Shown here piece after piece: positions 1-53,842 of a stretch of 53,842 nt of DNA; position 1 is the stretch's first letter; every line of letters starts with the position of its first letter. The notes under the pieces are model-generated. The model had not been told where the DNA came from and did not search any database. It saw nothing but the letters and a program-made list of their open reading frames with translations. The stretch spans positions 1-53,842 of IMG/VR virus record IMGVR_UViG_3300020125_000547; one strand, 5' to 3'. The position numbers and the translations under genes were made by a program. This stretch comes from a virus.

Positions 1-192
1 CGCGGTCCCGACGTTCGCCTGGAGCTCGTGCAGCAGCGCGCGCGCGTCGTCGGGCGTCAGCAGGATCGTCACCCGGCCGCGGTAGCACGAGCACTTGTCG
101 AGGTGCCCTTGTCCGTCGTCGTCGACCCACGGCGCATGGAAGCCGGACCCGTCGCATCGGCGACACGGGATGCTGTAGCGACGGGTCTTCAC
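1..192 (-). CDS. Cys-rich (zinc-ribbon-like) hypothetical protein, 3' end outside window
   Basis: Reading leftward from a GTG at 192, the frame stays open to the window edge (64 codons visible). The N-terminus carries CRRCDGSG and then a CSC pair about 30 residues later, an arrangement that looks like a small zinc-binding module. The GTG follows a copy of the 12-bp element GCGCGTCCTAGG by two bases, as at other unit starts here. Function is not recognised, and the C-terminus is cut off by the window. Confidence 0.7.
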   Translation of the reverse strand, partial: MKTRRYSIPCRRCDGSGFHAPWVDDDGQGHLDKCSCYRGRVTILLTPDDARALLHELQANVGTA

Positions 193-196
193 ACCA

Positions 197-208
197 CCTA
201 GGACGCGC
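197..208 (-). promoter_or_regulatory. GCGCGTCCTAGG element, copy 1
   Basis: An exact GCGCGTCCTAGG on the minus strand, directly before the GTG start at 192. The TAG inside it is also the stop codon of the upstream gene. It is one of four exact copies in the window and shares GCGCGTCCTAGGTG with the copy at 13129. Confidence 0.7.
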
Positions 209-527
209 GACGCCGGCGCGATCTTGCCGTCTTCCCGCGCCGCTCCCTCGCCAGTGCGAGCACCGCTCCCCGGTCGTACGTGCGCCGGCCGGAGCTGTCG
301 CGGGTCGGCTGTAGGCGGCCGTCGTGGATCTTGATCCCGGCCGGTGTGACGCCGAGAAGGGCCGCTGCGTCGCGAACGCTGAGGCCGGGGGCGGCGCAGC
401 GCTCCGTGAGCACACGGCGGGTTATCGACGCTTCTACGCGCCGCGCTATCGCGGCCTCGACCCGGGCACGCAGCCCCGGGCGCTCGGTCTCGAGTTCGTC
501 GATCAGCCGGTCGAGGTCGTCCTTCAT
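198..527 (-). CDS. helix-turn-helix DNA-binding protein
   Basis: A 109-residue protein starting at ATG 527, four bases after a GAGGAG ribosome binding site; an in-frame upstream start would remove this spacing. Residues about 1-45 are a charged helix. Residues about 50-95 contain LSVRDAAALLGVTPAGI followed by a GRRTYDRGAVLALARERR segment, the pattern of MerR/excisionase-type winged HTH domains. It ends in a basic tail. The start overlaps the stop of the upstream gene (ATGA), so translation is probably coupled. It is likely a regulator of the leftward genes; the target site is unknown. Confidence 0.75.
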   Translation of the reverse strand: MKDDLDRLIDELETERPGLRARVEAAIARRVEASITRRVLTERCAAPGLSVRDAAALLGVTPAGIKIHDGRLQPTRDSSGRRTYDRGAVLALARERRGKTARSRRRRAS

Positions 528-1012
528 GGCTCCTCGCCAGGGGCTGTGCCGCACCAACCAATCCTACCGGCGCCGCACGGCCCCGGCGACGCGGACGACA
601 CGAGCTGGATAGCCGGGACGCGAACCCCCGGCACGGTGGTCGCGACATGGAAGGAGTACGCCTCGAGCGAGCGGAGGATGACGTCGCGGGTCTGACGCAA
701 CCGGCCGTGCACGTACACCAAGCAGGCATCGCCGTGTTCGTGTCGGAGCACGCGCCGGATATGCGGTGTGCGCTGCTTCGCCGGCAGCAACCGGACGCCC
801 CCGAGCTCGGTGCCGTGAATAGCGTCACGCGCGACCCGTTGACCGACGGCGGCGTTCAACGCACGCGCAGCGACGAAGTCGCGGATCTCCGCGGCACGCG
901 GGCCGGTCACGCGAAGCGCGGTGAACCCCTTGCCGTCGGCGCGGGTAACCTCGACGCGGGTCCCGGCGAGCGGGCCCTCGGGGGCGTCCCAGGTGCCGAG
1001 TGTGTAGCTCAT
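524..1012 (-). CDS. hypothetical protein
   Basis: A 162-residue protein of unknown function. Its stop overlaps the start of the HTH gene (ATGA), and its own start overlaps the stop of the next gene upstream, so it sits inside a tightly coupled leftward operon. The N-terminal half is a soluble alpha/beta-like sequence (GTRVEVTRADGKGFTALRV). No motif is recognised. Confidence 0.75.
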   Translation of the reverse strand: MSYTLGTWDAPEGPLAGTRVEVTRADGKGFTALRVTGPRAAEIRDFVAARALNAAVGQRVARDAIHGTELGGVRLLPAKQRTPHIRRVLRHEHGDACLVYVHGRLRQTRDVILRSLEAYSFHVATTVPGVRVPAIQLVSSASPGPCGAGRIGWCGTAPGEEP

Positions 1013-1200
1013 GCCGGGCCCGGGACGTCCACGTCGTGCTCCTCGACCCCGGAAGCGTAGAACTCGTAATCATCGGTGCCCGGTGCGGCTTTCGCCGCTG
1101 CGGCCGCCGCGCGAGCGTGCTCGGCGTCGGCCAAGGCGCGTATGGTGTGCACGGACCAGACCCGGCCGTTGTTGTGGGTGACGATGAAGACCGCGGCCAC
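1009..1200 (-). CDS. small hypothetical protein
   Basis: A 63-residue acidic protein (MAAVFIVTHNNGRVWSV at the start, then an Ala-rich helix). It overlaps the following gene by ATGA and lies three bases after the stop of the Acb2-like gene. This supports co-transcription with that gene. No family is recognised. Confidence 0.7.
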   Translation of the reverse strand: MAAVFIVTHNNGRVWSVHTIRALADAEHARAAAAAAKAAPGTDDYEFYASGVEEHDVDVPGPA

Positions 1201-1203
1201 AGG

Positions 1204-1530
1204 CTACTCGTTCCGCGCGATCGCCGCGTTCGCGAACATCATCGCCTCGTCGAGGTGCGTCATCGCGAGTGCCTGCTCGCGCGACACCGGCGTGTTGCCG
1301 ACGATGATCAGCGCGAGCTCGCGCACCTTGGCGCGAATCAGCTCGTACCGCGCTCGCTGATCACCCTGCGGTGGATGGTACTCGAAGCGCTCGTTGAGGG
1401 CGCCGAGCGTGCGCTCGTCGAGCGGGTACTTCGGCGCGGGCACGGCGGCCGGCGTCGGGATCAAGGGAACGCCCGGGGGCGGGGTCGCGGTGGTCGGTGC
1501 CTGGGCGCTATCGGAAGCTTCGTTTGACAT
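1204..1530 (-). CDS. acb2: Acb2/Tad1-type helical-hairpin protein (candidate anti-CBASS nucleotide sponge)
   Basis: A 108-residue protein. Residues 10-35 are a Pro/Ala-rich linker. Residues 45-108 form two long helices with the signature FEYHPPQGDQRARYELIR, then SREQALAMTHLDEAMM and a terminal ANAAIARNE. This pattern is known from phage proteins annotated as Acb2/Tad1 hairpin-domain proteins, which bind cyclic oligonucleotide signals of CBASS and so keep the effector from being activated. The start ATG 1530 is preceded, without a Shine-Dalgarno, by a well-spaced promoter ending 7 nt upstream, so the mRNA is probably leaderless. The identification rests on remembered family pattern; binding is not shown by sequence. 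Confidence 0.72.
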   Translation of the reverse strand: MSNEASDSAQAPTTATPPPGVPLIPTPAAVPAPKYPLDERTLGALNERFEYHPPQGDQRARYELIRAKVRELALIIVGNTPVSREQALAMTHLDEAMMFANAAIARNE

Positions 1531-1566
1531 GACGGATACGATAGCGCGCGACCCGGGCGGCGTCAA
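1531..1566 (-). promoter_or_regulatory. sigma70-like promoter of the acb2-like gene
   Basis: On the minus strand, TTGACG (1561-1566) and TATCGT (1538-1543) are separated by exactly 17 bp, and the ATG lies 7 nt beyond the -10 element. Transcription would begin at or next to the start codon, giving a leaderless message. An 11-G tract lies about 20 bp further upstream. Confidence 0.65.
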
Positions 1567-1584
1567 CGGATCCGTCGCCCGAGC

Positions 1585-1595
1585 GGGGGGGGGGG
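1585..1595. repeat. 11-bp poly-G/poly-C homopolymer tract
   Basis: Eleven consecutive G on the plus strand, in the gap between the gene ending at 1609 and the promoter of the acb2-like gene. It is the longest homopolymer noticed in the window. Confidence 0.9.
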
Positions 1596-1608
1596 ATCAA
1601 GCCCGATT

Positions 1609-1881
1609 CTAACCGAACCGCGACCGCGTCGTCGTCCGCGGACGCGGCGGCGCACTCGCCTCCGTCGGTTCTTCGCCGGCGATCACGTGCGGCGCCGCGC
1701 CTTGCTCGAGCGCGGCGAGTTCGGCGATGACTTCTCTTGCGAAATCCGCACAGCCCGACTCGTCAATAGGCAGTAGTTCGCCGTACGCCCGGCGGCGCGC
1801 GACGTCGTACCGGAGCCGGCTGCGCACACGGTCGATCGCAGCTGCCAGGACCTCGGGCGTGAGCCGCGCGCCGGGCGTCAC
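1609..1881 (-). CDS. hypothetical protein
   Basis: A 90-residue protein, helical and charged in its first two thirds, with a Pro/Thr/Arg-rich tail. It begins three bases after the stop of the YodC-like gene and precedes the poly-G gap. No family is recognised. Confidence 0.65.
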   Translation of the reverse strand: MTPGARLTPEVLAAAIDRVRSRLRYDVARRRAYGELLPIDESGCADFAREVIAELAALEQGAAPHVIAGEEPTEASAPPRPRTTTRSRFG

Positions 1882-1884
1882 GAT

Positions 1885-2247
1885 CTACTCGTCCGACGGC
1901 GGGGCGTGCTCCAGCACCGCGAGCGGCATGCGACGCTCGCAGAGATCCTCGTCGTCATCGAACCACATCACCGTGGCATGCGTGTCATCGATCACCGAGA
2001 TCGTCATCGACGGCCCACCGGAGGCGAGCACGACCACGTCGCCGACCTCGAGCAGGTCGGCGCAACGGCACGCATTAGTGAGCCCACCGGTGAAGTCGCC
2101 CGAGTCCGCCGCGACGATGTTGAATGCCCAGTCTTGGGGGGCCTCTTTGGAACCGATCCCTTCGAGCAGGCGAAGAAAGGCAGCGGTCTGGTCGGTGTCC
2201 AAGGTACGGATGAAATTCAAAATCAGCAGGAGATTCTTCATGACCAT
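1885..2247 (-). CDS. YodC-family (DUF2158) protein with N-terminal helical extension
   Basis: A 120-residue protein. Residues about 66-112 contain VGDVVVLASGGPSMTI, then a short strand, then VMWFDDDEDLCERRMPLAVLE. This is the layout of the small YodC/DUF2158 family (GDVVxLxSGGPxMTV...WF...). The N-terminal 60 residues are a hydrophobic-helical extension not usual in the family. Translation can start at ATG 2247 or ATG 2241. No ribosome binding site is present; the start directly abuts GCGCGTCCTAC. Function of the family is unclear. Confidence 0.75.
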   Translation of the reverse strand: MVMKNLLLILNFIRTLDTDQTAAFLRLLEGIGSKEAPQDWAFNIVAADSGDFTGGLTNACRCADLLEVGDVVVLASGGPSMTISVIDDTHATVMWFDDDEDLCERRMPLAVLEHAPPSDE

Positions 2248-2277
2248 GTAGGACGCGCGAGCGCCCGGCCGTCCTAC
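2248..2277. promoter_or_regulatory. divergent copy of the GTCCTA element (inverted pair)
   Basis: GTAGGAC at 2248-2254 and GTCCTAC at 2271-2277 form a perfect 7-bp inverted repeat in the 35-bp gap between two divergent genes. The left half belongs to a GCGCGTCCTAC site facing the YodC-like gene; the right half, CCGTCCTAC, faces the gene at 2283. One protein dimer or two promoters could be served. Confidence 0.65.
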
Positions 2278-2282
2278 GTGGC

Positions 2283-3308
2283 ATGAAGAATCCCGACGCT
2301 GTCTCTGACCGCACCTTGGAGCTGATCATCATCCGCGCCGCCGCCGACCTGGTGCGCGGCAGCCCCATCATGATCACGATGCACAACCTGCGCACAGCGA
2401 TCGAGGAGTTAGCCCGACGCAACCCGGAGGGCTATCCGCTGGTCGGGGGTGTACCACGCCACCCGCTGCCGTGGCCGGAAGCGCCGGACACCGACGCCCT
2501 GGGGCGTCGTCAGCGGGCGGAGCCCCAGTTCATCCTTTCCCCGGAAGATGAAGTCCGATACCACAAGCACGCAAGCCACGCGGCGGCGTCGATCCCAGGC
2601 CGGCCGGAGACCTGGCCGGTCGACGATCTCGAAAACGCGACCGGCAGAGCGCTCGAGGCCGCTGCCCCCGGCCACCCACGGATCCCGATGCGGGTCCACA
2701 GCCCCTTCGGGTCGCACCCCGAAGGCGATCAGGAGTACCGCGACCGGCTGCGCGCCGTGAGCCGGCACGACATCGGCCGGATCCACTGTCGGGCGCTCGA
2801 TGTCGCGGAGCACACCTTCGACGCCATCGGGCCGAAGGGCGGGTACTCAGCCTCGAGCGCGTCGCGCGCGCTGACGGTCGGGATCATCACCGCGATCTTC
2901 GAGGAGATCGAGCGCCGCCGCACCAGCGCCACCGCTCGCGCGGAGCACACGTACCGACCCGGGGACGAGGTCGAAGTCGACGCGTCCGCACACGGCTGGT
3001 GTCCGGGCACGGTCAAGCACGCGAACGACTGGGGCGTCGTGGTGTACTGGTCGTACGGCGACGGCAAGGTCACCGGCTCGACGCCCGTGCCGTGGGACGA
3101 GGTGCGCGGCCGCGTGCGCCGACGCGGTGAGTATCAGGTCGGCGACGAGGTCGAGGTGAAGACCGCCGGCCCTGGGAGCCGCGGGGGCGCGGTATGGGAA
3201 GCGGCTGCGGTTCAGCGCGTCGAGGCCGACAGGATCGACGTCGAGTTCAAGTACCGCAAGGCCGGTGGCTGGTTCTCGCGCAATCTCGTGCGGCGGCCGA
3301 CCCGCTAG
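2283..3308 (+). CDS. protein with two C-terminal SH3/Tudor-like repeats
   Basis: A 341-residue protein, the only rightward gene among the leftward early genes. The N-terminal 220 residues are helical and not recognised. The C-terminus has two related modules starting YRPGDEVEVD (about residue 225) and YQVGDEVEVK (about residue 282). Each has a GDEVEV strand, a loop and a basic/aromatic strand, as in small SH3-like or agenet/Tudor folds that bind nucleic acid or basic peptides. It starts at ATG 2283 just after the inverted GTCCTAC element. It ends four bases into the convergent gene at 3305. Confidence 0.8.
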   Translation: MKNPDAVSDRTLELIIIRAAADLVRGSPIMITMHNLRTAIEELARRNPEGYPLVGGVPRHPLPWPEAPDTDALGRRQRAEPQFILSPEDEVRYHKHASHAAASIPGRPETWPVDDLENATGRALEAAAPGHPRIPMRVHSPFGSHPEGDQEYRDRLRAVSRHDIGRIHCRALDVAEHTFDAIGPKGGYSASSASRALTVGIITAIFEEIERRRTSATARAEHTYRPGDEVEVDASAHGWCPGTVKHANDWGVVVYWSYGDGKVTGSTPVPWDEVRGRVRRRGEYQVGDEVEVKTAGPGSRGGAVWEAAAVQRVEADRIDVEFKYRKAGGWFSRNLVRRPTR

Positions 3309-3478
3309 CTGGCGGCCGCGACCCACAGCCCCGACGGCCCCAGGTACGCGAGCTCGGCGCGGGTGATCGGCTCGCCGTCGCACACGAAGGTCCCCTCGAG
3401 CCGGTGGTACACCGCGCGCTCGGCGTTCGCGGGCCGGCTAACGCCGCCGCGCCATCGGCCCACCGCGAACGCGTGTAC
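3305..3478 (-). CDS. small hypothetical protein
   Basis: A leftward frame of 57 residues ending GPSGLWVAAAS. Its stop overlaps the end of the convergent rightward gene. The start is uncertain: GTG 3478 has only a weak GGA upstream, and GTG 3463 or a TTG at 3526 are alternatives. It follows the 81-residue gene with overlap, as is usual in this operon. Confidence 0.45.
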   Translation of the reverse strand, partial: VHAFAVGRWRGGVSRPANAERAVYHRLEGTFVCDGEPITRAELAYLGPSGLWVAAAS

Positions 3479-3683
3479 GTTCCGAGCGCCCGAGGCCGCG
3501 CGGCGCTGACCGCCGGCGCGCACCAACGAAGCGGACTTCGGCGAGCACGATCTCGTCGGCGTGCGCGACGACGTGCGTCCGCTGCATCACCGAGTACCAC
3601 ACGCCGGCGCGCAGGAGGTTGCGGTACACCCAGACCTCGCGGTCCGAATCGATCGACCGGGCCTGATAGCTGTGGATGGTCAT
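3438..3683 (-). CDS. small hypothetical protein
   Basis: An 81-residue protein starting at ATG 3683, right after a GCGCGTCCTAG element. Its N-terminal 50 residues (MTIHSYQARSIDSDREVWVY onward) look like a small beta-rich fold; the C-terminus is Arg-rich. No family is recognised. Confidence 0.65.
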   Translation of the reverse strand: MTIHSYQARSIDSDREVWVYRNLLRAGVWYSVMQRTHVVAHADEIVLAEVRFVGARRRSAPRGLGRSERTRVRGGPMARRR

Positions 3684-3688
3684 GCGGA

Positions 3689-3699
3689 CTAGGACGCGC
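3689..3699 (-). promoter_or_regulatory. GCGCGTCCTAG element, copy 3
   Basis: GCGCGTCCTAG on the minus strand, 5 nt before ATG 3683. It includes the TAG stop codon of the preceding gene. The last G of the consensus is replaced by T. Confidence 0.6.
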
Positions 3700-4024
3700 G
3701 GCGCTGACCGATCCCGACCGCGCGGAGCACCCGCCGCCACCACGGCGCCCGGTCCGCCGCGACGCCGACGCGGATCCGGCACAGGATCGCCTCCGCCCGC
3801 GCGTCTTCCTCGGCGGCGCGCTGCGGCGCCACGCAGAGCATCAGGTCGCGGAGCGCCTGCTCGGCGAGGCCGTCGGCGTCGGGCCCGCGCCGGCACCGGA
3901 CCTCGAGGTAGCGGTCGACGTACGCCGCGAGGTCGAGCGCGGCGCTGTGCCGGCCATCCGGGTTCTGCGCAACGAGCGCGTGGCGGCGCTGCAACGAGCG
4001 GAAGACCTGGTCGGGGGTCCTCAC
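3689..4024 (-). CDS. hypothetical protein
   Basis: A 111-residue protein whose GTG start (4024) overlaps the stop of the upstream gene as GTGA. It has helical, Arg/Ala-rich sequence with VFRSLQRRHALVAQNPDGRH near the start, and ends in R-A-S. A longer open frame upstream is the shadow of the neighbouring gene. Function is not recognised. Confidence 0.65.
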   Translation of the reverse strand: MRTPDQVFRSLQRRHALVAQNPDGRHSAALDLAAYVDRYLEVRCRRGPDADGLAEQALRDLMLCVAPQRAAEEDARAEAILCRIRVGVAADRAPWWRRVLRAVGIGQRRAS

Positions 4025-4917
4025 GCGTCCCCCTTGCCGGCCACCACGACGGCCTCCTGCATCCGCCCCTCGAGCACGGTCTGACACCGCGCGCAGCCGG
4101 GCAGGTGTTCGCGGAACTCCTGCGCGAGCCGTCCCGCGGGGCCGCCGGTTAACTGTCCGTCGAAGAACCAGTCGAGGTGGTCGCACGGTGTTGGTCGCGG
4201 GGCCGCCGCGCGCCGTCGCCATGCCTCGATCCGGGCCGCCGACATCCGCTGCTCCTCCGCGATCTGATACTCGAAAACGGCCTGCGGGAAGAACTCGCTG
4301 AGCATCATCCAGCGGCAGGGTAAGTCCGAGGCACCCCAGCCGCCGCTGTCCAGGTAGGCGGGGTTGATGCCATCGAGCCCACGGTGCTTCGCGCTCGACC
4401 ACCGCTCGGGCGCCGCGGCTGTGTTCCCGTGCGGCCAGACGACCTCGGCTGCGAGAATCGGCCCGTACTTGCCCTCGAGCTCCTCGGCGAGGTCCGGATC
4501 GCACAGCCGCTGCGTCGGGCGGATGAAGACGAGCGGGCAGCAGATCTGCCCCTTCACGAAGCTCGGCGCGGTGCGCCAGTGCGCCTCGGCGGCCGGGATC
4601 CCGGCCATGTACTCGACGAGCGTCGTCCAGTAGCCCGCAGCGAGGTCGGCGTCGCCGATCGAGTGTCCGCGACCGCCGGGCGGCCCGCTCCGCCAGTAGC
4701 CGGCGTCCGGTGGTGACCCGTCGGGGTTACGCAGAGCGTCGAACGTCGTGCGGTGCACGAGGCGTAGCTCGGGCACGATGTCGATCGGCCTGTGCTCGCC
4801 GCCGACGTACGTGATGATCGTCAGCGCCACGAACGCGGTCCCGTCGCGCGGCGCCGGGGCGTCGCCTCCAGTGCCGCCACCCATCACAGGACGCCAGTTG
4901 AATCGGTCGACCGTCAT
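4021..4917 (-). CDS. hypothetical protein with C-terminal His/Cys cluster
   Basis: A 298-residue protein starting at ATG 4917, overlapping the stop of the secreted-protein gene (ATGA). The first 150 residues are a mixed alpha/beta sequence (FVALTIITYVGG, later CCPLVFIRPTQRLC). The C-terminus has CDHLDWFFDG and then FREHLPGCARCQ. The H-x3-C-x2-C arrangement resembles the zinc site of anti-sigma-type zf-HC2 domains, though only by motif. No enzyme family is recognised. Confidence 0.7.
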   Translation of the reverse strand: MTVDRFNWRPVMGGGTGGDAPAPRDGTAFVALTIITYVGGEHRPIDIVPELRLVHRTTFDALRNPDGSPPDAGYWRSGPPGGRGHSIGDADLAAGYWTTLVEYMAGIPAAEAHWRTAPSFVKGQICCPLVFIRPTQRLCDPDLAEELEGKYGPILAAEVVWPHGNTAAAPERWSSAKHRGLDGINPAYLDSGGWGASDLPCRWMMLSEFFPQAVFEYQIAEEQRMSAARIEAWRRRAAAPRPTPCDHLDWFFDGQLTGGPAGRLAQEFREHLPGCARCQTVLEGRMQEAVVVAGKGDA

Positions 4918-5195
4918 CGCAGAGCCTCGGGGGTCAGGTGACAACCGCCGTCGATGCAGACCACGACCGGACGCACGATGACCTCGGGGTGCCCGGTCTG
5001 CACCAGCTCGACCGGGCGGCACTGGGCCGCTCCTGGCTCGCCGAAGCACGCCATCAGCCGGCCGGTCAGGTCCGTGGCGCGGGCGGTCATCGCCGCCAGG
5101 GACAGCGGCGACGGCCAGGGATCGACGCGGCCGTGCACGGCGAAACAGAGACCGCACAACACGAACGACAACAGAAAACCAAGTAACATTCTCAT
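4914..5195 (-). CDS. small secreted protein with signal peptide
   Basis: A 93-residue protein beginning MRMLLGFLLSFVLCGLCFAV, a typical Sec signal peptide with possible cleavage near AVHG. The mature part of about 70 residues has four cysteines (ACFGE, QCRP, VCID, GCHL) that could pair in the periplasm. A GGAGGG site precedes ATG 5195. The start overlaps the upstream stop. The combination suggests an exported, disulfide-bonded effector; its target is unknown. Confidence 0.7.
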   Translation of the reverse strand: MRMLLGFLLSFVLCGLCFAVHGRVDPWPSPLSLAAMTARATDLTGRLMACFGEPGAAQCRPVELVQTGHPEVIVRPVVVCIDGGCHLTPEALR

Positions 5196-5518
5196 GTTCC
5201 CTCCAGGATTGTAACCATCTGTTCGATCTGCCGTCGATCTTCCTCAGCGACCGCCTCGCGCCAGCCCGGCTCGCCGGGTGCCGCGCTTCGCATCGCGAAC
5301 GACGCCGAGGTCCGCGCGACGTCGCGAACGAGCTCGAGGGGGCTGAGATCGGCCTCCGGTCGTGCCTCGGCGTCCCGGGTGGCTTCGGTCACCGCGTGCG
5401 CCAGCACCCAGACCAGGTCGCGCGGCGGCACCGGCAGCGCCGCGAGCTCGCGCGGGTCCAGCGGCCGGTCGATCGCGAAGTCGGCGCCCCAGCGCACGAG
5501 GTCGGCAGGGGTGATCAC
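5192..5518 (-). CDS. hypothetical protein
   Basis: A 108-residue protein from GTG 5518, which overlaps the preceding stop as GTGA. The sequence is acidic and helical (ITPADLVRWGADFAIDRPLD at the start, EEDRRQIEQMVTILEG at the end). It resembles many phage small proteins without assigned function. Confidence 0.7.
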   Translation of the reverse strand: MITPADLVRWGADFAIDRPLDPRELAALPVPPRDLVWVLAHAVTEATRDAEARPEADLSPLELVRDVARTSASFAMRSAAPGEPGWREAVAEEDRRQIEQMVTILEGT

Positions 5519-5754
5519 GCGCGCACCAGCCGGCCCGGCGCCGTGGTACGGGCCGGCAGCAGCGCCGCGACGATCGCGGCGTCTATCCACTCGACGATCA
5601 ACCGACCGCCGTATCGCGCCGGCACGAGCTCGGGTGCGCAAAGCAGGCACGCCTGGTACCCGGCCGCGCGGTGACATCGCGGGCAGCGCGCACCCTTCGC
5701 GGGCGGGCGAACACGCGAGCGCGGCGACGGCCCGCGGGCGAGAGCGTCGATCAA
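5515..5754 (-). CDS. zinc-ribbon-like small protein
   Basis: A 79-residue protein from TTG 5754. The choice of TTG rests on an AAGGAGG site four bases upstream and the TTGA overlap with the preceding stop. Residues about 23-40 contain CPRCHRAAGYQACLLC, two CxxC pairs likely to bind zinc. The C-terminus is hydrophobic/amphipathic (VEWIDAAIVAALLP). Confidence 0.68.
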   Translation of the reverse strand: MIDALARGPSPRSRVRPPAKGARCPRCHRAAGYQACLLCAPELVPARYGGRLIVEWIDAAIVAALLPARTTAPGRLVRA

Positions 5755-6065
5755 GGCGCCTCCTTGCAGCACGCAAGCAGCACCGGATTGCCGTGCGGCT
5801 CCGGCGGATCCTGCCCGTCCGGCCAGAACTTCGACCAGCGCGGGTACGAGTCAAGCGCGGTGATCGTGCTGTACGACCAGCACCGGCGCGTCGGGAACCA
5901 CTCGGCGACCGTCGCGAGCGTCTCGCCGTTGTGCTGGAACACGGCCACGACGTGCACCAGCGCGTGGACCTGCTTGACCGTCATTCCGCCGGCGCCGTGC
6001 AGGGTGAAGTGGCGTAGTCTGTCGCCGGGCTTCGGCGGCCACCACGTCGCGGGCTCGTAGCTCAT
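5751..6065 (-). CDS. hypothetical protein
   Basis: A 104-residue protein from ATG 6065, overlapping the upstream stop (ATGA). The sequence is rich in aromatic residues (WWPPKPGDRLRHFTLHG, VAEWFPTRRCWSYS, WSKFWPDG), suggesting a compact beta-barrel-like domain. The PGDRLRHFTLHG segment resembles the start of SH3-like folds. No specific family. Confidence 0.68.
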   Translation of the reverse strand: MSYEPATWWPPKPGDRLRHFTLHGAGGMTVKQVHALVHVVAVFQHNGETLATVAEWFPTRRCWSYSTITALDSYPRWSKFWPDGQDPPEPHGNPVLLACCKEAP

Positions 6066-6802
6066 CGGGACCCCCGAAGCACACCCTTCGCGCTGTGGAT
6101 GTCGCAGTTCCCGTCGCCGTCGTTGTCGCGCTCGCAGCACGGTTCGATCGTGCGCGGTGCTGACTTGAGGTCGAACGTCTTGAGGTCGAACGTCCACTCG
6201 CCGGCCACATAGGGCGAGGGGAAGTGCATCTTGACCGGATCGACCAGGCGTCCGCCAGCGCGCACGCCGTCATCACAGACGACCACGAGTCCGCAGGCAC
6301 ACCGGGTGCCGACCGCGAGCGCCAGTAGCGCGTGTTTGTTGTCGGGGCACGGTTCCGCGGCCGGCGCGTCGGACGCCTCCCAGCAGTCATCGAACCAGCG
6401 CGCGAGGTGCCGGAACGCCTCGGCGATCACCCGGCCGTCGGGGTAGTTGATGTAGCCGTCCTCGCCCCAGTCGGTGTGGCGGAGCTCGCGCAGCGGCGCG
6501 CCGTATCCCGTTCCGCTGAACAGCACCTCGTAGACCGGCGGGTAGACGTCTTGGCCGGCTCGATCGCGGCTCGTGCCGCTGTGGAAGCGGAACGCGACGA
6601 CCGAGACCGCGCCGTCGTCCTCGAGCGCCGCGAGGAGTCCTTGGGGGTAGTCGTCGCGGCCGCGGGGTGCGGTCGGCGCCGTCGACGGCGGGAGGAGCTC
6701 GATTACGTGCGTGGCGCGCGCGCGGATCTCCGGCTCGGTGTAGAGCCGAGCGTCCGGGTCGCCCGTGAAACGTGAATCGGCGCGCTGCATGCGGTCGATC
6801 AC
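6062..6802 (-). CDS. hypothetical protein with Cys-rich C-terminus
   Basis: A 246-residue protein. GTG 6802 is chosen because GGAGGT lies just upstream and the codon overlaps the stop of the tiny membrane-protein gene. The middle has VFRFHSG-like and VLFSGTGYGAPLRELRHTDWG segments. The C-terminal 90 residues contain CACGLVVVCDDG and CCERDNDGDGNCDIH, possibly two metal sites. No function is recognised. Confidence 0.68.
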   Translation of the reverse strand: MIDRMQRADSRFTGDPDARLYTEPEIRARATHVIELLPPSTAPTAPRGRDDYPQGLLAALEDDGAVSVVAFRFHSGTSRDRAGQDVYPPVYEVLFSGTGYGAPLRELRHTDWGEDGYINYPDGRVIAEAFRHLARWFDDCWEASDAPAAEPCPDNKHALLALAVGTRCACGLVVVCDDGVRAGGRLVDPVKMHFPSPYVAGEWTFDLKTFDLKSAPRTIEPCCERDNDGDGNCDIHSAKGVLRGSR

Positions 6803-6909
6803 CACGCACCTCCGAACAGCCAGCCGAGGAGCGCGTACGTGCTGATACCGACGCACGCCGCGCCGACCAGCGCGAACACCATGACACCGAGCCAGTCGTG
6901 CCGCCTCAC
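6799..6909 (-). CDS. 36-residue single-pass membrane protein
   Basis: It starts at GTG 6909, overlapping the preceding stop (GTGA), and reads VRRHDWLGVMVFALVGAACV and onward to WLFGGAW. It has a basic N-terminus followed by one hydrophobic segment of about 22 residues. It sits inside a coupled operon, and a frame this short is credible mainly because both junctions overlap neighbours and its end supplies the ribosome binding site of the next gene. Confidence 0.6.
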   Translation of the reverse strand: MRRHDWLGVMVFALVGAACVGISTYALLGWLFGGAW

Positions 6910-7148
6910 GCCGCACCACCTGCGGTGCCGGCCTCGCGCTCGATCGCGTCCCGCTCGTCGTTGTAGATCTCGGCGGCGCGGACTTCGCCGAGCGCCGCGA
7001 CCGCGTCGAGGAACGGGTCCAGGAACGCGTCGGGGTCGTGGTTGTCGCGCACGACCTCCAGTGCGGAGTTGAACGGCGGGCGCTCGTTCTCGAGCGCGTC
7101 GGCGTCGTCCCGGGCGCGTTGGCGGACGGCCTTCTCGTGGCTGGTCAT
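6906..7148 (-). CDS. hypothetical protein
   Basis: An 80-residue acidic protein from ATG 7148 with GAGGA upstream. The first half is charged helix (SHEKAVRQRARDDADALEN), followed by DPDAFLDPFLDAVAALG. No family is recognised. Confidence 0.68.
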   Translation of the reverse strand: MTSHEKAVRQRARDDADALENERPPFNSALEVVRDNHDPDAFLDPFLDAVAALGEVRAAEIYNDERDAIEREAGTAGGAA

Positions 7149-7180
7149 GTCGTTCCTCGTTGCACGCGCCGGTCCGTGCG

Positions 7181-7543
7181 CTAAGGCCGCGACGTCCGGA
7201 CCGGCGGGACGGGCGGGTGTGAATCCGCGACCACACCTGCCGCCGGTGGTGTGGCGCTGGGGATACGCTCGCGGCGCGGGTGCTCGCGGATCGCGTGCTG
7301 GTATAGCCAGCCGGCGACGGCCTCGGACGCAGCCGACCCCGCGAGCTTCGCCGTCAGCACGCGCAGCCACGCGCGACGGCGGATCCCGGCATCGATCAGC
7401 CGGCCGATCTCGTCACCGGGCATGCGGCTGTGGAGGAGGTCGGGGTGCGCGGTCGCCAGGTTGATCAGGCGCGCGTCGCCGCGGGCGATCGCGGCCTCGA
7501 GCGCGTGCTTGGCCCGGAGCACGCCGTTCCGGGCGCGTCTCAC
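7181..7543 (-). CDS. hypothetical protein
   Basis: A 120-residue protein from GTG 7543, overlapping the preceding stop (GTGA). The first part, KHALEAAIARGDARLINLAT and then HPDLLHSRM, looks like ankyrin-like helical-repeat sequence, followed by a basic helix and a Pro-rich tail. A 32-bp gap separates it from the next gene. Function unknown. Confidence 0.65.
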   Translation of the reverse strand: MRRARNGVLRAKHALEAAIARGDARLINLATAHPDLLHSRMPGDEIGRLIDAGIRRRAWLRVLTAKLAGSAASEAVAGWLYQHAIREHPRRERIPSATPPAAGVVADSHPPVPPVRTSRP

Positions 7544-7773
7544 GACGACCCGCGGCCAGGACGCGCGATCGCCCGCGGGATCTCGCGGACGCGCGGCACG
7601 CGCACCGGCCACACGACCCGCGCGAGCGCCGCGAAGCTCCGGCCGAGCGCGACGCCGGCGCGGACGAGCAGGTACAACACGCCCACGGCGACCGCGAGCG
7701 GCCACAGCAGCCCGGCCAGGAAAACAAGCGCCGGCGCCGGGTCGTCGTCGGCCAGCCGATCGGACAGCTCCAC
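7540..7773 (-). CDS. small membrane protein
   Basis: A 77-residue frame from GTG 7773 with one strong membrane segment (ALVFLAGLLWPLAVAVGVLY) and a basic C-terminus. The frame continues upstream with a second hydrophobic stretch (IVLYCCIGLIIGVLTG) back to position 7830 without any ATG, GTG or TTG. The nearest codon at the usual distance from the GCGCGTCCTAGG element is ATA 7830. The true product may therefore have two membrane segments and a rare start codon. Confidence 0.55.
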   Translation of the reverse strand: MELSDRLADDDPAPALVFLAGLLWPLAVAVGVLYLLVRAGVALGRSFAALARVVWPVRVPRVREIPRAIARPGRGSS

Positions 7774-7833
7774 ACCCGTAAGAACGCCGATGATGAGACC
7801 GATGCAGCAGTAGAGAACGATACCCGGTATGTT

Positions 7834-7857
7834 CCCTAGGACGCGCGATGCCTAGGG
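7834..7857 (-). promoter_or_regulatory. GCGCGTCCTAGG element within an 8-bp inverted repeat (copy 4)
   Basis: TCCCTAGG (7833-7840) and CCTAGGGA (7850-7857) are perfect inverted arms around a 9-10 base centre. The left arm overlaps an exact GCGCGTCCTAGG on the minus strand (7835-7846). It marks the head of the long leftward operon. Confidence 0.65.
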
Positions 7858-8376
7858 ATTCCTACGCGCACGGCTCGCTCGAATAACAATGCCCGACGAG
7901 CGCCTGCGCTGCGGCTCGTGGCGGCTCGCTCAATAAAAACGCGCCAGATAATCAAGAAAAATGCCGGATGGGCGTCCGTTCCGGCATCCTGTTCCGGCAT
8001 GCCTTCGGGTTAAGCTCTTGACAACGTTCATGTTTCTGGTTCTGTTCCTGCATGTTCCGGCATTCCGGCACGTCTTCCATAGTCCCCTGGGTGGTGTGTG
8101 TCATTTTTCGTGTCCGGCATTATTTAATCCCGGATATTCCCTTTTTATTATCTAGGTATATGTACTATTACACACACCAGATCTACTTCTCTGATCGATC
8201 GAAATAGGAACACTAGGAACAGTAGGAACCGGGCAACGATTTTAATGGGTTGGCGTGTTCCTGCATGGCGCTCTGTTCCGGGTTGATGCCGGAACAGCCT
8301 GCGCCGGGCCACTAACCACGCTCGATTTGCGAGAAAACCCGGCGGAATTGATCGCAATAGCAACGTATGGCAACAT
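7858..8376. other. repeat-rich, AT-rich non-coding control region (candidate origin or genetic switch)
   Basis: About 520 bp with no credible gene, much lower in G+C than its surroundings. GTTCCGGCAT occurs at 7978-7987, 7991-8000 and 8054-8063 and inverted at 8286-8295. GTTCCTGCAT occurs at 8044-8053 and 8257-8266, with shorter copies at 7961, 8063 and 8113. CGGCTCGCTC is repeated at 7871 and 7922. TAGGAAC is repeated three times at 9-bp steps (8205, 8214, 8223). CTGTTCCGG/CCGGAACAG form a 9-bp hairpin (8273-8297). CAACRTATGG is doubled at 8361-8380. A TTGACA lies at 8018-8023 without a clear -10. The AT-richest part is 8101-8165. It separates the leftward early operon from the rightward small-terminase gene. 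Confidence 0.7.
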
Positions 8377-8898
8377 ATGGTCATGAGCAGACCGAGAGGA
8401 AACCCGAACTGGAAGCCCGGCGTGAGCGGCTTCCCCGCTGGCCGGCCGCGGACCGGCACCAGCCTCACGTCGATGATCCGGAGCAAGGTCCCCCTGGACG
8501 AGATCGTCTACCTCTGGCAGGCGATGGCCTGGGGCGAGCCGGTCGTCCGCGACGCCGAGTACATGCGCCGCCTCTGTGAAGCGCGCGCCGCCGGCGAGCC
8601 TGACCCGCCGCGCCCGGCGGCCGCCGAGGTCGTCTACCCGACGATCGACCAGCAGCAGTCGGCGATGAAGTTCCTCGCCGAGTGGGGCTACCAGCGCCCG
8701 GCCGAGCGGCTGGAGATCGCGCCGGCGCCCGAGGCGGACCTGAGCGCACTCACCGACGAGGAGCTCGAGGTCTACGAGCGGCTGCTCGCGAAGGCGTCGG
8801 GTGCGGCGCTACCACCGAGCGCACCGCCGGCATTGCCCGGCAGGGTCATCGACGCGATCGGCGTCGAGGTCGCGGCGGCGCTACCGCCGGGGCGCTAG
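8377..8898 (+). CDS. terS: DUF5681-containing protein, candidate small terminase subunit
   Basis: A 173-residue protein; ATG 8377 or ATG 8383 could start it. Residues about 3-22 hold the basic motif PRGNPNWKPGVSGFPAGRPR, the DUF5681 signature seen in many phage small-terminase-like and packaging proteins. The middle contains a helical YPTIDQQQSAMKFLAEWGYQ segment, and the C-terminal third has LTDEELEVYERLLAKA, also typical of these proteins. TerS recognises packaging sites and loads TerL. The gene lies next to the repeat-rich control region, which could contain the recognition site. The large subunit is 6.6 kb away on the other strand. Confidence 0.6.
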   Translation: MVMSRPRGNPNWKPGVSGFPAGRPRTGTSLTSMIRSKVPLDEIVYLWQAMAWGEPVVRDAEYMRRLCEARAAGEPDPPRPAAAEVVYPTIDQQQSAMKFLAEWGYQRPAERLEIAPAPEADLSALTDEELEVYERLLAKASGAALPPSAPPALPGRVIDAIGVEVAAALPPGR

Positions 8899-9212
8899 TG
8901 CGAGGTCGCGCCCACGCGGTGCAGCCGGTACAGCCCGCTCCCCGGCGCAGTCACGTCGACGGGGATCCCGGCGCGGGCGTTCGCCTCGCTCGTCGCGAGC
9001 TGGAAGCGCACGCCTCCGGTCGCGGCCGCACCGCGCGCGATCACCCAGTACGGTGTCGCGATCGCCAGGCCAAGCGGCAGCTGCCCGGAGCTCAGCGCCA
9101 GGAACGGACCCTCGCCGGTCGTAAGCGTCCGGTCGCTCGCGAACAGCGGGCCGTGCACGCTGTCGCCGGCGGGCGAGGGCGTGAAGTAGATCAGGTGGTC
9201 TAGCGGCGGCAC
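8895..9212 (-). CDS. stand-alone copy of the phage's recurrent 'TGDGPV' domain
   Basis: A 105-residue protein from GTG 9212, which overlaps the end of the upstream gene and has GGAGATG just before it. Residues about 28-95 read LTTGEGPFLALSSGQLPLGL, then YWVI, QLATSEANARAGIPVDVT and a GSGLYRL end. These match in order the module inserted in the sheath, neck, decoration and fibre proteins of this phage. It is the only copy outside the virion gene cluster and on the minus strand. It ends four bases into the convergent terS-like gene. It may be a free decoration or adhesion protein. Confidence 0.7.
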   Translation of the reverse strand: MPPLDHLIYFTPSPAGDSVHGPLFASDRTLTTGEGPFLALSSGQLPLGLAIATPYWVIARGAAATGGVRFQLATSEANARAGIPVDVTAPGSGLYRLHRVGATSH

Positions 9213-10222
9213 GGGCGCATCTCCTCGAGCGTGTCGCCCGGCAGCGGCCCGGGATCGATCAAGCGAACCGACGCGCGGTAACCGCTCGGCGCCGTGGACC
9301 AGCCGCGCCACTCCATGAGGTACCAACGATCGTCGAGGATCCCCGCGCGGCGGATGCGCCCCTCGAAGATCTCGCCGGCGTAGGGCACCCAGCGCTCGGC
9401 GACAACGAGCGGGACCGGCGGCGGCTCTGAGCCGGCACCACCAGCGATCCAGGCGCACGCGGCCCGCACGTCGGGGTGCTCGGCCTGCGGCTTCGTCAGG
9501 GCCGAGGACAGCGCCACGAGTCCGCGCATGACGTCGGCCGAAGGTCGGGGCATTGCAGCCTTGGCCGCGGTGACGACCGCTGACAGCGGCTCGCCCTCGA
9601 CCCCGAGCGCAGCGCCGATGTCGCGGAGCGCGACCTGCTGCGCGTGCGCGTTGGCCTGGATGTCCTGCAGCCCCGCGGCCGCGGTGCGCAGCGCCGACGC
9701 CTTGTCGCGGATCGCCTTGGTGATCTCCCCGACCCAGTCGGCCGCGACGAAGCCTGCGTCGAGCCGGAGGTCGGCCGCGATCGTGGCGAGTGCGTTGAGC
9801 GCGGTCGTGAACTGGGCCTGGCGCTCGCGGCGCAGGGACCGCTCCTCGTCTCGTTCCCGGCACGTCGCCTTCGCTGCCGCCACCGTGCGCCCGAGCCAGC
9901 CGCCCAGGCCGGCGTCGACGCCGAGCGCGCCGGCGACGTCGAGGAGCCCGCGCTCGACCGGCGTCGGTTCGGGCAGCAGGGAGAGCCCCCAGCCGCACCC
10001 GGTCGAACAACGACCGCCGGTGCGGTCACCACTGCAGCCGCCGCAGAGGTCGTTCGCCGGGGCGAGCTCGGGCTCGATGTTCGCGTCCGGCCCCGCTAGT
10101 TCGATCGCGCGAGCGGCGATCTCGCGCACCATCTGCGTCGTGGCTGCCCGAATGCCTGGATCGGCCGGCAGCGCATAGCGCTCGTCCATAATGAGACGCG
10201 TGATCTCCTCGATGTCGCGCAT
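9200..10222 (-). CDS. hypothetical protein
   Basis: A 340-residue protein from ATG 10222, overlapping the upstream stop as TGATG. Residues about 50-70 have a Cys/Gly cluster (CGGCSGDRTGGRCSTGCGW) that may bind metal. The middle 150 residues are long Ala-rich helices; the last 90 contain WVPYAGEIFEGRIRRAGILD and WYLMEWRGW, a compact beta-rich domain. No family is recognised. It lies in a three-gene leftward run downstream of 10222-10767. Confidence 0.7.
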   Translation of the reverse strand: MRDIEEITRLIMDERYALPADPGIRAATTQMVREIAARAIELAGPDANIEPELAPANDLCGGCSGDRTGGRCSTGCGWGLSLLPEPTPVERGLLDVAGALGVDAGLGGWLGRTVAAAKATCRERDEERSLRRERQAQFTTALNALATIAADLRLDAGFVAADWVGEITKAIRDKASALRTAAAGLQDIQANAHAQQVALRDIGAALGVEGEPLSAVVTAAKAAMPRPSADVMRGLVALSSALTKPQAEHPDVRAACAWIAGGAGSEPPPVPLVVAERWVPYAGEIFEGRIRRAGILDDRWYLMEWRGWSTAPSGYRASVRLIDPGPLPGDTLEEMRPCRR

Positions 10223-10767
10223 CACACCACCCCCAGTTTCCCGAGCTCGACGTGCACCGTCGCGAGGTCGACCTCGAGCGCCGCGGTGTTCTCGTGCTGC
10301 CCGAGCCGGCGCGCGGTCTGGAGGAGCTTCGCGTACAGCGCGCCGGCGATCGCGCGGAGGTTCGCGAGCTCGGCCGGGTCCGCGCCGACCGGCGTGCGCA
10401 GCCCGTTCGCGATCGCCGCGAGGGCGCGTTCGCTCGGCGGCGGCGCGACGTGGCGCGGTCCGGCGAGCAACTCCTCGGGCGTCGCGCGCTCGATCATCTC
10501 GCGCGTCACGTCGCCGTGGGGGACGGAGATCGCAGCCGGAAACAGTGCGTCGTACGCCGCGCGCCAGCCGTCGCGCTGGTTCAGCGGGTGTCCGTCGTGC
10601 CAATCGACGCGCCGGGTCTCGACCGTGATCGCCTTCGGCGAGACGCAGTCGTTGGGGTAGTTGGCGTTCTCGATCACCCGGCCGACGGCCGCGCCGCCGA
10701 TCCGGTCGTGATCGACCACCAGCAGGGTCACACGGTGAACCTCGGTCGGGATGGTTTCGTCGGTCAT
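10222..10767 (-). CDS. hypothetical protein
   Basis: A 181-residue protein starting MTDETIPTEVHRVTLLVVDH. The N-terminal DRIGGAAVGRVIENANYPND segment and an acidic-aromatic DWHDGHPLNQRDGW resemble conserved phage proteins of unknown function. The C-terminal half is helical. The stop overlaps the next start, and its own start overlaps the gene upstream. Confidence 0.72.
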   Translation of the reverse strand: MTDETIPTEVHRVTLLVVDHDRIGGAAVGRVIENANYPNDCVSPKAITVETRRVDWHDGHPLNQRDGWRAAYDALFPAAISVPHGDVTREMIERATPEELLAGPRHVAPPPSERALAAIANGLRTPVGADPAELANLRAIAGALYAKLLQTARRLGQHENTAALEVDLATVHVELGKLGVV

Positions 10768-11003
10768 TGCTGGCCCTCCGGCCGGAGCGCCGCGGTCTCG
10801 CGACGGGTCTTGCGCTCGTCCGCGAGCTCCTGCCCGTACCGCGGGCCGGTCTGGTAGCGCTGGCGCCGGAGCGTCGCGGCGCGCTCGATGCGGTGATAGA
10901 ACTGGCCGTCCGCGGTGACGGTCGGCACGAGGTCGAGGTGGCGTCGTCGGGTGATCCGGCGGCGGGCGGTGCGCTGGCTCGTTGCGCGTCGGTAGGTGCT
11001 CAT
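10764..11003 (-). CDS. small basic hypothetical protein
   Basis: A 79-residue, very Arg-rich protein (MSTYRRATSQRTARRRITRR at the start) from ATG 11003. It is the first gene of the leftward run. The basic composition suggests nucleic-acid binding. An upstream open extension exists but contains no convincing start. Confidence 0.6.
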   Translation of the reverse strand: MSTYRRATSQRTARRRITRRRHLDLVPTVTADGQFYHRIERAATLRRQRYQTGPRYGQELADERKTRRETAALRPEGQQ

Positions 11004-11226
11004 TGCACTCGGTCCCCTGCGATCGCCGTGCCGCGGCGCGCGGACGCGCAAGCGCCCGGGGCCGCGTCGCGGGCCGCGGTCGCGCCGGCCGAGTGTGGCG
11101 TAACAGATACAGGGACGTGTACCCGGCGCATCACAGACGCAACGCGTTAGACGCAGCGGGTCGTAGGTAAACTCGCGGTTTAGGAGCGCGCCCAACCGGG
11201 CATGCGAAAAGCATTGATAAGGGGGT
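11004..11226. other. divergent intergenic region
   Basis: 223 bp between the leftward run and the rightward gene at 11227. No clear -35/-10 pair or hairpin was found. A leftward frame is open across it (with a CVCDAPGTRPCICYA stretch) but lacks a credible start. It probably holds promoters for both directions. Confidence 0.4.
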
Positions 11227-12600
11227 ATGACGACTTTCAAGGCGTTTCCAGCCGGCCGGGTTGAGGCCGCGCGCGACGAGCTCGCGAAGGCGCAGCGCCG
11301 CCTCGAGCGCGCCGCGGTGCGCGCCGGCCAGGACGCGCCGGCCGCTCCGGCCGCTCCGGTGCTCACTGTGGTGCGCGAGTACGTGCTGAGCCGCTGCGCC
11401 AGCTACAGCGGCTGCGGCCGGGAGTGGGAGGGCGTCGGCCCGTGCCCCAGCGGGCGGACGTGCGGCCCGGTCAAGCGCCGCGCGCTGGTCGACCTCGAGC
11501 TCCAGGCGCCGCCGGCGCGGCTCGCGGGCTGGGACTTCCTCGCGGTCGTCGAGCCGCTGACCGGCGGCAATCTGATCCGGCAGGTCCCCGGCGCCGAGGT
11601 GGCCGAGGGCGAGCTCGCCGCGTGGCGTATGGGCCCGATCGCGTGCGACCACTGCAAGGCCGCGCGGCACCGCAAGGAGACGTTCATCCTGCGCGGCGAG
11701 GGTGTGGAGGTGCCGGCCGGCATGGTCCGGGCCCGGGTCTACAAGCAGGTCGGCCGCCAGTGCTTGGCTGCGTTCCTCGGCGGCCGGAGCGCAGCCGACA
11801 TCGTCGCCCGGTTGGGTTGGGACGCGATCGTGCGCGGCGCGGGCGGCGAGGAGGAGGAGGAGGGCTTCGGTGGCGGGCGCGGCGCCCTCGACCTGTACGA
11901 CCCGGCCGAGTTCCTGGCCTGGTGCTGCGCGGTCGCGCGCCTCGACGGGTTCGTGACGCGGAAGATGGCGTCGGAGGCGAGCGACGCGGGCGGCGGCCGC
12001 CGCGCCACCTCGAGCGAGGTCGAGTGGATGCTCGGCCCGGCGCCGACCGGCGATAGCCGGCCCGACTGGGTGGCTGCACGCGAGCGCCTCGCGCCCACCG
12101 AAGGTGACCAGACCCGCGCCGCGGCGACCCTGGCCTGGGCGCGCGCGCTGCCCGGTCGCGGCGACTACGAGCAGAGTCTCCGGCTGGTCGCCTCGCAGGA
12201 AGCCTGCCAGCCGAAGCACGCCGGGATCCTCGCGAGCGCGGTGCCGGCGTACGAGCGTGAGCTCGGCTTCGCGGTGAAGCGCGCGGCGCGCGGCCCAGGC
12301 GAGCACTACGGCGCGGTCGGGGAGCGCTACGAGCTCACGCTCACGGTCGAGAAGGTGGTGCCGATCGAGGGCGGGCAGTGGGGCCCGGCGGTGATCGCGA
12401 CCATGCGCGACGCGGCCGGCCGGTGCTTCATATGGCGGACCACCTCGAGCCCGGGCGCGGTCGGTACGACCCTCGCCCTGAAGGGCACCGTGAAGAAGCA
12501 CAGCGAGTTCCGCGGCGAGAAGCAGACCGAACTGACCCGGTGCCGGGTGGAGCGTCCGAAGGCGACGGAGGCAGGATCCGCGCCGTCGTGCGCGTCCTAG
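11227..12600 (+). CDS. zinc-binding protein with C-terminal OB-fold-like domain
   Basis: A 457-residue protein from ATG 11227 with AAGGGGG upstream. The first 45 residues are an Ala/Arg helix. Residues about 138-180 include ACDHCKAARHRKETF and KQVGRQCLAAFLGG, a metal-site arrangement common in related phage/plasmid proteins. The C-terminal region (about 365-445) has YELTLTVEKVVPIEGGQWG and then a strand series ending LKGTVKKHSEFRGEKQTELT, which looks like an OB-fold. A role in DNA replication or repair is plausible. It ends in A-S-stop within the GCGCGTCCTAG element of the next gene. Confidence 0.7.
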   Translation: MTTFKAFPAGRVEAARDELAKAQRRLERAAVRAGQDAPAAPAAPVLTVVREYVLSRCASYSGCGREWEGVGPCPSGRTCGPVKRRALVDLELQAPPARLAGWDFLAVVEPLTGGNLIRQVPGAEVAEGELAAWRMGPIACDHCKAARHRKETFILRGEGVEVPAGMVRARVYKQVGRQCLAAFLGGRSAADIVARLGWDAIVRGAGGEEEEEGFGGGRGALDLYDPAEFLAWCCAVARLDGFVTRKMASEASDAGGGRRATSSEVEWMLGPAPTGDSRPDWVAARERLAPTEGDQTRAAATLAWARALPGRGDYEQSLRLVASQEACQPKHAGILASAVPAYERELGFAVKRAARGPGEHYGAVGERYELTLTVEKVVPIEGGQWGPAVIATMRDAAGRCFIWRTTSSPGAVGTTLALKGTVKKHSEFRGEKQTELTRCRVERPKATEAGSAPSCAS

Positions 12601-12601
12601 G
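12590..12601 (+). promoter_or_regulatory. GCGCGTCCTAGG element, copy 5
   Basis: An exact plus-strand copy, 5 nt before ATG 12607 of the SspB-like gene. It contains the stop codon of the preceding gene; AGGA in it may also act as ribosome binding site. Confidence 0.68.
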
Positions 12602-12606
12602 ACCTC

Positions 12607-13113
12607 ATGAAGACCTGGATCACGTGGGAGCGCGAGGGCGCGCCAGCTGCGCGCGTCGAACTACCGGCCGAGGTCGCCGAGGAGATCGAGCGTCACGCGG
12701 CGGAGATCGGCGCGCCCGGCGCCGTTGACGTCGTCGCGTCGCTGGTGCGCAGCGTGGCCAGCGAGCTCCGCCAGCGGCCGCCGTTCGACGGCGAGGCGGC
12801 GGCTGCGACGCTGCGAGCGCTGCTCGACCAGGGCGCGGTGATGCTCACGCTCCGGCCGCAAGCGCACGGCGTCGACGTCCCCGAGGCGCTCCGCGACAGC
12901 CCGATCGTGACGCTGCGGTTCGGCTACGGCCTGACCCCGCCGATCCTCGGCCTGGAGGTCGACGCGGACGGGGTGCGTGGAACGCTGACCTTCGGCGTAA
13001 TGCCGTACTATTGCGTGATTCCCTGGCGCGCCGTGCTGATCGCGGCGCTCGAGCGTCCGACCGGGCCCGCCGCGCCGCCGGCATCACCGCGACCGAAGCT
13101 CAGGCTCGTGTAG
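12607..13113 (+). CDS. SspB-like ClpXP adaptor-domain protein
   Basis: A 168-residue protein. Residues about 75-150 contain AVMLTLRPQAHGVDVPEALR, SPIVTLRFGYGLTPPILGLE, then DADGVRGTLTFGVMPYYCVI and PWRAVLIAAL. This order of beta strands matches the substrate-tag-binding domain of stringent starvation protein B, which delivers ssrA-tagged and other substrates to ClpXP. The N-terminal 70 residues are helical and not typical of SspB. The C-terminus is Pro-rich and basic, where SspB carries its ClpX-binding tail. A phage copy could redirect host proteolysis. Confidence 0.7.
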   Translation: MKTWITWEREGAPAARVELPAEVAEEIERHAAEIGAPGAVDVVASLVRSVASELRQRPPFDGEAAAATLRALLDQGAVMLTLRPQAHGVDVPEALRDSPIVTLRFGYGLTPPILGLEVDADGVRGTLTFGVMPYYCVIPWRAVLIAALERPTGPAAPPASPRPKLRLV

Positions 13114-13123
13114 GATCCTGATG

Positions 13124-13157
13124 CGGTGGCGCGTCCTAGGTGCCGAATGCGCCACCG
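13124..13157 (+). promoter_or_regulatory. GCGCGTCCTAGG element in the loop of a 9-bp inverted repeat (copy 6)
   Basis: CGGTGGCGC (13124-13132) and GCGCCACCG (13149-13157) are perfect inverted arms. The 16-base centre contains the conserved GTCCTAGG, and the exact 12-mer spans 13129-13140. The second arm overlaps the ATG of the glycosyltransferase gene, so an RNA hairpin would mask that start. Confidence 0.65.
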
Positions 13158-14238
13158 TCCCCAGCACGTCACAGGATCTCGCGAGCAGGTCCGCGCGGTC
13201 CTCGCCTACAAGAACACTCAGATCAACCGCAACGTCTCCCATGTTGGCCTGGGCGTCACCGCCCAACTCACGCAGAAGACGCTCCTCGCCGCCGGCTACC
13301 ATGCCGAGACGTGGGCGGTCGACAGCGCGCCGGAGCTCGAGCTCCGGCTCGCCGCGGCGCAGATGACCGCCGCGCGGGCCGGCGCTCATCCGGTCTCGCA
13401 CGTCGTCATCGCGGCGCCGTGGATCGAGGCTGTGCAGCTCCAGGGGATGATCGCGCGCCACCCGGACGTCCAGTGGGTCGTGGAATGTCATAGTAACTTC
13501 GGCTTCTTGCAGGCCGACCCGGCCGGCGCGCGGCTCATGCGCGACGCGGCGACGCTCGACGCCGGGAGCCACAACTTCCGCGTCGCCGGGAACTGTCGGA
13601 AGTTCTGCGACACGTGGGCCGCGGCCTACGGCGGCCGAATGATGCTCCTGCCGAACCTGTACGACGTCAGCACGATCGTCCCGGTCGGGCAGCGGCAACC
13701 CTGGCAGCCCGGGCACACGCTGCGCGTCGGACTGTTCGGCGCCGTGCGGCCGCTCAAGAACCACACGACGGCGGTCGCCGCGGCGCTGCGGCTCGCGGCC
13801 GACCTGCGCAACGACGTGGAGATCCACATCTCGGAGGGTCGGGTCGAGAGCGGCGGGGTGGCGCTCGACGCCGTCGCGCAGCTCGCCGCGAACGTGCCGG
13901 GCGCGCGGCTCGTGCCTTCGGGCTGGCGCTCGTGGCCGGAGTTCCGGCGCCTGGTAGGCACGATGCACGTGTTGCTGCAGCCGAGCTTCACCGAGAGCTT
14001 CAACGTCGTGACCGCCGACGGGATCGCGAGCGGCGTCGCCTCGGTGGTCGGCGACGCGATCGACTGGGTGCCGCGCGACTGGGTCGCGTGTGCCGACGAC
14101 GCTGGCGACGTCGCGCGGGTTGCGCGCCGGCTGCTCCACGACGCGCATGCGGTGGCCGCGGGCCAGGCGGCGCTGCGCGCGTACGTGGCCGATGGGCTGC
14201 GGCACTGGGCGAGCTACCTGACTGGGGGCGCGGTGTGA
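13147..14238 (+). CDS. GT-B fold glycosyltransferase
   Basis: A 363-residue protein; ATG 13147 is preferred over GTG 13126, which lies inside the conserved element. The C-terminal half has LRVGLFGAVRPLKNHTTAVA (about residue 195), the phosphate-loop start of a GT4-type donor-binding domain, and LLQPSFTESFNVVTADGIAS (about 280), matching the E-x7-E region of retaining GT-B enzymes. The N-terminal half has VECHSN where an acceptor-binding loop is expected. Donor and acceptor are unknown. Phage enzymes of this type modify phage DNA or host surface sugars. Confidence 0.8.
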   Translation: MRHRPQHVTGSREQVRAVLAYKNTQINRNVSHVGLGVTAQLTQKTLLAAGYHAETWAVDSAPELELRLAAAQMTAARAGAHPVSHVVIAAPWIEAVQLQGMIARHPDVQWVVECHSNFGFLQADPAGARLMRDAATLDAGSHNFRVAGNCRKFCDTWAAAYGGRMMLLPNLYDVSTIVPVGQRQPWQPGHTLRVGLFGAVRPLKNHTTAVAAALRLAADLRNDVEIHISEGRVESGGVALDAVAQLAANVPGARLVPSGWRSWPEFRRLVGTMHVLLQPSFTESFNVVTADGIASGVASVVGDAIDWVPRDWVACADDAGDVARVARRLLHDAHAVAAGQAALRAYVADGLRHWASYLTGGAV

Positions 14239-14408
14239 TCACGATGCCATCCGAGTTCGACGCCGGGGTCGTGCGCGGTCACGATCCGGGCGACGAGGAC
14301 CCCGGCGAGCCGGCCGCGCGGCGCCAGATCCTCTGCGAGCGCCAGGCGTGGAAGGCCGACACGTTTCCTCTGCGGTTCGGGACGCCGATGGGGATGGCGC
14401 CGCGATGA
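14235..14408 (+). CDS. small hypothetical protein
   Basis: A 57-residue protein from GTG 14235, overlapping the glycosyltransferase stop (GTGTGA). It has an acidic first half (DAGVVRGHDPGDEDPGEPA), then a basic one. Its stop overlaps the next start (ATGA). No family. Confidence 0.55.
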   Translation: MITMPSEFDAGVVRGHDPGDEDPGEPAARRQILCERQAWKADTFPLRFGTPMGMAPR

Positions 14409-14674
14409 CCGAGCCCGCGCGCCCCTACTCGACGCTGCGCGACGGGAAGATCGTCTGGGTCTATCCGGGCGAGGCGTTGCCGGCGGCGAAGGTCCGCTCG
14501 CGCCTCGAGACCGACTCGGAGGTGCGAACTCGTCTCAACGCCGAGATCAAGCGCCGCCGCGCGGCCGATCCCTTCTGGCTCTGGTTCAAGCAGCCCGGCA
14601 GCGGGAAGGACCTCGACGCCGACCTGAAGGAACTCGGGCTGCCGGCGCGGCAGATGGTCGACGAGGTCGGATGA
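14405..14674 (+). CDS. small hypothetical protein
   Basis: An 89-residue charged protein (ADPFWLWFKQPGSGKDLDAD in the middle) coupled to both neighbours by overlapping stop/start codons. No family is recognised. Confidence 0.62.
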   Translation: MTEPARPYSTLRDGKIVWVYPGEALPAAKVRSRLETDSEVRTRLNAEIKRRRAADPFWLWFKQPGSGKDLDADLKELGLPARQMVDEVG

Positions 14675-15201
14675 GCCTCCTCGCTCTCGAACTCGGCGCG
14701 CTGATCGCGCTCCTCACCGGCCTGTGGTCGCAGGTCGCCGCGTTCGCGACGTGGCTGTCGGGCTGGCTCATCGTGCGCCACCGGCTCGACTACTCGGCTG
14801 CGCCGCCGCTGCTCGCGTTCCTGCGCGCGACGTCGAGTCGGCACCGCGTCGCGGCGATGGGGGTGCACGGCTCCGACCTCGAGTACGTGCGCCCGCTCGA
14901 CCGGATCTGGCGCGTGTTCCACGTGCACACCGATCGGTCGTCGCACTGGTTCCTCGCCGGGCGGCGAGGTGGCCCGGGATGGCGACCGATCCGCTACTCG
15001 TTCCGCGCCGGGACGGGTGGCGAAGGCAGCAGCCACACGCCCGGCGATCACCAGGACGCACACCTGCTGGTGATCTCGTTCTTGCGCGGGACCGTTGACT
15101 GGCACGGGCTGCTCGCCGCGGTCGCGGCGTGGGCGGACGCCGGTGCCGGCGCGGAAGCGGAGCTCCGGGCCGCAGTCCAGGCGCTCCAGGATCTCGAATG
15201 A
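14671..15201 (+). CDS. membrane-anchored protein resembling the N-terminal region of BCS1-type ATPases
   Basis: A 176-residue protein. Residues 4-37 form one membrane segment. The remainder is a beta-rich domain with VFHVHTDRSSHWFLAGRRGG and, near the end, HLLVISFLRGTVDWHGLLAA. A transmembrane helix followed by a domain ending in 'xxSFLRGTxDxxxLL' resembles the N-terminal part of bacterial BCS1-like AAA+ proteins, but no AAA+ domain follows here. The resemblance is from pattern memory and weak. It is coupled to both neighbours. Confidence 0.5.
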   Translation: MSLLALELGALIALLTGLWSQVAAFATWLSGWLIVRHRLDYSAAPPLLAFLRATSSRHRVAAMGVHGSDLEYVRPLDRIWRVFHVHTDRSSHWFLAGRRGGPGWRPIRYSFRAGTGGEGSSHTPGDHQDAHLLVISFLRGTVDWHGLLAAVAAWADAGAGAEAELRAAVQALQDLE

Positions 15202-15500
15202 AGATCGGGATTGCTGGCTGTGGCGGGTGCCCGTTCCTCTACACCGGCAGCGAGGTGATCGAGCGCCGGTGTCGCGCGGTCGACCGGAGCCTGCCGGTCA
15301 ACACCCGGTCGCCCTACGGCGGCGAGCCGACGCCCGACTGGTGCCCGGCCCGCGAAGGCGTCGAGGTCCGGCTCGTAGCGCCGCCCGCGCGCAAGGTGAG
15401 CGCGCTCGCGAAGATGGCTGCGGCGCAGCCGACACGAACGCCGGGCGACCCCGATCCCTACGCGGGCGCGCTCGACGACTGGGGCTGGGACCTGGCCTAG
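15198..15500 (+). CDS. Cys-rich hypothetical protein
   Basis: A 100-residue protein from ATG 15198 starting MKIGIAGCGGCPFLYTG. Further Cys at ERRCRAV and DWCPAREG could complete a metal site. Its last four bases overlap the end of the convergent large-terminase gene. No family is recognised. Confidence 0.65.
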   Translation: MKIGIAGCGGCPFLYTGSEVIERRCRAVDRSLPVNTRSPYGGEPTPDWCPAREGVEVRLVAPPARKVSALAKMAAAQPTRTPGDPDPYAGALDDWGWDLA

Positions 15501-17338
15501 CCCGCCCGCGCCGAGAATAGCGACACCCAGCCGACCTTCTTCGCGCGGCGCTCGCTGAGGCACTGGCTCATGTAGTCGATGCGGTCGTCGCGCGAGCCGT
15601 GTGGGAACGCCGCGAACTCGTCGACGAAAGTCTCCTTGCTGTCGCCCGGGGGCTTCACCAGCCACGCCGCGCCGTCGAGCAGGTAGATCAGGCCGGCCTC
15701 GAGCATAGGCTCCATGAACTCGGACCGCTGCGCCTTGTCGCCCTTGCCGGTCGGCTCGTAGTCCTTGACGACCGCGATCACGGCCTCGCCGGCTGCGTTC
15801 TTCAAGCCGTTGCCGATCGCCTCGCGAAGGTCCTGGATCATGCCCTCGCCGAGCGCCTTGTGCTCGATCCGGACGACGATCTTCGTCGTCCAGCCGGTGA
15901 GGTCGCTCGCGCGCGCGACCCCGCGCTTCATATGCTTCAAGGCGTCGTGCCAGCCGCACGGCCCCGGCGTCAGGTCCTCGAGCACGAACGCGCGCTCGGC
16001 CTTGCCGACGACGATCCCGAGCCCGAGCGCGCTCGCGGTCTTCTCGGTCGAGCCGCCGGTCGGGTCGATCGAGACCTCGACCCAATCGACGAGCAGCCGG
16101 CCGGCCTCGTCGCACTCGAGCACCCGCGCCGGCTCGCGCTCGCGCTCGGGCGAGATCCCGCGCGGCCGCATCCGCGGCGTGCCGTCGGCGGGGCCCCACG
16201 GGCTGTTGCCGTTGCCGCGAATCTGGAAGTATTTCCACAGGTTGAGCTTGAACTGGTTGCCCTCCTTGACGCCGGGCTCCTGCTCCATCTGCCCGGCGTA
16301 GCCGTGTGCGCGCAGCGTCGCCAGGCGCTCGGCGAGGTACTCGGGCGTGTAGCGGGCGTGCAGGACCTCGCCCTCCTCCTGGCGCCAGTCCTTCCACCCG
16401 AACGCGTTCGGCAGCCCGGCGACGCCGAGCTCGCACTGTCGACACTGGCACTTCGGCCGGCGCTTGAACCCCATCGGGATCCGCAGGTGGAACCAGCCGA
16501 GGTTGACGACGTGCTCGGAGAAGTCGCCCGGCCGCGCGCGCTGCATGATCGCGGTGCGGATGTTCCAGCGCGCGTCCGGTTGGCGCGAACTGATGTCGCC
16601 GTCGAACTTTTCGATCGCCTTGGCGATCTCTTCCGTCGTGTCATCCATCGCGTGCGCGTCGTCGAGGCAGGTCCAGTCGGAATCGAGCCCGATGACGTCG
16701 GAGCCCCACGCCTTTGCGCGCCGCGCGCCACCGGCGGTGTTGCCGATGCTCTGCAGCGCGTCCTGGTCGTCGCGGATGCGCCAGGCGCCGCCCTGGCTCG
16801 CGGGCCGACAGAGCACGAACAGGCGCTGGTACCAGTCGCCGGTGACGACGTCGCGGAACAGGCGCGCCGAGTCGAGCACGACGCCAGCGTTCGCCGAGAG
16901 GTACAGGATCCGAAGGAACGGCCAGCGAATCCAAGCCCATGCGTTGGCGAGGGTGAGCAGGATCGTCTTCAACGACCTGGGCGGGCAGTTGATCAGCAGG
17001 TTGGCTGCACGCGCGATCGCCGCCGGGTTGACCCGCTTGTGCATCGCGTCCTCGAGCTGCCCCTGGATGTGGAGGCAGATTGCGTCGAGATGCGGGCCCC
17101 ACTCGAGCGGCGTCGCTGCGAGCGCGGTTCGCTCCCACTGCTGGCGCGCGTAGTACGCGAAGCTCCGCTTGCAGCGCTCGGCGACGACGTGGTCGAGCGT
17201 GATCGGGACGTACTGGCGCTCCTCAGGCGGCGGAAGTGTCGGGCGCGGCGGCGCGGCGGCGTTCCGGCAGAGCGGGCAGCCGCCGGTGAGGCGCGCGAGC
17301 GCGTGGCCGCACGCGGCTGCCGGCGCGGCAGCGGTCAC
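15497..17338 (-). CDS. terL: terminase large subunit
   Basis: A 613-residue packaging motor. An N-terminal CGH...CPLC pair is a likely zinc site. The ATPase domain has the Walker A-like PPRSLKT at residues 119-125 and a Walker B-like TCLDDAH at 223-229. The nuclease domain has VSIDPTGG near 419, a central VVKDYEPTGKGDKAQR, and GSRDDRIDYMSQCL near 580, giving the acidic cluster of RNase H-type headful nucleases. It translocates DNA through the portal and cuts concatemers. GTG 17338 is the start. It is transcribed opposite to the head genes, and the DUF5681 small subunit is elsewhere. Confidence 0.92.
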   Translation of the reverse strand: MTAAAPAAACGHALARLTGGCPLCRNAAAPPRPTLPPPEERQYVPITLDHVVAERCKRSFAYYARQQWERTALAATPLEWGPHLDAICLHIQGQLEDAMHKRVNPAAIARAANLLINCPPRSLKTILLTLANAWAWIRWPFLRILYLSANAGVVLDSARLFRDVVTGDWYQRLFVLCRPASQGGAWRIRDDQDALQSIGNTAGGARRAKAWGSDVIGLDSDWTCLDDAHAMDDTTEEIAKAIEKFDGDISSRQPDARWNIRTAIMQRARPGDFSEHVVNLGWFHLRIPMGFKRRPKCQCRQCELGVAGLPNAFGWKDWRQEEGEVLHARYTPEYLAERLATLRAHGYAGQMEQEPGVKEGNQFKLNLWKYFQIRGNGNSPWGPADGTPRMRPRGISPEREREPARVLECDEAGRLLVDWVEVSIDPTGGSTEKTASALGLGIVVGKAERAFVLEDLTPGPCGWHDALKHMKRGVARASDLTGWTTKIVVRIEHKALGEGMIQDLREAIGNGLKNAAGEAVIAVVKDYEPTGKGDKAQRSEFMEPMLEAGLIYLLDGAAWLVKPPGDSKETFVDEFAAFPHGSRDDRIDYMSQCLSERRAKKVGWVSLFSARAG

Positions 17339-17422
17339 TGGTCAGCGAGGCGGTTTCCCGGGGACGTCGGCAGAATCACCCGGGAAGTATAACCTACTTG
17401 CGGCGTGAGCCGTGCCGGATGG

Positions 17423-17632
17423 TCACGGCCGCCGACTGCGCGCCCGCTTCTTGCGTAGCCGGGCTTTGTTCCCGCTTGCGCGGTTGATCTCGTCAACCGC
17501 GATACGCTGTTGATCCAGAAACGCGACGTGGCACTGGGAGCACCGCGGGTGCTTTCCTGAGGGTGCACCGCACTCGCAGATGCGATCGGTTGGCTCGTCG
17601 CTCAACTCGACCCCGGGAATCGTGGGGATCAC
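17423..17632 (-). CDS. zinc-ribbon-like small protein
   Basis: A 69-residue protein from ATG 17632, overlapping the preceding stop. CECGAPSGKHPRCSQC (residues about 19-34) gives a compact four-cysteine site; the tail is Arg/Lys-rich. It resembles small nucleic-acid-binding zinc ribbons. It lies 84 bp before terL in the same direction. Confidence 0.65.
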   Translation of the reverse strand: MIPTIPGVELSDEPTDRICECGAPSGKHPRCSQCHVAFLDQQRIAVDEINRASGNKARLRKKRARSRRP

Positions 17633-18150
17633 GCGTCCTCCGACAAGCGGCCGGGCGGGCGCTTGCGTTTCTTCGCCGCCTCGAGTTCGGCGATCGCGGC
17701 GTCGCGCGCAGTTCGCATTTCAGTGAGTTGCGCTAGTATGGGTTGTTCGCGCGCGACCGCTGCGTCGTGCGCGGCCTGGGCCGTGTCGCGCGCCGCGCCG
17801 ACCGCGAGGAGCTCGGCCTGGAACGTTCGGAGGAGGTCGATCGCGGCTTGACACGGTTCCGGCACATCTTCTAGGAGCCCTTCGCCGACGATGTAGTCAC
17901 CCAGCTGGGTGATCGCTTCGTTGCACGCCTCGCGCTCCCATGCGCGCTCGAGCACGTCGATCGACGATCCGGGTTCGACCGCTTCCAGATTCGAGGCGAG
18001 CTCGCTGCTGTACGTGCCGTTGGCATGCTGCACCAGCACGTGCCACTGCCCGTTCGCGAGAGCCACCGCGCGGATGACGCCGCCGCGGTCGGGGAATAGG
18101 GGCTGGCCTTGCTGGTCGGTGTGCGTCCACCGCACGCGGTCACCGATCAC
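17629..18150 (-). CDS. hypothetical protein with N-terminal SH3-like domain and coiled coil
   Basis: A 173-residue protein. Residues 1-55 (IGDRVRWTHTDQQGQPLFPD, RGGVIRAVALANGQWHVLVQ) look like a small SH3/DUF2158-like barrel. Residues about 110-165 are a coiled coil of Ala/Glu/Arg heptads. The start and stop overlap neighbouring genes. No defined function. Confidence 0.68.
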   Translation of the reverse strand: MIGDRVRWTHTDQQGQPLFPDRGGVIRAVALANGQWHVLVQHANGTYSSELASNLEAVEPGSSIDVLERAWEREACNEAITQLGDYIVGEGLLEDVPEPCQAAIDLLRTFQAELLAVGAARDTAQAAHDAAVAREQPILAQLTEMRTARDAAIAELEAAKKRKRPPGRLSEDA

Positions 18151-18422
18151 AGGGTCGTCTCCGTCTCGGCCGCTTCGGCCGGGAACTCTTCGACCCCCAT
18201 CCGCAACAGCGCCACCGCGGCGCGCATGCGGTGCAGGGGGAGCGTCGAGTCACGGGCGATCGCGCCGATCGCGCCGACGACGGCGAGGCGCTCTTCGGCG
18301 GTGAGCTTGCCGACGTGGTCGACGAGCGCCTCGCCGGCGATGAGCCGGGGGAGTTCGGGCACCGGCGCGACGTTGCGGCGCGGCGGCAGCAGGACCGCCA
18401 AGATGGTCTCAATCGTTCTCAC
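18147..18422 (-). CDS. hypothetical helical protein
   Basis: A 91-residue, mostly helical protein (MRTIETILAVLLPPRRNVAP at the start, LPLHRMRAAVALLRMGVEEF near the end). It is coupled to the GroES-like gene upstream by an ATGA-type overlap. No family. Confidence 0.65.
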   Translation of the reverse strand: MRTIETILAVLLPPRRNVAPVPELPRLIAGEALVDHVGKLTAEERLAVVGAIGAIARDSTLPLHRMRAAVALLRMGVEEFPAEAAETETTL

Positions 18423-18799
18423 GGGGTCTGGTCCTCGATCGCGATCGCGGCGGTGACTCTGCGGCCGGTGTTCATTGCGGCGAGTCGCTCCGCGAACGCG
18501 TCATCCTGCCCGATGATCCCGATCACCGCGTCGTCGGTGAGCAGGGTGAACTTGAGGCCGTCGACCGTGACCTCGGCGCCGAGCTGCGGCGGGAACACCA
18601 CGACGTCGCCGACGGCGCACTCGCACGGAATGATGTTGCCGTTCTCGGCGCGGCGGCCGCGCCCGACCGCGACCACAGTGCCCCGGTCGGCCTTCTTCTG
18701 CGCACTGTCCGGGATGATGATGAGGCCGACTTGCGCCGCAGGATCGTCGCGGCGGATCAGAACGTGGTTGCCCAGGGGGGTGATTTTGGGATATGCCAT
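18419..18799 (-). CDS. GroES-like co-chaperonin
   Basis: A 126-residue protein from ATG 18799 beginning MAYPKITPLGNHVLIRRDDP. It then has the mobile-loop region (AAQVGLIIIPDSAQ), the GTVVAVGRG turn and GDVVVFPPQLGAEVTVDG. This is the order of elements in Cpn10/GroES proteins, with about 30 extra C-terminal residues. Phage co-chaperonins such as T4 gp31 replace host GroES to fold a large capsid protein. No GroEL gene is present in the window. A GACGTCCTAG element lies just upstream. Confidence 0.85.
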   Translation of the reverse strand: MAYPKITPLGNHVLIRRDDPAAQVGLIIIPDSAQKKADRGTVVAVGRGRRAENGNIIPCECAVGDVVVFPPQLGAEVTVDGLKFTLLTDDAVIGIIGQDDAFAERLAAMNTGRRVTAAIAIEDQTP

Positions 18800-18804
18800 G
18801 CACG

Positions 18805-18815
18805 CTAGGACGTCC
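18805..18815 (-). promoter_or_regulatory. GGACGTCCTAG element, copy 7
   Basis: A variant of the recurrent element on the minus strand, 5 nt before ATG 18799 of the GroES-like gene. A second CCTAGG lies at about 18860 facing the divergent winged-helix gene. Confidence 0.5.
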
Positions 18816-18882
18816 GGTGCACGGACGATCCTGCGGTCGGTGAGCGGTACAGGCAATGCACCTAGGCCAAGGGAGAGGTCAC

Positions 18883-19479
18883 ATGTCGAACACCAAACGC
18901 AATGGTACAGACCAGTTGGAGAACCTGGAGGCGCGGCTACACGAGCTCGGCGCCATGGCGCAGGCGCTCACCGAGCAGGTACGCCTCGCGCGCGGGACGC
19001 GCGAGATCACCCCACCACCGCCCGCCGCACCGGCCGAGCTCCCACTCGCCGATCGCCTGGCGGCGGTCCTTCGCGCCACACCGTCGTCAATCGAGGATCT
19101 GGTGGCCGCGCTTCACGTCCCCGCCGGGCGCATTGCGAAGGAGATGAAGGCGCTACGCGCCGCGGGTCTCGGCCGCAAGCTCTGGAACGCCGGCACCGAC
19201 GTTGCGCCGAAGTGGTTCTTGCCGCCGGGTCCGGACGCCACCCCCGAGGTGTTCGCCGCCGCAGTGCTGGCGCTGATCCGCCTACAGCCGCACTCGACTG
19301 GCGAGCTCCAGCAGGCTACCGGGACCATGGGGTCCAAGCGCGTGTGGCACGCGCTGGTGAAGCTCAATGACGCCAAGGGCTCGCGCATCGTGCGGTACGG
19401 CGACCCGCGACGGCCGCGGTGGTTCTGGCTCCCGGAGGGGATGGACCTGAGCAGGTTCGCGCCGCGCAGCGGCCGGTGA
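18883..19479 (+). CDS. winged-helix DNA-binding protein
   Basis: A 198-residue protein from ATG 18883 with GGGAGAGG upstream. Residues 8-35 are a coiled coil; 38-52 a Pro/Ala linker. Residues about 57-110 (LAAVLRATPSSIEDLVAALH, VPAGRIAKEMKALRAAGL, then WFLPPG) form one winged helix. Residues about 125-190 (VLALIRLQPHSTGELQQATG, then RIVRYGD and RWFWLP) form a second. Such paired domains are typical of phage transcriptional regulators. An 18-bp palindrome just downstream (19499-19516) could be its operator. Confidence 0.72.
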   Translation: MSNTKRNGTDQLENLEARLHELGAMAQALTEQVRLARGTREITPPPPAAPAELPLADRLAAVLRATPSSIEDLVAALHVPAGRIAKEMKALRAAGLGRKLWNAGTDVAPKWFLPPGPDATPEVFAAAVLALIRLQPHSTGELQQATGTMGSKRVWHALVKLNDAKGSRIVRYGDPRRPRWFWLPEGMDLSRFAPRSGR

Positions 19480-19498
19480 ATGGTGTGGCGCGGCGGAT

Positions 19499-19516
19499 AC
19501 ACCGCGGCCGCGGTGT
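19499..19516. promoter_or_regulatory. 18-bp perfect palindrome
   Basis: ACACCGCGGCCGCGGTGT reads the same on both strands. It lies in the 120-bp gap between the winged-helix gene and the next small gene. It may be an operator or a short hairpin in the transcript. Confidence 0.6.
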
Positions 19517-19602
19517 GAACGTGATGCCACAGGTGGCGTTCGGGTCTAATGCGCGAGATCGCGCGGTTGGCGCGGGCACGGCGGGTGCAGCGGTCGGAGG
19601 GC

Positions 19603-19830
19603 ATGGAGACAATCCCGACCGCGGTGCAGGATGCCGCCCACGTCAAGACCATAGAGGCAGGCGAATCACTTGAGGTTGCCGCGCGTGCTTTCGAGCGTCA
19701 CAGTGGCCCGGAGTCAACAGCTCGCGAGCGCGCGTTGTTTGGCCAGGACCTCCGCGCGGCCGCGATGTGTTACGCCCGCGCCTACTACGCCGAGGCTCGC
19801 GCGTACGGGCTCATCCCGGAGGCGTCGTGA
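19603..19830 (+). CDS. hypothetical protein
   Basis: A 75-residue protein from ATG 19603 with GGAGG three bases upstream; ATG 19549 is an alternative start. Helical sequence with AARAFERHSGPESTARERAL and CYARAYYAEARAYGLIP. Its stop overlaps the next start (GTGA). Confidence 0.65.
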   Translation: METIPTAVQDAAHVKTIEAGESLEVAARAFERHSGPESTARERALFGQDLRAAAMCYARAYYAEARAYGLIPEAS

Positions 19831-20090
19831 CCGACGACGTCCGCAACCGCACCGCGCTCGTCGCGATGGCCGGCGCGCTCGCCCACCTCGACACCGCCGT
19901 CGCCCAGCTCGAGCGGGCGCAGCGCGACGCGGCCCGCGCACTGCCGGCCGGGCACGATCTGCTCTACACGTTCGACCGGATTATGCCGGACGTGCGGGTG
20001 CTGCAGCGCAAGGCCGAGCATGCGCTCGGCCGAGTGCCGTCTGGCGCACCTGCGGGCGCATCGGCACCCGCCCGGATGGTGCCTCGATGA
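19827..20090 (+). CDS. hypothetical protein
   Basis: An 87-residue helical protein from GTG 19827, with overlap at both ends. The sequence ALAHLDTAVAQLERAQRDAA suggests a helical bundle. No family. Confidence 0.62.
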   Translation: MTDDVRNRTALVAMAGALAHLDTAVAQLERAQRDAARALPAGHDLLYTFDRIMPDVRVLQRKAEHALGRVPSGAPAGASAPARMVPR

Positions 20091-20257
20091 CGGCGCCGCG
20101 CTCCGCATCGGTGACCGTGCTGCACTGGACAGCGACCGACGGCCCGGTGGTGCAGCAGTTCGACCCGCGCGTACTCGCGCGCCCGACCCGCCGGCTGACC
20201 GCGGTCGAGATCGCTGCGCTGCAGGACCTCTGCTCGCCCTCGGAGCGTGTTCCATGA
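20087..20257 (+). CDS. small hypothetical protein
   Basis: A 56-residue protein from ATG 20087, overlapping neighbours on both sides. The core is VTVLHWTATDGPVVQQFDPR. No family is recognised. Confidence 0.58.
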   Translation: MTAPRSASVTVLHWTATDGPVVQQFDPRVLARPTRRLTAVEIAALQDLCSPSERVP

Positions 20258-20442
20258 TCCTCGCGATCCTGCTCACCCTCGGCGCGCTGGTCTGGCTTCC
20301 GGTCACGGCGGGCGTGCTGATCGTCGGCGCGGCCGGTGCGCTGTGGCTTCTCGACCAGATGCTCGGAGCGCCGGCGGTGGCGCCCTCGGTGGGTGGCGGC
20401 GATCGGCCGAGCACGGCCCCGCGGACGCCCCGTGCCACGTGA
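20254..20442 (+). CDS. small membrane protein
   Basis: A 62-residue protein starting MILAILLTLGALVWLPVTAG and continuing hydrophobic to about residue 36, with one long or two short membrane segments and a Pro/Thr tail. ATG 20254 overlaps the preceding stop. Function unknown. Confidence 0.62.
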   Translation: MILAILLTLGALVWLPVTAGVLIVGAAGALWLLDQMLGAPAVAPSVGGGDRPSTAPRTPRAT

Positions 20443-20800
20443 CCCGCTCGCCATCGACTGCCAAGCATGCGCGGCCGGTCCCGGTGTGCTGTGCCCGACC
20501 GCGACCGGACTGCACTGGGCGCGTGCGAAGGCGGCGGGGATGACCCCGGCTGAGATGCTGGCCTGGCGGCCTGCGGAAAGGCGGCCTGCGGAGGGGCCCG
20601 TCGCACCCCCGTCGTCGCCCGCCGCCGGGCCGGCCGTCGTCGGCCGGCTGCCGAACGCCGACGACCTCGGGATCACGCTTGCCGCGCTCGCGGCTGCGTG
20701 CGACCTCGCCGAGCAGCACGGCGCGCCGACGGCCGAGGTCGCGCGGTTGCGCGCCGTCGGCTCGTCGGTCGCAAGAACCGACGCTCATCGGGCGTCCTAG
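20432..20800 (+). CDS. phage zinc-binding domain protein
   Basis: A 122-residue protein from GTG 20432, overlapping the membrane-protein gene. Residues about 9-40 contain CQACAAGPGVLC, then LHWARAKAAG. The C-x2-C-x(6)-G-x2-C...H-x2-R pattern belongs to small phage and actinobacterial DNA-binding zinc domains. The rest is Ala/Pro-rich and helical. The gene ends in R-A-S-stop inside the GGGCGTCCTAGG element. Confidence 0.68.
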   Translation: MPRDPLAIDCQACAAGPGVLCPTATGLHWARAKAAGMTPAEMLAWRPAERRPAEGPVAPPSSPAAGPAVVGRLPNADDLGITLAALAAACDLAEQHGAPTAEVARLRAVGSSVARTDAHRAS

Positions 20801-20801
20801 G
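20790..20801 (+). promoter_or_regulatory. GGGCGTCCTAGG element, copy 8
   Basis: One mismatch to the 12-bp consensus, 7 nt before ATG 20809. It contains the upstream stop codon and reads into AGGAGA, a usable ribosome binding site. Confidence 0.62.
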
Positions 20802-20808
20802 AGAAGAC

Positions 20809-21720
20809 ATGTCAGATCAGAACGAGAGCTATCCGTCCGGCTGGACCCGCGTCGAGATCCTGAGCGACCGTGCGATCGTGACGTGCCGGCCAGGCCGGCA
20901 CTCCGCCGATGGATTGCGCCATCGAGTTCTGTCCGTGCTCGACGTCGAGGCCGTTCGGCTGGGGCACTGTACATCAGGCCACGTGCCGCTGAGCTTCGTG
21001 TACCACGTGTCGCTGTCGGGCACGGCGGTGTTCAACTACCGCGGCGAACCTCGGAACTCGACGGCCGCATCCCGAGCGCCCGCGGTGCACAGGACGGCAC
21101 AAGTCGCGGCGCAGTGCGGAGGGCCACGCCCGCCGGAGGCAGTGTGCGTCGTGTTTCCGTTGTGTCGGACCGCGGCCGGGATGGAGATCTCGGGGCCGGA
21201 GACGTACAGCGGAGATCGTCAAGTCGCACTACGCCGTGATGACGCCACGGCTGCGGTCAAGCGCCGGTCCGCCACCAACCAGCGGATCGACGGCCTGACG
21301 CCGCACCAGTGCCTCCAGGCGTTCACTGCCGCGCAGCGCGACCAGCGCACGTTCGAGACCTGGCTCCCGGCGGCGTGGCTCCGGGTCGGCGACGTGATCT
21401 CGATCGATATCCCGGCGCCGGAATGCATCGCCGCAGCCACGGTCACGCAGTTCAACGACCTCGGTTCGCGTGTGCTGCTCGGGCTGCGCACCTGCACCCG
21501 CGTCTGGCCGGAGGAACGTAACGCGGCAGAGGTATTCAAGGTCGCGCGCTCCACCGCCCTGACCCCGGCGCAGCGTGACTGCGCGCGACGGATGTGGTCG
21601 TGCCTTCTTCGGCACGATGTCGGCGTGTCGAATGCGCGCGCCGCCGCACGCGCGCCGTCGGTCGCGATCGCCGACGAGGGGCTGGAGATCGAAGCGCTCG
21701 CGGCGGACGTGCGGCCGTGA
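20809..21720 (+). CDS. hypothetical protein
   Basis: A 303-residue protein from ATG 20809. The first 120 residues are beta-rich (VEILSDRAIVTCRPGRH, SFVYHVSLSGTAVFNYRG). The middle contains AAWLRVGDVISIDIPAPE and then a strand-rich VLLGLRTCTRVW segment. No recognised family. The stop overlaps the next start. Confidence 0.7.
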   Translation: MSDQNESYPSGWTRVEILSDRAIVTCRPGRHSADGLRHRVLSVLDVEAVRLGHCTSGHVPLSFVYHVSLSGTAVFNYRGEPRNSTAASRAPAVHRTAQVAAQCGGPRPPEAVCVVFPLCRTAAGMEISGPETYSGDRQVALRRDDATAAVKRRSATNQRIDGLTPHQCLQAFTAAQRDQRTFETWLPAAWLRVGDVISIDIPAPECIAAATVTQFNDLGSRVLLGLRTCTRVWPEERNAAEVFKVARSTALTPAQRDCARRMWSCLLRHDVGVSNARAAARAPSVAIADEGLEIEALAADVRP

Positions 21721-21911
21721 TCGGGTCACTGATCCGACGCCTGCGCGGCGCGCGCCCGCGGTGCGGCTGGTCGTTCGCCAGCGGCCACCCGCAGCTGAGC
21801 GTGTGCCCGAACTGCCGGCGGCCTGGGGCCGAGCATCCGCCGGCCGCGCCCGGCGCCCCGACCGTTCCTGGGGTTGACTGGTTGACGCCGATGCTGCGGG
21901 AGATCCGATGA
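21717..21911 (+). CDS. zinc-ribbon-like small protein
   Basis: A 64-residue protein from GTG 21717. PRCGW...CPNCRRP suggests a treble-clef or ribbon zinc site; the rest is Pro-rich. It is coupled to both neighbours. Confidence 0.58.
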   Translation: MIGSLIRRLRGARPRCGWSFASGHPQLSVCPNCRRPGAEHPPAAPGAPTVPGVDWLTPMLREIR

Positions 21912-22168
21912 CCTTCCTCGACGCGCTGCGCGCCTCGCGAGCATGCAACCGGCCGATCAGGCAAGCCTCGTGGTGCCTGGGGCACCGGATCCAGTGGCAC
22001 GCGAAGGACGGCCGGTGGGTGTTCGCGAACCGTTACGAGCCGGACCTCCTCCTCGCGACCGCCGTCACGCGCGATGACTGGACGCACCGGCAGCTCGACC
22101 TGAGCCGGATGCAGGGCTGCCTGACGCCCGAGACGATGCTCGCCGAGGATTGGGAGGTTGTACCGTGA
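21908..22168 (+). CDS. DUF2829/Tad2-like protein (candidate Thoeris anti-defence)
   Basis: An 86-residue protein. The N-terminus MTFLDALRASRACNRPIRQA followed by SW matches the 'MxFxxALxxLxxGxxIRRxxW' opening of DUF2829 proteins. The C-terminus TPETMLAEDWEVV matches their usual ending. DUF2829 includes Tad2, which sequesters the gcADPR signals of Thoeris defence. The middle is diverged, so relatedness is likely but the ligand is not predictable. It lies in an accessory run of small genes. Confidence 0.5.
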   Translation: MTFLDALRASRACNRPIRQASWCLGHRIQWHAKDGRWVFANRYEPDLLLATAVTRDDWTHRQLDLSRMQGCLTPETMLAEDWEVVP

Positions 22169-23535
22169 CCATCACGATCACCGAGTGCGGCTGGCGCTGC
22201 CTCAACATCGGCTGTCCGACGCGCGAGCCCGTGCGCGCGAAGGAGCCGCCGACCTGCTACACGTGCGAGCGGCCGATGGCCGAGGTGCACTACCCGGTGA
22301 CCGAGAAGGAGATCGGGCGACTGGCCGCGGCTATCGAGGTCGCCCCCTTCGGCGGTCCCGCCGTGCTGCTGTCGCAGGAGATGGCCGAGTACCGCTTGCC
22401 GCCGGATGACCTGGTCGAACTCAGCCCCCTCACGAAGTGGCTGCCCGAACCGGTCGCGAGGTGGCGGGCCGAGCGCGAGCTCGCGGCCGCGAAAGACGCG
22501 GTCGCACGCGGTGAGCGTGTGCACCAGGACGTCGAGCGGTATCTGCGCGAGCTACCGGGGCGCGAGTTCCCATACGGCTACGACGTGGTCGGGAAGGAAG
22601 TAGGGCGCGTGACGTACAGCGCGCGACGCGTCGGTGACTACGTCGCGCTCGTCGACCGCGTGAAGAACCCGGAGTGCCGTCTGCGCATCGACGATCCGGT
22701 CAGCGTCGGCTACGAGGCCGCCGTCGAGCACACATACCGTTGCACCCGCGCCGGCTGCCCTGTGCGCGAGCCGGTGAGCGCGAGCTCGCCGCCGACCTGC
22801 TACACGTGCCAGCAGCCGATGTCGGAGGTCGCCGAGTTCGTACGGCCGGCGTTGCCGGACCCGGGGATCGCCGCGGAGATCGAGTTCTTCCAGCGTCAGC
22901 TCGTCAACGCAGCCGCCATACCCGCCGCCCTGCTATTCGGCAAAGCCCCGGCCGGGCTCGGCGCTCGCGGCGAAGACGAGGCGGGCGCCATCGGGTGGCG
23001 CGCCGAGTACCAGCAGCGTCCGATGCCGGCGAGCGAGCGGGGCAGCTACAGCTTGAAGAACCTCGCGGGCATCATCGCACACGACCGCCTCGGCCGGCCG
23101 TGCGCTCGAAAGTGGGAGTACACGTACAGAGAACTGCGTGACGCCGCGCAACCGCATCCGCTCCGCAGCGTGACCGTGCAGTTCGGCGGCGCGGCACTCC
23201 GAGACGCACACTTCGAGCCGGCGGATGTAGTCGGGGCGCGGACGTGGACCGTGACGGCTGCGATCGATGAGACGGGGCTAGCGGCGCTGCACGACGCGCA
23301 CGGCTGCACGTCATCGCTCACCGCGGACGGGCACATGCTGTGCGAGCGCGCCGTGATGACCGACCTCCGGATCGAATCGCGCGACCTGTACCAGAAGGCC
23401 CGCGCGACCTTCCGTGAAATACTGACTGTCTGGACGAAAGCTACGCCGGCCGAGATCGGCACGATCGCGCGTGCGGACGGCCAAGCGTTTGTCTGCACGT
23501 CGGCCGGCACGACTGATCCGCAGAAAATTCCGTAG
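22165..23535 (+). CDS. mosaic protein with duplicated zinc ribbons and structural-protein-like fragments
   Basis: A 456-residue protein from GTG 22165. Two zinc ribbons share the pattern C-x4-C-P-x-REPV...PPTCYTC-x2-PM-x-EV, at residues about 10-40 and 192-222. Residues about 250-290 contain IPAALLFGKAPAGLGARGED and YQQR, strikingly like the portal sequence of this phage (MPLTLLFGTSPAGLNATGES...YQQR). The last 40 residues end AFVCTSAGTTDPQ, like the cement protein's LFVCTSAGTT. It lies directly before the portal gene. It may be a head-associated accessory protein; no complete family match. Confidence 0.65.
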   Translation: MTITITECGWRCLNIGCPTREPVRAKEPPTCYTCERPMAEVHYPVTEKEIGRLAAAIEVAPFGGPAVLLSQEMAEYRLPPDDLVELSPLTKWLPEPVARWRAERELAAAKDAVARGERVHQDVERYLRELPGREFPYGYDVVGKEVGRVTYSARRVGDYVALVDRVKNPECRLRIDDPVSVGYEAAVEHTYRCTRAGCPVREPVSASSPPTCYTCQQPMSEVAEFVRPALPDPGIAAEIEFFQRQLVNAAAIPAALLFGKAPAGLGARGEDEAGAIGWRAEYQQRPMPASERGSYSLKNLAGIIAHDRLGRPCARKWEYTYRELRDAAQPHPLRSVTVQFGGAALRDAHFEPADVVGARTWTVTAAIDETGLAALHDAHGCTSSLTADGHMLCERAVMTDLRIESRDLYQKARATFREILTVWTKATPAEIGTIARADGQAFVCTSAGTTDPQKIP

Positions 23536-23598
23536 GACTCGGCAGGTCCGCTGGCACGCTGCCTGCAGATGATCCCTTGCGCGGACCGTCCGCGGACG

Positions 23599-23611
23599 GC
23601 ACAGTCTGTGC
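23599..23611. promoter_or_regulatory. 13-bp palindrome abutting the portal start codon
   Basis: GCACAGTCTGTGC is a perfect inverted repeat around a central T. It ends one base before ATG 23612, and no Shine-Dalgarno is present. GCGGAC/GTCCGC lies immediately upstream. The arrangement suggests an operator or RNA hairpin controlling entry into the head operon. Confidence 0.5.
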
Positions 23612-26600
23612 ATGTCCGAAGACGGCACCGAGCCGGTACGCATCAAAGGTCGGTTCGCGCCGGGCCGTTCCGGTAACCCGGCCGGCGGCGCGCGGCGCGC
23701 CCGCTCGGACGCCGCGCCGCCGGGCGGACGCCCGTCGCGCCACGACGCCGACTGGGTCAACTTCTTCACCGGCCAGGGGGTCCTCGGCCGAGACAAGCGC
23801 CTCGGCGCGCACTTCAACGTCACCCCGCTGAGCTTCGACCAGCTCATGCACCTCTGGCTTGGCGACGACCTCGCCGCCCGGGCCGTCGAGATGATCCCGA
23901 AGGAGGCCCTCCGGCAGGGCTACGACGTCACGGTCGCCGACTCGCAGGAGGGCACCGACGAGGACACCGACGGGCTCGACCCGAGTGAGGCGTCGGCCGA
24001 GATCACGGACGAGCTCGAGCGCCTCGGCGCGAACGACGCGATCGAGATCGCCGGGTCGTACGAGCGCGGCTACGGCGGCGGCGCGATCCTGATCGGCGCG
24101 AACGACGGCCAGGCCGACCTGACCCAGCCGCTCAACCTCAAGGCCGTCCGCAGCCTCGACTTCTTGAACCCGCTCGAGGCGCGCGAGTGCATGCCGATCT
24201 ACGCGTACGGCGACCCGCGGGCCCCGAAGTACGGCGAGCCGGAGATCTACCGGATCATCACGCGGAGCGTGCTGCCGAGCCGGCAGGGGTTCTCGGCGCA
24301 GACGATGGAGATCCACGAGAGCCGTCTCCTGATCTTCCCCGGGATCCGGGTCTCGCGGTTCCAGCCGCTCGCCGCGCGCGCCGGCTGGGGCGAGGCGGTG
24401 CTCACTCGGATCTACCGGGTGCTGCGCGACTTCAATGCCGCCTACGCCAACACTGGCGTCCTGATCAACGATTTCTCCCAGGCGGTTGTGAAGATCGCCG
24501 GGCTGTGGGAGGCGCTCGCGCAGGACGCCGGCGCGTTCAACCAGCGCCTCCAGGCGATGGAGGCCGGCCGCTCGACCGTCAACGCGATCGCGATCGACGC
24601 CGGCGACAGCTACGAGCGCCAGCAAACGCCGGTGACCGGGCTCTCGGACCTGCTCGAGCGGTTCGGCGTGCGGCTCGCTGCCGCCTGCGACATGCCGCTG
24701 ACCCTGTTGTTCGGCACGAGCCCGGCCGGGCTCAACGCCACCGGCGAGAGCGACATCCGATCGTTCTACGACCGTGTTGCGAGCTACCAGCAGCGCAAGA
24801 TCCTGCCGAAGCTCCGGCAGATCTGCCAGATCCTGTTCCGCACGATCGGCAGCCGGAGCGAGCCTGTGAACTGGTCGATCAAGTTCCGGCCGCTGTGGCA
24901 GGAGAGCGCCAAGGACCAGGCGTCGGCCGCGGCCGCGCTGGCGCAGGCCGACACGGCGTGGACCACCGCGAGCATTCTCAGCTCCGACGAGATCGCGAAA
25001 GCGCGTTGGGGTAAGGGGCAGGAGTTCGCCGGTATCACCGTCGACTTCTCGGCCCGCGAGGCCCAGGACGATCTCGGATCGCAACCCGGAGACCAGGAGG
25101 TCGTCACGCTGCCGGGCACAGGCGGCGCCGCCGGGACCGAGGTTGCGGCTCAGGCGTTCAACGGCGCGCAGATCTCCAGCATGCTGGAGATCGTCAAGGC
25201 GGCGACGGCGCGTCAGATCCCCATGGGCTCGGCCACGGCGATCATCCAGACGGCCTTCAACCTGTCGCCCGACAAGGCGAAGGCAATCACGTCGAGCGTG
25301 GCCGCGGCCCCGCTGCCGCCTGCGGTGGGAGCGACGGAACCGGACGAGCCAGACGAGGATCCGGAGCCGGAGGGCCCCGCGCCGACACCCGACGAAACAG
25401 ACGGTCCTGCGCCGAAGGCCGGCGAAGCGCGCGGCGACAGCACCCCGCCGCCGCGGTGCGAGGCGTGCGGGCTGGAGATCGATCGCGACGCCGCCGACTC
25501 AGCGTGCGTGCTGTGCGGCAAGGAGTACATCCCGCCCCCGCCCTCCGGGTCGGCGCGGCCGCAGCCGGACGTAGTGCCGCCCGGTCCGCCCGCCGCCCCC
25601 GACCCGAACACGCCGCCGGTGCGGATGATCACCGCAGAGGACCGCGCGGACGCGTGCGCCCGGCCGGGGGCGCAGCGCCTCGACTTCGACCCCGACCAGC
25701 CTCGCGCCCCCGATGGGAAGTGGGGATCGGGGGGTAGTGGTACCGACCCCGGCCGCGCGCCCGACGATCGCACCGCGGCGGCGGTCAGGGATCCAGCGTT
25801 CACCGCGCCGAACCGCGAGCGTCTGATCGCAGCCGGCGACCGCGTGCGCGCGAACTACCCCCGCGACCAGCGCGCTACCGACGCCGTCCACGAGGAGGCT
25901 CAGAAGGAGATCCGCGCCGAGGCCGGCCGGATCCTACGCGAGCAGGCGGTCGTGGGGAGTGACCCCCGCATGCAGGCCGAGCTCGAGCGGGTGCGCGGCG
26001 ACATGCCGGTCGCGCGCGTCGGTGACGAGTCGGCCAAGCAGCACGACGTCCTGATGGAGCGCGTCACCGAGCGCCGCGCCGAGCTCGCACAACACGACGA
26101 GGCGCGCGCGGCCGGGCTCGTTCCGAAGGTGCCGGACGAGGCGCTCAAGGCGTACCAGACGGCCGCGGCGCAGCACACGCCGGCGCTCGACGCTGCGCAC
26201 GCCGAGGTCGACGCCGCGAGCCAGAAGGCTCTCGACGCGCTCGGGAAGTACAGCGCGCGCGCCGGCGACGAGGAGCGCGACGCTCTCTTCGAGGGCGACA
26301 AGGCGCCCGGCGATGCCGAGGAGCTGGCCGCAAGCTACGCCCACGCCGCCGACCGGCTCGGCGGGAAGGGCGACGTCGACGAGAGCGGCGACTTCCGCGA
26401 CGCGCCGCCGTCGCAGGACAGATACCGCGAGATGGTCGACCCGGAGCGACACGCGCCCCCGGCCGACGTCGAGATCCCGGACCACTTCCGCGACGAGGAG
26501 ACCGGCGAGCTCAAGTCGAAGTGGGAGCCCGACCCGAGCTGGGAGCCGGACCACGTCACGCACGAGGAGGCCCAGAAGCTCAATTTCGAGGAACACGAGG

Positions 26601-27397
26601 AGGGCGAGCGCGCCAAGACCGGGCCGTGGGATCCGGATCGTTTTGCGTACGAGCAGGGTCATCTTGATCCGGACAACTTGCTGGGCGACCCTGACAAACA
26701 CGGTCACGTAAGCGCGGACTTCGACCCGAGCGACTACGACGAGAGCTTCGGACACACGGCCGAGAAGCATGCCGCCCTGGTGGCTACGTGGAACGCGGCC
26801 GCGGACGCCGATCGCACCGAGTACGAGCGGATCGCCGACAAGTGGAAGGCTGAGGAGAAGGCGCACGACGCCGCCGACAAGGCCGCGTTCGAGCGCGTGC
26901 AGAAGGCGGTCGCGGCGCACGCGGACGCCAGGCGCCAGGCGGCCGACGACGCCCAGGCGGCGCTCGAGGATCTCCACGGCAAGCAGACCGCGGCGCTGGC
27001 GACCGCGAAGACGATCGACAGGGCGGTCGCGAAGCCGCTCGCGGCGGCAAAGACCGAGGTCGGCGAGGAGGACTTCTCTCCTTCCGATCATGCGCACGAT
27101 CGCATCGCGGAGCACCCGGCGCTCGCGACGGCGACGCCGGCTGACGAGGACGACGACGAGCGTGTGTTCGCCAGCGAGCCGCACGAGCGGCTCTATCAAG
27201 GCGCGCAGGGCGCATTCGGCGAGGACGTCCAGACCGCGCGGAGCACGCGCGAGGTGCTCGGGCAGCGACACGGCGCGCAAACGCAGGGTGCGCTCGAGGA
27301 GGCGCGCGACCACACAGCGGCGCTGGTGCGGGCGCTCTCGCAGGTCTCCGGCCGCGCGCCGGCGCTCGCGAAGCCGAGCCGGAAGAAGCCGCGGTGA
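23612..27397 (+). CDS. portal protein (DUF1073-type) with DUF5681 N-terminus and long C-terminal extension
   Basis: 1261 residues, far longer than ordinary portals of about 450-550. Residues 6-22 hold the DUF5681-like KGRFAPGRSGNPAGG motif. Residues about 45-500 are the portal core (FDQLMHLWLGDDLAARAVEM, GSYERGYGGGAILIGAND, DMPLTLLFGTSPAGLNATGE, RVASYQQRKILPKLRQ). Residues about 615-640 form a zinc ribbon (CEACG...CVLCG). Residues about 689-705 have DFDPDQPRAPDGKWG, a motif common near the ends of phage head-assembly polyproteins. The remaining 550 residues are acidic helical coil. The ring forms the DNA entry vertex and binds TerL. Confidence 0.9.
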   Translation: MSEDGTEPVRIKGRFAPGRSGNPAGGARRARSDAAPPGGRPSRHDADWVNFFTGQGVLGRDKRLGAHFNVTPLSFDQLMHLWLGDDLAARAVEMIPKEALRQGYDVTVADSQEGTDEDTDGLDPSEASAEITDELERLGANDAIEIAGSYERGYGGGAILIGANDGQADLTQPLNLKAVRSLDFLNPLEARECMPIYAYGDPRAPKYGEPEIYRIITRSVLPSRQGFSAQTMEIHESRLLIFPGIRVSRFQPLAARAGWGEAVLTRIYRVLRDFNAAYANTGVLINDFSQAVVKIAGLWEALAQDAGAFNQRLQAMEAGRSTVNAIAIDAGDSYERQQTPVTGLSDLLERFGVRLAAACDMPLTLLFGTSPAGLNATGESDIRSFYDRVASYQQRKILPKLRQICQILFRTIGSRSEPVNWSIKFRPLWQESAKDQASAAAALAQADTAWTTASILSSDEIAKARWGKGQEFAGITVDFSAREAQDDLGSQPGDQEVVTLPGTGGAAGTEVAAQAFNGAQISSMLEIVKAATARQIPMGSATAIIQTAFNLSPDKAKAITSSVAAAPLPPAVGATEPDEPDEDPEPEGPAPTPDETDGPAPKAGEARGDSTPPPRCEACGLEIDRDAADSACVLCGKEYIPPPPSGSARPQPDVVPPGPPAAPDPNTPPVRMITAEDRADACARPGAQRLDFDPDQPRAPDGKWGSGGSGTDPGRAPDDRTAAAVRDPAFTAPNRERLIAAGDRVRANYPRDQRATDAVHEEAQKEIRAEAGRILREQAVVGSDPRMQAELERVRGDMPVARVGDESAKQHDVLMERVTERRAELAQHDEARAAGLVPKVPDEALKAYQTAAAQHTPALDAAHAEVDAASQKALDALGKYSARAGDEERDALFEGDKAPGDAEELAASYAHAADRLGGKGDVDESGDFRDAPPSQDRYREMVDPERHAPPADVEIPDHFRDEETGELKSKWEPDPSWEPDHVTHEEAQKLNFEEHEEGERAKTGPWDPDRFAYEQGHLDPDNLLGDPDKHGHVSADFDPSDYDESFGHTAEKHAALVATWNAAADADRTEYERIADKWKAEEKAHDAADKAAFERVQKAVAAHADARRQAADDAQAALEDLHGKQTAALATAKTIDRAVAKPLAAAKTEVGEEDFSPSDHAHDRIAEHPALATATPADEDDDERVFASEPHERLYQGAQGAFGEDVQTARSTREVLGQRHGAQTQGALEEARDHTAALVRALSQVSGRAPALAKPSRKKPR

Positions 27398-28377
27398 TGG
27401 CATCGTTGGTCGCGCGCGTCGCCCGTCCCTCCCAGGTCGCACGACGCGACGTCATCGAACGCGAGGGCACGGGGTGGTCCGTGTTCTCGGAGACGACGCC
27501 GCGTAAGCGGCTCGGTGGTCCGTACCGCTCGCGCACCGCGGCCGAGAAGAGGCTCGGCCAGATCGAGTTCTTTAAGCATCGGCGCGACGCCGCACGACCG
27601 CGTCCGCGGCTCCCCCGCCAGATGCCTCCGACTCGGATCGAGCAGGATTACGCGGCTGTGCTGATCCGAATGCTCGGTCGCGCGCGCGCGGCGTACGCGC
27701 CGCTGATCAAGGCGCTGCCGTCGATCCTGGAGGAGGCTGCCGCCGAGCGCGACGGCGCGCGCGCCGACAGCGCGTCAAGCCGAGCTCGTCGACTGCTTGC
27801 ACAGGCACGCGGATCCCCTGTGATCGACACGCGCGCGCTCGAGGCGCTCGCCGGCAAGTACGCGAAGGCGACGTCGGACCACCAGAAGGAGCAACTACGA
27901 CGCCAAGCGCACGCCGCGATCAAGGTCAACCCGGTGTTCAAGGACGCCGACCTGGCGCCGCTCTCGCGACATTTCGTACACGAGAACGTCGCATTGATCA
28001 AGCGTATCCCGGCGCGGCTGCACGACGACATCGAGGTGATGGTGCACCACGCGGTGTCGAGCGGGCGCCGGCACAAGCACCTGACCCGGCAGATCGAGGA
28101 CCGCTTCGGCGTCGCCGATCGCCATGCCCGGCTCATCGCGCGCGACCAGATCGGGAAGTTCCACGCCAAGGTCAACCACCACCGGCAGAGGGAGATGGGG
28201 GTCAAGAAGTTCGTGTGGCGGACGGTCGGTGACGAGCGGGTGAGGCCGTGGCACGAGGAGCTCGACGGCACCACGCACCGCTACAGCAAGCCGCCCGAGA
28301 ACCCGGACACCGGGGAACGGGCACTCCCCGGCGAAGAGATACAGTGTAGGTGTTCCGCTGAGCCAGTCTTTTCGTAG
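27394..28377 (+). CDS. Mu F-like / SPP1 gp7-like head morphogenesis protein
   Basis: A 327-residue minor head protein; GTG 27394 or ATG 27397 start, overlapping the portal stop. Residues about 20-60 form a small basic module (VFSETTPRKRLGGPYRSRTA). The C-terminal 110 residues carry the family signature: ARLIARDQIGKFHAKVNHHR, KKFVWRTVGDERVRPWHEEL, and an end with PGEEIQCRCSAEPVF. These proteins bind the portal and are packaged with the head. It is followed directly by an AT-rich promoter region. Confidence 0.88.
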   Translation: MMASLVARVARPSQVARRDVIEREGTGWSVFSETTPRKRLGGPYRSRTAAEKRLGQIEFFKHRRDAARPRPRLPRQMPPTRIEQDYAAVLIRMLGRARAAYAPLIKALPSILEEAAAERDGARADSASSRARRLLAQARGSPVIDTRALEALAGKYAKATSDHQKEQLRRQAHAAIKVNPVFKDADLAPLSRHFVHENVALIKRIPARLHDDIEVMVHHAVSSGRRHKHLTRQIEDRFGVADRHARLIARDQIGKFHAKVNHHRQREMGVKKFVWRTVGDERVRPWHEELDGTTHRYSKPPENPDTGERALPGEEIQCRCSAEPVFS

Positions 28378-28460
28378 ACTTAGCGCGCCGCGTCTAAGTT
28401 AGGCGGCCCTTTGTTTTTAGGGCCTTGCCCCAAGCTGATTCTATTGCTATATTATCAAAC
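28378..28460 (+). promoter_or_regulatory. AT-rich spacer with hairpin and sigma70-like promoter
   Basis: It contains ACTTAG...CTAAGT inverted arms, then GGCCCT-TTGTTTTT-AGGGCC (a 6-bp stem with T-rich loop that may end upstream transcription). A promoter follows: TTGCCC (28425-28430), a 17-bp spacer and TATATT (28448-28453). The ATG follows 7 nt later, as in the acb2-like promoter, indicating a leaderless message. Confidence 0.65.
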
Positions 28461-28739
28461 ATGGAAGTGACGATGATCGACGGTTTCGTGGTCGGTGCCT
28501 ACCCGGCGCGCACGGTGCGCGGCAAGGCCGTCCGCACCGCCCTCAACCTGTTCGCCTACGAGGCGTGCCCCTACAACACCACGCTCCGCTCCCGCGAGTG
28601 GGTGGCGGTGCTCCCGGGGCTCGTCAAGGCCGGGAAGCATGGGCTCGCGGCCGCCGTGGCGACCCGCATCATGCAGGGGCGCGACCGGACGCACACCCGA
28701 GTTGTGCAGCTCGACAACGGCGCGCTCGCGCTGGTGTAG
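28461..28739 (+). CDS. small accessory ('moron'-type) protein
   Basis: A 92-residue protein with its own promoter inside the head operon. ATG 28461 fits the leaderless arrangement; ATG 28473 with GGAAG upstream is an alternative. The sequence is basic and helical (YPARTVRGKAVRTALNLFAY, VLPGLVKAGKHGLAAAVATR). Independent promoter and AT-rich flank mark it as an added gene. No family is recognised. Confidence 0.65.
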   Translation: MEVTMIDGFVVGAYPARTVRGKAVRTALNLFAYEACPYNTTLRSREWVAVLPGLVKAGKHGLAAAVATRIMQGRDRTHTRVVQLDNGALALV

Positions 28740-28805
28740 TTCGGCCGGCACGCACTTGTAGTTATTCGCGAACTTGCGCGCCTCGCCGCGCACCACGCGC
28801 CCCGG

Positions 28806-28817
28806 TACGATCCCCGG
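28806..28817 (+). promoter_or_regulatory. leaderless-type -10 element
   Basis: TACGAT (28806-28811) lies 6 nt before ATG 28818, in the same geometry as the other leaderless starts. No clear -35 is visible. Confidence 0.45.
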
Positions 28818-29042
28818 ATGCACGCGTGGACCGTCCCGCCGCCCGATCCGCAGATGACCCCGGTCCGCGCGCGGCGGGGGCGGCTCGTGCACGCGACCAG
28901 CCTCCGGACACCGCGGCAGACCGCCTGCGGCCGACGGTGCGACGGCTGGGCGGTGGCGACCCGCGAGCGCGTCGACTGCCGTCCGTGCAAACTCGCCATG
29001 TTCGGCCGGCCGCGGCTGCGTCGCGGGGCGCGGCTCGCGTGA
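28818..29042 (+). CDS. Cys/His zinc-binding-like small protein
   Basis: A 74-residue protein. LVHATSLRTPRQTACGRRCD and later VDCRPCKLAMFG give H...C...C...CxxC, a plausible zinc site similar to small phage proteins of unknown role. It lies in the accessory block of the head operon. Confidence 0.6.
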   Translation: MHAWTVPPPDPQMTPVRARRGRLVHATSLRTPRQTACGRRCDGWAVATRERVDCRPCKLAMFGRPRLRRGARLA

Positions 29043-29052
29043 CGGCGCCCGG

Positions 29053-29322
29053 ATGCGGGGCGATCTCGTGACCGGGCTCGAGTGGGCCGGCGCGGCGTTC
29101 GGCGTGTTCGCGGCCGCGGTCGCCTACGACTTCGCGTTCGCCCGGTATACAGCTGCCGCCGCGGCGCGGCGCGCGGCCGCCGCGGCGGGGTGGTCCGCGA
29201 CCACCTACGGGGTCGGGCTCGTCGGCTTCGCCGCGGTGCTGCGCGGCTCGATCTGGCTGGCGGTCCCGGAGGCGGTCGGCCTGTTTGTTGGGACATGGCT
29301 CGGCGTCCGGCGCCGGCGCTGA
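29053..29322 (+). CDS. small membrane protein with two transmembrane segments
   Basis: An 89-residue protein. Segment one is about GAAFGVFAAAVAYDFAFARY; after an Ala/Arg loop, segment two is about GVGLVGFAAVLRGS continuing to AVGLFVGTWLGV. It ends in R-R-R-R. This resembles two-helix inner-membrane proteins often found in phages. Role unknown; superinfection exclusion or lysis-related functions are possible guesses only. Confidence 0.65.
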   Translation: MRGDLVTGLEWAGAAFGVFAAAVAYDFAFARYTAAAAARRAAAAAGWSATTYGVGLVGFAAVLRGSIWLAVPEAVGLFVGTWLGVRRRR

Positions 29323-29328
29323 ACCACC

Positions 29329-29511
29329 CTACGTGGTACGCAGATCCGCCGTGCATGAATCAGCGCAACTGGCGCACCAGGTGTCCGGGCAGATCAGTTG
29401 CGACACCGGGTTCGGGCACTGCAGACCGCCGCGCGCGGACGCGAGGTCCGATGCTGCGAGTGCGCGAATCGTGTTGGAGCGGAGGGCGAGCTTCTTGAGC
29501 GTGGGGCGCAT
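29329..29511 (-). CDS. RiPP-precursor-like peptide (double-glycine leader, Cys/Ser/Thr-rich core)
   Basis: A 60-residue peptide on the strand opposite the head genes. From ATG 29511 it reads MRPTLKKLALRSNTIRALAA, then SDLASARGG. This matches the 'KLxLxxxTIRxLxxxxLxxVxGG' leader of lanthipeptide-type and related RiPP precursors common in myxobacteria and other high-GC bacteria. The core after GG has 31 residues with five Cys plus several Ser/Thr (CPNPVSQLIC, DTWCASCADSCTADL). TACCCT lies 6 nt upstream of the ATG, as at other leaderless starts. No modifying enzyme or transporter is in the window. A tiny zinc protein is the alternative reading. Confidence 0.55.
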   Translation of the reverse strand: MRPTLKKLALRSNTIRALAASDLASARGGLQCPNPVSQLICPDTWCASCADSCTADLRTT

Positions 29512-29523
29512 GCGCTCAGGGTA
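29512..29523 (-). promoter_or_regulatory. leaderless-type -10 element of the RiPP-like gene
   Basis: On the minus strand TACCCT (29523-29518) lies exactly 6 nt before ATG 29511. TACCCT also precedes the genes at 44067 and 45637. Confidence 0.45.
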
Positions 29524-29546
29524 GCCGACATGCACAAACCGCGCCG

Positions 29547-29576
29547 CACCGGCACGGTCGGTGCTATGCTAGTTCC
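29547..29576 (+). promoter_or_regulatory. extended -10 promoter of the protease/scaffold gene
   Basis: CACCGGCACGGT (29547-29558) is followed by TGCTATGCT and, 6 nt after the -10, GTG 29577. The same 12-mer, the same TGCTATnCT and the same TCCGTG ending occur at 45752-45784. This makes a shared promoter type convincing. Confidence 0.7.
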
Positions 29577-31328
29577 GTGCCGACTGCACATCCGCCAGCC
29601 GTCCGACGCGTGCACCGGACCGACCTGAGCACGCTCCAGCCCGTCGAGGAGCGCGACGACGGGACGATCGTTGCCGACGGGCGCCTGACCCGGTGCGGGG
29701 TGTTCACTTACTTCCAGCCCGACGGCTCCGTCCGACGCGAGCTCCGGCGGAGACAGGATGTCTGCAATCCTGCAAGTTTGCATACACTGATCGGCCGGCC
29801 GGTCACGAACAATCACCCGCCGGGGCTACTCGACGCGAAGACCGCGCGCGAGTGGATGGTCGGCGCACAGGCCGGCGACGTCACCGTCGACGAGGACCAC
29901 GTCCGAAGCAAGGTGTCGGTCCTCGACGCCTCGACGATTGGCGCCATGCGCGCCGGGAAGGTCGAGGTGTCGTGCGGGTACGAGTGCGACTGCCTCGAGA
30001 TCCCCGGCGAGGATCCGGTGTACGGCCGGTACGACGCGATCCAGACCAACATCAAATACAACCATATCGCGATCGTAGACAAGGGTCGCGCGGGGCCGAC
30101 CGCCGCCGTCCGCATGGACGGGTGGATGGTAGCGGAGCCGGCGGCCGCGCCCGGGCGGGGCGCGCGCGGCACGCGACTTGCTAGTCCGGCCTCCGCATGC
30201 AATCCTCGATCCATGGCCAAGCGCAAGTCGACCGCGGGAGCACGCGCCGAAGGGGCGCGCGGTGATGCCGCCGGGTCGCCCGACCCGAACGACGAAGCGA
30301 GCCGCAATGCCGGCGGCGACAACGACGCGCCGCCCGCGCCGAAGGCACCCGCCGCCGAGGGCGTCGAGCACGACGACGATGACACGGACGAGGGTGACGA
30401 AGTGGAGATGGACGCCTACGACGCCATGTACGGCGACGACGGCTGCCTGACCGACGCGACGCGCACGAAGATGGCGGCCGCGAACTTCGCTGTCCCGGGC
30501 AAGGAACGGCTTCCGATCCACACCGCGGACGCGGTGAAGGGTTCGATGAAGCGGTTCGGAGCTACGGAGTTCGATGACGCGGACGAGAAGCACGCGGCCT
30601 TCAACCGCATCAACGCGCGCGCCAAGGAATTTGGCGTCAGCACCACCAATTTTCAGCGCGCACACGGCGCCAAGCTCGACCGGGCCGGCGGCCCACGGAG
30701 CGATACCAGCATGACCGCAGACGAGATCAAGAAGCTCCAGGCGCGCGCCGACAAGGCCGAGGCCCGGAAGACGGCCCGTGACGAGGCCCGCACCCGCGCC
30801 GACGCTGCCGAGGCGAAGGTCAAGGAGCTCGAGGGCAAGGTCGCCGGGCTCGAGGGCCAGGTCAAGAGCCTGACCACGGACCTGGAGACGGCCAAGAAGG
30901 GGCACCTCGACTCGGCCGCGATCGACAAGATCGTCGCGGACCGCGCCGAGCTCGTCGCGACCGCGACGCGCGTCGGCGCCCAGGTCACCGCAGCCATGCC
31001 TCCGGTCGACATCAAGCGCGCGGTGATCAAGCACCTGGACAAGGACGACGTGCCGGCGGACAAGCACTCCGAGTACGTCGAGGCCCTATACCAGGGGGCG
31101 CTCAAGCGCCACAAGGCGCACGCGGACGCCACCCAGGCCGGTGCGAACGCGCTCGCCGCGGCGCGCGGCACCGGCGGTGCGACCACGCCGACCGTCGTGA
31201 CGCCGCCCGCGCCCGGCACCGGCGCGACCATGCCCAGCGAGGCCGAGGCCGCGGCCCGGATGCGGAACGATTCCGAGAACGCCTGGGCCAAGCCCGGCAA
31301 CGCCACCGCGCTGCGGGGAGGCTACTAG
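29577..31328 (+). CDS. capsid maturation protease (DUF2213-like) fused to scaffold
   Basis: 583 residues from GTG 29577. Residues about 45-185 match DUF2213 prohead-protease-like proteins: LHTLIGRPVTNNHPPGLLD, VRSKVSVLDASTIGAMRAGK, VSCGYECD, and NHIAIVDKGRAGP. Residues about 200-300 are acidic linker. Residues about 310-355 hold a second conserved module (LPIHTADAVKGSMKRFGATE). Residues about 385-450 are a strong coiled coil, the expected scaffold. The protein would template the shell and then cut head proteins. It has its own promoter after the accessory block. Confidence 0.85.
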   Translation: MPTAHPPAVRRVHRTDLSTLQPVEERDDGTIVADGRLTRCGVFTYFQPDGSVRRELRRRQDVCNPASLHTLIGRPVTNNHPPGLLDAKTAREWMVGAQAGDVTVDEDHVRSKVSVLDASTIGAMRAGKVEVSCGYECDCLEIPGEDPVYGRYDAIQTNIKYNHIAIVDKGRAGPTAAVRMDGWMVAEPAAAPGRGARGTRLASPASACNPRSMAKRKSTAGARAEGARGDAAGSPDPNDEASRNAGGDNDAPPAPKAPAAEGVEHDDDDTDEGDEVEMDAYDAMYGDDGCLTDATRTKMAAANFAVPGKERLPIHTADAVKGSMKRFGATEFDDADEKHAAFNRINARAKEFGVSTTNFQRAHGAKLDRAGGPRSDTSMTADEIKKLQARADKAEARKTARDEARTRADAAEAKVKELEGKVAGLEGQVKSLTTDLETAKKGHLDSAAIDKIVADRAELVATATRVGAQVTAAMPPVDIKRAVIKHLDKDDVPADKHSEYVEALYQGALKRHKAHADATQAGANALAAARGTGGATTPTVVTPPAPGTGATMPSEAEAAARMRNDSENAWAKPGNATALRGGY

Positions 31329-31332
31329 CACC

Positions 31333-31881
31333 ATGCCCGTTCAGACCAGCTACAACGCGGCGCCGGCTGCGGCGTTCGCCGGCATGCTCGCGGACGACAC
31401 CGAGAACGACGTCATGACCGTGATCAACGCCGACTCGGTGTCGATCCCGTTCGGCATCTGCGTCGCGTTCAAGACCTCCTCGCCCACGAGCGACAAGGAC
31501 GTGATCCTGCCTGGCGCGACGCCGAAGCTCGCGGGCATCGTGGTCCACAACCACGACTTCGCTCGGTCCGTGACCGTGCTCGACCTCGCGGGCAACAGCG
31601 TCACGATCGGCGAACTCGATTCGACCGGCGTCGTCGCCGGCGCGGTGATGGGGATCCTCTGGCGTGGGACGATCTGGGTCAAGGTGCAGCAGGCCGTCGT
31701 CGTTGGCGACCGACTGTTCGTCTGCACCTCGGCCGGGACAACCTTCACCGCCAAGGGCCAGATCGGCAACGCGGACGAGTCGAGCAACACCGTCGACGCG
31801 ACCGCGATCGGTCGGTTCATCTCCTCGGCGGCGATCGGTGGCTTTGCGAAGCTGCAGGTCGACTTCAGCCAGAAGCCGTAG
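31333..31881 (+). CDS. capsid cement/decoration protein (DUF2190-like)
   Basis: A 182-residue beta-rich protein between scaffold and capsid. ATSVTVLD-like and GELDSTGVVAGAVMGILWRG, VKVQQAVVVGDRLFVCTSAG and IGRFISSAAIGGFAKLQVDF follow the order seen in structural cement proteins. The FVCTSAGTT segment recurs in the gene at 22165. It stabilises the expanded shell. Confidence 0.75.
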   Translation: MPVQTSYNAAPAAAFAGMLADDTENDVMTVINADSVSIPFGICVAFKTSSPTSDKDVILPGATPKLAGIVVHNHDFARSVTVLDLAGNSVTIGELDSTGVVAGAVMGILWRGTIWVKVQQAVVVGDRLFVCTSAGTTFTAKGQIGNADESSNTVDATAIGRFISSAAIGGFAKLQVDFSQKP

Positions 31882-31899
31882 TCGGCAAGCGGAGGAACC

Positions 31900-32313
31900 A
31901 TGGCCCAGGCCAGACGCAACGATCCCACACGCTCGCAGTCGAAGTCGTTCTCGATCGATACGGTCGCGGCGATCTCGGCGACGACGACCGTGTGGGCCTG
32001 GAAGGTCGGAGCACAGCGCACGTTCAAGCTCGAGCGTGCAGTGATCAACGTCTCGGCGACCTACGCCGCGGACACGACGAACTTCTACACGATCCAGATC
32101 AAGGACGGCTCGACGGTCCTGGCCAGCTGGTCCACGCAGACCAGCGCGCAGGGCGCGCTCACGGCGAACACGCCCGCCGACCTGATCCTCAACACCACGG
32201 ACGCCAACCTCGCGGCCGCCGGCGGCGACACACTCACCGTCGTGTGCACCAAATCCGCCGCCGCCGCCAACTTCCCGACGTTCAACCTCCACCCCGAGGG
32301 GCAGTATTACTAG
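31900..32313 (+). CDS. head decoration-type structural protein
   Basis: A 137-residue beta-rich protein from ATG 31900 with GGAGG upstream. FKLERAVINVSATYAADTTN, FYTIQIKDGSTVLASWST and LTVVCTKSAAAANFPTFNLH suggest a jelly-roll. It is placed directly before the major capsid gene. The exact family is not recognised. Confidence 0.65.
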   Translation: MAQARRNDPTRSQSKSFSIDTVAAISATTTVWAWKVGAQRTFKLERAVINVSATYAADTTNFYTIQIKDGSTVLASWSTQTSAQGALTANTPADLILNTTDANLAAAGGDTLTVVCTKSAAAANFPTFNLHPEGQYY

Positions 32314-32326
32314 GAGCCGCACCACC

Positions 32327-33598
32327 ATGACCGCCATTCCCCAGGTTTCCCCGGCGCGGCTCGACGCGATCAACGCCATGATCGCGGCGCAGCTCGCCGC
32401 AATGCAGGCTGCCGAGGCGCAGCCGGCGTTCCAGGCCACGTTCCCGACCGCGCGGCGCGCCGCCATGCGCGCGGACGCGCAGGCGTTCGATCCGCGCGCG
32501 CCGCGCCTCGACAGCATGAACGCGGACTCGCTGGCCTATCTCGACGAGATCGATCCGACCCTCTCGTTCTTCATCCAGGTCGGCAACGTCGAGGGCGTGA
32601 AGCGGCGCAAGGACGCGAGCGAGTCGCTGTTCTTCGTGGGGCAGCTCGCGCACATCCGCGCTGGTCTGCTCGAGGTCCTGTACCCGAACCTCCGCGCCAA
32701 GGAGTTCGTCTCGCTCGAGCCGGGGATCGATCCGGGTGCGGAATACTTCGAGTACCACATGACGGACACCGTCGGCCGCGCGCAGCTCATCAAGAGCTAC
32801 AGCGACGACGTGCCGCGCGCCGATGTCAAGGGCGGCGCGGACATCCAGGTGATCCGCGGCGCGGCCCTGATGTACGGGTACACCATGCAGGAGTTGCGGG
32901 CCGCCATGAAGGCCGGCCTGCCGCTCGACGTCCGCAAGGCGATGGCCGCGCGACGCGGCATGGCGATCCTCACCGACGAGGTGCTGTTCTTCGGCCATGC
33001 GGACATCAACGCCAACATGCAGTCGGCGACCGGCAAGGACGCCGGCGCGCTGAACGCCGGACTCCAGGGCTTCGCGAACTTCACCGGCAAGTACGCCGTG
33101 CTCTCGTTCACCACGCCGACGGGCCAGGCCGGCTCGCAGCTCTGGCGCAAGAAGTCGCCGGACGAGATGGTGTTCGACCTGCACAGCTTCGCGAACAACA
33201 TCATGAGCCAGAGCCTCGGGATCCACGTGCCCGACTCGATCCTCATGGGCACGAAGGCGTTCAACAAAATCGCCACGACCCGCATGGGCGACGGCTCGAA
33301 CCAGACGGTGCTGAGCTTCTTCCTCGCGACGAATCCGTACATCAAGAACGTGGACTGGTCGTACCGACTCGACCCGGCGAGCGACGGCAACTGGTCGGGC
33401 TCGACGGGGCGGATCATCGGCTACGAGAAGAACCCCGAGCGGCTCGTCGGCCTGCTGCCGGTCGAGTTCGAGCAGCTCCCCCCGCAGAACGAGCACTTCG
33501 AGACCCGCACGCTGTGCCACGGGCGGATGGGCGGCTGCGTGCCGCTGTACCCGAAGTCGATCTCGTACCTGGACGGCTGCACCGACTCGAGCGACTAG
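32327..33598 (+). CDS. major capsid protein (DUF2184 type)
   Basis: A 423-residue protein from ATG 32327 with AGGAG upstream. Residues about 105-200 carry AKEFVSLEPGIDPGAEYFEY, MTDTVGRAQLIKSYSDDVPR, VIRGAALMYGYTMQELRAAM and LDVRKAMAARRGMAILTDEV, the conserved stretch of DUF2184 capsid proteins. These have the HK97 fold and occur in Mu-unlike myoviruses and siphoviruses. The first 45 residues are an Ala-rich helix, possibly removed on maturation. A strong terminator follows, as expected for the most expressed gene. The GroES-like gene may assist its folding. Confidence 0.92.
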   Translation: MTAIPQVSPARLDAINAMIAAQLAAMQAAEAQPAFQATFPTARRAAMRADAQAFDPRAPRLDSMNADSLAYLDEIDPTLSFFIQVGNVEGVKRRKDASESLFFVGQLAHIRAGLLEVLYPNLRAKEFVSLEPGIDPGAEYFEYHMTDTVGRAQLIKSYSDDVPRADVKGGADIQVIRGAALMYGYTMQELRAAMKAGLPLDVRKAMAARRGMAILTDEVLFFGHADINANMQSATGKDAGALNAGLQGFANFTGKYAVLSFTTPTGQAGSQLWRKKSPDEMVFDLHSFANNIMSQSLGIHVPDSILMGTKAFNKIATTRMGDGSNQTVLSFFLATNPYIKNVDWSYRLDPASDGNWSGSTGRIIGYEKNPERLVGLLPVEFEQLPPQNEHFETRTLCHGRMGGCVPLYPKSISYLDGCTDSSD

Positions 33599-33631
33599 TA
33601 GAACCGCGGCCGGCGCGTCCTTTCGCGGGCG

Positions 33632-33669
33632 GCGGCCCCGGCGCATCCCCGCCGGGGCCGCTTTCGTTT
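33632..33669 (+). terminator. intrinsic terminator after the major capsid gene
   Basis: GCGGCCCCGGCG (33632-33643) pairs perfectly with CGCCGGGGCCGC (33650-33661), a 12-bp stem with 6-base loop, followed by TTTCGTTTG. Partial read-through to the neck genes is likely. Confidence 0.85.
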
Positions 33670-33679
33670 GGAGGCACGC

Positions 33680-34240
33680 ATGATCTCCCCCGTTCTTCTC
33701 CCCAAGACCGCCGCGTCCGTCGCCTACACAGGCACGCCGGGCGCGCTCACCCTCGACGGCACGCAGCGGCCGGGGCAGGCCACCTACGAGCTCGTGACGA
33801 CCTCGCTCGCGTGGTTCGCCCAGGGCATCGCGGCGTCGACGTTCACCGCGACCGCAGCGACCGATGTTTGCACCCTGACCGCGCCGACGACCCACAACCA
33901 GGTCACCGGCGACGGTCCGGTGCAACTCACCACGACGACGACGCTGCCGGCGGGACTCAGCCTCGCGACGAACTACTGGCTGATCGTCGTCGACGCGAGC
34001 AACGTGAAGCTCGCGACGTCGCGCGCGAACGCGCTCGCCGGGACCGCCGTCGACATCACCAGCGCCGGCACCGGGACGCACACGATGACCACGTTCGCGA
34101 CGAAGAACGGCGCGAGCTCGGTCCAGGTGCCGGCCGGCCTGCCGCGGACGATCGACGGCGCCAACGGCCCGGCGATCTCCGTCGTGCAGGACACGGCGGC
34201 CGGCGAAGCGACGCTGACCGCGGTGCTGGTGGTGCGATGA
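33680..34240 (+). CDS. structural protein carrying the recurrent 'TGDGPV' domain
   Basis: A 186-residue protein from ATG 33680 with GGAGG upstream. Residues 1-50 are a short beta domain. Residues about 60-140 are the recurrent module: TTHNQVTGDGPVQLTTTTTL, NYWLIVVDASNVKLATSRAN, AGTAVDIT, GTGTHT. The last 45 residues return to a beta domain (VPAGLPRTIDGANGPAI). It lies between capsid and adaptor genes, so probably on the head or neck. Confidence 0.7.
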   Translation: MISPVLLPKTAASVAYTGTPGALTLDGTQRPGQATYELVTTSLAWFAQGIAASTFTATAATDVCTLTAPTTHNQVTGDGPVQLTTTTTLPAGLSLATNYWLIVVDASNVKLATSRANALAGTAVDITSAGTGTHTMTTFATKNGASSVQVPAGLPRTIDGANGPAISVVQDTAAGEATLTAVLVVR

Positions 34241-34296
34241 TCCGGGGCCTCGTCCTCGCGTTGGTCGTGTGCTGGCGCGTCGCCCGGAGGCGCTAG
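34237..34296 (+). CDS. 19-residue hydrophobic peptide
   Basis: ATG 34237 overlaps the preceding stop (ATGA), and the TAG at 34294 overlaps the GTG of the next gene. The product is MIRGLVLALVVCWRVARRR, a hydrophobic core with a basic end. It may be a genuine micro-protein or merely a translational bridge that couples the two neighbours. Confidence 0.4.
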   Translation: MIRGLVLALVVCWRVARRR

Positions 34297-34688
34297 TGTC
34301 CGCAATTCTCTGGAGCGACATCACCGGCACGCCGCCGGCGGTTGGTATCGCGTCCGAGCTCGTCGCGCTCAGCGACGTCCCGGCGCAGACGCTGATCCTG
34401 CTGCTCGTCAACACGACCGGGATCAACGCGGCCAACTTCGGCGGCGAGGACGCCACGAAGACCAAGCTCGCGCGGATCCTCCTCGCCGCGCATATGGCGA
34501 CGATGTTCCTACGGCGCGGCATCGCTGGCGCCGTCGCTTCGCAGTCCGAGGGCGGCGTCAGCGAGAGCTACGCGAACATCGTCGCCAACCCGAAGACCTG
34601 GGATCAGACCTCCTACGGCTCGGTCCTGCGCACGATCACCGCCGGCACGCCCGCGCGTGCGGGGCTGCTGATCGGGACGGTCGGGTAG
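34296..34688 (+). CDS. head-tail adaptor (DUF4054-like)
   Basis: A 130-residue protein from GTG 34296. LILLLVNTTGINAANFGGED, LARILLAAHMATMFLRRGIA, then SQSEGGVSESYA and TSYGSVLR follow the pattern of DUF4054 connector proteins ('AHLATL...G..vtSE..G.vS.sYA...'). It would sit below the portal. Confidence 0.75.
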   Translation: MSAILWSDITGTPPAVGIASELVALSDVPAQTLILLLVNTTGINAANFGGEDATKTKLARILLAAHMATMFLRRGIAGAVASQSEGGVSESYANIVANPKTWDQTSYGSVLRTITAGTPARAGLLIGTVG

Positions 34689-34694
34689 CAGCCC

Positions 34695-35177
34695 GTGGGC
34701 CTGATCAAGAACGACAAGGTGTTCCGCGAGCTCCGCAAGAAGCTCGGGAAGCTCGCCGACGCCAAGGTCCGGGTTGGCGTGCTCGAGGGCGGCGACGACG
34801 AGGTCGAGAGCGAGTACGGCGACCTGACGATCGTCGAGCTCGCGACGATCCACGAGTACGGCGCGCCGGAGGCGAACATCCCCGAGCGCTCGTTCCTGCG
34901 CAAGACCTTCACCGACGACCGCGGTCGCGCCGAGACCGCCGAGTTTCAAGCCGAGCCGGCGAAGCAGGTGATCGAGGGCAAGCTCGGCGCGAAGACCGCG
35001 CTCAAGCGGATCGGCGCGTGGGGCGCGGCGAAGGTGCGCGAGCGGATCCGCGAGGGGATCGACCCTCCGCTTCGTCCGGCGACGATTCAGCGGAAGGGGA
35101 GTTCGACGCCGCTGGTGGATACCGGGCATCTGCAGGCGAGTGTGAGCTGGGAGATCGACGAGGGCGGCGGTGAGTAG
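34695..35177 (+). CDS. tail completion / virion morphogenesis protein (HK97 gp10 / Mu G-like)
   Basis: A 160-residue protein. VRVGVLEGGDDEV, VELATIHEYGAPEANIPERS and FLRKTF near the middle, then RPATIQRKGSSTPLVDTGHL and a QASVSW end are the hallmarks of this neck family. It links the head to the tail tube. The homing endonuclease gene starts within its last codons. Confidence 0.88.
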   Translation: MGLIKNDKVFRELRKKLGKLADAKVRVGVLEGGDDEVESEYGDLTIVELATIHEYGAPEANIPERSFLRKTFTDDRGRAETAEFQAEPAKQVIEGKLGAKTALKRIGAWGAAKVRERIREGIDPPLRPATIQRKGSSTPLVDTGHLQASVSWEIDEGGGE

Positions 35178-35820
35178 AACGCTCTACGTGCTCGTGGATC
35201 CGCGCGATCATCGCGTGCGCTACGTGGGTGTGACCGTGAATCCGGGCGTGCGGCGCATGCAGCATCGCGAACGTCCGCCGTCTCGCGAGAAAACTCCGCT
35301 GGCGAAATGGAAACGAAAACTGCAACGGAAACACGGTAGCCGACCGCTATTTGTGCCGGTCCTGTGTTGCCAGACCGACGAAGCTTTATACGAGGCTGAG
35401 ATTGCGTGGATTCGTTATTACCGTGCGCGCTGCCTTGATCTCCTCAACGTGGCCGACGGCGGCGTGAGAGACATGACGAAGTGGCGCGAATCCAAATCCG
35501 GACACATGCCATGGAACAAAGGTAAGACGTTTTCCGATGAAGCGCGCGAGCGCATGAGCAGTGCGGCGCGGAGACGCCGCGCGTCCGCCGAGACGCGCGC
35601 GAAAATGTCGGCGGCGCGCATGGGTCACGCGGTATCCGACGAGACACGCTCGCGTATCGGTGCGAAGACGCGCGCGAACGCCACCAGCAAACGACCCGAA
35701 GTGCGGGCCAGGATCGCCGAGACGCTGCGTGGTCGGACGCTGCCTGACGACGTCAAAGCCAAGTTGCGCGCATCACAGCAGCTACGACGCAGCCGCGAGC
35801 GCTGGAGTCAGGTGCCGTGA
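35170..35820 (+). CDS. GIY-YIG homing endonuclease with NUMOD3 repeats
   Basis: A 216-residue free-standing endonuclease from GTG 35170. Residues 4-20 have LYVLVDPRDHRVRYVGVTVN, the GIY-YIG half with YVLV and YVG. A conserved AEIAWIRYYRARCLDLLNVA (about 77-95) holds the catalytic Glu. Residues 115-205 contain NUMOD3-like DNA-binding repeats (HMPWNKGKTFSDEARERMSS, SAETRAKMSAARMG, SDETRSRIGAKTR). Composition is richer in A/T than its neighbours, consistent with invasion. It overlaps genes on both sides, so it disrupts none. Confidence 0.9.
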   Translation: MSRTLYVLVDPRDHRVRYVGVTVNPGVRRMQHRERPPSREKTPLAKWKRKLQRKHGSRPLFVPVLCCQTDEALYEAEIAWIRYYRARCLDLLNVADGGVRDMTKWRESKSGHMPWNKGKTFSDEARERMSSAARRRRASAETRAKMSAARMGHAVSDETRSRIGAKTRANATSKRPEVRARIAETLRGRTLPDDVKAKLRASQQLRRSRERWSQVP

Positions 35821-36242
35821 GCCTCCTCAACGTGATCCGACGCTACGCCACCGGCCCGATCCCGATCATTCGCACGCCGGTTGGCACCGTGGTCGACGGG
35901 CAGTACACACCCAGCGACCCCGGCGGCTCATTCTCGTCGCCGACGTTCTCGTCGACGTTCGACACCGACGCGACCCTCACCACGGACCCGATCTACACGA
36001 GCGTGCAGCCGATCAGCGGTGACGAGCTCAAGGACCTCCCCGAGGGCCAGCGCACCGAGGACTCCTGGTACGTGTGGACGACGACGGTGTTGCTCGCGCG
36101 CTCCGCCGCCAACGATCCGGACGTGCTGGTCGGCGGCGTCGGCCTGCCCGAGGGCTCGTGGCGCGTGGAGAAGGTCGAGGGTCCGTTCCGGCTGCTCTCC
36201 GGTCACTACCGGGTGACGGTAAGCAAGGTGGACATCCAGTGA
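35817..36242 (+). CDS. neck/connector structural protein
   Basis: A 141-residue protein from GTG 35817. IRRYATGPIPIIRTPVGTVV, IYTSVQPISGDELKDLPEGQ and HYRVTVSK follow the pattern of small neck proteins with 'SVQPxSGxxLxxLPEGxR'. It lies between tail-completion and tail-terminator genes. Confidence 0.72.
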   Translation: MSLLNVIRRYATGPIPIIRTPVGTVVDGQYTPSDPGGSFSSPTFSSTFDTDATLTTDPIYTSVQPISGDELKDLPEGQRTEDSWYVWTTTVLLARSAANDPDVLVGGVGLPEGSWRVEKVEGPFRLLSGHYRVTVSKVDIQ

Positions 36243-37144
36243 GCGCCATCGCCTGGACCGCGATCCAGAAGGCCCTGCACACCTGGGTCGTCGCCGGCTC
36301 CGGGCTCCCCTTCGATCATGTGCTGTGGGGCTACCGCGGCGCCGGCCGGCCGACCGCGCCACACATCATCCTCACGATCACGAACGTGCGCAACCCCGCG
36401 CACGACTTCGCGAAGGACGAGGACAACCCCCTCACGTTCGGGTCGCTGACGGTCTCGAGCGTCGACTTCGCCGGGAACACGCTCGCGATCGCCGGGCACC
36501 CGCTGGTCACCGGCGACGGGCCCGTGCGTGTCACCTCGACCGGCGGGCTGCCGGCGCCGCTCCAGGCCGGCACCGACTACTGGGTCGTCGTAGTCGATGC
36601 CGGGCACGTCCAGCTCGCCAGCACCTACGAGCACACCGGCGGCAACAACGTCGCGCGCGGACTCGGTTCGACCCCCAACCCCGTCACGGTGATCGCCCTG
36701 ACGACCGCAGGCTTCGGCACGATCACCCTGAGCGCGACCGCCGACACCGTCCGCGCCGGGCAGGAGATCATCGCGCGGGCACAGGGCGTCCGCGAGGTCG
36801 TCATGCACGCCGACTGCTACGCGCCGGAGGGCAGCGGGATCCAAGCGGTGCAGATCCTGACCGACGTGCAAGCCGCCCTCCAGCTCTATGCGACCGCGCT
36901 CGACGCCGCCGGCGTCGGGGTGACGGACTTCGGCGAGGCGTTCTCGCAGGGCGGGGTGAAATTCGTATCCGGCCGCCGCGGGACGATCCTCGAGCCCCGG
37001 GCGATGTTCGATACCACCTTCTACGTAGCCTCCGAGATTACCGGATTCGAGACGATCGTTTCGAGCGTGTCCGCGGACCTGGAGCTACAATCACCGGGTG
37101 GGGACGCCCTCCCTGCAATTCCCGTGCAAGTCACCAGGAGCTAG
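36239..37144 (+). CDS. neck/tail terminator protein with inserted 'TGDGPV' domain
   Basis: A 301-residue protein from GTG 36239. The first 60 residues (IQKALHTWVVAGSGLPFDHV, LWGYRGAGRPTAPHIILTIT) and the last 110 (EIIARAQGVREVVMHADCYA, FGEAFSQGGVKFVSGRRGTI) are the terminator fold of myoviruses. Residues about 65-160 are an extra copy of the recurrent module (HPLVTGDGPVRVTSTGGLPA, YWVVVVDAGHVQLAST). The insertion sits in a loop, so it is likely displayed on the neck. Confidence 0.78.
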   Translation: MSAIAWTAIQKALHTWVVAGSGLPFDHVLWGYRGAGRPTAPHIILTITNVRNPAHDFAKDEDNPLTFGSLTVSSVDFAGNTLAIAGHPLVTGDGPVRVTSTGGLPAPLQAGTDYWVVVVDAGHVQLASTYEHTGGNNVARGLGSTPNPVTVIALTTAGFGTITLSATADTVRAGQEIIARAQGVREVVMHADCYAPEGSGIQAVQILTDVQAALQLYATALDAAGVGVTDFGEAFSQGGVKFVSGRRGTILEPRAMFDTTFYVASEITGFETIVSSVSADLELQSPGGDALPAIPVQVTRS

Positions 37145-37156
37145 CCGCGCAATCAC

Positions 37157-38800
37157 ATGGCCGACAGTGACTTCGTCACGTTCACGATCGCGATCACGAA
37201 CGCCGGTCTCTCGCAGCCCAGCTTCGCGACCCCCCTGATCCCCTCGTATAGCGCGACCTTCCTGGGTGTGCGCTCGTACGGTCAAGCCTCGGACGTCGCC
37301 GTGGACTTCGCCGTGGGCACCGTCGAGTACACCGCCGCCGCCGCGATCTTCGCGCAGCCGGTGCACCCTGACACTGTCAAGATCGCCGCGGCGACGCTGC
37401 CGCCGACAATGCAGTACCAGCTCGGCGCGGCCGCGGCCGTCAACGCCACGAAGTACCAGGTGCAGGTCGACGGGCCCGGGATCACGTCGACGCTCATCTC
37501 GATCACGAGCGACAGTTCGGCGACCGTGCCCGAGATCAACAACGCGCTCCTCGTTGCGCTGAACGCGGTCGTCGGCGCGAACTACACGGCCGCGTTCTCG
37601 CTGCTGGCGTTCACCAACTTCACGTTCACCGCCGACAGCACGACCGACCACCTGACCGCGACCGCGCACGGGCTCAACACCGGCGACGGCCCCGTGCAGG
37701 TCAGCAACTCCGGCGGCGGGCTGCCCGGCGGCCTGGCGACTTCGACGAACTACTGGGTGATCAAGATCGACGCGAACACGTTCGAGCTCGCAACGTCGCT
37801 GGCGAACGCGCTCGCCGGGACCCAGATCGACATCACGACGAACGGTACCGGGACGCAGACGGTGCTCCACCAGACCACCACCGCGTCGCCGAGCCTGGCG
37901 CTGACGATCACCGGCAACTTGGCCGGTAACTGGTTCTCACTCGAGATCAAGAACTTCACCCTGCTGTCGAACAAGATCACCCACGCCGACCCGGGGATCG
38001 CGACGACGCTCGCGGCGATCAGGGCCATCGACGACGACTGGTACTGGCTCGTGATGCCTTGGCCGTCGCACGCGCAGGTCCTGGCCACCGCGGCCTGGGT
38101 CGAGGCCAACGGCAAGGTCTATCTGCCCTTCACCATCTCGACCGACTCGATCAACCAGGCAGTCGGGTTCGGCGATACGCTCGATACGCTCAAGGGCTTC
38201 GCTTACACCCGCACGGACGCCAAGTGGCACCCGTCGCCGGTGCAGATGTTCGACGCCGCGAGCATCGGCGCGATCGCGCCGAAGAACCCCGGTACCTACA
38301 CCGAGGCATTCAAGACCCTCACAGGTGTCCAGCCGGTGAAGCTCTCCCCGACGCAGCGGCAGAACCTCAAGGACCGCCGCGCCGGCAGCTACACGACCGA
38401 GCGCGGCCGGAACGTGACCTGGGACGGGAAGGTCGGCTCAACTACGTACGGCTATCTCGACATCCGGGTCACGGTCGACTGGTTCTCGAGCCAGGTGATC
38501 GGCGCGGTGCTCGGCGTGCTGTTCTCGCTCGACAAGGTCGCCTATACCGACGAGGACATCTCGGCGATCGCAGGCGCGATCCGCGGCGTGATCGCGAACG
38601 CAGTGAGCGACGCGCACAAGGCGCTCGACCCGGGCGACCCGACCAGCACCGACAACCCGCCGCCGGCGGTGACGTTCCCGCGCGTCGCGGACATCTCGGC
38701 GGCGACGCGCGCGCTGCGCCAGCTCCCCAACGGGCTCATCACGGGCCGGTTCCAGGGCGCCGTGCAGAGCGTGGCATTCCAGGCCGTGCTGACGTTCTAG
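37157..38800 (+). CDS. contractile tail sheath protein (DUF3383) with inserted 'TGDGPV' domain
   Basis: A 547-residue protein. The N-terminal part (DFVTFTIAITNAGLSQPSFA, FLGVRSYGQ) and the large C-terminal domain (YWLVMPWPSHAQVLATAAWV, GVQPVKLSPTQRQNLKDRRA, YGYLDIRVTVDWFSSQVIGA) match DUF3383 sheath-like proteins. Residues about 155-235 are the recurrent module (LTATAHGLNTGDGPVQVSNS, NYWVIKIDANTFELATSLAN). The insert would project from every sheath ring. The presence of a sheath defines a myovirus-type tail. Confidence 0.88.
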   Translation: MADSDFVTFTIAITNAGLSQPSFATPLIPSYSATFLGVRSYGQASDVAVDFAVGTVEYTAAAAIFAQPVHPDTVKIAAATLPPTMQYQLGAAAAVNATKYQVQVDGPGITSTLISITSDSSATVPEINNALLVALNAVVGANYTAAFSLLAFTNFTFTADSTTDHLTATAHGLNTGDGPVQVSNSGGGLPGGLATSTNYWVIKIDANTFELATSLANALAGTQIDITTNGTGTQTVLHQTTTASPSLALTITGNLAGNWFSLEIKNFTLLSNKITHADPGIATTLAAIRAIDDDWYWLVMPWPSHAQVLATAAWVEANGKVYLPFTISTDSINQAVGFGDTLDTLKGFAYTRTDAKWHPSPVQMFDAASIGAIAPKNPGTYTEAFKTLTGVQPVKLSPTQRQNLKDRRAGSYTTERGRNVTWDGKVGSTTYGYLDIRVTVDWFSSQVIGAVLGVLFSLDKVAYTDEDISAIAGAIRGVIANAVSDAHKALDPGDPTSTDNPPPAVTFPRVADISAATRALRQLPNGLITGRFQGAVQSVAFQAVLTF

Positions 38801-38828
38801 CGGCTGGGCCGCCCGATCGGAACACCCC

Positions 38829-39266
38829 ATGCCCGTCAAGAAATACTCTCCCAAGAAGGTCACCGGCAGCTGGAGCCCGCCGGGCACCACGATCCAGCCG
38901 ACCGGCTTCATGGACGGCACGTTCCTCGAGATCGAGTACGCCGAGGACGCCGTCACGATCCACGTCGGCGCCGATGGTACGGTCTCCGCGGTGCTCAACG
39001 CGAACAAACTCGCCTACGTCACGCTGACGCTGGCGCAGACCAGTGCCGACAACGCAAAGTTGTCCGCGCAGGTGCCCGACGCCGACGCGAACCGGCTACC
39101 GTCGGGAGCGATGAACTGGGAGGACCTAAACGGCCTCAGCCTGATCCACGGCGAGGACGCCTTCATCGTCAAAACCGCGGCCGTCGAGTTCGGCAAGAGC
39201 ATCACCGGCCGGAAGTGGAAGTTCGCGATCACGAAGGCCGTCATCAATGTCGGCTCGGGGGGCTAG
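38829..39266 (+). CDS. tail tube protein (DUF3277-like)
   Basis: A 145-residue protein following the sheath. MDGTFLEIEYAEDAVTIHVG, VLNANKLAYVTLTLAQTSAD and ITGRKWKFAITKAVINVGSG match the small tube proteins that pair with DUF3383 sheaths. It forms the inner conduit. Confidence 0.85.
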   Translation: MPVKKYSPKKVTGSWSPPGTTIQPTGFMDGTFLEIEYAEDAVTIHVGADGTVSAVLNANKLAYVTLTLAQTSADNAKLSAQVPDADANRLPSGAMNWEDLNGLSLIHGEDAFIVKTAAVEFGKSITGRKWKFAITKAVINVGSGG

Positions 39267-39269
39267 CCC

Positions 39270-39503
39270 ATGACACTCGGACAGACCGTCATCTATACGC
39301 TCAACGACCACGACCGCGAACGACTACATGCGCTCGGCTCGCGACATCCGAACAACGGCGCGCCCGAGGCTCCGGCCACGGTCGTCCGGGTCTGGAGCGA
39401 CACGTGCGTGAACCTTAGAGTTCACTGCGATGACACTTTCGACTTGTGGGTCACCTCCGCCACGAAGGGCGAGGGGGCGCGGACCTGGAAGGAGGGCCCG
39501 TGA
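39270..39503 (+). CDS. conserved phage hypothetical protein
   Basis: A 77-residue protein. GQTVIYTLND, PATVVRVWSDTCVNLRVHCD and DLWVTSATKGEGARTW resemble a small beta-barrel protein often seen in phage genomes. Its stop overlaps the start of the tail chaperone gene (GTGA). Confidence 0.7.
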   Translation: MTLGQTVIYTLNDHDRERLHALGSRHPNNGAPEAPATVVRVWSDTCVNLRVHCDDTFDLWVTSATKGEGARTWKEGP

Positions 39504-39973
39504 CGCGTCGGCTCGAAGAAACCGAAGTCAAGACCGAGGGCTTGCCCGACGCGCGCATCGCCGCGCAGGCGCTGCCGATCGAGGACGCCGAGGATCTCCT
39601 GCCCGAGGTGCTCGAGCTCGTCGCGATCGCCGGGACGCGCGCGCTCGGCCTGCTCTCGAGCGGGACGGTGCGCGGCACCGACGACGTCCTCGCGCTGCTG
39701 CCGGCGCTGCCGGAGCTTACAGCCAAGCTCAGCGGCGGCCGGCTGCGCTCGCTGCACAAGCGCGCGTGTCGCACGACCAGTGTCACGCTTGCCGACGAGC
39801 GCGGCGAGCGGACGAAGTACGACCTGGTCAACGACAAGGAGCGCGCCGAGTGCCTCGACGCGCGGCCGGACCTCTACCTGCGGATACTGCTCGCCGCATT
39901 GAAGGTGACGTACGCCCGTTTTTTTCCCGGGCTCGCCCGCCTCGGGGCGGGCAAGAAGACGGCGTCGAGCTGA
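39500..39973 (+). CDS. tail assembly chaperone, short (zero-frame) form
   Basis: A 157-residue protein from GTG 39500 with GGAGGG upstream, located between tube and tape-measure genes as expected. It is helical (RIAAQALPIEDAEDLLPEVL, LLPALPELTAKLSGGRLRSL), with a small beta segment (VTLADERGERTKYDLV). It coats the tape measure during tail assembly, like lambda gpG. The final 15 codons lie beyond a T7 slippery run, where part of the ribosomes should shift to the -1 frame. Confidence 0.8.
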   Translation: MTRRLEETEVKTEGLPDARIAAQALPIEDAEDLLPEVLELVAIAGTRALGLLSSGTVRGTDDVLALLPALPELTAKLSGGRLRSLHKRACRTTSVTLADERGERTKYDLVNDKERAECLDARPDLYLRILLAALKVTYARFFPGLARLGAGKKTASS

Positions 39974-40185
39974 CCCAGCTCCACCCGGAGCACGAGGCGC
40001 ACCCGCGCGTGTGGCGGCTGTACCTCGCTCGGCCGACGTACACCCTGGAGCAGATCCGCGAGATGTCGCTCGAGGACGTTCACCTACAACTCTGGCTCCT
40101 CGGGCGCATCGACGCGGCGAGGGCGGAGGCGGACGAGCGCGCCCGCGAGAGCGCCGAGGCCGAGCGCACAGCCGGGGGGTTCTAG
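39500..40185 (+). CDS. tail assembly chaperone, -1 frameshift fusion form
   Basis: The -1 frame is open from the slippery site to the TAG at 40185. A shift after codon 142 gives a 228-residue fusion with an 86-residue extension (LTQLHPEHEAHPRVWRLYLA, YTLEQIREMSLEDVHLQLWL). The extension corresponds to the T part of lambda gpGT, which recruits tube protein. The -1 frame has no good start of its own. The tape-measure start immediately follows its stop. Confidence 0.78.
39919..39952 (+). promoter_or_regulatory. programmed -1 ribosomal frameshift signal
   Basis: Seven T (39919-39925), read as T TTT TTT in the zero frame, form an ideal slippery heptamer. After 9 bases, GCCCGCC (39935-39941) pairs with GGCGGGC (39946-39952) around a TCGG loop, a compact stimulatory hairpin. 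Confidence 0.82.
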
Positions 40186-41751
40186 GTGATCGTCGCAGAA
40201 TTGTTCACGACTCTCGGTCTCCTACCCGACAAGGAATCGTTCGACGTCGGCGCAGATCTCATCGAGAGCCTGGGGAAGGCCGTCGAGACGTATCTCAGCT
40301 ACGAAGCGCTGAAGCACGTCGTCGAAATGTTCGAGCATGTCGCGGAGGCGGCCGACCACGCAGCGAAAGCCGCACAGCGCACCGGCATCGCGGTCGAGAC
40401 GTTCCAGGAGCTCGACCATGCGGCCGCGATGTCCGACACGAGCATCGGCGACGTCACGAGCGGGCTGGGTCACCTCGAGAAGGGCATGGAGAAGCTCGCG
40501 CAGACCGGCAAAGGGCCGGTCGGTGACGCGCTTCGCAAGCTGCACGTCTCGCTGGCGGCACTGAAGCACGACACGCCAGAGCAGCGCCTCGAGCGCCTCG
40601 CCAGCGCGTTCGCCAAGCTACCGGCAGGCGCCGAGAAGGCACAGCTCGCGATGCAGCTGTTCGGTGGCGCCGGGAAGTCGATGATCCCGCTGCTCAACGC
40701 CGGCGCGGCCGGCATCGAGCAGATGCGCGGCGAGGCGTACCAGCTCGGTCTCGTGATCGACGAGGACGTCGCGCACAAGTTCGAGGAATTCAACGACCAG
40801 CAGCACCGGGTCGGTGACTGGTTCCAAGGATTCAAGAACCAGATCGCCGTGGGGTTGCTGCCCATGCTCTCGGAGATCGTGGATCACTTCTACGAGTGGC
40901 TGCAGGCGAACCGCGAGTGGATCGAGCAGGGCGTCGCGACGGTGCTCGACGCACTGATCGCCGGGTTCAAGTTCCTCGCCGAGACGCTCGCCGACGGAAT
41001 CGAGTTCCTGAAGAAGCACAAGGAGTACCTCGTCGCGATCGGCCTGGTCATCGCCGGGATCATCGTGCCGGCCGTGGTGAGCTGGGCGGCGGCGACGCTC
41101 GTCGCGATGGCGCCGTGGATCGCGCTCGGCGCCGCGGTCGCGCTCGTCGCGTACTGGATCAAGGAAATCTGGGACGACAGCAACGAAGGCTACACGATGG
41201 CCGAGGTGTGGGAGGCCATCAAGAGCCTGGCGGAGGAGTTCGGCACCTGGCTTTCGCAGTTGCCGGAGAACGCGCGCACCTGGATCAACGATACCGGCGA
41301 GGCCATCAAGAGCGCGATGAAGGATGCGTGGGACGCGGCGGTCAAGATCGCGAAGGACGCGTGGGAGTCGATCAAGCAGATCCCGGTGATCGGGCAGATC
41401 CTGCAGGGTGGCGAGTACCTCGGCAAGAAGGTCGCCGGCATCGTCGGCCATGACCTGACGGATCTGCGTCAGAACCGCGAGGCGTTCGGGCAGACGCACA
41501 AGGAGATCGACGAATCCCTGAAGCACCTGCACGAGGTGGAAGTGCGCGGCGCGGCGATCGAGGCCGAGGCGCGCCGACTCGGCGGCGGGGGCAGTACCAC
41601 GATCCAGGGCGGCGACGTGCACGTCACCGTACACGCCGCGAGCATGACGCCGGAGCAGGTCGAGAAGCACGTGACCGGCGCCGTTCGCGAGGCGCAAACC
41701 GACGCCATCCGGCAGGCGCACGCCAGCCTCGGCGGAGGGAAGCGCCAGTGA
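40186..41751 (+). CDS. tape measure protein
   Basis: 521 residues from GTG 40186. The N-terminal half is a long helical region (LGKAVETYLSYEALKHVVEM, TSGLGHLEKGMEKLAQTGKG, AQLAMQLFGGAGKSMIPLLN). The centre has hydrophobic segments (LVAIGLVIAGIIVPAVVSWA, LVAMAPWIALGAAVALVAYW) that may insert in the host membrane during ejection. The C-terminus is Gly/His-rich. By the general rule of about 1.5 angstrom per residue, the tail would be short, under 80 nm. Confidence 0.85.
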   Translation: MIVAELFTTLGLLPDKESFDVGADLIESLGKAVETYLSYEALKHVVEMFEHVAEAADHAAKAAQRTGIAVETFQELDHAAAMSDTSIGDVTSGLGHLEKGMEKLAQTGKGPVGDALRKLHVSLAALKHDTPEQRLERLASAFAKLPAGAEKAQLAMQLFGGAGKSMIPLLNAGAAGIEQMRGEAYQLGLVIDEDVAHKFEEFNDQQHRVGDWFQGFKNQIAVGLLPMLSEIVDHFYEWLQANREWIEQGVATVLDALIAGFKFLAETLADGIEFLKKHKEYLVAIGLVIAGIIVPAVVSWAAATLVAMAPWIALGAAVALVAYWIKEIWDDSNEGYTMAEVWEAIKSLAEEFGTWLSQLPENARTWINDTGEAIKSAMKDAWDAAVKIAKDAWESIKQIPVIGQILQGGEYLGKKVAGIVGHDLTDLRQNREAFGQTHKEIDESLKHLHEVEVRGAAIEAEARRLGGGGSTTIQGGDVHVTVHAASMTPEQVEKHVTGAVREAQTDAIRQAHASLGGGKRQ

Positions 41752-41797
41752 GGGCGCGCGCGCGGAGCCGGGGCCTCGCCGGGGCCGGGGGCCGGCC

Positions 41798-42631
41798 GTG
41801 ATCACCATCGACGGTCTCCCCATGGACCTCGCCGAGAAGGAGGACCACGTCCTCAAGTCGGCGATCACGAAGCACCCGGTCGAGACCGGCGTCGACATCA
41901 CCGACCACATCCGGCCGGAGCCTCGCACGCTGACCCTAACTGGCGTCGTGGTGTCGAATACGCCGATCGGCGCGATCGCCGCCGACCCGAGCCGGCAGGG
42001 GCGGAACGACTTCGCCGGCAACACGTACCGCTTCTTGCGCGACCTGTGGGCGACCCCGCGCACGGTGGTCGTGGTGACCGGGCTCGAGCGGTACGAGTCC
42101 ATGGCGATGGCGACGCTCCAGATCCCGCGCGAGAGCAAGGATGCCGGCGCGCTGGTGTACACGGTCACCTTCGAGGAGGTGCAGATCAAGCAGCAGCGTC
42201 GCGCGACCGTGCTCCTCCCGGCGACGGCCGGCGAGATCGACCTCGGGCCGGTCGGGATCGCCACGCTCGACGGCAAACACATCCTGTGGCGCAAGGGCAA
42301 ACCCCCCGGCAAGCCGTCGCGCGTGTTCGACAGCACCGAGAAGCCTGACGGCGTGATCGTCGGGGAGGAGGTCGTGTCGCTGACGAAGGGCAAGCTGATC
42401 CACCAGGACGGGAAGACGCAGCTCTCGACCGAGGAGGAGGCCGCGTTGCGGCTTGACCTGCGCCGCGACGAGAAGTTCAAGCAGCAGGCCGCCAACCGCG
42501 CGCCGAAGGATCAGCGTCCGGAAGCGCTGAAAGAGGTCGACCGGAAGCGCACAGACACCGCGCTGCGGATCCTCAACGGTAAGGACCGCGCCGGCGTGAA
42601 GCCCGACCCCGCCGTCGCCGGAGCGAAGTAG
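41798..42631 (+). CDS. baseplate Dit-like protein
   Basis: A 277-residue protein from GTG 41798. EKEDHVLKSAITKHPVETGV, then DITDHIRPEPRTLTLTGVVV and LWATPRTVVVVTGLERYESM with VYTVTFEEVQIKQ, are the pattern of Dit-like proteins that ring the tube end of contractile tails. The last 100 residues are charged and helical. Confidence 0.78.
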   Translation: MITIDGLPMDLAEKEDHVLKSAITKHPVETGVDITDHIRPEPRTLTLTGVVVSNTPIGAIAADPSRQGRNDFAGNTYRFLRDLWATPRTVVVVTGLERYESMAMATLQIPRESKDAGALVYTVTFEEVQIKQQRRATVLLPATAGEIDLGPVGIATLDGKHILWRKGKPPGKPSRVFDSTEKPDGVIVGEEVVSLTKGKLIHQDGKTQLSTEEEAALRLDLRRDEKFKQQAANRAPKDQRPEALKEVDRKRTDTALRILNGKDRAGVKPDPAVAGAK

Positions 42632-42633
42632 CT

Positions 42634-43044
42634 ATGCCCGTCGTCCTCCCCCTCCGCCCGTCGATCGGCGCGTACAGGTTCACGCTGCAGCTCGAGGACG
42701 TCCAGTATCGCTTCCGCCTGAAGTGGAACAGCGTCGAGCGCCCGGGTTCGGCGCCCGCGACGCCCGGCGTCATCACTGCGCCTGCGAAGGGCATGTGGTA
42801 CATGGACATCGCCGAGTTCGACGGCACGCCGATCCTGGCCGGCGTCAAGATCGTGCTCGGCTCCTACCTCGGCCGGTGGAGCAACCACCCGCTGATCCTC
42901 AACGGCGTGTTCGTCGCGCGCTCGAGCGCGCCGATCCACGACGACCCGGGATTCGACGACCTCGGCGTGACCGTGCAGGTCCTGTACTTCAACCGCGCGG
43001 ATCTCGCGGCCGAGATGCTGGGCGCGTTCTCGGAGGCGACGTAG
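42634..43044 (+). CDS. baseplate plug protein (DUF6983-like)
   Basis: A 136-residue beta-rich protein. YRFTLQLEDVQYRFRLKWNS, MWYMDIAEFDGTPILAGVKI and LVL-type strands with NHPLILNGVFVARSSA match the small plug/tail-tip proteins found between Dit-like and hub genes. Confidence 0.75.
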   Translation: MPVVLPLRPSIGAYRFTLQLEDVQYRFRLKWNSVERPGSAPATPGVITAPAKGMWYMDIAEFDGTPILAGVKIVLGSYLGRWSNHPLILNGVFVARSSAPIHDDPGFDDLGVTVQVLYFNRADLAAEMLGAFSEAT

Positions 43045-43071
43045 GCGCGCTGCGCGCCCGGGATCCACCGC

Positions 43072-43983
43072 ATGGCCGACCTCGTCCCGCCGCTCCCCCC
43101 GTCGCAGCTCCGGCTCCTGTTCCGCGCCGTCGAGGTGACGATCGCCAACCAGCCGCAGCCGACGCCTGGCAAGGGTGCGTTCTTCGAGCGCGAGCCAAAC
43201 GCGCTGGTCGTCGACTCGCTGCGTGTGCAGTTCGACATCAAGCGCTCAGTGGCGAAAGGCCCGAACCCCGGGGTCGTCAAGATCAGTAACATGGCGCCCG
43301 ACAGCCGCGGACGCTTCAGCCGGATGCCGGTGTACGTGATCCTCCGGGCCGGTCACGACGGCGTGTTGCGCCCGCTCATGGAGGGCAACGTCACGCATTC
43401 GATCTCCGAGCTCAAGCACACCGACTGGATCACGAAGGTCCAGTTCGCCGACGGCGGCCGCTCGTACGCGCGCAGTGAGTTCTCGCGCTCCTACGCGCCG
43501 CCGGTGCGCGCACTGCAGGTGCTCGGCGACGCCGCGGGCGCGATGGGCCTGACGCTGCCGCCGGAAGCCGAGCAATCGCCCGAGCTTCGCCAGGCGCTCG
43601 AGTCTGGGGTCTCCGTGCACGGCCCGACGCGCGACACGTTGACGAAGCTGCTCGCGCGCTACGGGTTCAACTGGAGCGTGCAGAACGGCCGGCTGCAGAT
43701 TCTCAAGCAGGGCGCCACGAACCGCCGGCGCGCGTGGGTGGTCAGCGAGGACGTCGGGATGATCGGGTCGCCCGACGCGACGCTCCCCCACAAGCCGGGT
43801 AAGCCGTCCGAGCTCGTGGTGAAGGTGCTGCTGTTCCCCGAGATCATCCCCGGGGACTCGATCCAACTGACGAGCAAGAGCTTCCGGGGCGCGGTCTACC
43901 GCGTGAACGACGTGCACCACATCGGCGACACGCACGGCAACGAGTGGACGACGTCGCTCAAGTGTGTGGCGCCGACGGGGTAG
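43072..43983 (+). CDS. baseplate hub protein (gp27/gpD-like)
   Basis: A 303-residue protein. LRVQFDIKRSVAKGPNPGVV, KISNMAPDS, then VHGPTRDTLTKLLARYGFNW with QNGRLQILKQG, and LLFPEIIPGDSIQLTSKSFR, are the elements of hub proteins in simple myovirus baseplates. It would hold the spike below the tube. Confidence 0.82.
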   Translation: MADLVPPLPPSQLRLLFRAVEVTIANQPQPTPGKGAFFEREPNALVVDSLRVQFDIKRSVAKGPNPGVVKISNMAPDSRGRFSRMPVYVILRAGHDGVLRPLMEGNVTHSISELKHTDWITKVQFADGGRSYARSEFSRSYAPPVRALQVLGDAAGAMGLTLPPEAEQSPELRQALESGVSVHGPTRDTLTKLLARYGFNWSVQNGRLQILKQGATNRRRAWVVSEDVGMIGSPDATLPHKPGKPSELVVKVLLFPEIIPGDSIQLTSKSFRGAVYRVNDVHHIGDTHGNEWTTSLKCVAPTG

Positions 43984-44009
43984 GATCACGTTGTGCGGCT
44001 TGACGTCGC

Positions 44010-44047
44010 GGTACACGTAGATCGTGCTGCACGGGTACACGTGGATC
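44010..44047 (+). repeat. tandem imperfect repeat upstream of the spike gene
   Basis: GGTACACGTAGATC (44010-44023) and GGTACACGTGGATC (44034-44047) differ at one base and are spaced 24 bp apart, in the 83-bp gap before the spike gene. They may be regulator sites for the promoter at 44056. Confidence 0.6.
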
Positions 44048-44055
44048 CTGCGTGG

Positions 44056-44066
44056 TACCCTAGGTC
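44056..44066 (+). promoter_or_regulatory. leaderless-type -10 element of the spike gene
   Basis: TACCCT (44056-44061) lies 5 nt before ATG 44067, and no Shine-Dalgarno is present. It reads into CCTAGG, the core of the other recurrent element. Confidence 0.45.
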
Positions 44067-44762
44067 ATGGCGATCTCCACGAGCACCATCGGCCCAATCC
44101 CCGCGCCCGCGGACGAGCCCCGCGACCCCGACCTCCTCGACCTGCTCGAGCGGTTCCGCGAGGTCCTGCTCGACGGGATCCACACGACCGAGCCCGGGCG
44201 GATCACCGCGTACGACCCGGCGACGCAGCTCGCCTCCGCGCAGCCCGAGGTCCAGGGCCGGCGCGTCGAGGAGGACGGCAGCCTGAGCCCCGTCACGAAG
44301 CCAGCCGTGCACCGGGCGCCGGTGATGTTCCTCGGCGCCTCACCGAAGGGCCGGATCACCTGGCCGGTGCAGGTCGGCGACCCGTGCACGATCTACTACT
44401 GCTCCTCCGCGATCTCGCGGTGGGTGACACTCGGCCGGGTCGTCGACCCCGGCGACGATCGGCGACACGACCTCGCGGACGCGATCATCGCGCCGTCGCT
44501 GCACAGCGCCGCGTCCGTGCCGACCGACGCGCCGACCGACGCGCTAGTGCTGCACGCCGACGCGGTGAAGATCGGGTCCTCGAGCGCGAGCCAGCGGTCG
44601 GTCCGAGGCGACGCGTTCCTCAACGCGTTAGACACGCTGATCGATTCGATCGGGACTGCGGTCGGAAGCGTCCCCGGCGCCAGCGCGGCGATCACCGCCG
44701 CGAAAGGTGTGTTCGATGCGGCCGCGGCCAGCTTCCTGTCAACTGCCGTCCGGCTGGAATAA
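44067..44762 (+). CDS. baseplate spike / gp138-like protein
   Basis: A 231-residue protein. Residues about 30-135 (VLLDGIHTTEPGRITAYDPA, QLASAQPEVQGRR, PVMFLGASPKGRITWPVQVG, DPCTIYYCSS) are the OB-fold of Gp138-type spike proteins. The C-terminus has ALVLHADAVKIGSSSAS, a short beta segment, then Ala-rich helix. It punctures the outer membrane on contraction. Confidence 0.83.
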   Translation: MAISTSTIGPIPAPADEPRDPDLLDLLERFREVLLDGIHTTEPGRITAYDPATQLASAQPEVQGRRVEEDGSLSPVTKPAVHRAPVMFLGASPKGRITWPVQVGDPCTIYYCSSAISRWVTLGRVVDPGDDRRHDLADAIIAPSLHSAASVPTDAPTDALVLHADAVKIGSSSASQRSVRGDAFLNALDTLIDSIGTAVGSVPGASAAITAAKGVFDAAAASFLSTAVRLE

Positions 44763-44845
44763 ATGCGGCGGGGGCGCGAACCCCGCGTGCGCCACGCCCG
44801 CCGCTCGCCGGAGGTAGGCGGCAGCGGGCACGGCGCGAGGATGCT

Positions 44846-45127
44846 TTAGAGCGCGCGTGTGCCGCCGACCTCGACGGTGATCGTCAGGCTCCACTGGGAG
44901 CGGTCGCCCGGGCTCACGCAGCGGGCCGGCTCGATGTCATGCCCGATGGTCCCCAGGGCACCCCGGCACGCGACCGTCAGCGCCCGGGCGCGTTCCGGGG
45001 ACGTGGTGCGGATCTCGAAGGTCACGCGACCGTCGCTCTCGGCGGGCAGGTCGTCGGAGAGCTCGTCGCCGGTCTGGAGCTGCTGCTGGATGATCTTGTG
45101 AACGTTGCGAACGCGATCGATGGACAT
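44846..45127 (-). CDS. hypothetical protein
   Basis: A 93-residue protein, last of three leftward genes inside the tail cluster. VRNVHKIIQQQLQTGDELSD, then VTFEIRTTSPERARALTVAC and WSLTITVEVGG suggest a small alpha/beta fold. The opposite orientation marks it as accessory. No family. Confidence 0.65.
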   Translation of the reverse strand: MSIDRVRNVHKIIQQQLQTGDELSDDLPAESDGRVTFEIRTTSPERARALTVACRGALGTIGHDIEPARCVSPGDRSQWSLTITVEVGGTRAL

Positions 45128-45128
45128 G

Positions 45129-45341
45129 TCATCTCCTTGGGGTGAGCCACCACGGCGAACACACGATCGTGTCGCCGTCGTCGAGATTAGCCGGGGGCCG
45201 GTGTACGCCGAACACGGCCGTGGGATCGTAGGTACGCGTGGGGACGGCGATCTGCGCTGAGCGGCCTGCGAACACGACCCCGAATCGCCGCTCCGGGCGA
45301 AGTGGGAGCACGCGCCGGAGGCGAGCAGGCAAGATCAGCAC
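45129..45341 (-). CDS. hypothetical protein
   Basis: A 70-residue protein from GTG 45341, overlapping the upstream stop. RRFGVVFAGRSAQIAVPTRT and DGDTIVCSPWW give a small beta-rich domain. No family. Confidence 0.58.
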   Translation of the reverse strand: MLILPARLRRVLPLRPERRFGVVFAGRSAQIAVPTRTYDPTAVFGVHRPPANLDDGDTIVCSPWWLTPRR

Positions 45342-45637
45342 AGGGTGATCTCCGGGTCGGCCTCGGCGCTCGTGCGGGTGTGCTTGTGGGGCACGGGCAG
45401 CCCGCGCCGCGCCAGCCAACTGACCCCGGCGTCATCGAGATACCAGACATCGCCGATCGGCGCGATCAGGCCGATGCGCTGCATCTCCGCTAGCAGCGGG
45501 CGCGTTTCGTCCGGGGAGGCGTCGGCGATGCGGGCGCTGAGACCGCGGACGGTCAGGCCGCCGCGGCGGAGCACCACGAGCGCCGTCTGGGCGCGGGGGT
45601 CGAGATCGGTCGGGCGGGGGTCGGCAAGAGCGTCCAT
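45335..45637 (-). CDS. winged-helix-like protein
   Basis: A 100-residue protein from ATG 45637. ALVVLRRGGLTVRGLSARIA, then SPDETRPLLAEMQRIGLIAP and WYLDDAGVSWLARRGL resemble a winged-helix domain (helix, recognition-type helix, wing). It may regulate the divergent tail promoter at 45752, with which it shares a 144-bp gap. Confidence 0.58.
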   Translation of the reverse strand: MDALADPRPTDLDPRAQTALVVLRRGGLTVRGLSARIADASPDETRPLLAEMQRIGLIAPIGDVWYLDDAGVSWLARRGLPVPHKHTRTSAEADPEITLC

Positions 45638-45650
45638 GGCCAGGGTATCA
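45638..45650 (-). promoter_or_regulatory. extended -10 element of the winged-helix-like gene
   Basis: TGATACCCT on the minus strand (45650-45642), 4 nt before ATG 45637. It fits TGnTANNNT and the leaderless arrangement. Confidence 0.4.
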
Positions 45651-45751
45651 GCACGCTCTGTGCCCGCGCTAACCTACGGAAAGCCCGTATGGCGCCCGGC
45701 CGTACGGCGTGAACGCCCGGCGTCAGGTGTCGCGTGCGCGCCACACCGGCG

Positions 45752-45781
45752 CACCGGCACGGTACTTGCTATACTGCGTCC
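45752..45781 (+). promoter_or_regulatory. extended -10 promoter of the baseplate wedge genes
   Basis: CACCGGCACGGT (45752-45763), then TGCTATACT (-10 at 45770-45775), 6 nt before GTG 45782. The block is nearly identical to that at 29547-29579, so both operons probably share a regulator or RNA polymerase specificity. Confidence 0.7.
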
Positions 45782-46213
45782 GTGGCTGCGCCTCTCGCGA
45801 CCGACCCGCAGGACGTCCTCATGGCGCCGATCACCAGCGGACCGCGGGCCGGGCGATGGGACCTCGTCGTTGACCCGCTGCTCGGGATCCAGCTCGTCTC
45901 GAGCGAGGCCGCGGTCGCGCAGGCCGTCCGCTTCCGGCGCGGGCTCCAGCGCGGTGAGTGGTTCTTGAATCTCGACGTCGGGATCCGCTGGTACGAGGAG
46001 ATCCTCGGTGACGCGTCCAAGACTCCCGGCGTCGAGGCGCGCGCCCGGGCCGCGGTCGCGGCGGCGATCCTCGACACGCCGGCCGTGGTCTCTATCACCC
46101 GGCTCGACGTCACCCTCGACGCGGCCGCGCGCACCCTGACCGTGACGTTCGTGGCGCAGTGCACCTTCGGCACGACCTCGGCGTTGACGTTGACCGTCGG
46201 GGACGCGCGGTAG
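45782..46213 (+). CDS. baseplate wedge protein (gp25/gpW-like)
   Basis: A 143-residue protein from GTG 45782, leaderless by promoter position. DPLLGIQLVSSEAAVAQAVR, then LNLDVGIRWYEEILGDASKT and VVSITRLDVTLDAAARTLTV follow the pattern of small wedge proteins preceding gpJ in simple myoviruses. It connects sheath to baseplate. Confidence 0.8.
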   Translation: MAAPLATDPQDVLMAPITSGPRAGRWDLVVDPLLGIQLVSSEAAVAQAVRFRRGLQRGEWFLNLDVGIRWYEEILGDASKTPGVEARARAAVAAAILDTPAVVSITRLDVTLDAAARTLTVTFVAQCTFGTTSALTLTVGDAR

Positions 46214-46247
46214 TCCGGCCCCGGCCGGCGCTCCGCCGCTCACCCCG

Positions 46248-47792
46248 CTGACCACCACCGGCCTCACCCCCGCCGGGCTCGTCGTCGCGACTACCGACGA
46301 TCTCCGCACCGACTACGAGTCGGACACCCGCGCCAAGTTCGGCGCCTCCTTGCCGCTCGGCGACCTCACCGTGTTCGGCCACCTGATCGGCCTGATGGCC
46401 AACGCGATCGGTCTACTCTGGCAGCGTCTGCAAGAAGTCGACACCTCGCACGACCCCGAGCAGGCGACCGGCGCCGCGCTGCGCAAGGTCTGCCTGCTCT
46501 CCGGCACGGAGGCGCCGCCGGCGCTGCCGTCGATCGCGACGCTCACGCTATGCGGTGATCCGGGGACCTTCGTTGCGGCGACGAACCGCGTCGCGATCGC
46601 CAGCCTCCTGCCGACGGTGATCGCCTTCGATACCGACGATGACGTGACGATCACCGCGCTGCCTGCCTGGGCACCGACGACCCTGTACTCGATCGGCAAC
46701 CGCGTCACCAACGCGTCGCGCTGCTACCAGGCCAGCACGACCGGCGTGAGCGCCGGCTCCGGCGGCCCGACGACCACGGGCACGGGGATCGCCGGGACCG
46801 GGATCATCGACGGCGGTGTGACCTGGCAGTATGCCGGCGAGGGCACCGGGGCGATCGACGTGGCGGCGGACTGCGAGGTCACCGGCCCCACGGTCGCGCT
46901 CGCCGGTGACGTCAGTGCGATCCAGACCCCAGTGAGCGGCCTGCGCAGCGCGCGCAACCTCACCGACGCGACGCTCGGTCAGGACGAGCTGACCGACGAG
47001 GCGCTCCGGTTGCTGCGCACCGACGAGCTCGCCGACGCCGGCTCGACGACGCGCGCGGCGACGATCAGCTCGCTGCGCGCGCTCTCGGGCGTCAAGGCCG
47101 TTACCGCGTTGACCAACCGCGGCGACACCACCAACAGCGACGGTTTGCCACCGCACTCGTTCGAGATGATCGTCGACGGTGGCGTCGACCAGGAGATCGT
47201 CGACGCGATCGGCACCAACCAGGCCGACGGGATCGCCAGCTTCGGCAACACGTCCGGCACGTTCACCGACGACGAGGGCAACACCGAGACGGTGTTCTTC
47301 TCGCGCGCGTCGCTGACGAACGTGTACGTCGTGATCACCGTGGCGTTCAACGCGTCGCTCTACCCGAGCGACGGCGACGCGCAGGTGCAGGCGGCCGTCG
47401 CGTTTGCGGGCACGGCCTTCGCGGACGGCGACGACGTCGAGCCGACCGAGCTCGGCGCGCAGGCGTTCAGCGTCTCGGGCGTGCGTCGCGCCGACCCCGT
47501 GCTCGTCTACAGCGACGTGATCGGCACGCCGGCCGCGTGGACCGCGACCCACGCCTACGTCGCGACGGTCGGCGCCCGGAGCGTCGTCACGAACGACGGC
47601 GGCCGGACGTACATCTGCATCACCTCCGGCACCAGCGCCGGCTCGGGCGGGCCGACCGGCACCGGCACCGACATCACCGACGGTGGGGCGCACTGGCGCT
47701 ACCTAGGCGCGCCGCTGGTGATCGCGACGCGCGAGCGCGCGGTCCTTGATACCACCCGCGTCACCGTCCAGAGCTCGGCGATCACGCCGTAG
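46248..47792 (+). CDS. baseplate J-like wedge protein with two inserted modules
   Basis: About 514 residues if CTG 46248 is used. The family N-terminus (LTTTGLTPAGLVVATTDDLR, DYESDTRAKFGASLPLGDLT, FGHLIGLMANAIG) begins well upstream of the first standard start, TTG 46350. The J core continues with DEALRLLRTDELADAGSTTR and VVDGG-like MIVDGGVDQEIVDAIGTNQA. Two related modules are inserted (YQASTTGVSAGSGGPTTTGT...GGVTWQY and YICITSGTSAGSGGPTGTGT...GGAHWRY), resembling small aromatic surface-binding domains. The true start may be CTG or a +1 shift from the wedge gene. Confidence 0.82.
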   Translation: MTTTGLTPAGLVVATTDDLRTDYESDTRAKFGASLPLGDLTVFGHLIGLMANAIGLLWQRLQEVDTSHDPEQATGAALRKVCLLSGTEAPPALPSIATLTLCGDPGTFVAATNRVAIASLLPTVIAFDTDDDVTITALPAWAPTTLYSIGNRVTNASRCYQASTTGVSAGSGGPTTTGTGIAGTGIIDGGVTWQYAGEGTGAIDVAADCEVTGPTVALAGDVSAIQTPVSGLRSARNLTDATLGQDELTDEALRLLRTDELADAGSTTRAATISSLRALSGVKAVTALTNRGDTTNSDGLPPHSFEMIVDGGVDQEIVDAIGTNQADGIASFGNTSGTFTDDEGNTETVFFSRASLTNVYVVITVAFNASLYPSDGDAQVQAAVAFAGTAFADGDDVEPTELGAQAFSVSGVRRADPVLVYSDVIGTPAAWTATHAYVATVGARSVVTNDGGRTYICITSGTSAGSGGPTGTGTDITDGGAHWRYLGAPLVIATRERAVLDTTRVTVQSSAITP

Positions 47793-47801
47793 ACCCGCGC
47801 C

Positions 47802-48281
47802 ATGGCCTCCCCCGTCGTCACCACCGTCTCACCCACCCCGAACACCGCGCCCGGCTCGGTCGGTGGCATGCCCTCCGCGTTCAACGCCGCGTCCGCGACC
47901 CCGGTCGTGCTCACGGTCACCGATGCCGACGGCGCGTCGGACCTGCTGCTCGTGATGGTGTCGGCGCTGTTCACGGACGGCACGCCCGATGAGACCGTCT
48001 ACCGCGCCGGCGGGTTCGCCGCGGAGTACCTAGCCGGGTCGGCGCAGGGCGCGGTGACGAACGGCCTGCAGCTGACCATCGGTCGCGCGACCGGGTGGCC
48101 GAGTGCATTCGCCCTGGCCGTGGACGTGGCCGACCGCGGCGGCCACGCGGTGAGCACGCTCCTGCTCTACCCGATGCCGTCCCGCACCACCGCTACGATC
48201 GCTGTCGCGCCGGTCTCGGACGGCGCGCTAGATCTCTTCGGGCTGACCCGCGCCCTCATCGTGTCCCAGTTGCGCGCGTAG
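47802..48281 (+). CDS. tail structural protein
   Basis: A 159-residue beta-rich protein after gpJ. VVLTVTDADGASDLLLVMVS, GFAAEYLAGSAQGAV and ALAVDVADRGGHAV suggest an Ig-like surface domain. It lies where gpI-type proteins are usually found, but the sequence does not resemble them clearly. Confidence 0.6.
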   Translation: MASPVVTTVSPTPNTAPGSVGGMPSAFNAASATPVVLTVTDADGASDLLLVMVSALFTDGTPDETVYRAGGFAAEYLAGSAQGAVTNGLQLTIGRATGWPSAFALAVDVADRGGHAVSTLLLYPMPSRTTATIAVAPVSDGALDLFGLTRALIVSQLRA

Positions 48282-48319
48282 CGCTTGTCGCCGCCGAACG
48301 CCCCACAGGAAACCACCCC

Positions 48320-50185
48320 ATGAAGAAAATCGCGACCGCCATCGCCATCCTGCTTCTGACCGCGAGCACCGCGCTCAGCAACCCGGTCATCCGGCACACG
48401 AAGATCTGCACGCAGCCGGCCGGGTCGAACCCCAGCCTGATCGGCTGCCCCGACTGGAACGCGGACCACGTCATCGACTCGGCGGCGCTCGCCGCGACGA
48501 TGGACATCCAGCTCGTCACGGCGGACCCGAACGGCACGAAGACGGGCCCCGGCATCGCGATCGACACCACGAACAACCAGCTGTGGATCAATACCGGCGG
48601 CACGACCTGGACGCCGCTCGCCCGCAGCGACGGCGGCACGGCCGGCGCTCGCAAGGTGTTCCTGCTGCGCACGGACAGCAACGGCATGGGGGCCGGCACC
48701 GAGACGGATCAGGACGATCCGACCGACCAGGTGAACACGCCGAACACGAACGTGAACCTGGTCAAGATCTACACGACCAACTTCAGCGAGCCTGTCACCC
48801 CGATCAACATGGGTACCGGGTCGCTGCGTGTGCAGGGCTTCAACCCGGCGCACGGCCCCGAGCTCATGATCGGCTACGAGCTCGGCCGCCTTATCAACGG
48901 CCCGGGATCGGTGCCCGACAGCGCACACAAGCTGTGGATCGATCAGATGTCGATCCACTCGTCGACGCTCGCGAACTGGATGCAGGGGTCGAGCGCCGGC
49001 ACGTTGTCGCCGCTCCTCGGCGGCGGCAACCTCGACGCCGACAGCAACGCGCGCGGTCTGGCGACGGTCGCCGCAAGCAACGGCGCGGCCGCGGCGATGT
49101 TCACGATGCTCGGCACGAACGATGCCTCGAACAGCACCGACGCCGGCAACGTCGGGACGAACGTCGCCGCCTTCGAGACGAGGCAGCGCAGCGTTTACGG
49201 TTCGCAGTTGCTTTTCGTCTGGACGATCATCCAAAGCACGATAACCAATCCGCCGTTTCCCAACGCGTCCACGGCACGCGCGAACCAGATCGCGGCGCTG
49301 CAGGCCGCGACCGGCACCGCGCTGGTCTACGCCGAAGACATCCCGACGATCGACGATTTCGCACACTTCACTTCAATCGGCGAGCAGGTCCTCGGACAAC
49401 GGCAAGCCTTCGCCTACGTGCGGCTCGCCGGACTGCGCCAGCGCATCGTGACCGCGCCGACCGTCGTCGGGTTCAGCCCGGCGACGTACAACGGAAGCGC
49501 CCACGGTCTGTCCGGCTTCACGGGTGCGTCCGGCAGCACCATCCGCGCATGGCCGTGGCAGGGTAGCGCGAACAACGATCTGACGATCATCCCGGTGTTC
49601 AGCGGTGCCATCGGCGCCGGCACCACGATCCCGACACCCTCGGGCTACACCGCCGCCGCGACGCAGATCGCCGATCTGGACAACGCGGGCGTCGGCAACC
49701 ACCTGGCGCTGTTCACGAAGGCTGTGACGCAGGCCGACCTCGACGCCAACGGAACGAGCACGGGCGGCCCGGGTTTCCCGGCGTCGATCACGGTGACGCC
49801 GGGCGGCGCGCAGTTCGTCGCGAAGCCTTTCGCCGTGCGCACCTCGTCCGGCGTGCCGGCCTTCGACGGCGCGGCGACCGCCTTCACGCATACGACGGTC
49901 GACACGTCCGCGGTGACGGCCGGCGGTGTGACCACGACGGCCGCCAACCGTACCATCTTCATCCTGGTGACGGGCTGGTCCGGAGTCGGCCAATCATTCA
50001 CGGTGGCGAACAGCAACCTGACGAACCTAACGCAGGTGTATGGCGCGCAGTATCCGAGCTCCTCCGGCAATTACCTGTATGTCGGGCTGTGGACAGGAAC
50101 GCTTGCTGGCGCCGGCGCGAGCGGCAATAGCACGGTGACACCGGCGATCTCCGGCGGATCGCAGGGCTACACGTGGGCGATGTAG
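48320..50185 (+). CDS. SGNH/GDSL-type hydrolase with Sec signal peptide, tail-associated
   Basis: 621 residues from ATG 48320 with AGGAAA upstream. It starts MKKIATAIAILLLTASTALS, a textbook signal peptide. The hydrolase part has RTDSNGMGAG (about residue 117, block I with the Ser), TMLGTNDAS (about 270, block III G-x-N-D) and DDFAHFTSIGEQVLGQR (about 350, block V D-x2-H). This is the layout of carbohydrate O-acetylesterases. Residues 380-621 are beta-rich adhesin-like sequence. It may strip acetyl groups from host polysaccharide. A signal peptide is unusual for a virion protein. Confidence 0.75.
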   Translation: MKKIATAIAILLLTASTALSNPVIRHTKICTQPAGSNPSLIGCPDWNADHVIDSAALAATMDIQLVTADPNGTKTGPGIAIDTTNNQLWINTGGTTWTPLARSDGGTAGARKVFLLRTDSNGMGAGTETDQDDPTDQVNTPNTNVNLVKIYTTNFSEPVTPINMGTGSLRVQGFNPAHGPELMIGYELGRLINGPGSVPDSAHKLWIDQMSIHSSTLANWMQGSSAGTLSPLLGGGNLDADSNARGLATVAASNGAAAAMFTMLGTNDASNSTDAGNVGTNVAAFETRQRSVYGSQLLFVWTIIQSTITNPPFPNASTARANQIAALQAATGTALVYAEDIPTIDDFAHFTSIGEQVLGQRQAFAYVRLAGLRQRIVTAPTVVGFSPATYNGSAHGLSGFTGASGSTIRAWPWQGSANNDLTIIPVFSGAIGAGTTIPTPSGYTAAATQIADLDNAGVGNHLALFTKAVTQADLDANGTSTGGPGFPASITVTPGGAQFVAKPFAVRTSSGVPAFDGAATAFTHTTVDTSAVTAGGVTTTAANRTIFILVTGWSGVGQSFTVANSNLTNLTQVYGAQYPSSSGNYLYVGLWTGTLAGAGASGNSTVTPAISGGSQGYTWAM

Positions 50186-50197
50186 CCGAAGGCACTG

Positions 50198-51232
50198 ATG
50201 CCAGGGTTCGACGATAGTTTCGACAGCTCGGCCTTCGAGGCGGACGAGACCGCGCAGGCGGGCGAGGAGCTGTCGAACTCGGTGCCGGATCCGACCCCCG
50301 CCGCGCGTCCTACAGCGGGTACCGCCGTGTTGTCCGAGGTTACCGCATACACACACCTGATCTACGGACTCGTCGATCCGCGGGATCACCTCATCCACTA
50401 CGTGGGGCGATCGGCGAACGGGCTACACAGGCCACATCAGCACAAGACGAAACATGTTTCCGCAGCCATGCGCGATTGGCAGAGCGAACTGACCGCACGT
50501 GGTTTGATGCAGGAGATCGTTGTTCTCGAGGTCGTGCCAACCGAGAGAGCGTACAGTCCGGCGGTCAACGTGTTTCTACCGTGGTGGCTCGACGGTCGGA
50601 ACACACGCGCGCTGAGTGCCGCGGAGGGTTGGTGGATCGCCTACGGGCGCGCGAGTGGGTGGCCGCTGTTGAACATCGCGGACGGCGCCAGTGGCGGACA
50701 CTACCACAAGGCCAGACCCGAGACTGTTGAGCGACGGCGTGCAAAACTGATCGGCAAGCGGCGTAGTGCTGAGTATCGTCGTCGGCAGAGCGAGCGTTTC
50801 AAAGGACGCCCCCAGCCACAACTCAGAACAAAAGAGGTGCATGAAAAGTCGGCAGCCAGCAGACGCGGCCTGAAGCGAACACCAGCACAGCGTGCAAAAA
50901 TGTCCGTAGCTCAGTCCCAACGCCACCGTGATGCGGTACCTCCGTGGTTACCGCTGGTACTCGGCGCGGCTCCCGATCGTGTCGTTGGCGAGGTAGCGGG
51001 CAAGTCCGTACCTACGATCTGCGCTTATCGAAACACCTTGGGTATTCCGACATTTCGCACCGGCAAGTGCTACAAAGAATCGTTGCCGGTTTGGTTTCCT
51101 CTGGTCGCCGGAACAGTGACAGATCGCGTGGTCGGATCGTTAGTTGGCCTATCTGAGTTTACGATAAGCAAACATCGTAACAGCCTGGGCATTCCGGCAT
51201 TCCGTGTAACCAGCCGCAGCGAAGGACGCTGA
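50198..51232 (+). CDS. GIY-YIG homing endonuclease with a tail-protein N-terminal tag
   Basis: 344 residues. Residues 1-27 (MPGFDDSFDSSAFEADETAQ, AGEELSN) nearly repeat the start of the next gene. The GIY-YIG domain follows at about 50-155 (LIYGLVDPRDHLIHYVGRSA; AAEGWWIAYGRASGWPLLNI with the catalytic Glu). Residues 160-245 are basic NUMOD-like. Residues about 248-335 are two repeats of a DNA-binding unit (WLPLVLGAAPDRVVG...TICAYRNTLGIPTFR and WFPLVAGTVTDRVVG...TISKHRNSLGIPAFR). Composition is more A/T-rich than neighbours. Its stop overlaps the start of the tail gene (TGATG). Confidence 0.9.
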   Translation: MPGFDDSFDSSAFEADETAQAGEELSNSVPDPTPAARPTAGTAVLSEVTAYTHLIYGLVDPRDHLIHYVGRSANGLHRPHQHKTKHVSAAMRDWQSELTARGLMQEIVVLEVVPTERAYSPAVNVFLPWWLDGRNTRALSAAEGWWIAYGRASGWPLLNIADGASGGHYHKARPETVERRRAKLIGKRRSAEYRRRQSERFKGRPQPQLRTKEVHEKSAASRRGLKRTPAQRAKMSVAQSQRHRDAVPPWLPLVLGAAPDRVVGEVAGKSVPTICAYRNTLGIPTFRTGKCYKESLPVWFPLVAGTVTDRVVGSLVGLSEFTISKHRNSLGIPAFRVTSRSEGR

Positions 51233-51855
51233 TGCCAGGATCGTTCGACGATAGTTTCGACAGCTCCGCTTTTGAGGCCGAGGAGACAACGCAGGCCGGC
51301 GAAGAACTCAGTAATTTTGAGTCCGTCGTGCAGATCTTGCTCTCGAAAGCACAGGATTGGGACAACGTCGCGATCACCGTGCGCGACGAGAGCGTCGACA
51401 CGGCGGTGGGGATCAACCTTGATCGGAAGTACGGCAACTCGGTCGGTCTCCCGCGGGACGCGTCGCCGTTGTTCTCGCCGATCGTCACCGCGGATGACCC
51501 GTACCGGCGCGCGATCCGAGCGCAGATCGCTACGAACCATTCCGTGGGCCGGCGCGGCGACAACATCCGGATCGCGCGGCTGATCCTCGACGACGTCACC
51601 GCGACGATCGGGATCCAGCGATCGGGCACAGCAGCGCTCGTGGTGCAGATCGGCGGCGCGGCCGTGCTGTCGACCACCGAGGCCGTGCTCGTGCTGTTCC
51701 TGACACGCGCGGCGAGCAACGGCGTTCGCGTCGTGGTCTCGAGCTTCGCGGTCCCGCCGGCGGGGGCGTTCCTGCTCGGGACCGGCACGGTCGACAACAC
51801 GGCGGCGCCCGGGTCGGGGTCCGCGCTTGCTGATACCCGATCGATCGATTCATAG
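51232..51855 (+). CDS. tail structural protein
   Basis: A 207-residue protein from ATG 51232. The N-terminal 28 residues (MPGSFDDSFDSSAFEAEETT...) are the source or twin of the tag on the endonuclease. The rest is mixed: YGNSVGLPRDASPLFSPIVT, IRAQIATNHSVGRRGDNIRI and beta strands such as AALVVQIGGAAVLSTTEAVL. This resembles small baseplate/fibre adaptor proteins placed before the fibre. The family is not certain. Confidence 0.68.
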   Translation: MPGSFDDSFDSSAFEAEETTQAGEELSNFESVVQILLSKAQDWDNVAITVRDESVDTAVGINLDRKYGNSVGLPRDASPLFSPIVTADDPYRRAIRAQIATNHSVGRRGDNIRIARLILDDVTATIGIQRSGTAALVVQIGGAAVLSTTEAVLVLFLTRAASNGVRVVVSSFAVPPAGAFLLGTGTVDNTAAPGSGSALADTRSIDS

Positions 51856-51864
51856 AAGGAACAC

Positions 51865-53361
51865 ATGTCCAAGCCATCCACGCTCTACACCTGGGCCGTC
51901 GCGACGAACTACACCGGCGGCCCGGCCTCAGGAACCGCAACGAAGACGCCGCCCACCAGTGGCGCCGGCAGCCAGCAGGACGAGGGTCTGCGTCCCGGCG
52001 ACGCGCTCGGCGCGCAACTTCTCGGGGCTCTCTTCAACAACATCTTCGCGTGGCTCGCCTACGTCACATCCAACCAGATCGACGGCTCGCTGGTCATCGG
52101 CGGGGCCGCGCTGACGTTCACCCCCTTCACCTTCACGGCGACATCGGGGACGCCCGGCTTGCTCACCGCGACCGCGCACGGCCTCCAGACCGGCGACGGT
52201 CCCGTGCGCGTGAGCAACTCGGGCGGCGGCTTGCCGGGCGGCCTGGCGGCCGGCACGGACTACTGGGTGATCTTCGACACGACGAACACGCTGCGGCTGG
52301 CGACGTCGCTGGCCGACGCGGTCGCGGCCGACCCGGTCGTGATCACGAGCAACGGCACCGGCACGCAGACGCTCTCGCCGGGCACGTCACCGACGCGCCT
52401 CGGGGACCTGACGGTCATGCGTGGCGCGACGGTCGCAGGGACTCTGCAGACCGGCCGCAAGGCGACGGTGGGCGGGCTGACGCTGAGCGTGCCGTCGTTC
52501 GTCTTCACCGCGAGCTCGAGCACGGACAAGCTCACGGCGACCGATCACGGCCTGCTGCAGGGGGACGGTCCTGTGCAGGTCTCGAACAGCGGCGGCGCGC
52601 TCCCCGCCGGCCTCGCGGCGGTGACGAACTACTGGGTGATCTTCGACACGACGAGCACAATCAAGCTCGCCACGTCGTACGCGAACGCGGTGGCCAGCGT
52701 GGCGATCGACCTCACCACCAACGGATCCGGGACGAACACGCTCGCGTGCACGGCTTCGACCGTGCGGCCGGCTGACGCCGAGGTGACGGGGACGCTGACG
52801 GTGGACGGCACCACCACAATGAGCGGTGCCGTGACAGCTAGCAGCACGGTCGATACCACAGGGCTGCTTACCGCACATGCCGGCCTCACTGCTTCCGTGA
52901 ACCAGGACGTCACGGTGAGCGGTACGGGCGGTCACCGACACGGCACGCAGACTTTGACAATCAGCGGCTTTAACTTCCGCGCGGCGAACGGAACCACTGC
53001 GACCTACGATGCCAGCGGGTCCGGCACGGGCATCGCGTTCTCCGGTGGACAGGGTGTTATCGCAGCACTACCGATGCTCGTTGGTCGTCGTGTTACGGCT
53101 GCACGGTTTTACATTCACGACAACGCGAGCCCTTCAACCGTGCTTGCTTGCGCGATTGACACACGCGGATCGACCAACGCACAAAGTACGCTCGCAGCCA
53201 GTAGCAACTCCGCGGGCAACGGAACCGACCAGACAAAAACCGCGACCGTAGGAAGTCCTGCCGCACTGGCGGCCGGCACAGCCCTGGAGTTGTTTGTGAA
53301 GATCCAGAGTGGTGCAGGAACGTGTTCGTTGTATATGGTCGAAGTGGATTACGACTTCTAA
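51865..53361 (+). CDS. tail fibre with two 'TGDGPV' domains
   Basis: 498 residues from ATG 51865 with GAAGGA upstream. The first 85 residues form an attachment region (GLRPGDALGAQLLGALFNNI, AWLAYVTSNQIDGSLVIGGA). Copies of the recurrent module lie at about 90-170 (ATAHGLQTGDGPVRVSNSGG) and 210-295 (ATDHGLLQGDGPVQVSNSGG). Residues about 295-350 are Thr/Val-rich repeats. The C-terminal 120 residues (VGRRVTAARFYIHDNASPST, FVKIQSGAGTCSLYMVEVDY) form a jelly-roll-like tip. The same tip fold occurs in the convergent gene at 53363. Confidence 0.8.
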   Translation: MSKPSTLYTWAVATNYTGGPASGTATKTPPTSGAGSQQDEGLRPGDALGAQLLGALFNNIFAWLAYVTSNQIDGSLVIGGAALTFTPFTFTATSGTPGLLTATAHGLQTGDGPVRVSNSGGGLPGGLAAGTDYWVIFDTTNTLRLATSLADAVAADPVVITSNGTGTQTLSPGTSPTRLGDLTVMRGATVAGTLQTGRKATVGGLTLSVPSFVFTASSSTDKLTATDHGLLQGDGPVQVSNSGGALPAGLAAVTNYWVIFDTTSTIKLATSYANAVASVAIDLTTNGSGTNTLACTASTVRPADAEVTGTLTVDGTTTMSGAVTASSTVDTTGLLTAHAGLTASVNQDVTVSGTGGHRHGTQTLTISGFNFRAANGTTATYDASGSGTGIAFSGGQGVIAALPMLVGRRVTAARFYIHDNASPSTVLACAIDTRGSTNAQSTLAASSNSAGNGTDQTKTATVGSPAALAAGTALELFVKIQSGAGTCSLYMVEVDYDF

Positions 53362-53362
53362 T

Positions 53363-53842
53363 CTATTGCCAATCGATCTCAGCTCCGGCCACGGTGACGG
53401 AGCCGGTGCCGATGATGTTCTTCACCGCGACCCAGTACGTGGTGCCCGTCGTCACATAAGCACCTGGGTTGAGGATCGTCAGCACCTGCGGTGTGCCCGT
53501 TCCGTTGGAGCTTCCTGACGCGCCAAGGTCGACCTCGGCTCCATTGGCTGTGGTCGATCCGAACACGGAAGCGGCCTGCGACGCGGGCCCGGTGCTGTCT
53601 TTGATGAACACTCGCACGGCGGTCACTGTGGCGCCGGTACTGAGAGGCGCTGTGGCGGCGACCAGCGCCGACCCACTGAACGTTGCGTTTGGTGAATACA
53701 CAACCGACGCCCCATTCCAGCCCACGAATGCATGGCCCGACAAATGAATCGTGTGTGCCGCTATTGAGTTCACCGCGCATCCGACGATCGTCAGGTCCTG
53801 CGCCGCGCTCGTCCATGCGCCGGTCGTGGCGTCCCGCGGCGA
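53363..53842 (-). CDS. tail fibre-type protein, 5' end outside window
   Basis: The frame is open from the window edge to the TAG at 53365-53363 (159 codons visible). AFVGWNGASVVYSPNATFSG, VTAVRVFIKDSTGPASQAAS and YWVAVKNIIGTGSVTVAGAE parallel the C-terminal tip of the rightward fibre gene, ending AEIDWQ against its VEVDYDF. The two stop codons are one base apart, so two paralogous tips converge. The N-terminus lies beyond the window. Confidence 0.72.
   Translation of the reverse strand, partial: SPRDATTGAWTSAAQDLTIVGCAVNSIAAHTIHLSGHAFVGWNGASVVYSPNATFSGSALVAATAPLSTGATVTAVRVFIKDSTGPASQAASVFGSTTANGAEVDLGASGSSNGTGTPQVLTILNPGAYVTTGTTYWVAVKNIIGTGSVTVAGAEIDWQ

What the first reader, a model, noticed from the sequence alone, without database searches (positions are those of the whole stretch)
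29329..29511. Phage-encoded RiPP-precursor-like peptide in the head operon
The 60-residue minus-strand product has a leader ending in ARGG with the K-L-A-L-x3-T-I-R-x-L spacing of lanthipeptide-type precursors, and a 31-residue core with five Cys and several Ser/Thr. It has its own leaderless-type promoter and is antisense to the structural genes. No synthetase or transporter is nearby. If real, the phage may parasitise host RiPP enzymes or deliver a toxin, decoy or signal. A phage precursor without its enzymes would be new to me.
Basis: partly seen in the sequence, partly recalled or inferred. Interest (0 to 1): 0.75.

Follow-up and report, generated by a model that had tools for sequence, protein, structure and literature searches.

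The report
Enzyme-less phage lanthipeptide-like precursor genes
A virus of bacteria carries, wedged backwards between its shell-building genes, a tiny gene that looks like the raw material of a lanthipeptide-type antibiotic but has none of the enzymes needed to finish it, and at least three unrelated phages carry the same kind of gene, so phages may be using their hosts' peptide-tailoring machinery.

Summary
At 29329-29511 (minus) lies a 60-aa ATG ORF, antisense in a 254-bp gap between head genes. Its 29-residue leader has the KLxLx3TIRxLx9GG layout and is followed by a 31-residue core with five Cys. A TANNNT-N6-ATG promoter-like box precedes it. Close relatives of the phage lack it, and no curated leader model reaches its cut-off. 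A degenerate DNA scan of 2.9 million viral contigs led to three other, structurally unrelated high-GC phages that carry six peptides of the same design, up to three per phage. All start with ATG 4-7 codons before LxL, end the leader in GG (one AG) and have a Cys-containing core. Leaders are 45% identical; cores are near shuffled background. The leader consensus also picked out annotated class I lanthipeptide precursors in a LanB/LanC/ABC-peptidase cluster on a Spirosoma plasmid, in the same register; the motif is published for Bacteroidota. None of the four phages has LanC, LanB-type dehydratase, radical SAM or over-threshold ABC transporter hits. Best reading: an orphan, class-I-lanthipeptide-like RiPP precursor carried as accessory cargo, probably matured by host enzymes. 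Modification, host and function are untested; a decoy role is not excluded.

The parts
29329..29511 (-). 60-aa RiPP-precursor-like ORF (ATG at 29511, TAG stop at 29329-29331)
   Evidence: translation; best small ORF in the gap; profile of other phage leaders hits it first of 955 ORFs
29425..29511 (-). leader peptide, 29 residues, ending ARGG; KLxLx3TIRxLx4Lx4GG
   Evidence: alignment with six other phage peptides and with six Spirosoma class I lanthipeptide precursors
29332..29424 (-). core peptide, 31 residues, 5 Cys (spacing 8,4,2,3), 7 Ser/Thr
   Evidence: core not conserved between phages
29518..29523 (-). TACCCT, -10-like box exactly 6 nt upstream of the ATG (leaderless-type promoter)
   Evidence: predicted only
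29565..29570 (+). TATGCT, divergent -10-like box 6 nt upstream of the GTG of the DUF2213 head protease gene
   Evidence: predicted only
29053..29322 (+). small phage protein flanking the slot, conserved in related phage L002
   Evidence: tblastn 46% over 46 aa
29577..31328 (+). DUF2213 head maturation protease gene flanking the slot on the other side
   Evidence: Pfam PF09979 E 3.5e-33, PHROG 530

Best explanation
The ORF is a real, independently transcribed accessory gene ('moron') coding for an orphan RiPP precursor with a class-I-lanthipeptide-type leader (LxLx3TIxxLx4Lx4GG). The phage supplies the substrate; enzymes of the host (a LanB/LanC-type or other leader-guided system, then a GG-specific C39 peptidase-transporter) would bind the leader helix, dehydrate and cyclise Ser/Thr and Cys of the core, cut after GG and export the product. 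Shown by sequence: ORF, leader register, conserved leader with variable Cys-containing core across seven phage peptides, recurrence in unrelated phages, no hits to the main enzyme families in the phages. Inferred: transcription from its own promoter, recognition and maturation by host enzymes in trans, export, and a biological effect that benefits the phage or the lysogen (competitor inhibition or superinfection exclusion).
For: ORF and layout. Leaderless-type box shared with other gene starts of this phage. Scan of viral contigs with a degenerate LxLx3T[IL]RxLx9GG pattern: 9 hits, of which 3 are ATG-started 60-68 aa peptides with 4-6 Cys; chance for a random position to have ATG at -6/-7, a stop 40-65 codons on and at least 4 Cys is 1.7e-4. 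A second, stricter scan gave 3 hits, all of this kind, one of them a new peptide. Six peptides in three contigs of 53-76 kb that carry terminase, head or recombination genes. Leader pairwise identity 45% (BLOSUM score 47.8 vs -5.9 shuffled), core 28% (1.3 vs -2.9). NF038153 class I lanthipeptide leader model, in register, on three of them: E 0.0067, 0.05, 0.12; TIGR04149 E 0.022. Leader consensus finds an annotated class I lanthipeptide on a Spirosoma plasmid with six precursors, LanB, two LanC and a peptidase ABC transporter, aligning without a gap over 23 residues. Published Bacteroidota motif LxLxKx5L with terminal GG (PMC7268733). No LanC, Lant_dehydr_N, radical SAM or over-threshold ABC transporter in the four phages.
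Against: No curated leader model hits the window peptide, and its relatives score below cut-off. The profile HMM of Spirosoma leaders does not pick up the window ORF. The window peptide has N instead of the E before T found in the other six, and ARGG instead of the commoner hydrophobic-x-GG. Codon usage is not phage-like. Three relatives were found with a pattern made from the window's own motif, so their motif match is partly circular. The host is unknown, so no host enzyme could be shown. The nearest phages L002 and L003 lack it.
Confidence: 0.6

Rival explanations
1. Leader decoy (anti-defence): the phage peptide competes with host precursors for the RiPP dehydratase, cyclase or peptidase-transporter, and so blocks host lanthipeptides that act against phages.
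For: The leader is conserved while cores look unconstrained, which is what a decoy needs; enzymes are absent; anti-phage lanthipeptides have been reported in Streptomyces (review PMC12360287).
Against: A decoy would not need to keep Cys-containing cores with Ser/Thr and a cleavable GG in nearly all members; no host pathway is known here.
Confidence: 0.15
2. GG-leader secreted peptide without thioether modification: exported by a host C39 transporter and folded by disulfides, acting as a bacteriocin-like toxin or a signal.
For: GG leader and Cys-containing core; C39 transporters act on many kinds of GG leaders (PMC10352776).
Against: The extended LxLx3TIRxL motif upstream of GG is shared with precursors of LanB/LanC clusters; the window core has an odd number of Cys.
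Confidence: 0.12
3. Chance ORF in a promoter-containing spacer; the leader resemblance is coincidental.
For: Codon usage is neutral; no relative at the same locus; no curated model hit.
Against: 0 of 300 shuffles give the motif in a small ATG ORF; the leader ranks first of 78,235 23-mers against annotated lanthipeptide leaders; six like peptides in other phages.
Confidence: 0.06
4. Small zinc-binding regulatory protein, not a precursor.
For: WCASC (CxxC) in the core; a Cys-motif phage protein lies next door (28818-29042).
Against: Cys spacing differs in all seven relatives; AlphaFold2 gives one helix 12-26 and a disordered core (mean pLDDT 54, so weak).
Confidence: 0.03

Closest known systems
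Class I lanthipeptide precursors of Bacteroidota with LxLxKx5L...GG leaders (NCBIfam NF038153; Walker et al. 2020, PMC7268733)
   Same: Leader register KLxLx3T[IV]xxLx4Lx4GG aligns without gaps to Spirosoma precursors; Cys and Ser/Thr core; several precursors per cluster there, several per phage here.
   Different: Phage-borne, no LanB/LanC/transporter nearby, Arg after T[ILV], below the model cut-off, window peptide has no model hit.
TIGR04149 GG_sam_targ_CFB radical-SAM-modified RiPP precursors
   Same: Similar N-terminal motif; one relative (G020c) hits at E 0.022.
   Different: Sub-threshold, no radical SAM gene in any of the phages.
Sublancin (SunA) of the Bacillus prophage SPbeta (from own knowledge)
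   Same: RiPP precursor with GG leader encoded by a phage.
   Different: SPbeta encodes the modifying enzyme and transporter as well; here no such gene was found.
Multi-copy precursors matured by a distant enzyme, such as prochlorosins (from own knowledge)
   Same: Conserved leader, hypervariable core, enzyme may be far away.
   Different: Those are in the cell's own chromosome; here the precursor sits in a virus.

Membership tests
Class I lanthipeptide precursor (LxLxKx5L/GG type) | LxL...x5L leader spacing ending in GG | tested here: met
   Gapless 23-residue alignment with Spirosoma precursors; the K position is S here
Class I lanthipeptide precursor (LxLxKx5L/GG type) | Core with Cys and Ser/Thr able to form thioether rings | tested here: met
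   5 Cys, 7 Ser/Thr in 31 residues
Class I lanthipeptide precursor (LxLxKx5L/GG type) | Score above the curated cut-off of NF038153 (22 bits) | tested here: not met
   No hit for the window peptide; relatives 16.6, 13.8, 12.6 bits
Class I lanthipeptide precursor (LxLxKx5L/GG type) | LanB dehydratase and LanC cyclase encoded with it | tested here: not met
   PF04738 and PF05147 absent from the phage record and relatives; may be supplied by the host
Class I lanthipeptide precursor (LxLxKx5L/GG type) | Lanthionine rings in the mature product | not testable with these tools
   needs mass spectrometry
RiPP precursor in the general sense | Conserved leader, hypervariable core across homologues | tested here: met
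   45% vs 28% identity, scores 47.8 vs 1.3
RiPP precursor in the general sense | A leader-binding modifying enzyme | tested here: inconclusive
   none in the phages for the families tested; host unknown and host genomes could not be searched
Phage moron (accessory cargo gene) | Own promoter, independent transcription, present at a site where close relatives lack it | tested here: inconclusive
   absence from L002/L003 with flanks conserved in L002 is shown; the promoter is predicted only and no terminator was found on the minus strand
Small zinc-finger protein | Conserved Cys/His spacing | tested here: not met
   all seven Cys spacings differ

The most novel reading that the evidence does not exclude
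Phages of high-GC bacteria carry a class of enzyme-less RiPP precursors that hijack or jam the host's lanthipeptide-type machinery: either to make a phage-specified modified peptide, or as leader decoys that disarm host anti-phage lanthipeptides.
Probability: 0.5. Interest if true: 0.88.

Novelty: new variant of a known kind. Interest (0 to 1): 0.72.

Why it matters
Most RiPP discovery tools start from enzymes, so precursors carried by viruses without enzymes are easily missed. If these peptides are matured in trans, phages would be vectors that reprogramme a host's peptide-antibiotic or defence pathway with a single 200-bp gene. If they are decoys, they would be a new kind of counter-defence. 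The PMC searches made here found RiPP-phage links through hosts (PMC11118758, whose pipeline filtered out predominantly viral contigs) but no description of enzyme-less precursors in phage genomes; coverage of that library is partial.

Tried and rejected
P0001 alone against viral, genome, phage and plasmid collections: no relatives. AT-rich (Bacteroidota-like) leader pattern in viral contigs: 0 hits. A third pattern with ATG had an off-by-one spacing of mine and returned 4 hits, none of them a leader peptide; it is useless except as an accidental decoy. Codon-usage test: uninformative. Homology of the two small lipoproteins upstream of precursors in two phages: suggestive by eye, not significant (199 of 2000 shuffles reach the score). 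Myxobacterial host considered: the window terminase has weak similarity to Myxococcus phage Mx4 among 43 phages, and the parts of Mx4 (50 kb) and Mx8 examined contain no such peptide; left open. Zinc finger and chance ORF rejected as above.

Full report
What is there. The window is a whole virus record of 53,842 bases, about 70% G+C, with DUF2213 head protease, PF09950 major capsid protein, Mu F-like head gene and tail sheath, so a contractile-tailed phage. The ORF of the finding is exact: window 29329-29511 minus, 60 aa. It fills a 254-bp gap between plus-strand genes. TACCCT-N6-ATG precedes it; the divergent DUF2213 gene has TATGCT-N6-GTG and 28818 has TACGAT-N6-ATG. TANNNT-N6-[AG]TG occurs 12 times in the phage against 2-10 at other spacings.

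Is it specific to this phage? The closest phages in the collection, L002 and L003 (59-60% capsid identity), keep the flanking genes (L002: 28818, 29053 and DUF2213 homologues in order; L003 starts just upstream of DUF2213), but carry other genes in the slot and no such peptide. It is therefore variable cargo. P0001 itself has no hit in NCBIfam, Pfam or PHROGs and no meaningful one in phages or plasmids.

Relatives elsewhere. A degenerate DNA pattern for LxLx3T[IL]RxLx9GG was scanned over 2.9 million viral contigs: 9 hits. Three are short ATG-started ORFs with Cys-containing cores: L031/G019 (76 kb), L034/G020 (58 kb), L037/G021 (53 kb). A stricter pattern (ET[ILV]R) returned only peptides of this kind, one of them new. 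Reading the contigs gave three peptides beyond the first three, by frame search, BLAST and profile: in all two in G019, three in G020, one in G021. All start with ATG four to seven codons before LxL, have K or R before it, end the leader in GG (one AG) and carry 3-6 Cys. The contigs are phage: integrase and terminase in G019, terminase in G020, major head protein and RecT in G021. They share little with each other or with the window phage, and the window capsid protein finds nothing in any of the three. In G019, G020 and G021 a peptide lies within some 2-4 kb of recombination genes (exonuclease, RecT-like annealing protein, or an ATPase with a phage-family hit).

Tests against chance. Motif plus small ATG ORF: 0 in 300 dinucleotide shuffles. 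The three non-pattern features together (ATG at -6/-7, stop 40-65 codons on, at least 4 Cys) have a frequency of 1.7e-4 at random positions, yet 3 of 9 pattern hits have them. A profile of four non-window leaders puts the window ORF first of 955 (E 1e-5). Part of that is circular, since three of those leaders were found with the window's motif. A less circular check uses six precursors from a Spirosoma plasmid: by ungapped score the window leader is the best of 78,235 window 23-mers (32.3, next 25.3), but a profile HMM of the same six does not find it. Both results are given.

What it resembles. The leader consensus against 7.3 billion bases of plasmid gave five weak hits. Four are chance-like (E. 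coli), and the fifth is annotated 'class I lanthipeptide' (Spirosoma). That locus holds six such precursors, a lantibiotic dehydratase, two LanC proteins and a peptidase-domain ABC transporter. KLSLDKETISRLDEAQLKALVGG aligns without gaps to KLALRSNTIRALAASDLASARGG. Walker et al. describe this LxLxKx5L leader, often ending in GG, for Bacteroidota class I lanthipeptides (PMC7268733). NF038153 scores three of the other phage peptides in register but below cut-off. The leader is conserved and the core is not (45% vs 28% identity, scores 47.8 vs 1.3), which is the pattern of RiPP precursor families. Cys spacing is different in all seven, against a zinc finger. AlphaFold2 gives a helix at 12-26 and no fold for the core (low confidence).

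How it most likely works. None of the four phages, nor L002/L003, has a LanC, Lant_dehydr_N, radical SAM or over-threshold ABC transporter match. These are the main but not all RiPP enzyme families. The simplest mechanism is that the phage brings only the precursor and the host's enzymes act on it through the leader. [quoted passage not shown] I give about 0.93 to a real gene, 0.85 to a RiPP-type precursor, 0.65 to maturation in trans by the host, and less than 0.5 to any particular effect. In two phages the precursor directly follows, or overlaps by 4 nt, a small lipoprotein gene, which could be an immunity or partner protein; the two lipoproteins are not significantly similar.

Membership and novelty. 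It is not filed as a class I lanthipeptide precursor: the curated cut-off and the presence of cognate enzymes were tested and not met. It looks like one at the leader level. Phage-encoded RiPPs with their own enzymes are known (sublancin of SPbeta, own knowledge). Enzyme-less precursors recurring in unrelated phages were not found in the literature searched; the ocean RiPP-phage study (PMC11118758) filtered out predominantly viral contigs.

Noticed in passing
window 33668-34240, 36074-37144, 37157-38800 (tail sheath), 51865-53361; also L002, L003: A domain of about 80 residues (HGLNTGDGPxQV...NYWVI.A..ATSLANALAGT) is repeated at roughly 37-72% identity in at least four structural proteins, including inside the tail sheath.
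   Followed up: no
window 35170-35820 and 50198-51232; L002 1106-1879: NUMOD3-containing, probably homing-endonuclease genes inserted in the structural region, at a different place in the related phage.
   Followed up: partly
L042:10684-11022 (G019) and L046:2988-3335 (G020): Small Cys-containing lipoprotein genes sit directly upstream of, or overlap by 4 nt, RiPP-like precursors in two unrelated phages; possible immunity or partner protein; similarity between them not significant.
   Followed up: partly
window, gene starts such as 28818, 29511, 29577, 45734 region: TANNNT exactly 6 nt before ATG/GTG is over-represented (12 vs 2-10 at other spacings), suggesting leaderless transcripts and a host that uses them.
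   Followed up: partly
window 28818-29042: 74-aa protein with CxxxC and CxxC, conserved at 40% in L002, next to the RiPP-like gene; looks like a small zinc-binding phage protein.
   Followed up: no
window 23612-27397: 1261-aa protein: residues about 44-487 match the corresponding (portal-position) proteins of related phages, followed by some 770 residues without a match there.
   Followed up: no
G019 11564-13045 and G020 26198-27733: A protein of about 500 aa with a lipoprotein-like N-terminus is shared at 45% identity by two otherwise unrelated phages that both carry the precursors.
   Followed up: no
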